Positions 1-38,382 of a DNA stretch of 38,382 nucleotides are shown here, in pieces. Every line of letters begins with the position of its first letter. The first letter of the stretch is position 1. This stretch comes from a virus, in the IMG/VR virus record IMGVR_UViG_3300017963_000148, positions 1 through 38,382 of that record; one strand, given 5' to 3'. A program made the translations under genes and the position numbers. The notes under the pieces were generated by a model, which was not told the origin of the DNA, ran no database searches, and saw nothing but the letters and a program-made list of their open reading frames with translations.

Positions 1-123
1 ATCATTCGATCAAGCATCATTCGCCGATTTCATCGAAGACAATCGAAGGGATTTTCAAGTCGGCGAGTTTCGGAACGCGAGCGGCGAGCCCGTGCAAAAC
101 GTGAGTACGCCGGAGCTTATGAA
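1..123. repeat. Direct terminal repeat, left copy (circular closure)
   Basis: Bases 1-123 are identical to 38260-38382. The reading frame of the DUF2303 gene continues correctly from the right end into the left end when one copy is removed, so the repeat reflects circularity or permutation of the molecule, or an assembler overlap. It is not a second gene copy. Confidence 0.97.
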
Positions 124-496
124 AATGATTGAGGATATGCAGATATTCTCAGAAGATAACACGGTTTCCAAAGTGGACCGTAGAAGCGGCGCTGTAACGG
201 TTCATTACGAAAATAAAAATCTTGAAAAAAGCGAGTTGAAATTGCCGGAAGCCCTGTACCTCGCTATTCCGATCTATCGCGGCGGAGATTTATGGCAGGT
301 GAAGGCTCGATTACGATTTAGAAAACAAGGGCCCGCTATTACTCTGCATTATCTCCTTGATCAAGTGCCGGAATTGAAGCGAAAGGCTTTTCGGGAAATA
401 TGCGATTTGGTCGAAAAAGGAAAAGGCGAGGACGCGGACGGGAAAGGATTTGGTGGCGTCGGCATGAAATGTCTGCAAGGGGAAATAAAAATATGA
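1..496 (+). CDS. DUF2303 family phage protein, C-terminal part (gene crosses the window ends)
   Basis: This is the C-terminal part of a 299-residue protein that starts at 37856 and crosses the circular junction; the frame enters here at base 2. The sequence around residues 140-150 (FADFIEDNRRDF) and the DUF2303 architecture (N-terminal VPDG, middle TIILADED, then WGDF) match the family that includes E. coli prophage YfdQ. The function is unknown. These genes usually lie in phage early or recombination regions, which fits its place after the nuclease and replication genes. The protein ends with a lysine-rich tail and TGA/TAA spacing that leads directly into the next small gene. Confidence 0.85.
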   Translation, partial: SFDQASFADFIEDNRRDFQVGEFRNASGEPVQNVSTPELMKMIEDMQIFSEDNTVSKVDRRSGAVTVHYENKNLEKSELKLPEALYLAIPIYRGGDLWQVKARLRFRKQGPAITLHYLLDQVPELKRKAFREICDLVEKGKGEDADGKGFGGVGMKCLQGEIKI

Positions 497-524
497 GTCT
501 GCGATTTTATCAGCTAAAACTTTG

Positions 525-782
525 ATGCTGCGATCCGCTATTTATCAATGTCCGTGCTGTTTCAATGCCGAGATTAAAGAGGTGGAAGGCCGGAAAGGTC
601 GTTTTTGTCTCAAATTCAGCCACGTTTTCCGGCCTGACGTTCCGCGGGATCAAGAGGATTTGAAAAAAGCCCGCTTTGCTTACAAACGGCTTGACGGGTG
701 GGACTATACCCGCGAATGTCGGATAGTTGCGCATTTCTGGCGCGGGCAGTGTCCGGTATTTAGGCGTATCAGTACCTCCTGA
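525..782 (+). CDS. Small putative zinc-binding protein (CPCC motif)
   Basis: An 85-residue protein starting at the ATG of 525. A CPCC pair near residue 10 and further cysteines (GRFC, REC, GQC) suggest a metal-binding fold, but no known family is recognised. A 10-codon reading frame at 493-525 starts 10 nt after a purine-rich GGGG stretch at the end of the DUF2303 gene. It stops in a TGATG overlap with this start, so initiation here is probably coupled to it. The gene ends 10 nt from the convergent gene at 793. Confidence is moderate because composition is the main support. Confidence 0.5.
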   Translation: MLRSAIYQCPCCFNAEIKEVEGRKGRFCLKFSHVFRPDVPRDQEDLKKARFAYKRLDGWDYTRECRIVAHFWRGQCPVFRRISTS

Positions 783-792
783 ACTCTACCTC

Positions 793-1215
793 TTAAACTC
801 TGGCCATACTTCTTTCACATCGTCGAATTCTGATTAGATGGTCCTCCCCGAAAATGTCGTAATGCGGAGTGAAGCTAATCAGTTTGCCGTTTTTGATTTC
901 GATCTCTCCCTCGGCCTCGACTTTGAGTCGTTCCTCGTCTTCCCATTTATCACGCGCTCTATTGACGTTCAGAAAATCGGAACCTATCCGAGTCAAATAA
1001 TAAACGCCGTCTGGAATTACGACGCTGATTACAGGCTCCGCTTTGTATTGTTCGCAATTGAACTCGTAGCGACCGGTAATATTCCAACCGGGATACGTGA
1101 CATCAAAATATCCGATAACGTCGGTATCTTCATCCACGTAAAAACTGGGATTGAATTTCGGCAGCATTTCGCCGGTGTATTTTTCGCGGGCTGTTAATTC
1201 GATGTTTGATTTCAT
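793..1215 (-). CDS. Hypothetical protein, 140 aa
   Basis: Starts at ATG 1215 behind a strong Shine-Dalgarno (AAGGAGAAGGAA on the minus strand). It is an acidic protein with a long central stretch of alternating hydrophobic residues (VISVVIPDGVYYLTRIG) typical of a small beta-rich fold. No family is recognised. It is the only gene downstream of the first copy of the duplicated promoter/operator at 1243-1308 and is convergent with the plus-strand gene at 525-782, so it looks like an independently transcribed accessory gene. Confidence 0.75.
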   Translation of the reverse strand: MKSNIELTAREKYTGEMLPKFNPSFYVDEDTDVIGYFDVTYPGWNITGRYEFNCEQYKAEPVISVVIPDGVYYLTRIGSDFLNVNRARDKWEDEERLKVEAEGEIEIKNGKLISFTPHYDIFGEDHLIRIRRCERSMARV

Positions 1216-1242
1216 TTCCTTCTCCTTTAAGGTTATAATTGC

Positions 1243-1308
1243 GATTCGTTAAATACAGTGTCTCAATCCGGGGACATTATGTCAAGTGGAAAATGTCCTT
1301 ATTTTGAA
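1243..1308 (-). promoter_or_regulatory. Promoter/operator element, copy 1
   Basis: Minus-strand promoter: TTGACA (1285-1280), 17-nt spacer, GACACT (1262-1257), reading towards the gene at 793-1215. The -35 lies inside an operator-like palindrome (GACATTATGTC, 1273-1283) and between outer arms GGACATT and AATGTCC. The whole 66-bp unit is repeated at 2089-2154 with 8 substitutions and no gaps. The shared arms suggest both promoters are repressed by one protein. Confidence 0.65.
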
Positions 1309-1568
1309 GATTCCGTTAAAAACTTCCGGGCTATTTTTTTGCGCTTGGATTCGCTCAATCCTCCTAGCGCTTCAATCAGCATTCCCAGCAGAAACGTCAG
1401 AGTTTTGCCGGATTTGTTTTTCAGCATGTTATCGATGGAGCCGCCGGACAAGCCCGTCATTCTCCTGAATCGTCGAGCGGTCAATTTTTCCTTCGCGCCG
1501 CATTGCAGCTGCGCGAATAGTCGTTCGAGATTGCTGTTCATGCAAGCGTCTAAATTTTTTTCTTTCAT
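1299..1568 (-). CDS. Small HTH (XRE-like) DNA-binding protein
   Basis: An 89-residue basic protein. Residues about 30-70 (LTARRFRRMTGLSGGSIDNML followed by the LTFLLGMLIEAL helix) have the pattern of a lambda-repressor-type helix-turn-helix. It starts at ATG 1568 after a weak AGAAG signal and lies 24 bp downstream of the gene at 1593-2048, so the two are probably cotranscribed from the promoter copy at 2089-2154. Its 3' end runs into promoter copy 1. It is the obvious local candidate to bind the duplicated operator. The DNA-binding assignment is by motif only. Confidence 0.65.
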   Translation of the reverse strand: MKEKNLDACMNSNLERLFAQLQCGAKEKLTARRFRRMTGLSGGSIDNMLKNKSGKTLTFLLGMLIEALGGLSESKRKKIARKFLTESSK

Positions 1569-1592
1569 TTTTTTTTCTTCTGGATTTATTTT

Positions 1593-2048
1593 TTAATTGA
1601 AATAGGCATATTGTACCAATTCCGTATCTGGGGTGATACCCAAGGAAAACATATCCGTATGCGGCCTGAATTCTCTCCCTAGTCCCGTGATAATGAACCC
1701 ATAGAGTTTTTTGCCTACATCGTGTTTGCCTGCGGGAATTAATTCTCTGCGAGGAGCGTTTTTGTTTACGCTCGCGGCGTATTCCAAATTTTCACGATGC
1801 TCTTTTTTATTACGTATTTTTTCGGCATAGGCGATTCTGGCGGCGAGAATTTCATTGTTAGTTTCGGAAATCTCCGCTTTATGTTCGCGCCAAACTATTT
1901 TTAGACATTCGCTCAGGTATTCCGATTTGCGACCGCCGAATTTTTGGGCGGCTTTTGCAGCCTGGCTCCATGCTCTGCGCATAACCAGTTTACGACTGAT
2001 TTTAGCCAATTCGTATTCATGCGGCTGTTTTGTTTTGTGTTTTTTCAT
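1593..2048 (-). CDS. Hypothetical phage protein, 151 aa
   Basis: The start is placed at ATG 2048, which has a GGAG signal 7 nt upstream; a TTG eight codons earlier is possible but lacks one. Residues about 24-52 carry the pattern RRAW..A..AA.KFGG...EYL.E.LK..W, which recurs in many small phage proteins of unknown function. The rest is charged and likely helical, with a beta-like C-terminus. First gene behind promoter copy 2, upstream of the HTH gene. Confidence 0.7.
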   Translation of the reverse strand: MKKHKTKQPHEYELAKISRKLVMRRAWSQAAKAAQKFGGRKSEYLSECLKIVWREHKAEISETNNEILAARIAYAEKIRNKKEHRENLEYAASVNKNAPRRELIPAGKHDVGKKLYGFIITGLGREFRPHTDMFSLGITPDTELVQYAYFN

Positions 2049-2088
2049 TTTTTTCTCCGTTAGAGTTTTCAATTTAGGGTTATTCCCT

Positions 2089-2154
2089 GATTCGTTAAAT
2101 ACAGTGTCTCAAAACAAGGACGTTATGTCAAGTCCAAAATGTCCCTATTTTGAA
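2089..2154 (-). promoter_or_regulatory. Promoter/operator element, copy 2
   Basis: Second copy of the 66-bp element (58 of 66 bases identical to 1243-1308). Minus-strand TTGACA, 17-nt spacer, GACACT, facing the gene at 1593-2048. The palindromic core reads GACGTTATGTC here, one base from perfect symmetry, so this operator may bind more weakly than copy 1. Confidence 0.65.
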
Positions 2155-2262
2155 TTATTTTTTGGTCGGAAAAATGGTTTCCTTACCAAACCGCTTTAAC
2201 TTTTGAAATCAATCGGATAGGATGAATAGTACGTAATCTGTTAATTTCAGGAGAAAAACAGG

Positions 2263-2568
2263 ATGGCTAAAGACACTAAATTCAAGCCGGGGCAATCCGG
2301 CAATCCCAACGGAAGGCCGAAGGGAGCCAAAAACAAAATGACGGAGCGAGCGAGGACATTGCTTTATAACAGCGCGGAGCAGATAACCGCTAAATGCATC
2401 GAAATGGCGCTAGCGGGAGATATTCAGGCTATTAAAATCGCGATGGAACGTATTATTCCGGCCCGAATGGGACTTGATTTTAGGCCGGACATGGAAGATT
2501 TAAGCGACGGCGAAATCATAATCAAATTCGTATCGGCGGATGGAGATCAGCGTACCAGAGAAGTTTAG
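2263..2568 (+). CDS. DUF5681 protein, probable small terminase subunit
   Basis: A 101-residue basic protein opening with the DUF5681 signature (FKPGQSGNPNGRPKGAKNK, residues about 7-25), followed by a helical region (RARTLLYNSAEQITAKCIEMALAGDIQAIKIAMERI). DUF5681 proteins very often precede the large terminase, and this one overlaps that gene by 29 bp. The role in DNA recognition for packaging is inferred from position. The start has a clear AGGAG signal. The 108 bp upstream must hold the promoter for the late operon, but I see only a weak candidate (TTGAAA at 2203). Confidence 0.85.
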   Translation: MAKDTKFKPGQSGNPNGRPKGAKNKMTERARTLLYNSAEQITAKCIEMALAGDIQAIKIAMERIIPARMGLDFRPDMEDLSDGEIIIKFVSADGDQRTREV

Positions 2569-3844
2569 GCATCTACTGAAACCAAAGCGATTCAAAGTCT
2601 ATTACGGCGGGCGGGGAGGAGCCAAGACGGTTTCGTTCTCTAAGATTCTGAATGCGCTCGGAAAATCTAAACGTCTGAAAATTTTGTGCTTGCGAGAGTT
2701 TATGAACTCCATAGATGACTCCGTTCATTCAACACTTGCCGAAGAGGTCGAAAGGCTTGGACTGGAAGACTTTTATAAGGTCTATAAGAATCAAATCACG
2801 GGCAGAAACGGGACTCTTTTTAGATATGCAGGACTTGCCAGAAATCTCTCTTCAATCAAATCGAAAAACGCATTCGATATAGCCTGGATCGAAGAGGCCA
2901 GCACGGTTTCGCAGAAAAGTCTTGACGTGCTGATTCCAACAATACGCGAATCTGGCTCGGAGATATGGTTTTCATTCAACCCGGACGACCCGGAATCGCC
3001 GGTTTATAAAGAATTCGTCCATGTCAACAAAGAAATCCTCGACCGTGATGGCATCTATGAGGATGAATTTTCCATAGTCGTCAACGTCAATCTTTGCGAT
3101 AACCCGTTCGCGCCTCAAGAACTTATTGACGACTCCGCTAGACTCAAAGAAAAAAACTACAAAAAATGGCTGCACGTCTACGGGGGAGAATGCGGCGGAA
3201 ACTACGACGACCCTATCTTCGAGAGCGATAAATTCCAGACCTACGACATCCTGCCGCCGGATTTCGAGTACATGGCGATTTTCTGCGACACGGCGTTAAA
3301 GGACAAGGAAACCTCGGATTTCACCGTTTTTCAGTGCTGGGCGAAGTATCAAGGCCGCATTTACCTAGTCGATCAATTCCGCCGGCGAATCAAAGCCAGT
3401 AAGCTGAAGCAAGCGTTTATCGAATTTTGGAACGCTCAGAAAGCTAAATCAACCCCGCGCCAGCCCCTCAGAGCCGCGTATATCGAAGATAAAGCGAGCG
3501 GCATTCAATTAATCCAAGACATTCAAGCGCAAGGCGGCATTCCGGTCATCCCGGTGCCTCGTCCACCGGGCAGCGGCAAGGTGTTTCGGGCTAATAATTT
3601 TAGTGCGTGGATCAATAGCGAATTATTGCACTTGCCAAGAAACGCAAGTTTCTTATATGATTACAGAAACGAATTCGAACAATTCAGCGTGGATGATACA
3701 CATTCGCATGACGATCAAGTTGATGCTACGCTGGACGCTATCGAACACATGCTTGTAACCGGGCCGCAGCTCAAAACGGAAGATGTCGAAAAACGACCGA
3801 AACGAAAACCACTCGCGCCGTCTAAAAACTCTAAATCCTGGTAA
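2540..3844 (+). CDS. terL: Terminase large subunit
   Basis: A 434-residue ATPase/nuclease of the PBSX/Terminase_3 type that drives DNA into the prohead and cuts it. Walker A is GGRGGAKT (residues 23-30), Walker B is IAWIEEA (114-120) and the coupling segment is SFNPDDP (145-151). The RNase H-like nuclease has acidic residues at D250 (FCDTALKD), E316-D317 (YIEDKASG) and D390/D391/D394 (HSHDDQVDATLDA). All key residues are present. It overlaps the upstream small subunit by 29 bp, out of frame, and the portal follows 2 nt downstream. Confidence 0.97.
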   Translation: MEISVPEKFRHLLKPKRFKVYYGGRGGAKTVSFSKILNALGKSKRLKILCLREFMNSIDDSVHSTLAEEVERLGLEDFYKVYKNQITGRNGTLFRYAGLARNLSSIKSKNAFDIAWIEEASTVSQKSLDVLIPTIRESGSEIWFSFNPDDPESPVYKEFVHVNKEILDRDGIYEDEFSIVVNVNLCDNPFAPQELIDDSARLKEKNYKKWLHVYGGECGGNYDDPIFESDKFQTYDILPPDFEYMAIFCDTALKDKETSDFTVFQCWAKYQGRIYLVDQFRRRIKASKLKQAFIEFWNAQKAKSTPRQPLRAAYIEDKASGIQLIQDIQAQGGIPVIPVPRPPGSGKVFRANNFSAWINSELLHLPRNASFLYDYRNEFEQFSVDDTHSHDDQVDATLDAIEHMLVTGPQLKTEDVEKRPKRKPLAPSKNSKSW

Positions 3845-3846
3845 AT

Positions 3847-6060
3847 ATGTTCGGCTGGTTTAGGCGAAAAAAAGCAGACTTGCGAAAACTAGCGGAACCT
3901 GAGAGAAGCCTCGTCAAGCTGGAATCAGGCAGGACAGCCGTTAAAACGCGAGAAATCGGAACGTCCGGGATCGATATTTCAGGCGGCCGGTTTTATGAAG
4001 AGTACCTAGATGCATTGACGAGCACGGAAAGCGCTGACGTTTTCGACGAAATGCGGAGGTCTGACGACCAAGCAAAAATGCTCCTGAGAGTCGTCAAAAA
4101 TCCTATCCTTTCCGCACGTTGGTTTATTGAAGCCGCCTCCGAAGAAGACGAAGACAAGAAAATCTCCGATTTCGTCCAGCATGTTCTTTTCGAGGATTTA
4201 GGCACGGAAGATAGACCGAAAAGCTTCAAAAAATTCCAACGCGAGACGCTGACTTCTGTTGAGTTCGGTTATTCTCTTTTTGAGATCACCAATAAAATCG
4301 TTCGTAATGATCCTGATTTCGGGGATTATATTGGCATTAAAGGATTGGATTGGAGATCACCGAAAACGATTGAGGAATGGGGAGTGGCGAAGGACGGTTA
4401 TCTCGAATGGGTCGAACAGGGTGATTACTCCCAGAGAGCGCAAACTGTTTATATCCCTGGCAAATTTCTTCTCCATATCGCGCCGGAAATGGAAGGCGAT
4501 TTGTACGAAGGAATTTCCATGCTCCGGCCGATTTACGGCAATTGGCTAAGAAAAAACATCCTCCTCAAAATCCAAATGATGGGAACGGAACGAGCCGCGA
4601 CCGGCGTTCCCGTCGGCAAAATACCGCAAGGCCAGCTTAATAGCTCCTCTCAAGACGTGCTGGAAGATTCACTTTCTCGGCTCGTAGCCCACGAGCGTCA
4701 ATATTTGCTGGTTCCTGATGGATTCATAGTCGAATCTCTGAAAATAGCGCATGATACCGAAGCATTGGACAAGGCCATCCGCCGCGAGGATATAGGGATG
4801 GCGAAATCTTTCCTGGCGACATTCATGGAGTTGGGCGTAAACAGCGCGTCAGGTTCATGGGCGTTAGGCTCTGACCTGTCGGATATTTTTCTGGCCGGAA
4901 TAGAACTTTATGCCGATTGCGCTACGGACTCAATCGATTTGCAGGTTATTAGACCTCTGGTCAAAGCCAATTTCGGGACGCAAAAAAAATACCCGAAACT
5001 CAGGATAGAGGGAATCAACGATAAAGCCGGGAAAGAATACGCCGAAATACTGACGCTCTTGAAGCAGCATGGATTGATCCAAGTCACGGAAAAGCTACTC
5101 ACTCAGACTCATAAACGCTACAACCTGCCTAATTACGATGCGGACGCGAAAACTATCGATAACGATAACGATAACGGAGAGGCGATGGGCGATCTCTCAC
5201 GCCCGACGCAGCGTCGCCTCTCCGAAATCGAATACAATCTCGCGGAACCATCGGTTGGCCGAAACATCGAGAAGGTCGGAAGGGAAATGTCGGCCGTAAT
5301 GGGCGAAAACATGCGGCAGCGCGGAACGGGACTCATAGAGCAAATGATGACGATTTGGAGAAACGCGCCGCGCTCGAAGCGTATGGAGCAAGTCAACCGG
5401 CTGAAAGTTCCAGGAAAAAATGAATATAAGAAACTTCTTTCGGGCATTCTCGCGGAAGTCTATGTGCAGGCTACGGCGGGAGTCAAAAAGGAACTGGAAG
5501 GCGACGGGTTGAAGCTCGCGGAAGAGTCGGAGGTAAGAGATTTGCCGGCCGAAAGCAAAGCCGCCGGGGCTTCTCAAGCCGACTTGCTTACTGAAAGCCA
5601 AGACGCCGACTTAAGAAAAAATCTGTTTTTCAGCTTTACGAGCAATGCCGACAAATTGCCGACCGAAGCGCAGATGCAAGCCAATCTTTTCAAGGTGCTG
5701 GAAAAGTACGTAACTGGGCCAAGCATTGCCACGGGCGGCCCTAACGCCGTTGCGAACGCCGTTAATCTAGCCCGAAACGCCATTTTTCAGAAAAAGGAAA
5801 CGCTCGACAAAATAGAGTCGTTCATTTTCACCAATCCTAGTCCTGAGGCTAAGATTTGCGTTGAACTGGCCGGCAGGGTATTCTCAAAGGAGGAATACGT
5901 GGTCAGCGATAAATTGCCGCCGTTGCATCATAACTGCAATAGCTGGATCAAAGCGCAGGTTTCCGGTAAACCGGGGAACAAACAGTTAAGCCCTGCGGGG
6001 TTGAGTATCCAGGGGACTCCGAATCAGATCGAATCAATCGAAAAATCAATAACGTTGTAA
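3847..6060 (+). CDS. DUF935 (Mu gp29-like) portal protein fused to a Mu F-like minor head domain
   Basis: A 737-residue protein. The N-terminal 430 residues match the DUF935 portal family (Mu gp29), which forms the dodecameric DNA entry ring. The C-terminal part (about 600-715) ends in the signature of SPP1 gp7/Mu F minor head proteins: TNPSPEAKICVELAGRVF, then PPLHHNCNSW with conserved Cys and His residues. Mu encodes these as two genes, so this is a single-chain fusion. The linker around residues 430-590 is polar. It lies between terminase and the protease as in Mu-like heads. Confidence 0.92.
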   Translation: MFGWFRRKKADLRKLAEPERSLVKLESGRTAVKTREIGTSGIDISGGRFYEEYLDALTSTESADVFDEMRRSDDQAKMLLRVVKNPILSARWFIEAASEEDEDKKISDFVQHVLFEDLGTEDRPKSFKKFQRETLTSVEFGYSLFEITNKIVRNDPDFGDYIGIKGLDWRSPKTIEEWGVAKDGYLEWVEQGDYSQRAQTVYIPGKFLLHIAPEMEGDLYEGISMLRPIYGNWLRKNILLKIQMMGTERAATGVPVGKIPQGQLNSSSQDVLEDSLSRLVAHERQYLLVPDGFIVESLKIAHDTEALDKAIRREDIGMAKSFLATFMELGVNSASGSWALGSDLSDIFLAGIELYADCATDSIDLQVIRPLVKANFGTQKKYPKLRIEGINDKAGKEYAEILTLLKQHGLIQVTEKLLTQTHKRYNLPNYDADAKTIDNDNDNGEAMGDLSRPTQRRLSEIEYNLAEPSVGRNIEKVGREMSAVMGENMRQRGTGLIEQMMTIWRNAPRSKRMEQVNRLKVPGKNEYKKLLSGILAEVYVQATAGVKKELEGDGLKLAEESEVRDLPAESKAAGASQADLLTESQDADLRKNLFFSFTSNADKLPTEAQMQANLFKVLEKYVTGPSIATGGPNAVANAVNLARNAIFQKKETLDKIESFIFTNPSPEAKICVELAGRVFSKEEYVVSDKLPPLHHNCNSWIKAQVSGKPGNKQLSPAGLSIQGTPNQIESIEKSITL

Positions 6061-6061
6061 A

Positions 6062-7318
6062 ATGCCAGTAACCGAATGTCGAAAAGATGGGAAAAAAGGT
6101 CATAAATGGGGCGAAAGCGGAGTTTGCTTCATAGGCAAGGATTCCAAGGAAAAAGCCGCCGCCGTAGGCCGCGCCATTCATGCGAGGCAAAATCAAAGTC
6201 TTTTCGAGCTGTCCGAGAAAACTCCTAATCGCGTGCAAGTCGCCAAAGTCGGGAGTTTCAACCATGAAGTCTATGGAAAATTCGGCTTTACCCTGGCCGA
6301 CCTGGAATCCATGCGCGATAATTTCGCGAATAATGCTCGCAGGCAGGAAATAGAAGGCAAGCCTGTTTTGCCGTTCGATTACAGTCATGCCGAAGGCGAA
6401 GAGGCGGCGGGGTGGATCGTTAATCTTGAAATCGGGCAGGACAAAAAAGGCGTGGCCGCGCTTTTCGCGGATGTGGATTGGACGGACAAGGCAAAGAAGA
6501 AAATCAAGGGCAAGGAATTTCGGTTCGTCTCTCCTTCTATAGCCAGAGGCTACAAAGACGCTGAAACAGGCGAAAAATTCAATATTGTTCTCAAGGGTGC
6601 GGCTCTGACCAACATCCCTTTTCTCAGGGACATGGAAGCGGTACACGCTCTAAGCGAAGACAGACGAGCGGCTTTCGAGTCTCTAAAAGCGTCCGGCGAT
6701 ACGGACTCAAACATTCAATTAGGTGAAAATATGCCTGAATTAATCGAAAAATATCAAGCCATGTCGCCGGAGGATAAAGAAAAGTTCCTGGCGGAATGCG
6801 GCTTGATGCCGAAAGACAAGAAATTGTCCGAAGAGCTTGAGCAGGTCAAAGGCGATCTGCAAAGCAAGGAAAAAGCCTTGAAGCTAGCCGAAGGCGAGCG
6901 CGACGAGCTGAAGGCTAAATACGTCGATTCCGACGAAAAAAGCGAATCGCTGAAGCTGGCGGAAAGTAAAATCGGCGATCTGGAAAAAGAGGTTTTGAAA
7001 CTGACGCAGGCACGCGAAACGGACAAGAAAGAAGCGGAGTTTTCCGTAATGCTGTCCGAAGGCAAAGCTTGTCCGGCTCAAAAAGACGCATTCATGAAAG
7101 GCGATGTCGTCGAGTTCGCGAAGAACGCGCAAGAGGTCAAACTTAATGAAATCGGCGGAAATGCTAAGGGCGATGAAGGCGGAGACGCGCAAACTAAAGT
7201 CCTGAAATTGGCCGAAGAGAAAATGAATGAAAACGACGGCATGTCATATGGAGACGCCGTTTCTATCGTTCTGAGTGAAAACCCGGAACTCAACCGCAAA
7301 TACGAGGAGGGCGAATAA
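6062..7318 (+). CDS. Mu I-like prohead protease fused to scaffold
   Basis: A 418-residue protein. Residues 1-40 hold a small Cys/Gly/Trp-rich module (KKGHKWGESGVCF) seen at the N-terminus of some phage proteases. Residues about 55-200 match phage Mu I-like proteases: DYSHAEG (106-112), AAGWI (115-119), RFVSPSI (154-160) and ALTNIPFL (181-188). Residues 225-370 form a long Lys/Glu-rich coiled coil, as expected for a scaffold, followed by an acidic tail. It would cut the scaffold and capsid during maturation. An internal start for a separate scaffold is described at 6731. Confidence 0.92.
   Translation: MPVTECRKDGKKGHKWGESGVCFIGKDSKEKAAAVGRAIHARQNQSLFELSEKTPNRVQVAKVGSFNHEVYGKFGFTLADLESMRDNFANNARRQEIEGKPVLPFDYSHAEGEEAAGWIVNLEIGQDKKGVAALFADVDWTDKAKKKIKGKEFRFVSPSIARGYKDAETGEKFNIVLKGAALTNIPFLRDMEAVHALSEDRRAAFESLKASGDTDSNIQLGENMPELIEKYQAMSPEDKEKFLAECGLMPKDKKLSEELEQVKGDLQSKEKALKLAEGERDELKAKYVDSDEKSESLKLAESKIGDLEKEVLKLTQARETDKKEAEFSVMLSEGKACPAQKDAFMKGDVVEFAKNAQEVKLNEIGGNAKGDEGGDAQTKVLKLAEEKMNENDGMSYGDAVSIVLSENPELNRKYEEGE
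6731..7318 (+). CDS. Internal in-frame start: separate scaffold protein (Mu Z-like)
   Basis: Codon 224 of the protease gene is an ATG preceded at 5-nt spacing by AGGTG (6721-6725), a usable ribosome binding site. Translation from here gives a 195-residue product made only of the coiled-coil scaffold part. In phage Mu the scaffold Z is made from an internal start within gene I in the same way, so free scaffold in excess over the protease fusion is expected. The site is read from sequence; production of the short form is inferred. Confidence 0.65.
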   Translation: MPELIEKYQAMSPEDKEKFLAECGLMPKDKKLSEELEQVKGDLQSKEKALKLAEGERDELKAKYVDSDEKSESLKLAESKIGDLEKEVLKLTQARETDKKEAEFSVMLSEGKACPAQKDAFMKGDVVEFAKNAQEVKLNEIGGNAKGDEGGDAQTKVLKLAEEKMNENDGMSYGDAVSIVLSENPELNRKYEEGE

Positions 7319-8064
7319 TGGCCAGTTACTACGCGCCGCGCTATATTACGACCGAGAACGCGGCTGTCGATCTTAGTTCAAGTCAATTCCTGTATGTCGC
7401 GGAAAACGGCTCGAATCTTATCAATATCGCAGGAGGCACGAACGGAGCTAAAGGTCTCGGCTTCCTGATGAACAACCCCGAAGCCGGAGAAGCTTGCGAG
7501 ATAGCGAGTCTAGGTGGAGGAGCAAAGGGGATAGCCGCCGAAACCATCACCGTTTCAGCCGGAAATCTGACCGAACTCAAAGCCGACGCACTCGGAAAAA
7601 TGAGAAACGCCGTTCCCGGCGACATCGTTTCCGCGCTGGCGATTGAATCCGCCGCAGTTGACGATGTTTTCGAGGTTATGCCGGTTTACTACGTGAAAGC
7701 CGCCGCGCCGGTCGTCTTCGATTCCGCCGCCGATTTGACGTCCGGGCAATATCTGTATGTCGGCGATGATGGCGCAGGCGATATAGACGTGGTAGGCGGG
7801 GCCACGGGAGCGGTAGGCTATGGATTCCTGATGAATGCGCCGGACACGGGTGAAGAGGCGATTATAAACGGGCCTGGGCATCCTTTCGCCAAAGCGATTT
7901 CTCATGACGCCATTTCGATCAATGACAAATTGATTTCCCTCGCTACCGGCAAAGTTGATGCCGGAAGCACTACCGGCGATGTTATCGTGGGCATAGCACT
8001 TTCAGCCTCTACCGGAGCTGATGAAACGATTGATGTACTGCCTGTATTGTACATTCACCCATAG
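7318..8064 (+). CDS. Capsid decoration-like protein with two tandem domains
   Basis: A 248-residue protein made of two copies of one roughly 110-residue domain. QFLYVAENGSNLINIAGGTNG and GLGFLMNNPEAGE in copy 1 (about residues 23-60) match QYLYVGDDGAGDIDVVGGATG and GYGFLMNAPDTGE in copy 2 (about 143-182). Each copy ends in a matching V(M/L)PVxY strand. Position between scaffold and major capsid, and the Gly-rich beta composition, fit a head decoration protein. The start ATG overlaps the protease stop by one base, with GAGGAGG upstream. Confidence 0.8.
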   Translation: MASYYAPRYITTENAAVDLSSSQFLYVAENGSNLINIAGGTNGAKGLGFLMNNPEAGEACEIASLGGGAKGIAAETITVSAGNLTELKADALGKMRNAVPGDIVSALAIESAAVDDVFEVMPVYYVKAAAPVVFDSAADLTSGQYLYVGDDGAGDIDVVGGATGAVGYGFLMNAPDTGEEAIINGPGHPFAKAISHDAISINDKLISLATGKVDAGSTTGDVIVGIALSASTGADETIDVLPVLYIHP

Positions 8065-8077
8065 GAGGTTTTGAAAA

Positions 8078-9025
8078 ATGGCAGCAACTGTTACAAGAGC
8101 GCGTGAAGACCGTCTGTTAACCGGCGTCAGCCGCCGACATAACGTCGAAGGCTTGGTGGCGGATCAGGTTTTGACTAGCGTCACCGCTAAAAAAAGCACT
8201 GGGAAAATCGGTAAATACGGCAATGAGCATCTCAGGATAGTTCATGACCTGGTTGGCGGAATGACTAAATATCCGCGAATTACCGTGGATACGAAGGATA
8301 GCGACCGCTACATCATGGAAAAACACGGTCTTTCCGTGACCCTGAGCGAAGAGGAAATAGACAACGAAGAGCAGCCGTTCGACGCTCGTCAGGACGCCAC
8401 TATGGATGTTACCGATCGTCTTTTGCTTGGCCGTGAATATGCGCTGGCGTCCGTTTTGACCGATACGGCCATATTGACTAATAATGTCACGTTATCCGGC
8501 ACGGATCAGTTCAACGACTATGACAATTCGGACCCGCTCGAAAGGTTCAATACCGCTAGAGCTTCGATCTATGCCGAAACGGGCAAAGACGTTTCGATGC
8601 CGGGCGGCTTCGCGTTGATGACCTGGGATGTGAAAAACGCGCTTTGCTATCATCCCGAATTGCTGGAATTGTATAAATACACTTCCAGCATGGGCGCGGG
8701 ATTGAATGATGCGCAGCTTAAAGCCGCGCTGAAAGTAGATCGCGTTATTCTAGCGTGGTCGCAATATGACAGCTCCAAAGCAGGACAAACTCCCGTCATT
8801 ACTCCGACCTGGGGCAAGAATATGATTTTCGGTTATGCGCCGATGAGTGGCCGTAAAAGAATGACGACGCTAGGCTTTAACGTCAGAAAAACTGATTTCG
8901 TCAGAGTTTTCAGGAATAAAGTAGTCGAACCGCCGAACGCCGAATTAATTCAGGTTGATCATACATATGACGATCTGATTACGGATGTAGGCGCTGCTTG
9001 GTTGATTAAAGACGCCGTAGCGTAG
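8078..9025 (+). CDS. Major capsid protein
   Basis: A 315-residue protein, the expected length for an HK97-fold capsid subunit, directly after scaffold and decoration genes and before the connector, with a very strong ribosome site (AGGAGG). Internal features typical of these shells are an N-terminal arm, a long acidic helix (SEEEIDNEEQPFDARQDATMDV), and a beta-rich C-terminus ending in a D(L/V)I..VGA..L segment. The processing site for the protease cannot be placed by eye. The family assignment rests on context plus overall pattern. Confidence 0.88.
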   Translation: MAATVTRAREDRLLTGVSRRHNVEGLVADQVLTSVTAKKSTGKIGKYGNEHLRIVHDLVGGMTKYPRITVDTKDSDRYIMEKHGLSVTLSEEEIDNEEQPFDARQDATMDVTDRLLLGREYALASVLTDTAILTNNVTLSGTDQFNDYDNSDPLERFNTARASIYAETGKDVSMPGGFALMTWDVKNALCYHPELLELYKYTSSMGAGLNDAQLKAALKVDRVILAWSQYDSSKAGQTPVITPTWGKNMIFGYAPMSGRKRMTTLGFNVRKTDFVRVFRNKVVEPPNAELIQVDHTYDDLITDVGAAWLIKDAVA

Positions 9026-9032
9026 AGGATTC

Positions 9033-9482
9033 ATGGCATACGCGACCGCCGCAGACATAGCGGCTGAATTCAAAAACATAACGTTCGATTCCACGTCCTC
9101 CGTGACCGATACGGAAGTCGCTGGTTTCATCGAGCAGGAAGAATCTGTCATAAACGCGACGGTTTCCAATCGCTACGAGGTGCCCGTGACGGATACTGAG
9201 AGCGTTAAGATTTTTAAGAATATCAGCATTGCCTACGTCGCTTTTCGGGTCGCGAAAATTCTGAATCTCAAGAAAGACGTTCCTATCCCTGAAAAGTTCG
9301 TGCCTCAAGTCTTGAACGAGGGCGCGAAATATAAAGAAGCGAAACAGCAACTTTACGCTATCAGGGATGGGAAGATTATCTTGAACGACGCCACGGCTCG
9401 TTCGACGGGTCAGGGCGTCAAAAGTTATAATTCTGAAAATTCTATTTGTCCGCTATGGGAGCGGGACACAAAGCAATGGTAG
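9033..9482 (+). CDS. DUF1320 (Mu gp36-like) head-tail connector
   Basis: A 149-residue protein beginning MAYATAADIAAEF, the characteristic opening of DUF1320/Mu gp36 proteins. The middle helices (ESVINATVSNRYEVPV, SIAYVAFRVAKIL) match those of neck adaptor proteins that sit under the portal. It is the next gene after the capsid, as in Mu-like heads. Confidence 0.88.
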   Translation: MAYATAADIAAEFKNITFDSTSSVTDTEVAGFIEQEESVINATVSNRYEVPVTDTESVKIFKNISIAYVAFRVAKILNLKKDVPIPEKFVPQVLNEGAKYKEAKQQLYAIRDGKIILNDATARSTGQGVKSYNSENSICPLWERDTKQW

Positions 9483-9503
9483 TAAAATATAGATTCTCCT
9501 ATA

Positions 9504-9674
9504 TTGAAATATTTTGAATATGAGCATTTACCGGAACATCTTAAGAAAATCTCACAGCCTTTATGCGATTTGGCTAAGGAAATGGAAGCAAGACTTCCTG
9601 ATGGCCCAGAGAAAAGCGCAGGGCTTAGAAAATTGCTTGAAGCAAAAGACTGTTTTGTTAGGACGCTAATCTAG
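9504..9674 (+). CDS. Small phage protein (YEHLP...LRKLLEAKD family), similar in pattern to Acb2/Tad1-type hairpin proteins
   Basis: A 56-residue frame with a TTG start (no ATG in the frame) and a TAGTG overlap with the next gene. Pattern: F.YEHLPEHL..IS.P.CDLA...... LPDGPEKS.GLRKLLEAKD..VR, two helices joined by an LPxGPE turn. Proteins with this pattern are common small genes in unrelated phages and resemble the helical hairpin domain of the Acb2/Tad1 nucleotide-sponge families. The gene call is strong because the motif is intact and the downstream start is coupled. The sponge relationship is my recollection of patterns and needs a profile search. Confidence 0.75.
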   Translation: MKYFEYEHLPEHLKKISQPLCDLAKEMEARLPDGPEKSAGLRKLLEAKDCFVRTLI

Positions 9675-10171
9675 TGGCTGAAAATCCTGTTTCCTACGAC
9701 GTGGACGCCGACAAGAGATTTCAGCAGCTCATGTCCAGAGCGATCCAAAGCGGCCTTGACCTCTCCTTCTCCATGGGCGAGGCCGCGAGGATCATCAAAA
9801 AGGAGTCCGGAAAGAATTTCATTCTGAAGGGCTTCGGCAAATATCCACCGCTGAATCCTGCTTATCAGGCATGGAAACAGAAAAACGCGCCTGGAACACC
9901 GATATTGACCGGATTGAAAGCGGACGGTACGGTTTCCGGGAAGCTCAGGAAATCTATTGTGGACGTCACTTCCGATTCCATTTTGAGAATCGGCAGGCGT
10001 AGCCTGGAAGTCGGAACCAGAGCGAAATCAAGAGAAGGCGCTCCTTATCCGGGATTCGTTCAGGAAGGTACGCCGAATATGCCTGCTAGAAAATTTCTTT
10101 TTTTCAGCAATCGCATGGTGACGCAAATAGTAAACACGGTCGAGGCCGACATAGCCAACCAACTGCCATGA
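9674..10171 (+). CDS. Mu G-like/gp10-type virion morphogenesis protein
   Basis: A 165-residue protein starting at GTG 9674, which overlaps the stop of the 56-residue gene (TAGTG). Signature elements of the phage virion morphogenesis (Mu gpG, tail completion) family are YPPLNPAYQAWKQKN (about 57-71), ILTG.......LR.SI, and YPGFVQEGT..MPARKFL near the C-terminus. The role is joining head and tail at the neck. Confidence 0.88.
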   Translation: MAENPVSYDVDADKRFQQLMSRAIQSGLDLSFSMGEAARIIKKESGKNFILKGFGKYPPLNPAYQAWKQKNAPGTPILTGLKADGTVSGKLRKSIVDVTSDSILRIGRRSLEVGTRAKSREGAPYPGFVQEGTPNMPARKFLFFSNRMVTQIVNTVEADIANQLP

Positions 10172-10266
10172 CCGAGCGTTTGATTTTCTGTCTGATTAGT
10201 TTCTGTGTCGGGTTTTACTGCGGATATAGAGTGCAAAGAAGACTTTCCAAGATGAGCATGAAATGA
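10168..10266 (+). CDS. 32-residue single-pass membrane peptide
   Basis: An ATGA overlap with the preceding stop opens a 32-codon frame: a hydrophobic segment with aromatic and Cys/Gly residues (LIFCLISFCVGFYCGY) followed by a basic tail (RVQRRLSKMSMK). It ends in another ATGA overlap with the next gene. The double overlap argues for real translation. The topology would be N-out/C-in by the positive-inside rule. Function unknown; it could simply keep ribosomes coupled between the two neck genes. Confidence 0.65.
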   Translation: MTERLIFCLISFCVGFYCGYRVQRRLSKMSMK

Positions 10267-10745
10267 AATGCGATATTGAAATAGTCGAAGATAAACTTTT
10301 GGAACTGGTCAAAGATAAGCTTCCCGCGAAGCTGGCTGAGATCGACGCGGAGAAAGCCGATGGAGTGACGCTTGATGTGCCTATGGATGCGCAATATTTC
10401 AACGGCACTGATATAGACGAAGAGGTTATTAATCAGGGCATTCTGGTAAGATACGGCATAGTGGAAAGCGAAGCTATTTCCTTGCCCTCCGCCACGGCTC
10501 AGGATAACACGTATATTTTTCTGATTTACCTGAATGAACTAAACGCGCCGCAGGGCGAACTGAGAAAGAAGCTTTTTCGGTATAGCCGGGCTTTCAAAGA
10601 GATTTTCGAGGAAAATTTTAGGAAATTCACTTTTTTGTCAGGCATGGACGTGACGGTTGTCGCGCCCGCGATCTGGCAGGAAAACGACCGGTCGCCAGCC
10701 TATAAGGTCGGCGGCGTCTACATTAAAACCGCGATGGTAGGTTGA
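10263..10745 (+). CDS. Mu gp37-like (DUF1834) tail completion/terminator protein
   Basis: A 160-residue protein beginning with a helical, charged N-terminus (EIVEDKLLELVKDKLPAKLAEI) followed by beta strands (TYIFLIYLNELN, VTVVAPAIW, GGVYIKTAMV). The length, order and location after the gpG-like gene match the DUF1834/Mu gp37 family at the head-tail junction. The start ATG overlaps the 32-codon membrane peptide. Confidence 0.75.
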   Translation: MKCDIEIVEDKLLELVKDKLPAKLAEIDAEKADGVTLDVPMDAQYFNGTDIDEEVINQGILVRYGIVESEAISLPSATAQDNTYIFLIYLNELNAPQGELRKKLFRYSRAFKEIFEENFRKFTFLSGMDVTVVAPAIWQENDRSPAYKVGGVYIKTAMVG

Positions 10746-10747
10746 TT

Positions 10748-10951
10748 ATGAGTGAAGCGAAAACACCGGAATGGAGCGGTAAAAAAACTCTAGGCGAAAA
10801 GTCGAACAGGCTTGCAGGAAAAACCGCATTGAGAAATCATTATATCAATTGCGGAAAATATCAGTACGACATTAAGGCCGGCGACGACCTCGGCCATATT
10901 CACAATATGTTTTATCAAACTCTCATAACCGAGAAAGTCATCAAGGAGTAG
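10748..10951 (+). CDS. Small neck/tail hypothetical protein, 67 aa
   Basis: A basic N-terminal half and an acidic C-terminal half with no recognisable family. In Mu-like genomes a small DUF2635-like gene often sits here, but I cannot confirm membership. ATG 10748 is preferred over a TTG two codons earlier; AGGTTG lies upstream. Its end carries the AAGGAG signal for the tail tube gene. Confidence 0.65.
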   Translation: MSEAKTPEWSGKKTLGEKSNRLAGKTALRNHYINCGKYQYDIKAGDDLGHIHNMFYQTLITEKVIKE

Positions 10952-10956
10952 ACATT

Positions 10957-11862
10957 ATGTCCTTATCTCAACCTCGCGATATTTACGGCATTCATTCCGT
11001 GACCATGTACAATCGCAGCAACTATCAGCCCTACGGTATTTTGCGAGTCCTAGGAAATTCGACTCTGAATATCACGGGCGAAACCATTTCGCTGCAAGGC
11101 GGCTCATCTCCCTACGATTGGAACGTCCAGAGCGGAGCTATCACGGCGGAGATGACGTTGAATTTCAGGGAATATCCGAATTTCCTTTTTCAAGTGCTTT
11201 TCGGAGCCGATCCGACCGAAGCCGGGGCAGCCAGCGCGACTGGCGAGGTAACGACCTTGACTAACGTCAACGGGACTTCATGCCAGGATGCTACGACAGG
11301 GATTGCTTCGGTAGGCATCGAGTCAGGCGAAAACGCGAATCTGAAATTCACCAAATATATCGTTAAAGCCGTTTCCGCGACGACCGTTGATGTATACGCC
11401 ATGACCAATGTCGATTTTTCAAGAGGCACGGATAAGGAATACGAAGACGACACGCTGAAGTTGACATCTACGCCTCTAACGATTCCCGGCACGGGCGGAA
11501 CGGTATCTTTGACTGATTACGGCGTGGAATTCACGGGCGGCAGCGGTACGGTTGACATGACGATTGGCGATACCGCCGAATTCGTAATGAAGCCGCCGTA
11601 TGCCGAAGACACGGAAATTCTGGTGGGAAGTCCCGATGCCTGTATACCTCAATTCGGCGCTTATCTAGCCGCTCAGAAACAGGGCGACGGCACTATGTGG
11701 ACGATAGACGCCTTCAAAGTCACCGCGCTTGGTTTTCCTCTTGGCATGCAGGAGAAGGCTTTCTCCGAATCCGAGATCACGGCGAAGCTATCTTATGACG
11801 CGGCTGAAGGTGGAATTTTCAGACTGAGACGTGTTAGGCCAAGCGCGGGAGGTTGCGCGTAA
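10957..11862 (+). CDS. Major tail tube protein
   Basis: A 301-residue beta-rich protein. The N-terminal half (GIHSVTMYNRSNYQPYGILRVLGNSTLNITGE..SLQGGSSPYDWNV...AEMTLNFREYPNFLFQVLFG) is typical of siphovirus tube subunits, with an inserted domain (about 95-215) rich in Thr, Gly and Val that may be displayed outside the tube. It lies upstream of the tail chaperones and tape measure. No sheath gene is present, so the tail is non-contractile. Confidence 0.85.
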   Translation: MSLSQPRDIYGIHSVTMYNRSNYQPYGILRVLGNSTLNITGETISLQGGSSPYDWNVQSGAITAEMTLNFREYPNFLFQVLFGADPTEAGAASATGEVTTLTNVNGTSCQDATTGIASVGIESGENANLKFTKYIVKAVSATTVDVYAMTNVDFSRGTDKEYEDDTLKLTSTPLTIPGTGGTVSLTDYGVEFTGGSGTVDMTIGDTAEFVMKPPYAEDTEILVGSPDACIPQFGAYLAAQKQGDGTMWTIDAFKVTALGFPLGMQEKAFSESEITAKLSYDAAEGGIFRLRRVRPSAGGCA

Positions 11863-12182
11863 TGGCTGAAAGACCTTCGCGAAGTTCGATTTTAAGTTCG
11901 CGCACCAACACGGAGATAAACGCGCTTAAAGCGTTCGGAGATGTGCCCGCCTCTTTCGGAACGTTGATCGATGTGGGAACGGATCAATTTTCGACTACGC
12001 TGATAGTCTATAATGCGACTAATCAGGATATAACCCTGAATATTGCGGAGACTTCGACTGAAATTCCCATGCCTGCCGGACTTGGTATTACGCAGTACCC
12101 GTTTCCGCACAACGGGATTATTCAGTATAAATACACGTCATCCGCGCCGACGAGCGGCTATCTTCTTATCAAGAGCTGGTAA
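11862..12182 (+). CDS. Hypothetical tail-region protein, 106 aa
   Basis: Starts at ATG 11862 in a TAATG overlap with the tail tube stop and with GGGAGG upstream; a TTG three codons earlier is possible. The sequence is Thr/Ile/Ser rich with alternating strands (FSTTLIVYNATNQDITLNIAET), consistent with a small beta sandwich. It shares a PAG(L)GITQ stretch with the start of the next gene, hinting at a common attachment segment. No family is recognised. Confidence 0.7.
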   Translation: MAERPSRSSILSSRTNTEINALKAFGDVPASFGTLIDVGTDQFSTTLIVYNATNQDITLNIAETSTEIPMPAGLGITQYPFPHNGIIQYKYTSSAPTSGYLLIKSW

Positions 12183-12186
12183 GGAT

Positions 12187-12981
12187 ATGTCTGATATATT
12201 ATATCCATTGCCTGCCGGAATAACGCAGACGTTAAAGCCGGGAGGCGGTTTTATATCATCTCTCGCGTTTAATCCTTCCGATCTATCCGGTTTGGCGGCG
12301 TGGTGGGATGCTTCCGATAGCGACAACGTAGTCCTGAATGGCAGCAATGTTTCGGAGTGGCTGGATACATCCGGCAACGGCCGGGACTTAACGCAGGCCG
12401 TAACGGGTTCGCAGCCTGAATATGACGCCGTCCAAATAAATGGACTCTCAACGATTACATTCGACGGAATAGATGAGTTTCTACAAAGAAACGCGTTTCT
12501 GATAAATCTAGTGACTTATAGTCTGTTTTACATAATCAAGGCTCCTGCGCAGGTAGGCCCGACGATTATAGGTGAATCGAGATCGAACACGGCGACATTG
12601 GACACATTTTTTCAGATCAAAGAAAACATTGGCGCACCTACGGACGGGCTACGTCTTTTTTTCAGGAATGACGATAACGTCATTCAAACGAATGCAGACG
12701 GAACGATTTCTTTGTATGACGACAATGTACATATAGGCGGTCATACTGATACGGGCGGCACTTATCGACAATATGTTGACGGCGCAGGCGATATAGTTCA
12801 ATCGTATACACGGACAGGCCCGTTTTTTTCGGACATTTTTTGTGTGGGAGCCGTATTCTTCAATTCTAGTCCTGTTGCTTTTTTGGACGGGGATATCGGA
12901 GAAATAGTTATATATGATCGCGTCCTTAATGATGCCGAGCGTGAACAAGTGACGATTTATTTAACGAATAAATGGAAATAA
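12187..12981 (+). CDS. LamG/concanavalin A-like lectin domain protein in the tail operon
   Basis: A 264-residue protein starting at ATG 12187 behind AAGGAT; a longer frame upstream overlaps the preceding gene and is not supported. Residues about 33-260 show the LamG-like pattern: DLSGLAAWWDASD, W.DTSGNGRDLTQA, .TITFDGIDEFLQR, then the closing GDIGEIVIYDRVLNDAEREQVTIYLTNKW. Such domains bind carbohydrates. Placed between tail tube and chaperone rather than with the fibres, it is probably a surface adhesin on tail or tube. Confidence 0.85.
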   Translation: MSDILYPLPAGITQTLKPGGGFISSLAFNPSDLSGLAAWWDASDSDNVVLNGSNVSEWLDTSGNGRDLTQAVTGSQPEYDAVQINGLSTITFDGIDEFLQRNAFLINLVTYSLFYIIKAPAQVGPTIIGESRSNTATLDTFFQIKENIGAPTDGLRLFFRNDDNVIQTNADGTISLYDDNVHIGGHTDTGGTYRQYVDGAGDIVQSYTRTGPFFSDIFCVGAVFFNSSPVAFLDGDIGEIVIYDRVLNDAEREQVTIYLTNKWK

Positions 12982-12990
12982 AACGATAAT

Positions 12991-13353
12991 ATGCATTACG
13001 ATTGCGCGACATATTCCAGCGAAGCCGATGCGCTCGCCGGGGCAAGAATGAATTGGATTAATTACGTGAAAGAGCGTGTGCCTGAAGGCGAGAAGGCGAA
13101 AACTCCGAGTGGTCAAATCATTGATTCACTGGAGGGGTTGTCTGATGATCAAATAGCGGAATTGAAGCTTGTAGGATCGCGGGAAGGGCATTTAGTGACG
13201 GATAATGGAACGACCGTATCTTACGCGACGCCTATAAAAGCCTATGACCTGGAACTCTGGTATTACACACTGCCGCCAGACAAGTATATGGTTGGCGTGG
13301 AAAACTGTACCGTCAAATCCTACGATCCGGCGTGGATACCGCCTTACGAATAA
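12991..13353 (+). CDS. Hypothetical tail-region protein, 120 aa
   Basis: Unrecognised acidic protein with a helical middle (DSLEGLSDDQIAELKLVG) and an aromatic C-terminus (LELWYYTLPPDKYMVGVENCTV). It lies 9 nt after the lectin gene and 20 nt before the chaperone, in the same operon. It could be a companion of the lectin gene acquired with it. Confidence 0.7.
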   Translation: MHYDCATYSSEADALAGARMNWINYVKERVPEGEKAKTPSGQIIDSLEGLSDDQIAELKLVGSREGHLVTDNGTTVSYATPIKAYDLELWYYTLPPDKYMVGVENCTVKSYDPAWIPPYE

Positions 13354-13373
13354 ATTCATAAATCACCGAAAAA

Positions 13374-13814
13374 ATGAAACTATCGGAACTCACACCTAAA
13401 GAAGTTGTTTTCACCGTCTCGGACGTGGAATTGACTTTCCGTCCCTTTACTATCGCCGACGATATAACGACACGAAATATTTGTGGCGGTCAGAAAAAAG
13501 TGCAAGCGGCTTTCGAGCAATTCGACTTCCATCTTATTTCCCTCATAGGCTGGAATCAGCTAACGCTTGAAAGTCAAAAAGAAGTCGTCAAAGCAGTCGA
13601 AGCCGTCAGGCTTGACCCTGAAACCGGCGAAGAAATAATAGTCAATATCAAGCCTATTGAAAAATTTCGTCAGCTTTTCGCTGGCGTAGGCGATCAAATA
13701 TTGTTGGTGACGAAGTTAGTCGAGTGCAAAGGATTCAATATCCCGGACTTGGAGGATGAAGAAATGCTGGGAAAGTGGCTGGACATGGTCAACATCAAGT
13801 TGACTGGGGCGTAA
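13374..13814 (+). CDS. Tail assembly chaperone (lambda G-like)
   Basis: A 146-residue protein just upstream of the tape measure, in the position of lambda gpG. It opens MKLSELTPKEVVFTVSDVELTFRPFT, a pattern typical of these chaperones, which coat the tape measure protein during tail assembly. The gene carries a perfect -1 slippery heptamer at 13769-13775, giving a minor extended product. The normal 0-frame stop is at 13812-13814. Confidence 0.88.
   Translation: MKLSELTPKEVVFTVSDVELTFRPFTIADDITTRNICGGQKKVQAAFEQFDFHLISLIGWNQLTLESQKEVVKAVEAVRLDPETGEEIIVNIKPIEKFRQLFAGVGDQILLVTKLVECKGFNIPDLEDEEMLGKWLDMVNIKLTGA
13769..13775 (+). promoter_or_regulatory. Programmed -1 ribosomal frameshift site GGGAAAG
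   Basis: The zero frame reads ..G GGA AAG.., the canonical X XXY YYZ heptamer and the same GGGAAAG used by lambda G/GT. Slipping one base back at this point joins the chaperone to the open -1 frame that continues to 14068. Confidence 0.92.
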
Positions 13815-14068
13815 TCTTCGACCTTATAGCGGCTGAATATGGTTATACCTGGGAACGATTCACAGGGATGACTTATAAGTTGCTTCATGTTTGTCTGGAT
13901 AATATATCGCGCCGAAGGCATGACGATAAAGCCGCTTATGCCGCTATGCACGGAATCAAAGTTTCTCTGTATCATGAAACGAAACCTCCTTCCGAAAAAC
14001 TGATTCAACAAGCCGAAAATCAAGGGCTTGAACTGCTAAAAAGGAAACGTGCCCAAAAACGACACTGA
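13775..14068 (+). CDS. Tail assembly chaperone frameshift extension (lambda T-like part of GT)
   Basis: The -1 frame after the slippery site encodes 97 residues (VAGHGQHQVDWGVIFDLIAAEYGYTWERFTGM...), with the conserved-looking pattern of the T part of GT proteins. The fused product would have 134 + 97 = 231 residues. The T part recruits tail tube subunits. There is no ribosome site or good start of its own, so it is made through the frameshift. Its end overlaps the tape measure start by 20 bp. Confidence 0.88.
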   Translation: MAGHGQHQVDWGVIFDLIAAEYGYTWERFTGMTYKLLHVCLDNISRRRHDDKAAYAAMHGIKVSLYHETKPPSEKLIQQAENQGLELLKRKRAQKRH

Positions 14069-16694
14069 ATTAGTCATAAAAATCAACGGCAATATCAAGG
14101 GCTATCAAGATGCCTTGAAGTCCGCGACCGCCGAAACGGAAGACCTTCAAAATCGTTTCAACACGATAGCGAAGACGGGCGCGATAGCGTTCGCCGGGCT
14201 AGGCGGAGCTATAGCTTTAGCCGCCGGTCAAGCCGCCAAGTTCGAGACGATCGAGACTCAGTTCGTTACTCTCACCGGCTCCGCGAAGGAAGCCCAAAAG
14301 ACGATAAAAGAGCTTTCCGACTTCGCAGCCAAGACTCCGTTTCAGTTCGAGCAAATAGCCCAAGCCGCCAAGCAACTTATATCTTTTCGTATTACCGGAG
14401 ACGAGCTTAGGCCGACGTTAAAGGCTATTGGAGACGTGGCGGCGGCTACCGGAGCGCAATTCGGAGACTTGACGCTTATTTTCGGCCAAGTCAGAGCGGC
14501 TGGCAAACTTACGGGCGAACGTCTTTTACAGTTGGAAGAAAGGGCTGTGCCGATTGGCCCGGCTCTGGCTAAAACAATGGGCGTAGCCGAGTCCGCTATT
14601 CGCGATCTGGTAAGCAAGGGCGAAGTCGATTTCAAGACGTTCCAAAAAGCGTTCGCTTCCCTCTCTCAAGAGGGCGGACTTGCTTTCGAGGGGATGGAAA
14701 AGCGTTCGCAGACTCTTGAAGGGCAGCTTTCCACTCTTGCCGATAATTTTCAGCTCCTGACGGTCGCGGTCGGAAAAGATTTTCTTCCGGCATTGAAGAC
14801 TCTTGCGGGAACCATGACTAATTTTTTGAACTTCCTGAGAGAGAACCCCGGACTTTCGGAATTTATTTCACGGGCTTTGGTGGCCGGAACCGTAGTCGGC
14901 GGATTGGCTACGGCGGTCGGGATAGCCGGAACGGTTTTTTTGAAACTTCGCGCTTCCATGATAGCCTCCGCGATAGCGGCGAAAGGATTAAGTTTCGCCG
15001 TCAAAGGGCTTGTCGGTGCTACCGGATTAGGTCTGCTTATCGCCTTTCTTCCTGAAATAATCGACGTTTTCCAGTGGGTATTTCCTCGTGCGAAGGCTAT
15101 TTTTCTTGGTTTCGCTACCGGGGTAACCGAGATAGCGAAAGGACTGTTGAATATTTTCGGCGGGGTGTTCGGGCTTGACTTGGATGCGATCAAGAAAGGA
15201 TTGAATCAACTTAAAAACGCCGTATCGAAAGGCGCGGAGGAAGCGGCTAAAGAATTCGAAAAGATCGATAAGGCGGCGAAGAAGTCAAGCGAAGAGACGG
15301 CCAAGGCCGGAGAAGATGCCGCGAAAGCTACGGAAGAAAATCAGAAGAAACAGACTGAAGCGGCAGTTAAAGGCGCGGATCAGAGAATTCAAAAGCTAAA
15401 AGACGAAAACGCGCTGATAAAAGCGGAACTGGATGGCCAGACACGTGAACAGCTCGCGATTCTCAAAAAAAGGCAGGAAATATCCAGAAAGCAAAAGGAC
15501 GCCGAAATCATTCAGGACGATGCGAGGCGCAAGCTGGCTTTGGAAAACATCAAGCTTCTAAATCAGCAATTAGACAAGGTCGAAGCCGACGCGCAGACCG
15601 CGAGAGAAAAGAAGCAGGCGGAAAAAGACGCCAAAGCCCAAGAGCGAGCGTCTAAAGAGCAAGAGCGTGTAGCTGAAAGAATCCAGATTCTTGAGAATGA
15701 AAACGAGTTGACTAAAGCCGCGCTGAAAAAACGGTCTTCGGAGGAAATCGGATTTTTGAGACAACGCCAGGAAATCCGCGACCAAGTCAGAGAGGCGGAA
15801 AAGACGAAAAACGAGGAAGAACGGAACTTGATTCTTGAAAACGCGATGCTCAAGCATGAGCGTTTGCTTGAAGCGGAACAAGAATTCTTTGCCAGAAGAG
15901 ACGAAGTCAGAGCGGAGCAAACCGAAGCGGAAGCGGCGGTTGCGGCTGAGTTGGAAATGCTCTCCGAAGAACAACGGCGAGCTTTCAGGCAACGAGACAT
16001 AGAAGAGCTTATATCGTCCTTCGAGACTAAACGGCAAATCGAGCTGAAAGCGGGCAAGCAACGGATAGCCGACAAAAGAAAGGAGGACGCACTTTTTCTC
16101 CAGGATCAAGAGAAGTTCGGTAAAATCTACGCGAACTTGCGGAAATTTTTTAGGCAAGAAGAGGTCAAGGGCGCGAGAGATACAGTCAGCCAGCTTTCGC
16201 AGCTTCAAAGCTCGCAGAACGAAACCCAGAAAACAATCGGCAAGGCAGCGGCTTTGGTACAGATAGGCATTTCGACGCAGGAGGGCGCAATTAAAGCGTA
16301 CACCGCTTTGGCTGGCATTCCCATTGTCGGCCCCGCTTTGGGAACGGCGGCGGCGGCGGCTTTGATAGCTTACGGAGCCGAGCGAGCCGCGAGAGTGCAG
16401 GCTTTTCAATCCGGCGGATTCGTCCAGGGAACGGGGGGTATTGATAGTCAGATTATAGCGGCGTCACCCCGTGAATTCATAGTCCCGCCTCAGACGGCGG
16501 AGGAGGTTATAAACGCCGTAGCTGAAAAACGAGTGGTCGAGCGAGAACTCGAAGCCGGGGTAGCGGAGAGCGAAGAGGCCGCGCCGCGAGAGTTCGTTTT
16601 CGGATTCACGGAGGAGGCAGCTGATTTTTTGACGGTCAAACAAAACGAGGATTCCTTTTTGGGAGTTTCGCAACAAATTAAAGGTTTCGCGTAA
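14049..16694 (+). CDS. Tail tape measure protein
   Basis: An 881-residue protein starting at GTG 14049 behind AAGGAAAC. Residues about 30-210 match the tape measure N-terminal domain (ETQFVTLTGSAKEAQKTIKELSDFAAKTPFQFEQIAQAAKQL...GDVAAATG). Hydrophobic segments lie at about 275-345, a long Lys/Glu/Ala coiled coil at about 380-680, and a Gly/Ala-rich membrane-like segment near 750. At the usual 0.15 nm per residue it predicts a tail of about 130 nm. It sets tail length and probably helps DNA entry into the cell. Confidence 0.95.
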   Translation: MPKNDTELVIKINGNIKGYQDALKSATAETEDLQNRFNTIAKTGAIAFAGLGGAIALAAGQAAKFETIETQFVTLTGSAKEAQKTIKELSDFAAKTPFQFEQIAQAAKQLISFRITGDELRPTLKAIGDVAAATGAQFGDLTLIFGQVRAAGKLTGERLLQLEERAVPIGPALAKTMGVAESAIRDLVSKGEVDFKTFQKAFASLSQEGGLAFEGMEKRSQTLEGQLSTLADNFQLLTVAVGKDFLPALKTLAGTMTNFLNFLRENPGLSEFISRALVAGTVVGGLATAVGIAGTVFLKLRASMIASAIAAKGLSFAVKGLVGATGLGLLIAFLPEIIDVFQWVFPRAKAIFLGFATGVTEIAKGLLNIFGGVFGLDLDAIKKGLNQLKNAVSKGAEEAAKEFEKIDKAAKKSSEETAKAGEDAAKATEENQKKQTEAAVKGADQRIQKLKDENALIKAELDGQTREQLAILKKRQEISRKQKDAEIIQDDARRKLALENIKLLNQQLDKVEADAQTAREKKQAEKDAKAQERASKEQERVAERIQILENENELTKAALKKRSSEEIGFLRQRQEIRDQVREAEKTKNEEERNLILENAMLKHERLLEAEQEFFARRDEVRAEQTEAEAAVAAELEMLSEEQRRAFRQRDIEELISSFETKRQIELKAGKQRIADKRKEDALFLQDQEKFGKIYANLRKFFRQEEVKGARDTVSQLSQLQSSQNETQKTIGKAAALVQIGISTQEGAIKAYTALAGIPIVGPALGTAAAAALIAYGAERAARVQAFQSGGFVQGTGGIDSQIIAASPREFIVPPQTAEEVINAVAEKRVVERELEAGVAESEEAAPREFVFGFTEEAADFLTVKQNEDSFLGVSQQIKGFA

Positions 16695-17533
16695 TGGCGG
16701 TAACAGGCGGAATAAAATTTTTCGATCTTAATTTGGCGGATAGTAAAACGGGAACGACCGCGACGGCTTCGAGCGGCGATCCGGCCGCGCCTTTTATTTT
16801 GGATAGAAATAATTATACCTATTGGCGTTCGGTCGGCTCCGATGATCTGACGCAAGAACAAATCGACGTTGATTTTCCCGCCTCGACGACATTTAGCAGA
16901 CTGTTTTTAATAGGTCATAACTTCAAGGATATTTCAGTCGTTCGCAAAGTCGGCCCTCTGACGTTCCCTTTCACGAATGTAATCGGAGTGAACGGAGTCT
17001 CGAAGTCCGGGATTTCAGAAACCAATGAGACAAGAAATACCTCTTATTACGAGTTCAGCGAAACGACCGGAGACGGCGTAAGGATCACTTGCCAGACCAC
17101 GCAGGCTCCTAATGAGGAAAAATTTCTTAATTCCCTTGTTTTAGGTAGCGAACTTGGAACGCTCCAGGGATACCCGATTATCCGAGACGCGACGAAAGAT
17201 AAAAAGCTCAGGAAATCGATACTGTTGAATGGCCGATCTTTCGTCAGCAAGTCCCTGGAAGTTTTCCGTTTTTCGATAGACTTTAAAAACTATGCTTCCG
17301 ACTTCACGGACGACACTGGACTGATTTACGAACTATTCGACCGGGACGATAATTTTTATACGTGGCTTTGCGGTGGAAGAGCCGAAGAGCCTTGGTTCTG
17401 CGATACTTTGCGGGGTTGGCGGCTTGAGGACTTGATACTCACGCAGACGACGAATATCTTTAAAGACAGTTATAGAAAAAATATTTATACGAGCGCGACT
17501 AATTTGAAACTTAATTTAGAGGAGGCTGGCTAA
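16694..17533 (+). CDS. Tail tip/distal tail protein, 279 aa
   Basis: Beta-rich protein immediately after the tape measure, where distal tail components lie. The start overlaps the tape measure stop (TAATG). Features are SGDPAAPFILDRNNYTYWRSVGSDDLTQEQIDVDFPASTTFSRLFLIGHNF, a fold-like opening resembling a discoidin/galactose-binding pattern, and a C-terminal part that repeats YTWLCGGRAEEPWFC-type aromatic strands. The exact family is not recognised; the role is inferred from position. Confidence 0.75.
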   Translation: MAVTGGIKFFDLNLADSKTGTTATASSGDPAAPFILDRNNYTYWRSVGSDDLTQEQIDVDFPASTTFSRLFLIGHNFKDISVVRKVGPLTFPFTNVIGVNGVSKSGISETNETRNTSYYEFSETTGDGVRITCQTTQAPNEEKFLNSLVLGSELGTLQGYPIIRDATKDKKLRKSILLNGRSFVSKSLEVFRFSIDFKNYASDFTDDTGLIYELFDRDDNFYTWLCGGRAEEPWFCDTLRGWRLEDLILTQTTNIFKDSYRKNIYTSATNLKLNLEEAG

Positions 17534-17583
17534 TGGAAATCGTGATAATGACCTTGGTAATTATGGGCTTTGCTCTGCTATAA
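17533..17583 (+). CDS. 16-residue hydrophobic leader-like peptide
   Basis: Strong GAGGAGG upstream and a TAATG overlap with the preceding stop open a 16-codon frame, MEIVIMTLVIMGFALL, that is almost wholly hydrophobic. The next gene starts one base after its stop and has no ribosome site of its own, so this mini-gene probably delivers ribosomes to it. It might alternatively insert into membrane. Confidence 0.55.
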   Translation: MEIVIMTLVIMGFALL

Positions 17584-17584
17584 A

Positions 17585-18805
17585 ATGAGAGTCGAGCAAA
17601 TATTCATGACTCCTTTGGTCTCGGAGGGAGTCTATGGCGCTGAAATAGAGGTTAGCGACTATGTTCGCATAGACGGACTTTCGAAAATTAAACGCTCGAT
17701 TGATTCGACCGATTACAGCCTGGGAGTTTATAGGTTCAATGACTTGAAACTCAAATGCGAAAACTCGAAGGGGACTTTCAACGAAAATGATTATCGTTCG
17801 ATTTTTCCGTTCACAAGGGACAAGGCCAAAGTTCGAGCAGCGGCGCTTAAAATCAACCCCGATACCGGCGACACCGACACCGTTTTACAATTCGAGGGCT
17901 TGATTAATGATGAGGCCACGCGGCAGAACATCACGGACGATATAGTCAGCATGACGGCTTTATCGAAGGATTCCGTTTTTAGAACGACTAGAGTCCCCGC
18001 CGGGATTATCACGGCTGGAACGCTTGTTGAGAACGCGCTGTTTCAAATTCTCTCATTGCCGGACATCACGGCATTGTTGACCGTGAATATCGCGAACATC
18101 AACCCTAATCTTAATTACGCGATAGATACGCCGGGGGAGCTGGATAATCTGGAAGTCCGGGAAGCGCTCGACTTGCTTGTCAGAGCGGCCAATTCGGTTT
18201 TGTTGCTGGACGGCGACGACGTTATTGTTCAGGCCAGGGAAAATCCAAGCCCCGGCATTCCTCTTGAACTGAGAGGACGCGGAGAAATAACGAACAACGC
18301 CAATATCATAGCTATTTCGGAATATAATTCCGGCAAACAACGGCAATTCAACAGCGTCCGCTTGAATGACGGAGCGGTAACGGTCGAGGATTCGGCTTCC
18401 ATTTCGGAATATGGGCTTAGGCAAATCAAGTTCGATTTTCCGATGGTCAACGACACGGACACGCTGATGGATATAGGCGCAAACATAGCCGAGGAATTCA
18501 GGTATCCGAAAATAGAATTGAAGCTCAGAATTCCCGCGATAGTGGCGGAGGGCTACGATTTACTTGATTTAGTCCGAGTAGACGCGCCTCTGCTGCGAAA
18601 ACCGAAAGGCGCCGACTTTCTCCCCGTTTATGGAGTGGCGACTTACGGAGATTCGGTGACTCCGTATCCGCAAGTATTCGGAAGTGTCGCCATTTCCAAA
18701 GAGACTAAATTCAAGATCATATCGATAGAGGACGACCCGAAAACTTTTATCACTACGCTGAAACTTAGGCAGAGCGGCAAGGAATTCAACGACGGAGAAT
18801 TTTAA
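17585..18805 (+). CDS. Tail tip/hub-like protein, 406 aa
   Basis: Follows the distal tail gene and precedes the fibre, the position of a tail hub or tip protein. ATG 17585 is chosen; a longer frame from TTG 17570 overlaps the hydrophobic mini-gene. Strand-rich segments (VSDYVRIDGLSKIKRSIDSTDYSLGVYRFNDLKLKCEN) and the closing FKIISIEDDPKTFITTLKLRQ resemble baseplate hub folds that wrap the tape measure end. No catalytic motif is seen. Confidence 0.72.
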   Translation: MRVEQIFMTPLVSEGVYGAEIEVSDYVRIDGLSKIKRSIDSTDYSLGVYRFNDLKLKCENSKGTFNENDYRSIFPFTRDKAKVRAAALKINPDTGDTDTVLQFEGLINDEATRQNITDDIVSMTALSKDSVFRTTRVPAGIITAGTLVENALFQILSLPDITALLTVNIANINPNLNYAIDTPGELDNLEVREALDLLVRAANSVLLLDGDDVIVQARENPSPGIPLELRGRGEITNNANIIAISEYNSGKQRQFNSVRLNDGAVTVEDSASISEYGLRQIKFDFPMVNDTDTLMDIGANIAEEFRYPKIELKLRIPAIVAEGYDLLDLVRVDAPLLRKPKGADFLPVYGVATYGDSVTPYPQVFGSVAISKETKFKIISIEDDPKTFITTLKLRQSGKEFNDGEF

Positions 18806-20917
18806 ATGGGAACCGGAACGTTAACCGATTATATTAGCGGCGAAATCATAGAGGCAGCGCACCCTAATGACATACACGCGGCGCTTAAAGTCGATTTCGT
18901 TGGGCGCGATTCAAGCGGCGCGGCTACGCCGGGGCAACGGCTCGGAACTCCGTTGATTCCCTGGGGAACGGCTTATGTCGAGGGGCTGGTTATCGATGGT
19001 CAACCCGTAGACCCTGGAGAGATAACAGCGGCTCGGAATAGAATTATTTCAGGCGCTAAACGTTCGACGTCGGAATTTCCCGATTATCTGCGCCCGGCTG
19101 GTGCAGGAGGCGGCTTGCAGTTCACCATTTTAGGGGCGACGACTCCGCTTGAATACGACGTCAACGGAACTATCGTTGAAATCACGACTGATATAGTGAA
19201 GAGCGGATTGACGCCAGGCCCCTCGACGAATAACACTTGTCAGATAAATGACATCTCGTTGACGGGGCAAGACGACACGCGCTTTCTGGGCGAAAACGGC
19301 ACGTTTATAACAGTCGATAATATGCAATCGGAGTTAACAAGCAGGATTGGACAATTCGTCTCGCTGTACAATCAAACGTCAGGAACGGAATTTATATATT
19401 GTCGAATAGCGTCTAGCACTCGATTGGATAATATACGTCGTGGTTTTATGTTTGATGACAACGGTGCCCCATGGGATGCGGATGTATTGAATAATAATGA
19501 CGTTTTGCTTTTGCAATCGCTCGGTTTTATATTCGCGGAGGATAACGGAACGACTATCGACGTGACATATTCCAATCCCGTTATAAGCGGGGTTGAGCCG
19601 ATTGGAGCTGGTACGGGCGATTACTGGTACGATTTAAACGTGGATGTCTGGAAACGCTATAATGGCTCTATTTTCGAGGAAATCAACAGAACATTTATAG
19701 GTTATGTGTCGTCTGGAGTATTTAATTGCACAGGCGTTCGACCTGAAATTTTCGGCAAAAGCTATCGCGATACCAACACGCTGTCGGTGGCTCTTGAGGA
19801 TACGGACACGGTCGTTTCCGAAAAGCCGGACTTTATCGTTTCCGTGCATGGTCGCGATAAGCGTTTCGATTTTGGATTTTTTCAATGGGATGGAACGGCG
19901 GATTTCGAGACGGGATTCACCAGGACGGCGGATCGCTATTACTGGTTATATCTGACCGAGGAAGGAAAGCCGATTATTTCGGGATACAAGCCTTATGATT
20001 CTTTGGGATTTCAAAGGGGCTGGTATCATCCTTACGAGTCCTGGCGAGCGGTAGCGCAGGTTTACAATAACGGATCGGGCGATTTTGAACTTGTAAATAA
20101 ATCGGAATTACTACTCGATCAAATAGATTTAATTCCCGATGAGCGTATTATACTATCTGTCTCCGTTAGTTTTGTTGGCACGACGGCGGGGCGTTTTATT
20201 TTAGATGATAATACCGGCTTTGGTTTCGCGCCTGCTTTCATTAAGGATTTAAACGTTACTTGGTCAGTGGGGACTGGTGGCGGCGCTAACCCGGGGTTAT
20301 CGTTCACGCCTGATTTTCCGATTGCCGCTCCTGTCGCTCAATTCTATCATTATTTCGCGCTTTCCGATTCAAGAGGAGCCGCAGTTGATTTCGGAATCGA
20401 TACCGACCCGAACGGAGCGAATCTTCTAGCATATGCACCCGTTGTCGGGGCTGGATTTACGGCTGTTTCCTATCAAGGGACTGTGCTTGTGTATACTGCT
20501 GCATTTCTTATATATCCGTTTTACCATGAGCCTAAAACGCGGTGGTTTTGGTGGAATCCACGCGCTCCAGCCTGGACGCTCCCCGGCTATGCGATACCAA
20601 CAGGGCCCACTCTTAGGCAGATAGCCGTCCCGCCAAGCTTTAAGCATAAGGCTAAATTAAGTATTTATCTCGATGGAATCGTAGCCGGGGGTGGCCCCTA
20701 TTATTTTCTATTTGACGACCCCGATTTAACCTCAACTGCACCAAGTGCGAATAATTGTAATTTTGCCTATGATGCTAATTTTGAAACAATTACTCTGAAT
20801 ATTGTTACGAATAATTCGCAGCAAATTAGAGAGCAATACGCATCGGCCGGGAGCACTATAGATTATTACGGCAGTGTGGCGGCTTATGAAGATTTGAGGC
20901 TTAGAGAATGTATTTAA
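18806..20917 (+). CDS. Tail fibre / receptor-binding protein
   Basis: A 703-residue protein in the last large tail slot. The N-terminal 100 residues (DYISGEIIEAAHPNDIHAALKVDFVGRD...) would attach to the tail tip, followed by repeated Gly/Asn/Thr-rich beta segments and a C-terminal aromatic region (WFWWNPRAPAWTLPGYAIPTG). The G+C content appears to drop in the last third, with AT-rich codons around 20700-20900, as is common in exchanged receptor-binding ends. Confidence 0.82.
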   Translation: MGTGTLTDYISGEIIEAAHPNDIHAALKVDFVGRDSSGAATPGQRLGTPLIPWGTAYVEGLVIDGQPVDPGEITAARNRIISGAKRSTSEFPDYLRPAGAGGGLQFTILGATTPLEYDVNGTIVEITTDIVKSGLTPGPSTNNTCQINDISLTGQDDTRFLGENGTFITVDNMQSELTSRIGQFVSLYNQTSGTEFIYCRIASSTRLDNIRRGFMFDDNGAPWDADVLNNNDVLLLQSLGFIFAEDNGTTIDVTYSNPVISGVEPIGAGTGDYWYDLNVDVWKRYNGSIFEEINRTFIGYVSSGVFNCTGVRPEIFGKSYRDTNTLSVALEDTDTVVSEKPDFIVSVHGRDKRFDFGFFQWDGTADFETGFTRTADRYYWLYLTEEGKPIISGYKPYDSLGFQRGWYHPYESWRAVAQVYNNGSGDFELVNKSELLLDQIDLIPDERIILSVSVSFVGTTAGRFILDDNTGFGFAPAFIKDLNVTWSVGTGGGANPGLSFTPDFPIAAPVAQFYHYFALSDSRGAAVDFGIDTDPNGANLLAYAPVVGAGFTAVSYQGTVLVYTAAFLIYPFYHEPKTRWFWWNPRAPAWTLPGYAIPTGPTLRQIAVPPSFKHKAKLSIYLDGIVAGGGPYYFLFDDPDLTSTAPSANNCNFAYDANFETITLNIVTNNSQQIREQYASAGSTIDYYGSVAAYEDLRLRECI

Positions 20918-21531
20918 CAAATGAAAGCACCGGACAAACTGTGGAATTTGGTATTTTTGGTGCGGGCGCACCAGGATGGCGTCCATCTACGCAGGAGGAA
21001 ATAGACGCCTATCTACTAAGCGAAGCCAAGTCCGCGAAAGTCCAGGAACTCTTATCGGAACGCGAAGCATTCCTTGTCGCGGGATACGAATACCAGGGCG
21101 CGATAGTATGTCCGGCGTGGGATGGCGAGACGACGTATAATATCGATGCTTTGGTTCAAGGCTCGGACGCAAAAAACTACCATAGCCTTGTAGCCGATAA
21201 CCTAAATCATGATCCGGTATCCAGTCCTGAATATTGGGAAGAGTTTTTCCCTGCGTTCAAAATGGACGACGTCACGGTCTTGAATATAGACTCGAAATGC
21301 AAACTTGAGAGTACGGCTGTCAACCGTTATAAATTCTATTGCAAATGCGAGGTGGACGGCCATAGGCATCAAATAAATTTTGGAGATTCGGAAAAGTGGA
21401 GCGTATTCGTTAAATCCTTTCTGTCCGAACAGGATAGAGTGATGCGAAAATACAACGATTATCGAAACCAGATAGCCGCTTGCGCCACGGTCGCGGAAGT
21501 TGAGGCGGTAGTTATAGATTTTAATGCTTGA
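20908..21531 (+). CDS. Fibre-associated protein with a carbohydrate-binding-like module
   Basis: A 207-residue protein overlapping the fibre stop by 10 bp. Residues about 68-110 (CPAWDGETTYNIDALVQGSDAKNYHSLVADNLNHDPVSSPEYWEEF) have the W..TTY....V......Y.S...N....P....YW pattern of CBM5/12-type modules in chitinases and phage fibres. Flanking parts resemble DUF4376-like fibre accessory proteins (EREAFLVAGYEYQG; C-terminal Arg/Asn-rich helix). It is probably an accessory tip or a fibre assembly factor. Confidence 0.75.
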   Translation: MYLTNESTGQTVEFGIFGAGAPGWRPSTQEEIDAYLLSEAKSAKVQELLSEREAFLVAGYEYQGAIVCPAWDGETTYNIDALVQGSDAKNYHSLVADNLNHDPVSSPEYWEEFFPAFKMDDVTVLNIDSKCKLESTAVNRYKFYCKCEVDGHRHQINFGDSEKWSVFVKSFLSEQDRVMRKYNDYRNQIAACATVAEVEAVVIDFNA

Positions 21532-21535
21532 GGAT

Positions 21536-22018
21536 ATGGAAGCTATTGAAGAACTGATAAATCTCATTAAAAACGTGGTTGTTCCTCAACTTAAAACGAT
21601 GGGCAAGCATGTTGAGAATTTAGCATCCGAAACAAAGAGTATCGGTCTTTCTCATGAGCGACAGAAAGGTCGCGTCAGAGAAATGGAGCGATCTATTGCG
21701 GCTCTTAAATGCGAAGAAAACACGGCTATACTGCAAGGAATGGGATCTCGCATGGCTAAAGTAGAGGCTAAGATAGATGCCGGACACGCTCAAAACGCTG
21801 AATGCCGAGAAAAAAATAGAATGGTGGAGGAGGCATTGCGTCTAGCTAAAGAAAACCGCCAAAAAAACGAGGAGCAGGAGGCGAGACACACCGCGATGTT
21901 GGCCGACCAGAAAGACAAAAATCAAAAAATAATCAACCGTCTCTGGATGCTTATAGTGGCGGTTATGGGAGCGGCGGCGACTCCTTATTTTCAGAAACTC
22001 TTTCAGTTAACTCCGTAA
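21536..22018 (+). CDS. Coiled-coil protein with C-terminal membrane anchor (XhlA-like)
   Basis: A 160-residue protein. ATG 21536 has GAGG 5 nt upstream and is preferred over ATG 21524, which has none. Residues 1-135 are charged and helical, with heptad-like spacing; residues about 139-157 (WMLIVAVMGAAATPYF) form one membrane segment near the C-terminus. This layout is that of XhlA-type haemolysin/holin-accessory proteins, and the lysozyme lies two genes downstream. The lysis role is inferred. Confidence 0.7.
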   Translation: MEAIEELINLIKNVVVPQLKTMGKHVENLASETKSIGLSHERQKGRVREMERSIAALKCEENTAILQGMGSRMAKVEAKIDAGHAQNAECREKNRMVEEALRLAKENRQKNEEQEARHTAMLADQKDKNQKIINRLWMLIVAVMGAAATPYFQKLFQLTP

Positions 22019-22224
22019 TGTACTATATATTCATTGCCGGCAAGCTGCCGGTTTATTCCGTCCCGGAACTGAATGACACCCTCAAGCTTCAAGCCGGAAG
22101 AGGGAAAATCACGATTTTAGACGCGGCTGAAAATAAATTTCTCATGCGCGGGACATGGCATCCCGTTGAGGAAAAAGAAGCGCCGGTCGAAAATTTCTCC
22201 GTACATTCGGGGGTAATGCTGTGA
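22018..22224 (+). CDS. Hypothetical protein between anchor and lysozyme, 68 aa
   Basis: A 68-residue protein with a beta-like start (YYIFIAGKLPVYSVPELNDTLKL). The start overlaps the preceding stop (TAATG) and the stop overlaps the lysozyme GTG start (GTGA). No family is recognised. It lies in the lysis cassette. Confidence 0.65.
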   Translation: MYYIFIAGKLPVYSVPELNDTLKLQAGRGKITILDAAENKFLMRGTWHPVEEKEAPVENFSVHSGVML

Positions 22225-22661
22225 GTAGTAAAATGACTGAAAAGCAGCTTGCGCGATTAAAAAGCGATTTGATCGAGGATGAAGGGAAACGACAATACCC
22301 CTATAAGTGCACTGCCGGAAAAATAACGATAGGCGTAGGCCGAAACCTTGAAGATAAAGGGTTACGGGCTGACGAAATAGATTACCTCTTCAATAACGAC
22401 CTGGAAGAGTACGCTAACCGAACTAAAATAGTGATCCCTTTTTTCGATCAACTAAATGAAGTTCGGCAAAACGTTTTGATAAACATGGCCTTCAATCTTG
22501 GCATTCATGGACTTCTGACTTTCCAGAAGGCTTTAGGGGCGATGTTGAAGGAAGACTTCGAGAGAGCGGCGGAGGAAATGCTTAACTCTAAATGGGCTAC
22601 GCAGGTAGGCGCGAGAGCCGAACGGCTGGCGCGTGAAATGAAAACCGGACAATGGATGTAA
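22221..22661 (+). CDS. T4-type lysozyme/muramidase (GH24 endolysin)
   Basis: A 146-residue protein cutting the peptidoglycan glycan strand. The GH24 catalytic pattern E-8-[D/C]-5-T is intact: E21 (EDEG), C30 (YKCT) and T36 (ITIGVG). The usual Asp is Cys, an accepted variant. The downstream helices (QNVLINMAFNLG, F..AL.AMLKEDFERAAEEML.SKWATQVGARAERLA) match the family. There is no signal peptide, so release needs a holin. The start is GTG 22221 in a GTGA overlap; ATG 22233 is an alternative. Confidence 0.95.
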   Translation: MSSKMTEKQLARLKSDLIEDEGKRQYPYKCTAGKITIGVGRNLEDKGLRADEIDYLFNNDLEEYANRTKIVIPFFDQLNEVRQNVLINMAFNLGIHGLLTFQKALGAMLKEDFERAAEEMLNSKWATQVGARAERLAREMKTGQWM

Positions 22662-22689
22662 CTAAAAACAAATTTTGGAGAATTAAAAA

Positions 22690-22761
22690 ATGGAAAAAAC
22701 AAATTTAACCTTCGGGCAGGCAACTGATATGCTCGCCGAGGACTGGAGGATAGTCGAATAA
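22690..22761 (+). CDS. 23-residue small protein
   Basis: GGAG 8 nt upstream of ATG 22690 and a TAATG overlap with the next gene support translation of MEKTNLTFGQATDMLAEDWRIVE. The FGxA...L opening faintly recalls the N-terminus of DUF2829/Tad2-type small proteins, but only that fragment is present, so it may be a remnant or a coupling mini-gene. Confidence 0.45.
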   Translation: MEKTNLTFGQATDMLAEDWRIVE

Positions 22762-22964
22762 TGGACCCTATAACGATTAGCGTTCTGATAAACGCCGGGC
22801 TGTCGATTGCCGGGGCTTTGGGCTGGATCAAGACGAGGAAGAAAGACAAGGAAATAGCGCAGGTGCTTGAAAGATGCCCGACCGCGAATCAGGATTTGAA
22901 GGAGATCGCGGCCGAAGCCGGACTGAAAGTCGCGGTCAAGGCTTTGAATACGTGGCTCAGTTAG
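22761..22964 (+). CDS. Small membrane protein, candidate holin
   Basis: A 67-residue protein with one N-terminal hydrophobic segment (ITISVLINAGLSIAGALGWI, residues about 4-23), followed by a basic patch and a charged amphipathic C-terminal half. Directly downstream of the lysozyme and last gene of the late operon. The size, position and single segment fit a holin or anti-holin, but no family is recognised. Its stop overlaps the end of a convergent minus-strand gene by 8 bp. Confidence 0.65.
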   Translation: MDPITISVLINAGLSIAGALGWIKTRKKDKEIAQVLERCPTANQDLKEIAAEAGLKVAVKALNTWLS

Positions 22965-23076
22965 CCTCAGAGATCAACTGAATGAACTTGACGGCGTAAT
23001 ATCCAATGATAATTATTTCGGCTGTCAGCAATCCGACCGCGCTCCACATATACAATTTATCCATAAATTTATTCAT
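22957..23076 (-). CDS. 39-residue membrane peptide, last gene of the leftward operon
   Basis: MNKFMDKLYMWSAVGLLTAE... with a hydrophobic segment over residues about 10-28. The ATG overlaps the end of the upstream frame (ATGAATAA) and the stop lies inside the end of the convergent late operon. The coupled overlap and single clean membrane segment support it; the ribosome site is weak. The function is unknown. Confidence 0.5.
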   Translation of the reverse strand: MNKFMDKLYMWSAVGLLTAEIIIIGYYAVKFIQLISEAN

Positions 23077-23200
23077 GCTGATTATGTATTTCGTAGTTAC
23101 CAACCTTGGTTCGCCAGTTTAACGCCGAAAAACGACCGAGAATCAGTTTTTCAAATCCGTCCTTGTCTCGGCATTCGCGGCATTTAAAAAATAACCTCAG
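23069..23200 (-). CDS. Tiny zinc-finger-like protein with probable CTG start
   Basis: A 43-residue frame, RLFFKCRECRDKDG then FEKLILGRFSALNWRTKVGNYEI, with a C..C knuckle at residues about 7-10. It has no ATG, GTG or TTG. A CTG at 23200 sits in a CTGA overlap with the upstream stop, the same geometry as the ATGA overlaps of its neighbours. It ends overlapping the next start. The amino-acid pattern looks genuine; the start is inferred. An alternative is a gene whose start was lost. Confidence 0.45.
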   Translation of the reverse strand: MRLFFKCRECRDKDGFEKLILGRFSALNWRTKVGNYEIHNQHE

Positions 23201-23379
23201 AGGCCAGGAAACGATTCAATAATTTCCTGTGCGTGATCTTCCAGAAAATCATGAGCGTTTTTGAGCTCCGTTAGCTTTCCGGCGGCGTCGGTTGCTTCAA
23301 GACGCTCGATTTCCTCTCTCGTTATTTCAGGTTCTTTTCTTCGTTGCTTGCGTCGCTTCGCTCCATTGATGTATTCCCG
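23197..23379 (-). CDS. Frameshift extension of the 23969 gene
   Basis: Continuation in the -1 frame: 60 residues starting REYINGAKRRKQRRKEPEITREE and ending DFLEDHAQEIIESFPGL. Joined to residues 1-197 it gives a 257-residue protein with a natural run (ISRQARLG-REYINGAKRRKQRR). The segment has no start codon near its beginning; the nearest ATG (23532) would give 50 codons of unlikely sequence. A basic patch followed by an amphipathic helix suggests nucleic-acid contact. Confidence 0.65.
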   Translation of the reverse strand, partial: REYINGAKRRKQRRKEPEITREEIERLEATDAAGKLTELKNAHDFLEDHAQEIIESFPGL

Positions 23380-23969
23380 CCCAAACGTGCTTGGCGGGAT
23401 ATTTGGAACGCGGTCGGCCAGAGTGCCAGTTTGACTTTCTCTTCGCCTAATTCCTCGATGACTCGCAGCCAAATTTGTTTGGCTTTCGCCTGAAACCAAT
23501 CCGGTAGGGTAGCGAAAGCCTGCGCTCCACATATATTTATTTCATCCGTTCGCCGGGAATACTGCGGCTCGTGCTTGATGTCCGACGCATCCCAATTCGG
23601 TCTCCAGTCGCCGTTCAGTTCCTCCAGCCGGTCGATGACTTCAAGTCGGGCTTCCAGGTGAGCTTTGACGAACTCGGCCTCTTTTTCGGTTTTGCAGAGA
23701 ACTCCCATGCATCGACGTAGTAACGTCGTGTCGAGGTCGATGCTTTTTGTCTCTCGTAGTGCTCCATCCATCGTTAGTGTGGTATAATTTTCACTCCGTG
23801 CTACCCTCCACATCCCCGGCCAGTGCGGCGTTTCTTCGACCGATTCAGGTAGCTCAGACAGCGGAAGAACATCACGAATCGCGTTTATTTTGCCGATGTG
23901 ATTCAGTTCCTCGTCTCTTAATATGTCCTCTATTAATTTGAGCGCTTCGTCTTTATCTAAAGTGTTCAT
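23322..23969 (-). CDS. Hypothetical early protein, zero-frame form (215 aa)
   Basis: Starts at ATG 23969 behind AAGGAAGACA, overlapping the upstream stop (ATGA). Charged helical protein with DWRPNWDASDIKHEPQYS (about 120-138) and LPDWFQAKAKQIWLRVIEELGEEKVKLALWPTAF (about 154-187). No family is recognised. The zero frame stops at 23322 after an ill-fitting Ser/Asn-rich tail, whereas the -1 frame continues smoothly past a slippery site at 23385-23379. The two products differ only after residue 197. Confidence 0.75.
   Translation of the reverse strand: MNTLDKDEALKLIEDILRDEELNHIGKINAIRDVLPLSELPESVEETPHWPGMWRVARSENYTTLTMDGALRETKSIDLDTTLLRRCMGVLCKTEKEAEFVKAHLEARLEVIDRLEELNGDWRPNWDASDIKHEPQYSRRTDEINICGAQAFATLPDWFQAKAKQIWLRVIEELGEEKVKLALWPTAFQISRQARLGGNTSMERSDASNEEKNLK
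23379..23385 (-). promoter_or_regulatory. Candidate -1 frameshift site TTTGGGC
   Basis: On the minus strand the zero frame reads CGT TTG GGC, that is T TTG GGC, a perfect X XXY YYZ heptamer. It lies where the zero frame and the longer -1 frame overlap. Flanking CCCGCC (upstream) and GGCGGG (overlapping and downstream) can pair into a stem around the site. The alternative is a one-base sequence error or mutation. Confidence 0.6.
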
Positions 23970-24130
23970 TGTCTTCCTTTCTTTTTCCGTTTTTTGATGG
24001 ATTCATACGCCGCCTTCAATTCCGAGGGCGCGAGGTTAGGACTTCTCAGATGCCTTGAGTTTAATCCGCGCAGCATCCGCTTGAACTCGCAGAGCGGAGC
24101 GCGGCTAAGTTTCGTCGGGTTTGGGTTCAT
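23966..24130 (-). CDS. Small basic hypothetical protein, 54 aa
   Basis: Starts at ATG 24130 with GGAGG 10 nt upstream and ends in an ATGA overlap with the next gene. Sequence MNPNPTKLSRAPLCEFKRML... ending SIKKRKKKGRQ is strongly basic at its C-terminus. No family is recognised. Out-of-frame overlap of 26 bp with the 36-residue gene upstream. Confidence 0.65.
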   Translation of the reverse strand: MNPNPTKLSRAPLCEFKRMLRGLNSRHLRSPNLAPSELKAAYESIKKRKKKGRQ

Positions 24131-24215
24131 CTATTTCATCCTCCATGCTCGTCAGTTTATCGTGAATCATTGCCGCATATAAAGCCACGTCCGCGCATTC
24201 GCGCTTGGCAGCCAT
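24105..24215 (-). CDS. Small protein MAAKRECADV..., 36 aa, start region altered by a tandem duplication
   Basis: From ATG 24215 the frame reads MAAKRECADVALYAAMIHDK and ends in an acidic tail (EDEIDEPKPDET). A 13-bp tandem duplication has created an extra copy of the start region: the upstream ATG (24228), which holds the good GGAGGAG site, now reads into a different 23-codon frame, leaving this one with a poor site. It is probably a functional gene with reduced or re-initiated translation, or one on the way to loss. Confidence 0.55.
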   Translation of the reverse strand: MAAKRECADVALYAAMIHDKLTSMEDEIDEPKPDET

Positions 24216-24228
24216 GCTTGGCAGCCAT
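24203..24228. repeat. 13-bp perfect tandem duplication at a gene start
   Basis: GCTTGGCAGCCAT occurs twice head to tail (24203-24215 and 24216-24228). On the minus strand each copy begins ATGGCTGCCAAGC, so the start codon and first four codons are duplicated with a frame change of 13 nt. Confidence 0.95.
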
Positions 24229-24242
24229 AACTTTCTCCTCCG

Positions 24243-24557
24243 TCAACATGATGGAAATTCATTGTATACTTCTTCGATGACTTCATTGAAATATTCGAGA
24301 TATTCCAGGCTCGGCTGTTTCTTTCGGTTCTTCCATATCGGAACCCAGGGAACGTCAGCCGTTCGGTCTATATATATCTGATTCCTTAATCTGCCATGAT
24401 GAAAAACCGGCAACCCACATACTCTCTCTGGTATATCGTAGTCACAGCAATCGTCCTCCCACTCCAGAAACAGGAGCGCGTCCGGCTTGCCGTCCGGCGG
24501 AAGTTCATTCAATGCGGTTTTGAGAGCGGTTTCTATTTTAGTGAATTTGTTTTTCAT
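24243..24557 (-). CDS. Hypothetical protein, 104 aa
   Basis: A 104-residue protein starting at ATG 24557, two bases from the upstream stop. Acidic first half with WEDDCCDYDIPERVCGLPVFHHGRLRNQIYID, then DVPWVPIWKNRKKQPSLEYLEYFNEVIEEVY. The regular spacing of aromatic and acidic residues looks like a compact folded protein, but no family is recognised. No clear ribosome site, so it is probably coupled to the upstream gene. Confidence 0.7.
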   Translation of the reverse strand: MKNKFTKIETALKTALNELPPDGKPDALLFLEWEDDCCDYDIPERVCGLPVFHHGRLRNQIYIDRTADVPWVPIWKNRKKQPSLEYLEYFNEVIEEVYNEFPSC

Positions 24558-24558
24558 A

Positions 24559-25104
24559 TTAATATAGGTTTAACTTTTTCTTGATTAACTCCGTTTTAAA
24601 TTCCAAATCTCTAAGATCACGCAATAAAGTTTCTTTTTCATATGTTTCTGATTTTTTGTTTTTTTCCAAGTAATCATTGTAAAGCTTTTCTATACGACTC
24701 TTAATAAACGAGGGCGCGTTTTTCAGCTTTTTCATTATCTTTGGATATTCACTCCTAAACTTCGGGTCTTCAATCTGGCGACCGTCGGCGCAACTTTCGG
24801 AAGTAAAATAAAACAATGGGATTCTCACTTCATCCACGCGAGCCGAAATGCTGATTTCAGGAAATTTCCCATTTTTGAGACGAATAACGCAATCATCCGA
24901 ATTTACCCTCCTCCACAATAACTCGGCGTCGATATTCTCGAAGTCGCAGGCCCCGTTTTTACACCATGCGGCTTGCCCTCTTATAACGGTGCAAACGACC
25001 CCGTATTCGTGTTCGATTTTATCTAGGCTGTCAGCTAAACGTCTCAAAGCTTGTTGCGGCGTGTCCATTATAGGTTCGTCTGGCAATAGTTGTTTATCCT
25101 CCAA
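24559..25104 (-). CDS. Hypothetical protein, 181 aa
   Basis: Start placed at TTG 25104, which has GAGG 9 nt upstream and lies inside the end of the recT gene; ATG 25068 is the alternative. The N-terminal part (TPQQALRRLADSLDKIEHEYGVVCTVIRG) is helical, the middle is beta-like, and the C-terminal 60 residues are a Lys/Glu-rich coiled coil. No family is recognised. It overlaps recT by 11 bp and may act with it. Confidence 0.7.
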   Translation of the reverse strand: MEDKQLLPDEPIMDTPQQALRRLADSLDKIEHEYGVVCTVIRGQAAWCKNGACDFENIDAELLWRRVNSDDCVIRLKNGKFPEISISARVDEVRIPLFYFTSESCADGRQIEDPKFRSEYPKIMKKLKNAPSFIKSRIEKLYNDYLEKNKKSETYEKETLLRDLRDLEFKTELIKKKLNLY

Positions 25105-25984
25105 TTTTCGCCTCTTCGATGAATTTCGCCGCGCTCGTGGCTCTATTGTTGGCGATCGTGTATTCTATTTCCTGTCTATCCAGCTTCGCGAAATCCTCTG
25201 CGTGGACGGGGTTTTCGTAAAGTTCTTTAAGTTCAGCGACGTCGGGGTGAAGCTCCGGTTTTGCATCCTGATTTTCTGCTGGGTCGTTCGCCTCTTTTTC
25301 CGGCTTTTCCTTGGGCGGCTTTTTCTCCGCTTTCTTCCGTGCCGGCGGCGGTTGGAAGTCGGGCTTATCTTCCCGTAGCTCGTTAACCTCTTGCGTGATA
25401 TTCTTCTCTTGCGGTCGCGTACCTTCATAATCTCTTAACTCATCGACGCTATCCAACCCCATCAAAACTTCCGGGCAATAGGTTTTTATCAATCTCGTGG
25501 CCGATCTATACCTGAGCATTTGCCCGGTCTGTTTCGGCCAGGGGGAACCGTTCCTCCCCCACCACCCCATATCCTTAGCGTTCTGAACGCTGCATTTAGC
25601 CTCGCATTTTATGCCGGTAGCAGCGGTGAATGCGAAAGCGGTGCAGGTCAAGGCATCGTCTTTCCCGGAAAATTTAAAATCGATCACATCTTTAAAAATT
25701 CCCGATTTATTCGTCAGAGCTACGCAGAGTTGACTTTCAAGGCCTATTTTCCCCCCTACCACATACGTTTTCTCCATGAACTGAATCGGGTCTAGACCCA
25801 TATTCGAAGCTCTGCTGATCGCTATAACGCAATCGGGAACGCTCCCCTGGTAATGTTTAGGGATCAGCCTTGCCTGCGCGAACATCTTCGCGACGTTATG
25901 AATTTGATCGAATTTCCCTTTGTCGAAATAATTGCTCAGGTCTACTTTGCCGTAGACCGTCAAAGCTTTAGTTTCTTCCGTCAT
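25094..25984 (-). CDS. recT: RecT-family single-strand annealing protein
   Basis: A 296-residue protein. Residues about 28-190 carry the RecT pattern: AKMFAQARLIPKHYQGSVPDCVIAISRASNMGLDPIQFMEKTYVVGGKIGLESQLCVALTNKSG, then KQTGQMLRYRSATRLIKTYCPEVLMGLDSVDELRD. The remaining 100 residues are Lys/Glu/Pro-rich and disordered-looking, ending in a short helical tail, typical of the variable C-terminus that binds SSB. It anneals single strands produced by the exonuclease encoded upstream at 29130-30137. AAAGGAGA precedes ATG 25984. Confidence 0.95.
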   Translation of the reverse strand: MTEETKALTVYGKVDLSNYFDKGKFDQIHNVAKMFAQARLIPKHYQGSVPDCVIAISRASNMGLDPIQFMEKTYVVGGKIGLESQLCVALTNKSGIFKDVIDFKFSGKDDALTCTAFAFTAATGIKCEAKCSVQNAKDMGWWGRNGSPWPKQTGQMLRYRSATRLIKTYCPEVLMGLDSVDELRDYEGTRPQEKNITQEVNELREDKPDFQPPPARKKAEKKPPKEKPEKEANDPAENQDAKPELHPDVAELKELYENPVHAEDFAKLDRQEIEYTIANNRATSAAKFIEEAKIGG

Positions 25985-26001
25985 AATCGTCTCCTTTAAA
26001 G

Positions 26002-26016
26002 CCCTCGATTCGAGGG
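26002..26016. promoter_or_regulatory. Perfect 15-bp palindrome upstream of recT
   Basis: CCCTCGATTCGAGGG lies between the small zinc-ribbon gene stop and the recT ribosome site. It could be a protein-binding site or a short mRNA hairpin (CCCTC/GAGGG with a 5-nt loop) that tunes recT expression. Confidence 0.5.
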
Positions 26017-26017
26017 G

Positions 26018-26119
26018 TTAGTTGTTTGATCCTTCCATGTGTCCGCATTGCGGACAAACAAGCTCATTGCCTCTCCAGACCAGCAATGAATCACAATTAG
26101 GGCATAGTCTGCCTATCAT
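26018..26119 (-). CDS. 33-residue zinc ribbon protein
   Basis: MIGRLCPNCDSLLVWRGNELVCPQCG... with two CxxC knuckles (CPNC near residue 6, CPQC near residue 22), a minimal zinc ribbon like those in topoisomerase or transposase tails. The start ATG 26119 follows the upstream TGA by no gap and has GGAGG 6 nt upstream. It probably binds nucleic acid. Confidence 0.8.
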   Translation of the reverse strand: MIGRLCPNCDSLLVWRGNELVCPQCGHMEGSNN

Positions 26120-26149
26120 TCACTCCTCCAGTTTCAATTGTTCTTCGAT
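26120..26149. repeat. 30-bp direct repeat, copy 1
   Basis: Identical to 26410-26439. In each copy it encodes the C-terminus IEEQLKLEE plus the stop and the ribosome site of the following minus-strand gene. The two copies bracket the heptad-repeat gene. Confidence 0.9.
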
Positions 26150-26410
26150 TATTAAATCGCTGATGCGGACGCCATTCTTTCTATCTTCGTCCGACAATTC
26201 GCAATCATCCAGATACCCCTCTACGCCGGTCAGGTATCCCCGTACGCCGGTCAGGTATCCCCGTACGCCGGTCAGGTATCCCCGTACGCCGGTCAGGTAT
26301 CCCCGTACGCCGGTCAGGTCTCCCCGTACGTCGGAAGGCACTTCATCATACTTTTTTCCGTCTTTATAGTAGAAGATTGGAAATTTGTTTTTTCGCAAAG
26401 CTCTTTTCAT
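26120..26410 (-). CDS. Heptapeptide-repeat protein (GVRGYLT repeats), 96 aa
   Basis: A 96-residue protein with six 7-residue units (DVRGDLT, four GVRGYLT, GVEGYLD; about residues 28-69). The close is CELSDEDRKNGVRISDLI, a C-terminal pattern I associate with uncharacterised phage heptad-repeat proteins. The repeat is likely a small beta-solenoid or ladder. ATG 26410 is in a TGATG overlap with the upstream stop and has GGAGG. The C-terminal residues are identical to those of the upstream Rha-like protein because of the 30-bp repeats. Confidence 0.8.
   Translation of the reverse strand: MKRALRKNKFPIFYYKDGKKYDEVPSDVRGDLTGVRGYLTGVRGYLTGVRGYLTGVRGYLTGVEGYLDDCELSDEDRKNGVRISDLIIEEQLKLEE
26223..26327. 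repeat. 21-bp tandem repeats encoding heptapeptides
   Basis: Five tandem 21-bp units (ACGCCGGTCAGGTATCCCCG...) with only single-base differences, inside the coding sequence. Near identity at DNA level, including third codon positions, points to recent expansion. Copy number is expected to vary between relatives. Confidence 0.95.
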
Positions 26411-26439
26411 CACTCCTCCAGTTTCAATTGTTCTTCGAT
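26410..26439. repeat. 30-bp direct repeat, copy 2
   Basis: Second copy of the repeat at 26120-26149. It covers the 3' end of the Rha-like gene. Recombination between the copies would delete the heptad-repeat gene precisely and keep a working stop and ribosome site. Confidence 0.9.
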
Positions 26440-27123
26440 GACCTCGCTCTTGCCGTGCATTTCCGCGAAAGCGAGGACGTTTGATTTGATAGATTGATAA
26501 ATGTCTTTGTAGAAGGTTTTCGCCTTCATCCCGTCTTTCAAGCCTTTGCTTATGATTTCCTCTGCATTCGCTACCGTCATGAGCTGACGAGGGCTAAGGA
26601 CGTTACGCAAATTTTTGAACTTACCCTCGCAGACGAACAGCAAACCGTTCATCATGCGAGTGATAATCACATAGTAGCGGTTAGCGTTTCGGCTTCCCTG
26701 GGCTTCAGCGTACTCCACGAACTCCTTTATTGAGTCCGTAGCTTCCAGCCTTTGTTCTTTGCCGAAATCTCTAGCCATGATCCATTTTTGATCAGACTGT
26801 TGAGATTTGACGGCGAGGAGTTGGCGTCGGACTTTCGCGAAAGCCTTAACTAGCTTTTCTTTAAAGTCCAATACTTGTTCTGAATTTTTAAACAGAGTCC
26901 CCAGAAAGAAAAACTGGTCTTCAGTGAGTAAATATTCAGTTGCCGCTCTTCCTTTGGTCTGAATCTTTGACACCTTCAGAGTGCTAAAGTTTTCAAATCT
27001 GGCTTGATGCTTTTTAACTAATCTAACTACTTGTTCATGGCGGCGATTAAATCCTTTAGCAATTAAAAAAGTTCCAGCTCGGCCTTCGTTTTCTCCCGTT
27101 ACAATCACAAGTTTGTTTTTCAT
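26410..27123 (-). CDS. Rha-like phage regulatory protein
   Basis: A 237-residue protein starting at ATG 27123 with GGAGC upstream; an upstream in-frame extension to 27303 is rejected because a promoter lies within it. Residues about 12-110 (GRAGTFLIAKGFNRRHEQVVRLVKKHQARFENF...TKGRAATEYLLTEDQFFFLGTLFKNSEQVLDFKEKLVKAFAKVRRQL) match the Rha N-terminal pattern, an HTH-like domain of phage regulators. The C-terminal 120 residues (RYYVIITRMMNGLLFVCEGKFKNLRNVLS) are a separate domain like those fused to Rha or antirepressor proteins. It is transcribed from its own promoter. Confidence 0.8.
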   Translation of the reverse strand: MKNKLVIVTGENEGRAGTFLIAKGFNRRHEQVVRLVKKHQARFENFSTLKVSKIQTKGRAATEYLLTEDQFFFLGTLFKNSEQVLDFKEKLVKAFAKVRRQLLAVKSQQSDQKWIMARDFGKEQRLEATDSIKEFVEYAEAQGSRNANRYYVIITRMMNGLLFVCEGKFKNLRNVLSPRQLMTVANAEEIISKGLKDGMKAKTFYKDIYQSIKSNVLAFAEMHGKSEVIEEQLKLEE

Positions 27124-27159
27124 GTAGCTCCTTATCATTCGGTCTAACCAATAACCATA

Positions 27160-27188
27160 ATAATAAGGAAAGGATTTTATTGAGTCAA
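27160..27188 (-). promoter_or_regulatory. Strong sigma70-type promoter for the Rha-like gene
   Basis: Minus strand TTGACT (27188-27183), 17-nt spacer, TATTAT (27165-27160), start expected about 30 nt upstream of ATG 27123. It lies in the only sizeable gap of the leftward operon, so recT and the downstream genes can be expressed apart from the upstream part. Confidence 0.8.
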
Positions 27189-27206
27189 GATTTATTTTAA
27201 ACCAAA

Positions 27207-27222
27207 TTTCCCTCTTGGGAAA
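27207..27222 (-). terminator. Hairpin upstream of the Rha promoter (weak terminator or operator)
   Basis: TTTCCC-AAGA-GGGAAA on the minus strand, a 6-bp stem with a 4-nt loop followed by TTTGGTTT. The T-tract is short, so this may be a leaky terminator for upstream transcripts, or an operator next to the -35 at 27188. Confidence 0.4.
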
Positions 27223-27293
27223 AATGGTCATAGATAAAACCTCTCGAATGAAATCTCCGGTTCGCGACCATTTGGCTAATACCAGCAAAATGG

Positions 27294-27530
27294 TTATATC
27301 CAAACCTTTTCAAACGAGATTCCCAGCATGGCCGCGACGTTAACGGGGACGGGTCCGTCTAAAAATCCTTGATCGCCGATGGTGTCCGCTTCGCAGTCGT
27401 AGCACCAAATATGGCCTTTCCACTCAGACCAGTAGATATTCGAGCCGCCGCATAAATCGCAGCTCATCTCGTAAGTTGCTGGTGGTTGGATGTAATACCA
27501 GACACGTTTAGGATAGTCGAGTAACTTCAT
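27294..27530 (-). CDS. Small zinc ribbon protein, 78 aa
   Basis: CDLCGGSNIYWSEWKGHIWCYDCE (about residues 24-47) forms a CxxC...CxxC ribbon. ATG 27530 overlaps the methyltransferase stop (ATGA) with GAGG upstream. The remainder (QGFLDGPVPVNVAAMLGISFEKVWI) is short and hydrophobic. It could be a partner of the methyltransferase or a separate nucleic-acid binding protein. Confidence 0.75.
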   Translation of the reverse strand: MKLLDYPKRVWYYIQPPATYEMSCDLCGGSNIYWSEWKGHIWCYDCEADTIGDQGFLDGPVPVNVAAMLGISFEKVWI

Positions 27531-28240
27531 AAATAATCCTCGAAACTCTTTTGACTAGCTGCCGCTTCGATCCTCTTGGCGGCGATCTCGCAATACCTTT
27601 CTTCTTTCTCAATCAAAATCCACCTCCGTTTCAGATTCTCGCAGGCAACTCCGGTCGTGCCGGAGCCGCCGAAGGGATCCAGAATCAAAGCGTTTTCTTC
27701 CGAGTAGCAATCTAATAATATCTCCATCAAGCCAAGCGGTTTCTGCGTAGGATGATAGCGTTTTTCCTTGCGCTTCATGCTCTGTTGTAGCATTCCGTTC
27801 CAACGCCATTTTATAATTCTGACTGCCTTTTTGAATGACGTGAAAATCAACTCCGCGTCAGCGAAATCAGTTTTGCCGTTGTCTTTGTCCCAAACTATCC
27901 AGCAGGAACTATTAGGCAGGTATTCGGCGAAATAGTTTCCGCCGAAGATCATTTGATGCGCGGATAGCTTGAAAATCAACTCGAAAACTTCGCGGGAAGG
28001 GATAGCATTATCCCACTCAAGGTTTCCGTAGTCAGTTGCCGGAATATGCTTTCCCAGTGGATTTTTCTTTGTCCTTTTGCCTGAAAAATTTCCTCTGCTT
28101 TTATTCTTTCCCGCCGCCTCTCCGATGCCGTACTGCGGATCAGCCAGAACCAAGTCCGCTTTTTCCGTCAACAGCGGCATGACCTCCAGGCAGTCGCCGC
28201 AAAACAGCCGTCCGCGCTCGGTTTCGTAATAAGGATTCAT
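27527..28240 (-). CDS. DNA methyltransferase (adenine-N6/cytosine-N4, beta-type order)
   Basis: A 237-residue protein. Catalytic motif IV is D34-P-Q-Y37 (usually DPPY or similar), followed by the target recognition region (YGNLEWDNAIP), then YHPTQKP and the AdoMet-binding motif DPFGGSGTTG (188-197). The order IV before I defines the beta class, as in phage and Ban-type orphan methylases. There is no adjacent endonuclease, so it probably modifies phage DNA against host restriction. It overlaps both neighbours by 4 bp. Confidence 0.93.
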   Translation of the reverse strand: MNPYYETERGRLFCGDCLEVMPLLTEKADLVLADPQYGIGEAAGKNKSRGNFSGKRTKKNPLGKHIPATDYGNLEWDNAIPSREVFELIFKLSAHQMIFGGNYFAEYLPNSSCWIVWDKDNGKTDFADAELIFTSFKKAVRIIKWRWNGMLQQSMKRKEKRYHPTQKPLGLMEILLDCYSEENALILDPFGGSGTTGVACENLKRRWILIEKEERYCEIAAKRIEAAASQKSFEDYL

Positions 28241-28512
28241 AACTTCCTATATGCGTATTTCACTACTTCTTGCGGCTCGATTACTATATCGACTACATTT
28301 CCCGTTGCCGAATCCTCGACCGACGCCTTGAATTCGGACATATGCCGCAGTCCCCATGCCTTCCCGCAGTTCTCGACCGCTTCGTCCAGACCGAACGCGT
28401 ATAGATTCAGGCTCGCTAGACCAGCGGTGAAGGTGAACTTTCGGCATTCGCAGGGGAACGGCTCGCCGCCGAATTGAACGCCGGTAAAGCGTCCGCATTT
28501 ATCGCAGATCAT
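28237..28512 (-). CDS. Small zinc-ribbon protein, paralogue A
   Basis: A 91-residue protein opening MICDKCGRF with a second pair CEC near residue 22, then a beta-like region (YAFGLDEAVENCGKAWG). ATG 28512 has AGGGAGG upstream. It shares the C.KCGR...C.C..F....Y..G.D.A.E pattern with the gene at 28530-28838, so the two are tandem duplicates. Function unknown. Confidence 0.75.
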   Translation of the reverse strand: MICDKCGRFTGVQFGGEPFPCECRKFTFTAGLASLNLYAFGLDEAVENCGKAWGLRHMSEFKASVEDSATGNVVDIVIEPQEVVKYAYRKL

Positions 28513-28529
28513 GACGTCCTCCCTCTTTA

Positions 28530-28838
28530 CTATTCGTACAGTATTTCAGCGTCATATCGAGCCGTTTGTTCCGCCGATAATCGAACATGTAAACAATCGG
28601 TCTCTCCCTTTTTTCGAATTAGAAATTCAGTTGTTACGTTTTCCAGGTATACATAATCATTGCCGGGGTCTCTTTTTTCCGCGAACCTTTCAAGCGCGTC
28701 CTCCGCGCCTACTCCATAGATCGAGTATTTTTCTCCCTCTCCATCGATAGCAACGAACTCCGTGCATATACACTCGGTTTGCGTGTCTACCGGCGAGATT
28801 AGGTCGATTAAACGACCACATTTTTTGCATCGATTCAT
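28530..28838 (-). CDS. Small zinc-ribbon protein, paralogue B
   Basis: A 102-residue protein opening MNRCKKCGRLI with CICTEF about 23 residues later and YSIYGVGAEDALERFAEK, matching paralogue A. The C-terminal half has diverged (VYLENVTTEFLIRKKGETDC). It starts at ATG 28838 with AAGGAGA upstream. Confidence 0.75.
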   Translation of the reverse strand: MNRCKKCGRLIDLISPVDTQTECICTEFVAIDGEGEKYSIYGVGAEDALERFAEKRDPGNDYVYLENVTTEFLIRKKGETDCLHVRLSAEQTARYDAEILYE

Positions 28839-28861
28839 AATTGTCTCCTTACCTCTTTAAT

Positions 28862-29137
28862 TTATTCGCCATCGAATGGGAAAATCACTTTTCCTATGCG
28901 TGGGTTTGATTTTTTGAACCTCTTGGCTTTCTCCTTTGCTTCCTCTAAAGAACTCCCTTCTAAACATTGCTCTAAAATTACTGTTTCGTCGGAATGCGGC
29001 GACGTCTCCGCGCAAATCACATAGCCTTCATCCTCTAACAGCAATGAGCCGATCCAATCCGCCACGTCCAACACCGTAACGTCTTCTCCGCATGGCTCGC
29101 CGTGTATCACATGCCAGTTCATCAAATCGTTACTCAT
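28862..29137 (-). CDS. Hypothetical protein, 91 aa
   Basis: Start placed at ATG 29137, with GGGAGG upstream, overlapping the exonuclease stop by 8 bp; an in-frame upstream start inside the exonuclease is rejected. Acidic protein with VTVLDVADWIGSLLLEDEGYVICAETSPHSDETVILEQCL, then a Lys/Glu helix. It looks like a small alpha/beta fold. No family is recognised. Confidence 0.7.
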   Translation of the reverse strand: MSNDLMNWHVIHGEPCGEDVTVLDVADWIGSLLLEDEGYVICAETSPHSDETVILEQCLEGSSLEEAKEKAKRFKKSNPRIGKVIFPFDGE

Positions 29138-30137
29138 TCCATTCCCTCCCGTATCTGTTAACGTTTTTTTGCGGCATATAGCCGACAATCGGCTTGCCGT
29201 CGTCTATCCATTTTTGAATTATCGGCAAAGCTTCGTGGTAATCAGCGTCGAGTGCGTCCAACTCTTGAGGATGCAGCGCCATGACGTTCGTTATTTGCGG
29301 CTCCTCCGATTCCTGGATTATGTACGGCATACAATGATAGGCTCTATAGCCGTTTTCCTCGCACCAGAATTTGAACCCCTCGTGATAGTGCTTGCTCTGC
29401 CAGATGTATTTCGTCCGCCAGTTCCTTTGAAAAGCTCCGAAAGAACTATTCCCGTCCACCTCGTCTCCCGTGCACTTGATGTCGAATGGCACGGCGAAAG
29501 TTTTTTCGTGCCATTTTATCAATAGAATCAGGTCGAACTTGGCGCGGCAGTCGGCTCCATACTCAGCCTCCTCGTTTGGCGTATTCCAGAAATACTCCTG
29601 TTGAAATATGACTGTAGCCGCTTTATGCCTCAGCCATTCGTCGATCGACATCGTGTTGTCCTCCCACAGCGTCAGCGGGCAATTTCCGAATCTTTCCAGC
29701 ATGATTTCGAGCTTCGACCACCAGGGAGCGGGAATCGGCCGACGGTAATCGTGAGCTTTGATTTGATCGAGGACGTGAAATTTTCGCTCATAGATTTTGC
29801 TCAGAGCACCTTTTTTGGTGTAATACTTTTTGTCTGCTCTAACTTCCTCTATGGCCTCCCATATGTTTTCGGTTTCCAAAACTTCCATTATGCCGGACGG
29901 AAAGCTTGAAACATTCGACTTGAAATACTTCTCCCAAAACCAGTCCATACCCCGTGAATAATGCGCCTCCACCAAGTCCTCGAAAATTTTTCCCATCTCC
30001 ATGAACGTCGTGGGCTTGACCTCTTTCGTAGCTCGATCCGTGCAGACGACCAGCTGATCATGAGACTGAATGCAGGTCGCCAGCACCGAGGAGCCGATGG
30101 CGGTAGAGTTGAAATAGCTAGAATCCTGACCATTCAT
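29130..30137 (-). CDS. PD-(D/E)XK exonuclease, RecE/lambda Exo-like partner of RecT
   Basis: A 335-residue protein; start at ATG 30137 with AGAGG upstream. Motifs: STAIGSSVLATC and GKIFEDLVEAHY (49-60) at the N-terminal end, as in RecE-type nucleases; FDLILL with D202; and FDIK (D219-x-K221), the core PD-(D/E)XK catalytic triad; Gln/Tyr residues in the following helix (WQSKHYHEGFKFW). It would chew 5' ends to give single strands for RecT, five kilobases downstream in the same operon. Confidence 0.85.
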   Translation of the reverse strand: MNGQDSSYFNSTAIGSSVLATCIQSHDQLVVCTDRATKEVKPTTFMEMGKIFEDLVEAHYSRGMDWFWEKYFKSNVSSFPSGIMEVLETENIWEAIEEVRADKKYYTKKGALSKIYERKFHVLDQIKAHDYRRPIPAPWWSKLEIMLERFGNCPLTLWEDNTMSIDEWLRHKAATVIFQQEYFWNTPNEEAEYGADCRAKFDLILLIKWHEKTFAVPFDIKCTGDEVDGNSSFGAFQRNWRTKYIWQSKHYHEGFKFWCEENGYRAYHCMPYIIQESEEPQITNVMALHPQELDALDADYHEALPIIQKWIDDGKPIVGYMPQKNVNRYGREWNE

Positions 30138-30390
30138 TATCATTCCTCTCGTCGAATTCTTGATTATCCATTCCTTCCTCATGGGAATAGGCATAGTACA
30201 ATGTGAGCAAAATGCTTTTATCGTCGTCGCGATAAACCCTGTGGTCTATGTTACGGATTAAAAAAACAGTATTTTTAATATGAACAGTTTCGCCTTTTTG
30301 CAAAACGACGTTTTCCGGCAAATCCTGGTCATATAATGTTTCTCCTTTGTATTCTCGCAGTACAAGAATTTTTTTATTAATTATTTCCAT
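30118..30390 (-). CDS. Hypothetical protein, 90 aa
   Basis: ATG 30390 has GAGGAGG upstream. Beta-rich sequence with ILVLREYKGETLYDQDLPENVVLQKGETVHIKNTVFLIRNIDHRVY, like a small SH3-like barrel, and an acidic C-terminus (EEGMDNQEFDERNDNEW). No family is recognised. It overlaps the exonuclease start by 20 bp. Confidence 0.7.
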   Translation of the reverse strand: MEIINKKILVLREYKGETLYDQDLPENVVLQKGETVHIKNTVFLIRNIDHRVYRDDDKSILLTLYYAYSHEEGMDNQEFDERNDNEWSGF

Positions 30391-30670
30391 CACGCCTCCT
30401 CCTCTCAAACCAGTTTATAAATTTTTCAGCGTCCCCGTAATAAATCGCGCTTCCTACGCGCCACTTGTTTTTCGTCGGGTAGAAATCAGCCGTCTTTTTG
30501 CCTGGAAATCTAAATCCGATAATTCCTCCGTAGTCGCGTATATGCCGACGACGATTTGGTTCTTGATCGCACCACGCTTTGATAAGAGCCATATTTTTTT
30601 TCTCGTTCTCGGCGGCTTTAGCCTTTTTGTCCGCGTTCCGCTCGCGGTACATATCGACCATTTCACCCAT
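30377..30670 (-). CDS. Hypothetical protein, 97 aa
   Basis: Starts at ATG 30670 in a TGATG overlap with the upstream stop; longer frames upstream run inside the neighbour. Sequence: basic helix (MYRERNADKKAKAAENEKKNMALIKAW) followed by RHIRDYGGIIGFRFPGKKTADFYPTKNKWRV, a compact beta region, and an Arg-rich end. It may bind nucleic acid. No family is recognised. Confidence 0.7.
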   Translation of the reverse strand: MGEMVDMYRERNADKKAKAAENEKKNMALIKAWCDQEPNRRRHIRDYGGIIGFRFPGKKTADFYPTKNKWRVGSAIYYGDAEKFINWFERRRRDGNN

Positions 30671-31008
30671 CACGCCTCCCAGTCCACGAACCGACAGAAA
30701 GCCGTGACGCGATTGTAGACAGGGATTTTCTCGGCAGGCGGAATCAAACGAGGTTCGCCGCCATAGATTAATCTCCCATCGAAGTATTTGAATTTCTCGC
30801 CGTCCCACACGGCGGCGGCGATTTTTTCGCATTCCGTGTCGATGTCGTAAAACTTGACCAGATAGCCGTAGCCGGACGTCAATTGCCCTCTATTTTTCGC
30901 CGTGTTCGGCAGCAACTTGACCGTGATTTCCTCGCGAACCGGCGCGGCTACGTCGTCATAGAGCGACGGGCAACAGGAATCGGCCGCGCAGTAATTTTGT
31001 TCACTCAT
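30670..31008 (-). CDS. Hypothetical protein, 112 aa
   Basis: ATG 31008 with AGGAGAAG upstream, overlapping the upstream stop by 8 bp. Features: Cys-rich N-terminus (CAADSCC), central TSGYGYLVKFYDIDTECEKIAAAVWDG and C-terminal VYNRVTAFCRFVDWEA. No family is recognised. Confidence 0.7.
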   Translation of the reverse strand: MSEQNYCAADSCCPSLYDDVAAPVREEITVKLLPNTAKNRGQLTSGYGYLVKFYDIDTECEKIAAAVWDGEKFKYFDGRLIYGGEPRLIPPAEKIPVYNRVTAFCRFVDWEA

Positions 31009-31186
31009 TTTTCTTCTCCTTTTGTCGCTGTTTTTTAAAATCGACGCTGGCTTGAATTAAATTATCAAGCGTCGGCCCTATTTTAAAACCTCGTTTCTTT
31101 AATCCGTCTAAATATTCGGACGTTTCCCGGCTGAATTCAATTGTTCGCCTAATGCCCTCCTTACGTCCGACTAGTATTGAGTCCAT
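31001..31186 (-). CDS. Small ribbon-helix-helix-like protein, first gene of the leftward operon
   Basis: A 61-residue basic protein with an RRTIEFSRETSEYLDGLKKRG...PTLDNLIQASVDF pattern (beta strand then two helices) consistent with ribbon-helix-helix regulators. It starts at ATG 31186 and lies next to the divergent promoters at 31222-31326, where it could act as a repressor of its own operon. The fold is inferred from pattern. Confidence 0.65.
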   Translation of the reverse strand: MDSILVGRKEGIRRTIEFSRETSEYLDGLKKRGFKIGPTLDNLIQASVDFKKQRQKEKKNE

Positions 31187-31221
31187 GTTTTTTCCTGTTT
31201 AGATGTTATTGCATGCCTATA

Positions 31222-31250
31222 AATCTATTTTCCGTAAACGGAGTTGTCAA
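31222..31250 (-). promoter_or_regulatory. Leftward promoter with palindromic operator in the spacer
   Basis: Minus strand TTGACA (31250-31245), 17-nt spacer, TAGATT (31227-31222). The spacer holds the inverted repeat TCCGTAAACGGA (31231-31242, 5-bp arms), an apt repressor site. The transcript would begin about 30 nt upstream of the gene at 31186. Confidence 0.75.
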
Positions 31251-31297
31251 CAGAAAAATGCGCTTAAATTTATTTATTTTTTTTACGCAGAAAACTA

Positions 31298-31326
31298 TTG
31301 ACAAAACTATTTAGATAAAATAACCT
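31298..31326 (+). promoter_or_regulatory. Rightward promoter of the control/replication operon
   Basis: TTGACA (31298-31303), 17-nt spacer, TAACCT (31321-31326). It reads to the gene at 31391. An AAACGGAG motif follows at 31351 and also occurs at 31236 next to the leftward operator, so both promoters may be controlled by one protein. Confidence 0.6.
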
Positions 31327-31390
31327 GAGTGCAGTTGAATCGAAAATCTTAAACGGAGAAGTCAGGAAAAAGATAAATTTTGGAGGAAAA

Positions 31391-31609
31391 ATGAAAAATC
31401 GAAAATTGCTCGATGAAGCGATCAAGGCTTTAAAGACCGACGCCGAATTCAGGCGCGGACTGGCGGCGGAAATAGGTTTGCTGTTTTCCGAATCCAACCC
31501 GGCCGACCAGGAGATACTTGTTAAAACGCTGCGCGTGGCGATGCCGGAAGAACTCAAGAGGAGAATTCGACCGGGCGCACTCTGCGAGTCATGCTCGGAA
31601 AGATATTAA
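31391..31609 (+). CDS. Hypothetical protein, 72 aa
   Basis: ATG 31391 with GGAGG 5 nt upstream. Helical, with LLDEAIKALKTDAEFRRGLAAEIGLLFSES and LVKTLRVAMPEELKRRIRPG, ending in CESCSERY, a CxxC pair near the C-terminus. First gene of the rightward operon. No family is recognised. Confidence 0.7.
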   Translation: MKNRKLLDEAIKALKTDAEFRRGLAAEIGLLFSESNPADQEILVKTLRVAMPEELKRRIRPGALCESCSERY

Positions 31610-31619
31610 GGAGAATTTT

Positions 31620-31745
31620 ATGAAATGTTATTATCACAAATCCGATTTCGGCGGTTCGGAGCTGCATTTCCTCCTGAATATAGAGGAATGTCAGCGGAGA
31701 AGCCCGACTGCCGAGGATTTCATAAATAATTATCTAGATGAATAG
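31620..31745 (+). CDS. 41-residue hypothetical protein
   Basis: ATG 31620 with AAGGAG upstream. MKCYYHKSDFGGSELHFLLNI..., ending DFINNYLDE; one Cys-His pair at the start. Its end overlaps a frame upstream of the next gene. Small but well formed. Confidence 0.6.
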   Translation: MKCYYHKSDFGGSELHFLLNIEECQRRSPTAEDFINNYLDE

Positions 31746-31755
31746 AGAGGAAAAC

Positions 31756-31983
31756 ATGAAAAAATATATTTTGACGCTGGCGGCGTGCGTGGCGTTTTCT
31801 GGATGGGCGGCGGCAGAGCCTCCTGGGAGAAGAGGGATAAGCAATCGAAACAAAGCCGCCGCTGTGCGGCAACCACGCATTCCGATTCGCAACGGATACG
31901 GAATAGCCCCATGGCGCTGGTTTAGCGCACCGGAAAAACCGGAAACATCTAAAAACGATACTAAATCGAAACCAAAAAAATAA
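31756..31983 (+). CDS. Small secreted protein with signal peptide
   Basis: A 75-residue protein from ATG 31756 (AGAGAGG upstream; an upstream in-frame ATG at 31738 is less likely). Residues 1-20, MKKYILTLAACVAFSGWAAA, form a classical Sec signal: basic start, hydrophobic core, small residues before a likely cut ahead of EPPG. The mature part is basic and Pro/Arg-rich. Exported early proteins of this kind can act at the envelope, for example in superinfection exclusion; that role is a guess. Confidence 0.7.
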   Translation: MKKYILTLAACVAFSGWAAAEPPGRRGISNRNKAAAVRQPRIPIRNGYGIAPWRWFSAPEKPETSKNDTKSKPKK

Positions 31984-32002
31984 ATCTCCATTGTACCTCT
32001 AT
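31984..32002. repeat. 19-bp direct repeat, copy 1, upstream of the XRE-Gp49 gene
   Basis: TCTCCATTGTACCTCTAT matches 32490-32508 with one mismatch in 19 bp. It lies in the last 26 bases before ATG 32010, where a repressor would block translation or transcription of the regulator. Confidence 0.8.
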
Positions 32003-32009
32003 GGGATAA

Positions 32010-32483
32010 ATGAATAACTATAATGAATTCAGCAAACGTTTACAGAAAGTCCGGGAAATGAAAGGGCTTTCCCAGCTCGACTTGGCTGCTAAAATCGGAT
32101 TGCCGCCTAGTTCGATATGTCATTTCGAGCGAGGAGCAAGGCGTCCATCCTTTGATAATTTAATTAAAATCAGTACATTTCTAAATGTATCCTTGGACTA
32201 TTTAATGAAGGGCAATATGAAAAACACACTTTCCAAAGAAGATATACTCAATAAAATTAAAAAACGAACATATACCCGATTGCCGAGCGGTAAAGTTATA
32301 ATATGTGAATTAACGCTTGAAAACGGTTTTGCCGTTACAGGGAAAAGCGCGGTGGTTGACATAGCAAATTTCGATCAAAAAATAGGTGAATCGATAGCTT
32401 ATGAAAATGCCGTTTCTCAAATATGGGCAATAGAGGGATATTTACTTCAGGAAAAAATTTATCAAAAAGACAAGGAAATTTGA
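32010..32483 (+). CDS. XRE-type regulator fused to a Gp49/gp66-family domain
   Basis: A 157-residue protein. Residues 6-66 are a clear Cro/C1 HTH: SQLDLAAKIGLPPSSICHFERGARRPSFDNLIKI. Residues 88-148 match the N4 Gp49/Sf6 gene 66 family: LPSGKVIICELTLENGFAVTGKSAVVDIANFD..IGESIAYENAVSQIWAIEGYLL. Fusion suggests a DNA-binding module whose activity is set by the second domain. An internal ATG at 32217 (codon 70), with AAGGG 5 nt upstream, could also yield the 88-residue domain alone. Confidence 0.88.
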   Translation: MNNYNEFSKRLQKVREMKGLSQLDLAAKIGLPPSSICHFERGARRPSFDNLIKISTFLNVSLDYLMKGNMKNTLSKEDILNKIKKRTYTRLPSGKVIICELTLENGFAVTGKSAVVDIANFDQKIGESIAYENAVSQIWAIEGYLLQEKIYQKDKEI

Positions 32484-32489
32484 CGCTTT

Positions 32490-32508
32490 ATCTCCATTGT
32501 ACTTCTAT
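32490..32508. repeat. 19-bp direct repeat, copy 2, downstream of the XRE-Gp49 gene
   Basis: Second copy (ATCTCCATTGTACTTCTAT) directly after the regulator stop. The two copies bracket the gene 506 bp apart, which fits auto-regulation by looping or the borders of an exchangeable cassette. Confidence 0.8.
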
Positions 32509-32520
32509 CGGCTGAATTCG

Positions 32521-32545
32521 TCGGCTTCGCGCCGAGTCTTTTTTT
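32521..32545 (+). terminator. Rho-independent terminator after the XRE-Gp49 gene
   Basis: Stem TCGGC / GCCGA with loop TTCGC (32521-32535), followed by GTC and seven Ts (32539-32545). It separates the regulator from the downstream genes. Confidence 0.8.
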
Positions 32546-32623
32546 CGAGTTTTAGACGTCCGTTTTCAGCAAGAACTTTACCGGATCGAATCGGAGTTTC
32601 CTGAATCCCGAAATTCTTAAAGG

Positions 32624-32670
32624 GGAGCCGATGGTTGCGGAGCCGTTTTGGAGAACCATTGGACGGCTCC
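32624..32670 (+). ncRNA. Structured leader RNA with two alternative pairings
   Basis: GGAGCCG occurs at 32624-32630 and at 32639-32645, and both can pair with CGGCTCC at 32664-32670. The first pairing is extended by ATGGTT (32631-32636) with AACCAT (32654-32659). The stems are mutually exclusive, and the first hides a ribosome site and ATG. Candidate attenuator or translational switch for the genes from 32689. Confidence 0.55.
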
Positions 32671-32732
32671 TTTCACATAAAAAAAAATATGAAAACGAAA
32701 CCGAAAGTCGGGCAAAAACTTTTTTTATCTAA
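32631..32732 (+). CDS. 33-codon leader-like frame
   Basis: AAGGGGAG upstream of ATG 32631, inside the structured leader, opens a 33-codon frame (MVAEPFWRTIGRLLSHKKKYENE...). It passes a run of nine As (32679-32687) and overlaps the start of the next gene, which lacks a ribosome site. It may be a leader that couples translation. The coding value itself is uncertain. Confidence 0.4.
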   Translation: MVAEPFWRTIGRLLSHKKKYENETESRAKTFFI

Positions 32733-33039
32733 AAATTCGGAAGTGTTGGAGGTTACGACAGTAGTTAAAGTGGGGCGTGTCTATTTTTATTGCCGCCCTG
32801 ACTCATGCTCGGAATGGCAGGAACCAGACCCTTATTATTTAGAGGATTGGCTTCCGAAGGGCGCTGATGCGTCTGCCCCAAAAGAGCTTTATGAATCTCG
32901 CCAGGAATGGGAGGACGAAAAAGAGGGTGGAGTAATAAGTTATCAAATTTTTCAGGCATTCAGGCATGGTGTAAATATAATGAACGTGCCCTTGAACAGT
33001 TTGAGGGAGATATGGGGGATTATAGAGTCTAAAAAATGA
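32689..33039 (+). CDS. Hypothetical phage protein, 116 aa
   Basis: MKTKPKVGQKLFLSKNSEVLEVTTVVKVGRVYFYC begins with the VGQ.L......V..V.KVGR.YF pattern of small beta-barrel proteins common in phages. A helical, acidic C-terminal half follows. ATG 32689 has no ribosome site, so coupling to the leader frame is likely. It ends in an ATGA overlap with the next gene. Its last 13 codons are part of a duplicated segment. Confidence 0.7.
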   Translation: MKTKPKVGQKLFLSKNSEVLEVTTVVKVGRVYFYCRPDSCSEWQEPDPYYLEDWLPKGADASAPKELYESRQEWEDEKEGGVISYQIFQAFRHGVNIMNVPLNSLREIWGIIESKK

Positions 33040-33041
33040 AA
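33001..33041. repeat. 41-bp repeat, copy 1 (3' end of a gene)
   Basis: Begins TTGAGGGAGATATGGGGGAT and matches 33943-33984 with one substitution and one inserted A. Here it codes for the end LREIWGIIESKK and the next start. Confidence 0.85.
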
Positions 33042-33248
33042 GTTAACCATACTATGTCCTGGCCGATCGAGGGAGTTTGCGACCTGGGCTGCCCGTTCTA
33101 CCGCGACGGTTCATTGGAAAATAAAAACCTGGGGTTTGGCGAACATTGTCGATTTAAAAAGTCAGGCAAAAAGGAGGCCGCTTGCGGAGCTAACGCCATG
33201 AATCCCGTGACTAAGGCGGATATCGATGAAATGATTTTAAATAGGTAG
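33036..33248 (+). CDS. Small Cys-rich protein, 70 aa
   Basis: ATG 33036 overlaps the upstream stop (ATGA). Cysteines at CDLGC (about 15-19), HCRF and ACGAN give four or five possible metal ligands. No family is recognised. Possibly a zinc-binding fold. Confidence 0.6.
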   Translation: MKVNHTMSWPIEGVCDLGCPFYRDGSLENKNLGFGEHCRFKKSGKKEAACGANAMNPVTKADIDEMILNR

Positions 33249-33277
33249 ATTTAAGTGAACCATTAAATAAAAACTTT

Positions 33278-33859
33278 ATGATGAAAATTTTAGCAAGAGT
33301 CAATTTTAACGATGGAGTTGCCTATGTGCTCGACCATGCGCCGCAATTGAAATATAACAAAATAGGCGAGATTATTTATGGCACTGATGGCGTTTTTTAC
33401 GATTGTTATTATTATGAGCGACCAAGCGGACGATTTCGCGCATTTGCCGGGAGAAAGTTCAACATAACCCTAGATAACGGCGAGATTATAAAATGCGATG
33501 GCCAGTGGTGGAACGGCGGTCAGCGAGCGGTTGAAAAAACAATAGGCAGAAGCCTGGGCCATATTACAGCTGGCTCTATTCAGGAGTTAAGAAAATGTTA
33601 TGTTTTTTCCGGTTATTTGGTGGATGTCGTCAATTTCAAGGAAATGGCAAGCGATTTTGATGGACCTGTATTTCCTTACTATGACTATGAGAAAATCATA
33701 AAATACGATTACCAAAGAACGGTTGCTGCTCGTGTGCTTCAACAAGCTCGCAAATGGAGCAGGAAGGCTAAAAATTACCGTCAGTTTTTCGATAAAATCA
33801 GGAGACGGGGGCTTACAGAGGAGCAATTCCATAGGATTATGAAAATTATAGAGGGCTAA
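33278..33859 (+). CDS. Hypothetical protein, 193 aa
   Basis: Starts MMKILARVNFNDGVAYVLDHAPQLKY; aromatic-rich (CYYYERPSGRFRAFAGRKFNITLDNGEIIKCDGQWWNGG) with a helical basic C-terminus (ARVLQQARKWSRKAKNYRQFFDKIRRRGLTEEQFHRIMKIIEG). The start lacks a clear ribosome site. AT-richer than its neighbours, so it may be a recent acquisition. No family is recognised. Confidence 0.7.
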   Translation: MMKILARVNFNDGVAYVLDHAPQLKYNKIGEIIYGTDGVFYDCYYYERPSGRFRAFAGRKFNITLDNGEIIKCDGQWWNGGQRAVEKTIGRSLGHITAGSIQELRKCYVFSGYLVDVVNFKEMASDFDGPVFPYYDYEKIIKYDYQRTVAARVLQQARKWSRKAKNYRQFFDKIRRRGLTEEQFHRIMKIIEG

Positions 33860-33942
33860 GATTTTTTTACCATACTATATTTAATAAAACGATTAATGAA
33901 TAAAATAATTAAATGCGCTTTGAATGATCTGGAAGGAGCGAA

Positions 33943-33984
33943 TTGAGGGAGATATGGCGGATTATAAGAGTCTAAAAAATGAAA
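33943..33984. repeat. 41-bp repeat, copy 2 (ribosome site and start of another gene)
   Basis: Same segment as 33001-33041, but here the GAGGGAG serves as ribosome site and the ATG within ATATGG as the start codon of the gene at 33954. Confidence 0.85.
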
Positions 33985-34268
33985 ATCAATTGATGCCAAT
34001 AAACCTAGATGCACTTAAAGAAGACAGTATTAACAAGATATGTCTGCATACTGCGTTAGACAAAACAGATATTATACGAAAAAGATTTCTTTGGGACGGT
34101 GTAAATTTGAAAGTTCAGTTAAAATTTTATAAATTTCACAAAAATAGTCCGCAGATGTTCGAGTATACCCATTATTACCCCAAGGCAGAAATAGAAAACG
34201 CTTCTTTTAGCTTTTCATGCGTGGTATCTAGGGATTTTACCGATGATTTCAACGCGATGTTTTTGTAG
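33954..34268 (+). CDS. Hypothetical protein, 104 aa, start built from duplicated sequence
   Basis: ATG 33954 with GAGGGAG upstream; an upstream ATG at 33924 is possible but weaker. The first nine codons derive from the repeat that codes for another protein's C-terminus in a different frame. The rest (KDSINKICLHTALDKTDIIRKRFLWDGVNLKVQLKFYKFHKNSPQMFEYTHYYP) looks like a normal alpha/beta protein. AT-rich. No family is recognised. Confidence 0.65.
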   Translation: MADYKSLKNENQLMPINLDALKEDSINKICLHTALDKTDIIRKRFLWDGVNLKVQLKFYKFHKNSPQMFEYTHYYPKAEIENASFSFSCVVSRDFTDDFNAMFL

Positions 34269-34281
34269 ACTGATATTTTTC

Positions 34282-34318
34282 TTGACATAACAAAAACTAA
34301 TGGTTTCTAATAGTTTTT
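34282..34318 (+). promoter_or_regulatory. Promoter with inverted-repeat operator for the RHH/replication genes
   Basis: TTGACA (34282-34287), 18-nt spacer, TCTAAT (34306-34311). The inverted repeat AAAAACTA (34292-34299) / TAGTTTTT (34311-34318) spans the spacer and the -10, a typical site for a repressor such as the ribbon-helix-helix protein encoded next. Confidence 0.7.
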
Positions 34319-34343
34319 ATTGATAACAACTAAATAATGAATA

Positions 34344-34574
34344 ATGGATAGAGCGATAAAAATAAACGAAACATTGGTTGGGAGACTTGACGCCCAGCTT
34401 CATAAATATAGCCTTGGGACACGTCAGAACCTAGCCAACACCTTGATAAGGAAAGGGCTGGACGTCATGGAGTCACAGGGTTATGAAGAGCTTTTGAAAC
34501 TTCCTAATCAGGAAAAAAATGAAGCTAGGGAACTGGATTCCACTAGACAAGAGTCTTGCGAAGTCCCTTCCTAG
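34344..34574 (+). CDS. Ribbon-helix-helix-like DNA-binding protein
   Basis: A 76-residue protein: AIKINETLVGRLDAQLHKYSLGTRQNLANTLIRKGLDVME (residues 4-43) has the strand-helix-helix pattern of Arc/MetJ-type repressors. The C-terminal 30 residues are acidic and disordered. First gene behind the promoter at 34282, whose inverted repeat is its likely target. Ends overlapping the replication initiator by 56 bp. Confidence 0.7.
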   Translation: MDRAIKINETLVGRLDAQLHKYSLGTRQNLANTLIRKGLDVMESQGYEELLKLPNQEKNEARELDSTRQESCEVPS

Positions 34575-35445
34575 GGATCGATCTTTTACCGACCTGGAAG
34601 CTATGTTTTCCATCTCCCTTGATTATGACTGCGGAAATGACGCGACGGTGTCCGGCTATGCCGCGAGATGGGGATGGTCCCGTAATAAGGTCAGGAACTT
34701 TTTGAATAAAATAGGGGTGAAATTTTCGTACAGCGAAAACACATCCAGAAAGCAAAATCAAAAAGGACAGATCGAAATACAGATCAGGGACAGATCAGGG
34801 ACAGATCAGGGACAGATAAGAATCATTGATTCCAGGTGGATGGACGGAGAAAAGGACAGATCAGGGACAGATCAGGGACAGAAAAAGGACAGATCGAAGG
34901 ACAGTACTAATAATCCTATAAATCCTAAACCTAAATCCAAACTCTTTTCCGAAAACTCTAACGAGTTTCGGTTAGCGAATTTTCTTCTGAATCATATCAG
35001 GAAGCATAAGCCGGACTTCAAGAAACCGAACCTTCAAACCTGGGCCAAGTCAGCCGATCTGATATTGAGAGTCGATAAACGGAACATCGACACGGTGAAA
35101 GCCGTTATCGTATGGACTCACAATGACGAGTTTTGGATGTGCAATATTCTCTCCATGTCGAAACTGCGCAAGCAATTCGACACTTTGGAAATGCGAATGA
35201 ACGAGAAACCGAAGAAGAAAAAACAGCCTGAACCGGAAAAGCAACGCAGCCTACAGGAAATAGCTCAGGCCATGATTCAGAATGAAGACGGCAGCATAAC
35301 AATTGATTATACGAGGTGCGATGGAACTGGAAACGGTAACGATGATACTGGAGTCTCTGATGTCGGAGACTTCTCGACGTTTTACGGACGAGGAAAAGTC
35401 ATTGAAGCTCCGAAACTGGATGACGGTCTTGAAAAACCTAACTGA
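34519..35445 (+). CDS. Replication initiation protein (lambda O/DnaD-like) carrying the origin
   Basis: A 308-residue protein. Residues 4-70 (WIPLDKSLAKSLPRDRSFTDLEAMFSISLDYDC...VSGYAARWGWSRNKVRNFLNKIG) form the winged-helix N-terminal domain of phage replisome organisers. Residues about 82-130 are a low-complexity repeat (RDRSGTDQGQ) dictated by DNA iterons. The C-terminal part (FRLANFLLNHIRKHKPDFKKPNLQTWAKSADLILRVD) resembles the helicase-loading domain of DnaD/O-type proteins. AGGAAAAAA precedes ATG 34519. Confidence 0.88.
   Translation: MKLGNWIPLDKSLAKSLPRDRSFTDLEAMFSISLDYDCGNDATVSGYAARWGWSRNKVRNFLNKIGVKFSYSENTSRKQNQKGQIEIQIRDRSGTDQGQIRIIDSRWMDGEKDRSGTDQGQKKDRSKDSTNNPINPKPKSKLFSENSNEFRLANFLLNHIRKHKPDFKKPNLQTWAKSADLILRVDKRNIDTVKAVIVWTHNDEFWMCNILSMSKLRKQFDTLEMRMNEKPKKKKQPEPEKQRSLQEIAQAMIQNEDGSITIDYTRCDGTGNGNDDTGVSDVGDFSTFYGRGKVIEAPKLDDGLEKPN
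34765..34904. other. Probable origin of replication: iterons inside the initiator gene
   Basis: Ten GGACAG-type boxes (best form GGACAGATC) at 34765, 34777 (variant), 34788, 34799, 34810, 34854, 34865, 34876, 34887 and 34899, in two clusters with an 11-bp period, one helix turn. The AT-rich stretch after 34905 could be the unwinding element. This is the layout of lambda ori in gene O. Because 11 is not a multiple of 3, all three frames are used, so DNA, not protein, is conserved. Confidence 0.85.
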
Positions 35446-35929
35446 CGAACAGGGGATGGCCGCACTTGAACAGGTTTTAAGTCAGGACTTCGAGTTTATG
35501 CCCACTGTCGGCAAATTCAAGGAAATATGCCTGAGCGGTTTGGGGTCTCGATCAATCGAAGGCGATGCCATAGCCGCATGGGGTTTGGTGCTTCAAAACC
35601 TCAATCCGTATGATTCGCCGATTTTCGCGGATTGCTGTATAGCCGAAACGATCCGCAACATGGGCGGCTGGAAAAGACTTTGCGATATGACGGACGAGGA
35701 AATCCCTTTTAGAAGAAATGAGTTTCTAGACATCTATCCAGGCTTGAAGCGTCGCGGCCGGGAATATTCGCCTGTTTTGGTGGGCATCTACGGACTAAAG
35801 GGCGCGATAGGTCAGGACTATGCGAAATTTATCGGATTCGAGAGAGAGAAGGATAAGAGTTTGGCTTTATTGAAATGGGAGCGAGAGCGAAATAATACGC
35901 AGAGAGCCTTGGCTTTGCTGCAAAGGTAA
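35321..35929 (+). CDS. Probable helicase loader / lambda P-like replication protein
   Basis: A 202-residue protein. ATG 35321 with GAGGTG upstream; a longer TTG form is unlikely. Residues about 15-65 (MSETSRRFTDEEKSLKLRNWMTVLKNLTDEQGMAALEQVLSQDFEFMPTVGKFKEIC) match the N-terminal pattern of phage loader proteins, and position directly after the initiator fits a P-like role delivering the host DnaB helicase. The first 125 bp overlap the initiator out of frame. Family membership is by pattern and context. Confidence 0.75.
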   Translation: MELETVTMILESLMSETSRRFTDEEKSLKLRNWMTVLKNLTDEQGMAALEQVLSQDFEFMPTVGKFKEICLSGLGSRSIEGDAIAAWGLVLQNLNPYDSPIFADCCIAETIRNMGGWKRLCDMTDEEIPFRRNEFLDIYPGLKRRGREYSPVLVGIYGLKGAIGQDYAKFIGFEREKDKSLALLKWERERNNTQRALALLQR

Positions 35930-35946
35930 AACTAAAGGAGGTTTAA

Positions 35947-36399
35947 GTGGACAAAAAAGGAAAAATGGATAATCTACCGATTGAAAAGCAGGTTTGCTCC
36001 CTGGAGCAGGCCAAGGAGCTTGCCGAATTGCTAGGCTACGACGCGCCGGGGAGTTTATGGGTATCGGTTGAATATGAATATCGCGGAGAAATCAAACGAC
36101 AATTGATTTTGACGAGTTCTTTGTCAGAATTCGGTCGATTGCCTGAAAATAAAGTCGTCGGTGTATTAAGCGTCTATACCGGCGACGAACTAGGCGTTTT
36201 ACTGCCTGAAATTGTCGATGGTTATAAATTGAGAATTATAAAAGACAACGATGAATTTCAATGTGGATATATGTTGCATTCGCACCGTATTCTCGCGTTA
36301 TGTTACGAGCAAACCGAAGCTGAAGCCAAGGCAGCGCTTGCTATTCAGGGATTAAGGATCGATTGCCTGAAAAAGGAGGATTTTCGATATGGGGACTAG
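35947..36399 (+). CDS. Hypothetical protein, 150 aa
   Basis: Start at GTG 35947 with a perfect AAAGGAGG; ATG 35965 is the alternative. Segments: SLEQAKELAELLGYDAPGSLWVSVEYEYRGEIKRQLIL (alpha/beta), then a second beta region (LGVLLPEIVDGYKLRIIKDNDEFQCGYMLHSHRILALCYEQTEAEAKAAL). No family is recognised. Overlaps the next start. Confidence 0.7.
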   Translation: MDKKGKMDNLPIEKQVCSLEQAKELAELLGYDAPGSLWVSVEYEYRGEIKRQLILTSSLSEFGRLPENKVVGVLSVYTGDELGVLLPEIVDGYKLRIIKDNDEFQCGYMLHSHRILALCYEQTEAEAKAALAIQGLRIDCLKKEDFRYGD

Positions 36400-36877
36400 A
36401 AAACGTTTAGTCATCGAGCACAACGGCATTTCCTGGACGCCTAAAGCAGTCGCCGAGTATGCGGAAAAATCGAGAGGATGGGGAGAGCGAGCGCTTAAGC
36501 AGGTGCTTGCGGGAACGATAACCATCGAGTTTCTGTTGAAGGAAAAACGCATGAAATTAAAAAAGGGGGGACTGCCATCAAAAATCTACTCTTTTCCTGA
36601 CGACGGGATCGAATGCACCGCGCAGGAGGTAGCGAAGCGCGCCGGAATCGGAGACGAAGCCGCCCGCGTGAGGCTGAAAAAAGCGCAGCGCGGAGAAATA
36701 TCTCCAGTTGAAATTTTTCTGCCGCGACAAAAAAAACCTTTTAAAAAACTGTCGAAGGAAGAAGCGGAACCGGGGCGCGTGAGGTTGAAAAAAGACCTAG
36801 ATGCAGTGGGAAGGGGATTATTGTCTTATCACGAGATAGAGCGGAGAGAAAACGCGGGACTATATTCAAGAGGTTGA
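36389..36877 (+). CDS. Protein with two tandem helix-turn-helix-like modules
   Basis: A 162-residue protein; ATG 36389 with AGGAGG upstream. Residues 12-50 (NGISWTPKAVAEYAEKSRGWGERALKQVLAGTITIEFLL) and about 71-112 (DGIECTAQEVAKRAGIGDEAARVRLKKAQRGEISPVEIFL) share the G.(S/E)(W/C)T...VA..A......A...LK....G.I....(F/I)L pattern, so one module was duplicated. A third, weaker copy (GRVRLKKDLDAVGRGLLSYHEI) follows. Each resembles a small DNA-binding HTH. The target is unknown. Confidence 0.7.
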   Translation: MGTRKRLVIEHNGISWTPKAVAEYAEKSRGWGERALKQVLAGTITIEFLLKEKRMKLKKGGLPSKIYSFPDDGIECTAQEVAKRAGIGDEAARVRLKKAQRGEISPVEIFLPRQKKPFKKLSKEEAEPGRVRLKKDLDAVGRGLLSYHEIERRENAGLYSRG

Positions 36878-36878
36878 T

Positions 36879-37331
36879 ATGTCGGAACATGATGAGCAAA
36901 AAACTTTTTTCGACTGGGTGCGCCTGAATCGTTGGATGGCTCCTAATAAGGATGTCCGCAAGGCGATGAATTTGTGTTATTCGATTCCTAACGGAGCGCA
37001 TATGGGCAAAGCTCAGGCGGCCAAGATGCTGGCGGAGGGGATGACCAAGGGAATACTGGATATTAATTTGGATATTCCCCGCGAAAATGGTTATTTTAAG
37101 ATGAACACTGATGGGGCACCGTGGATTGAGGATTATTTTCATGGGCTTCGCATCGAAATGAAGTTCGGCAAAAACACCTTGACCAAAGAGCAAAAAGAGA
37201 AAAAAGCTCTACTGGAAGAGGCAGGATTCCAAGTGGCCGTCTGCTATTCGGCCAAGGAAGCCATCAAAACTGTTTTCGAGTATTTGCCCTTCACTGTCGA
37301 TGACTATCAAGGCCTTAATGATTTTCTATAA
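36879..37331 (+). CDS. VRR-NUC domain nuclease
   Basis: A 150-residue protein of the VRR-NUC (PD-(D/E)XK) family: EHDEQKTFFDWVRL (residues 3-16), YSIPNGAHMGKAQAAKMLAEGMTKGILDINLD with D61, and RIEMK (E93-x-K95). Standalone VRR-NUC proteins are common phage structure-specific nucleases; here, after the loader, it would process replication or recombination branches. All catalytic residues are present. Confidence 0.9.
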   Translation: MSEHDEQKTFFDWVRLNRWMAPNKDVRKAMNLCYSIPNGAHMGKAQAAKMLAEGMTKGILDINLDIPRENGYFKMNTDGAPWIEDYFHGLRIEMKFGKNTLTKEQKEKKALLEEAGFQVAVCYSAKEAIKTVFEYLPFTVDDYQGLNDFL

Positions 37332-37337
37332 ATAATT

Positions 37338-37520
37338 ATGCCTATTCTTTGCGATAAACCGGGCTGTGCGCGTCCTATTGGCATTGCCCGCATGAGAGAA
37401 GACGGCAGTTTCAGAAAAATATGCTTTCAGTGTGATCTGGAAGAGCGAAAAGAGAAGTTTTTGAAATCACTAAAAGAAGCTATGAATTTAATAAATCAGG
37501 AGCGAAATGAAAGGCGATAA
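37338..37520 (+). CDS. Small zinc-binding protein, 60 aa
   Basis: CDKPGC near residue 5 and CFQC near residue 29 flank a short beta region (RPIGIARMREDGSFRKI), a zinc ribbon or knuckle, followed by a charged helix. Ends overlapping the next gene by 14 bp. Likely a nucleic-acid binding accessory. Confidence 0.75.
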   Translation: MPILCDKPGCARPIGIARMREDGSFRKICFQCDLEERKEKFLKSLKEAMNLINQERNERR

Positions 37521-37854
37521 AATAAAGGAACTAGCCAGATTCGAGGAGAATCTTAAAACATACGGTATCGGCGGATTGCTGCGCCGTGCGAATAGAAAGC
37601 AACAGGAGGTGCTCGCCGGTGTTTTGGAAACCGGCAAAAAGGGACAATTGACCATCAAAATCGTTTATCAACCGTCCGGCATGAACGAGGTTGCTGTGAC
37701 GGCCGAGGTTTCCGCCAAAGTGCCGGAAAGAAGCCTGGACAGCGTGAAAATGTATGCCGACCATAGGGGATTATTCGAGGATAACCCCGACCAGATGAAT
37801 TTCGACAATATTCGTCAAATCGACGACAAACCTAAAAAAGTCAAGGAGATGTAA
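37507..37854 (+). CDS. Conserved phage protein upstream of DUF2303, 115 aa
   Basis: ATG 37507 with GGAGC upstream. Helical start, then KGQLTIKIVYQPSGMNEVAVTAEVSAKVPE and MYADHRGLFEDNPDQ, the pattern of a small gene that habitually precedes DUF2303 in phages. The pair probably works together. No molecular function is known. Confidence 0.75.
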   Translation: MKGDKIKELARFEENLKTYGIGGLLRRANRKQQEVLAGVLETGKKGQLTIKIVYQPSGMNEVAVTAEVSAKVPERSLDSVKMYADHRGLFEDNPDQMNFDNIRQIDDKPKKVKEM

Positions 37855-37855
37855 A

Positions 37856-38382
37856 ATGGAAGAAGATGTTTTAAAGGCGACGAATCAAGCTGAAACCATC
37901 CTGAACGCGGGCAAAGGACTTGCGGCGGCTCAACAGCTGGATATATTGAATACAGGCCGCGAAAAACACGCCGTTCTAGTGCCTGATGGGTGCGGCATTC
38001 AAGAACTGGACGCCGGGGTGAGCCGACCAAACCGCAAAAAGGGCGAGCGTGTTTTATTCGACCCTGAAAGCTTCTGTCGATATGTTAACAAACACAAAAA
38101 CGAGGATGAAACGATTATTCTGGCGGATGAGGACGCGGGCCTGTTGCAGGCGATTCTCAATGACAACGGCGCGGAACAACCGGCCTGGGGGGATTTCACG
38201 GGATTGTTGAGACTTGGATTTTCCGAACAATGGAAGATATGGACTGAAAAAAACGGGGAATCATTCGATCAAGCATCATTCGCCGATTTCATCGAAGACA
38301 ATCGAAGGGATTTTCAAGTCGGCGAGTTTCGGAACGCGAGCGGCGAGCCCGTGCAAAACGTGAGTACGCCGGAGCTTATGAA
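37856..38382 (+). CDS. DUF2303 family phage protein, N-terminal part (continues at position 1)
   Basis: Starts at ATG 37856 with AAGGAG upstream and runs off the window; joined to 1-496 after removing one copy of the terminal repeat it gives 299 residues. Visible family elements: N-terminal helix, HAVLVPDGCGIQELD (about 39-53), RVLFDPESFCRYVNKHK (about 65-81), TIILADEDAGLLQAILND and PAWGDFTGLLRL. Confidence 0.88.
   Translation, partial: MEEDVLKATNQAETILNAGKGLAAAQQLDILNTGREKHAVLVPDGCGIQELDAGVSRPNRKKGERVLFDPESFCRYVNKHKNEDETIILADEDAGLLQAILNDNGAEQPAWGDFTGLLRLGFSEQWKIWTEKNGESFDQASFADFIEDNRRDFQVGEFRNASGEPVQNVSTPELM
38260..38382. repeat. Direct terminal repeat, right copy
   Basis: Identical to 1-123; see the left copy. 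Unit genome length about 38,259 bp. Confidence 0.97.

Follow-up and report, generated by a model that had tools for sequence, protein, structure and literature searches.

Why would a phage join a DNA-binding head to a small Gp49/gp66-family domain, and does the resulting protein sense a signal, regulate a gene, or counter a host defense? We examined this for a single open reading frame, here called hth-acb4, in the window, i.e., the whole 38,382-nucleotide stretch of viral DNA that was analyzed. The original prediction described an HTH repressor head fused to a Gp49/gp66 domain, and this architecture was confirmed: the frame is intact, encodes 157 amino acids followed by a stop codon, and gives Pfam matches for both parts (Table 1).

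Table 1. Features of the hth-acb4 locus (positions in the window)
Feature	Position	Strand	Basis or remark
hth-acb4 gene	32010..32483	+	Intact ORF, 157 aa; sole HTH_3 match in the 38.26-kb phage
Cro/C1-type HTH domain, residues 1-69	32010..32216	+	Pfam, NCBIfam, PDB relatives
Acb4-family domain (PF13876), residues 75-149	32232..32456	+	Pfam, PDB sequence match, predicted fold
AAGGG (32208-32212) and ATG (32217-32219, codon 70)	32208..32219	+	Candidate internal start for a free sponge
28-nt direct repeat, upstream copy	31984..32011	+	24/28 identical; extends over the leader and the start codon; possible operator or edge of a cassette
28-nt direct repeat, downstream copy	32490..32517	+	Between stop codon and terminator-like hairpin
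Terminator-like hairpin (32521-32535), then T run	32521..32545	+	Terminator scan

Judged by its sequence, the N-terminal domain is a well-formed Cro/C1-type HTH that is predicted to bind DNA. Residues 11 to 65 match Pfam HTH_3 (E = 1.9e-16; 60.3 bits versus a cutoff of 23), and HTH_19 also matches in the same domain (45.4 bits versus a cutoff of 30.2). The nearest NCBIfam model is the RstR repressor (E = 3e-17), with a score that lies under the cutoff of that model (62.9 of 80 bits). Relatives with known structures include ImmR (7t8i; E = 2.9e-8), P22 C2, and the 434 repressor.

The second domain, which had been taken to belong to an uncharacterized family, has a described function. Residues 75 to 149 match Phage_gp49_66 (PF13876; E = 3.8e-23; 82.2 bits versus a curated cutoff of 27), and Chang et al. 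define PF13876 as Acb4, a family of sponges for the cyclic dinucleotides of CBASS (PMC11722364). In that study, Acb4 of phage SPO1 is a tetramer that binds four 3′3′-cGAMP at protomer interfaces and is already stable without ligand, all eight of the PF13876 homologs tested bound 3′3′-cGAMP, and Acb4 had no structural homology to Acb2, Tad1, or Tad2 (PMC11722364). When PDB sequences were searched with the single sequence, the only meaningful score was for SPO1 anti-CBASS 4 (9E4W; E = 6.7e-5), and a profile of 57 family sequences gave the same entry with an E value of 7.7e-10 (next match, 0.07). The predicted model has most of the domain at a pLDDT of >90 and an alpha-beta-beta-beta-alpha-alpha topology (helices at 76-82, 123-140, and 143-156; strands at 83-90, 96-103, and 108-114). 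All 13 Foldseek matches in the PDB with an E value of <0.001 were chains of 9E4W (best E = 6.6e-6), and VIA gave 9E4W a Z score of 9.4 (rmsd, 3.4 over 76 residues), with the next entry at 6.9. By sequence and predicted fold, residues 75 to 149 belong to the Acb4 family.

These results also bear on the hunch in the original prediction that the domain resembles the anti-Thoeris sponge Tad1 and reads immune nucleotides. Given the assignment to PF13876, the domain probably does belong to a family that binds immune nucleotides, but the route to this idea through Tad1 found no support. The predicted structure led to Acb4 (9E4W), and neither Tad1 nor a sponge of any other family was returned by the sequence and fold searches. 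Absence from such match lists does not amount to exclusion, but the lack of structural homology between Acb4 and Tad1 reported for the family points the same way.

To evaluate the ligand pocket, we mapped the SPO1 contact residues (PMC11722364) onto an alignment of 137 rows and took the family majorities from 135 viral homologs. Six contacts are retained (K36 as K95, F48 as F107, V56 as V115, F62 as F121, I66 as I125, and L89 as L146) and five are altered (E49 to A108, Y57 to V116, N63 to D122, T70 to I129, and K81 to A140, the last in the least certain column of the alignment). V116, D122, and I129 are the commonest residues at their columns, and in the alignment they are the family majority rather than signs of decay. 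A108 is not; threonine is commonest at this column, which holds the guanine-reading E49 in SPO1. The residues strongly conserved across the family are all present (C99, N105, G106, G126, A134, W139, and E142 to Y144). A working family member that differs from the SPO1 branch would be expected to have such a pocket, and nucleotide binding, whatever the ligand, is a prediction.

We then considered how the two domains meet. Similarity to HTH proteins stops at residue 69, and no linker follows. Two N-terminal classes, short and long, can be told apart among stand-alone Acb4 proteins; M70 coincides with the commonest start in the short class, 29 residues ahead of the conserved cysteine (a position used exactly by 18 of the 135 homologs). 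Because M70 coincides with this N terminus, codon 70 appears to mark a gene junction and domain boundary, and an internal start there is plausible. The original prediction had argued for such a start from the AAGGG-spaced ATG at 32217. Both elements are in place, but the argument from the Shine-Dalgarno sequence did not rise above background: the duplex energy is −4.5 kcal/mol before 32217 versus −3.3 before the upstream start at 32010, strong Shine-Dalgarno sequences occur at many genes of the phage, and an equal or better one precedes 23% of the ATGs internal to its genes (31 of 135). The signal before codon 70 is not distinguishable from chance, and it is the homology at the boundary that makes the start plausible.

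The flanks of the gene suggest a recent arrival. The 28-nt element occurs in the genome only at the two edges of hth-acb4, and shuffled sequences contained no such pair. The third-position GC of the gene (0.335) is the lowest among 39 genes, its two halves are both AT-rich (0.391 and 0.337), and the genome as a whole has a GC content of 46.9%. Together, these features make it probable that hth-acb4 was acquired recently, as an AT-rich cassette between direct repeats. The upstream copy follows the stop codon of the ORF at 31738-31983, so insertion of the cassette between this ORF and a terminator is possible. The terminator-like hairpin is weak evidence by itself (4 such sites in the region versus 3.0 expected in shuffles). 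The repeats are more simply read as a cassette boundary because three other dispersed direct-repeat pairs in this genome also lie at gene edges (33001-33046/33943-33989, ∼47 nt; 1243-1308/2089-2154, ∼66 nt; and 26120-26149/26410-26439, ∼30 nt), with none expected from shuffles. The upstream copy may be an operator, but the case for an inverted-repeat operator is not compelling: the element is weakly palindromic, with at best 5 of 8 pairs symmetrical, and it recurs beyond the 3′ end of the gene, where it fits a cassette scar at least equally well. No clear sigma-70-like promoter was seen directly upstream of hth-acb4. A search of other viral contigs for an empty site, with the repeat but not the gene, did not find the repeat, and related contigs identified through the replication gene had no hth-acb4 match, most of these sequences ending before the equivalent place.

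An exact 123-nt direct repeat is present at both ends of the window (1-123 and 38260-38382), so the sequence probably represents the complete genome of the phage, circular and 38,259 bp long. The gene content includes a Mu-type portal (PF06074), a Terminase_3 large subunit, RecT, Rha, and a DnaD-like replication protein, and a search for an integrase or resolvase across the genome found none. hth-acb4 sits further down a series of rightward genes, away from the divergent region near 31186-31391. Other repeats in this genome are worth recording. The gene-edge pairs away from hth-acb4 could represent leader or promoter sequences present in more than one copy, or they could delimit gene cassettes that this RecT phage gained by recombination. 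Tandem repeats of 21 nt at 26189-26355, within the minus-strand ORF at 26120-26413, encode GYLTGVR peptide repeats. Repeats of the GGACAGATCAG type cluster at 34754-34894, inside the DnaD-like replication gene (34519-35445), and are possible origin iterons.

To determine how rare the fusion is, we ran three scans of viral contigs, which partly shared contigs and listed 80 loci each (in two of them, the best of a longer ranking), and one scan of genome contigs for prophages (73 loci). The first viral scan was ranked by similarity to the Acb4 domain and the others by similarity to the whole fusion. None of the approximately 250 viral and prophage Acb4 loci listed carried an HTH-Acb4 fusion; the domain was stand-alone or had other N-terminal extensions. 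HTH ORFs near acb4 homologs were few, and none was fused. In a set of 50,697 phage records, 453 matches had an E value of ≤1e-8, and not one of them covered 80% of the query. Searches of 292 genomes in one phylum and 398 in a second gave Acb4 or HTH matches but no fusion. Some candidates fell away on inspection: the one full-length Taipeivirus match that was inspected (Magnus), found at a looser E value, spans the stop codon between two separate genes, and HTH matches on Bacillus and Priestia plasmids have no Acb4 domain. We found no published description of an HTH-Acb4 protein in the open-access literature, and the Acb4 paper mentions only "additional extensions," not an HTH (PMC11722364). 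A joint function of the two domains is without support from conservation, as the fusion was found in one genome only.

Acb4 does occur in other unusual architectures. In three of the loci (L034, L038, and L070, and by eye also L019, L239, and L009), it is joined to a short Tad2-looking domain with the motif GYxVxYxDGYxSWxPxxxF, and these proteins are possible double sponges. Searches of Pfam, NCBIfam, and PDB sequences did not confirm the Tad2 identity of the short domain. The BFVD entry A0A8S5M092, labeled "Thoeris anti-defense 2-like," also matches the Acb4 part of our model. A 207-aa ORF at loci L026 and L118 has tandem Acb4 domains (two PF13876 stretches), of which the N-terminal copy is diverged, and an Acb4-like protein of 278 aa from Erwinia phage phiEa2809 (BFVD A0A0A0YVI6), annotated as a RyR-domain protein, is another possible Acb4 fusion.

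What, then, might the fusion do? The original prediction held that fusing the domain to an HTH implies that it senses something. This does not follow from the architecture itself, because the HTH-fused anti-CRISPR proteins AcrIIA1, AcrIIA13 to AcrIIA15, and AcrIF24 act as inhibitors, with autorepression in the members that have been studied (PMC10901769). In AcrIIA15, the inhibitor domain follows the HTH; this protein shuts down the promoter of its own gene and can bind DNA and its target at the same time (PMC10901769). By analogy, we favor a self-repressing CBASS sponge, to which we assign a probability of about one-half. The Acb4 domain would sequester CBASS cyclic dinucleotides during infection, probably as a tetramer, while the N-terminal HTH would bind DNA at or near the leader of its own gene and repress transcription once enough protein has accumulated. 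A start at codon 70 may yield some free sponge as well. The most economical model would be a sponge that keeps its own production in check, as a CBASS counterpart of the fused Acr-Aca proteins. Against it stand the loss of the SPO1 E49 (A108 here) and of Y57, T70, and K81, the downstream copy of the repeat, and the lack of a clear promoter.

A different reading makes the Acb4 domain a sensor, with cyclic dinucleotides at the tetramer interfaces rearranging the HTH pairs so that CBASS itself would switch phage genes. As the ligand sites of Acb4 lie at protomer interfaces, ligand could alter an oligomer to which the HTH is tied (PMC11722364); the HTH is, moreover, the sole HTH_3 regulator found in the phage, and AcrIIA1, likewise an HTH-fused inhibitor, is cited in PMC10901769 as reported to respond to the level of Cas9. 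However, the stability of the SPO1 tetramer without ligand implies no large change upon binding, no recurrent HTH fusion was seen among the matches listed that would show selection for coupling, and a sponge would sense poorly if it soaked up the very molecule that induces it, unless its expression were weak. We regard such a ligand-gated switch as possible but unlikely. The fuller version, in which HTH-Acb4 reads CBASS cyclic dinucleotides, alters its DNA binding, and has its threshold set by free sponge from codon 70, seems doubtful.

It is improbable, though worth weighing, that the fusion is incidental, a small HTH gene and acb4 having been joined by the loss of a stop codon, with a working sponge (the whole fusion or the product of codon 70) and an HTH that regulates nothing. 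The match of M70 to the N terminus of short-class proteins, the linkerless end of the HTH part, the single genome, and a newly acquired look with bracketing repeats would all suit this origin, but the HTH is intact and scores strongly in Pfam, with no decay, and the two halves probably arrived together because they share their AT-rich composition. Very unlikely, in our view, is a repressor of early genes or immunity in which the Acb4 fold serves only for oligomerization and has lost nucleotide binding. That hth-acb4 encodes the sole HTH_3 protein of the phage and that several SPO1 contacts are altered speak for it, but most of the altered contacts are the family majority, the gene lies in a rightward run and not at the divergent region, and the 28-nt repeat occurs only beside hth-acb4. 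A role as a classical lysogeny repressor is also less likely because the genome has no detectable integrase or resolvase. An assembly or base-calling artifact joining two genes is hardly credible: the fusion is in one record, with no independent copy found, but the frame is open across the junction, the contig closes with its exact terminal repeat, and the halves are similar in composition.

Under the self-repressing sponge model, the phage may control a counter-defense gene with the same molecule that performs the counter-defense. Fused inhibitor-repressors are known for anti-CRISPRs, and we found none described that is built on an immune-nucleotide sponge; even this plain reading would offer a testable example of how phages control sponge dose. 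If DNA binding responded to the nucleotide, the phage would have a regulator able to sense the immune signaling of its host, and a natural cyclic-dinucleotide-gated transcription factor.

Among known systems, Tad1 is similar to the Acb4 domain in being a phage protein family that sequesters immune nucleotides, but it is a different family: no Tad1 match came up in the sequence or fold searches, and Chang et al. report that Acb4 lacks structural homology to it (PMC11722364). The N-terminal HTH recalls the RstR-, ImmR-, and 434-type repressors of phages and integrative and conjugative elements, from which hth-acb4 differs in its subthreshold RstR score, its other C-terminal domain, and a genome without an integrase. 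SPO1 Acb4 (9E4W) is closer, sharing the Pfam family, the predicted fold, a similar domain length, and the contacts K36, F48, V56, F62, and I66, whereas it is a 96-aa single domain without an HTH, its E49, Y57, T70, and K81 are lost here, and nucleotide binding by our protein is a prediction. The fused Acr-Aca proteins target CRISPR-Cas proteins, whereas hth-acb4 carries a domain of a nucleotide-sponge family and has no identified inverted-repeat operator. In overall design, the protein nevertheless resembles AcrIIA15 and its counterparts AcrIIA1, AcrIIA13, AcrIIA14, and AcrIF24, in which an HTH and a domain of an immune inhibitor family are likewise combined in one phage protein.
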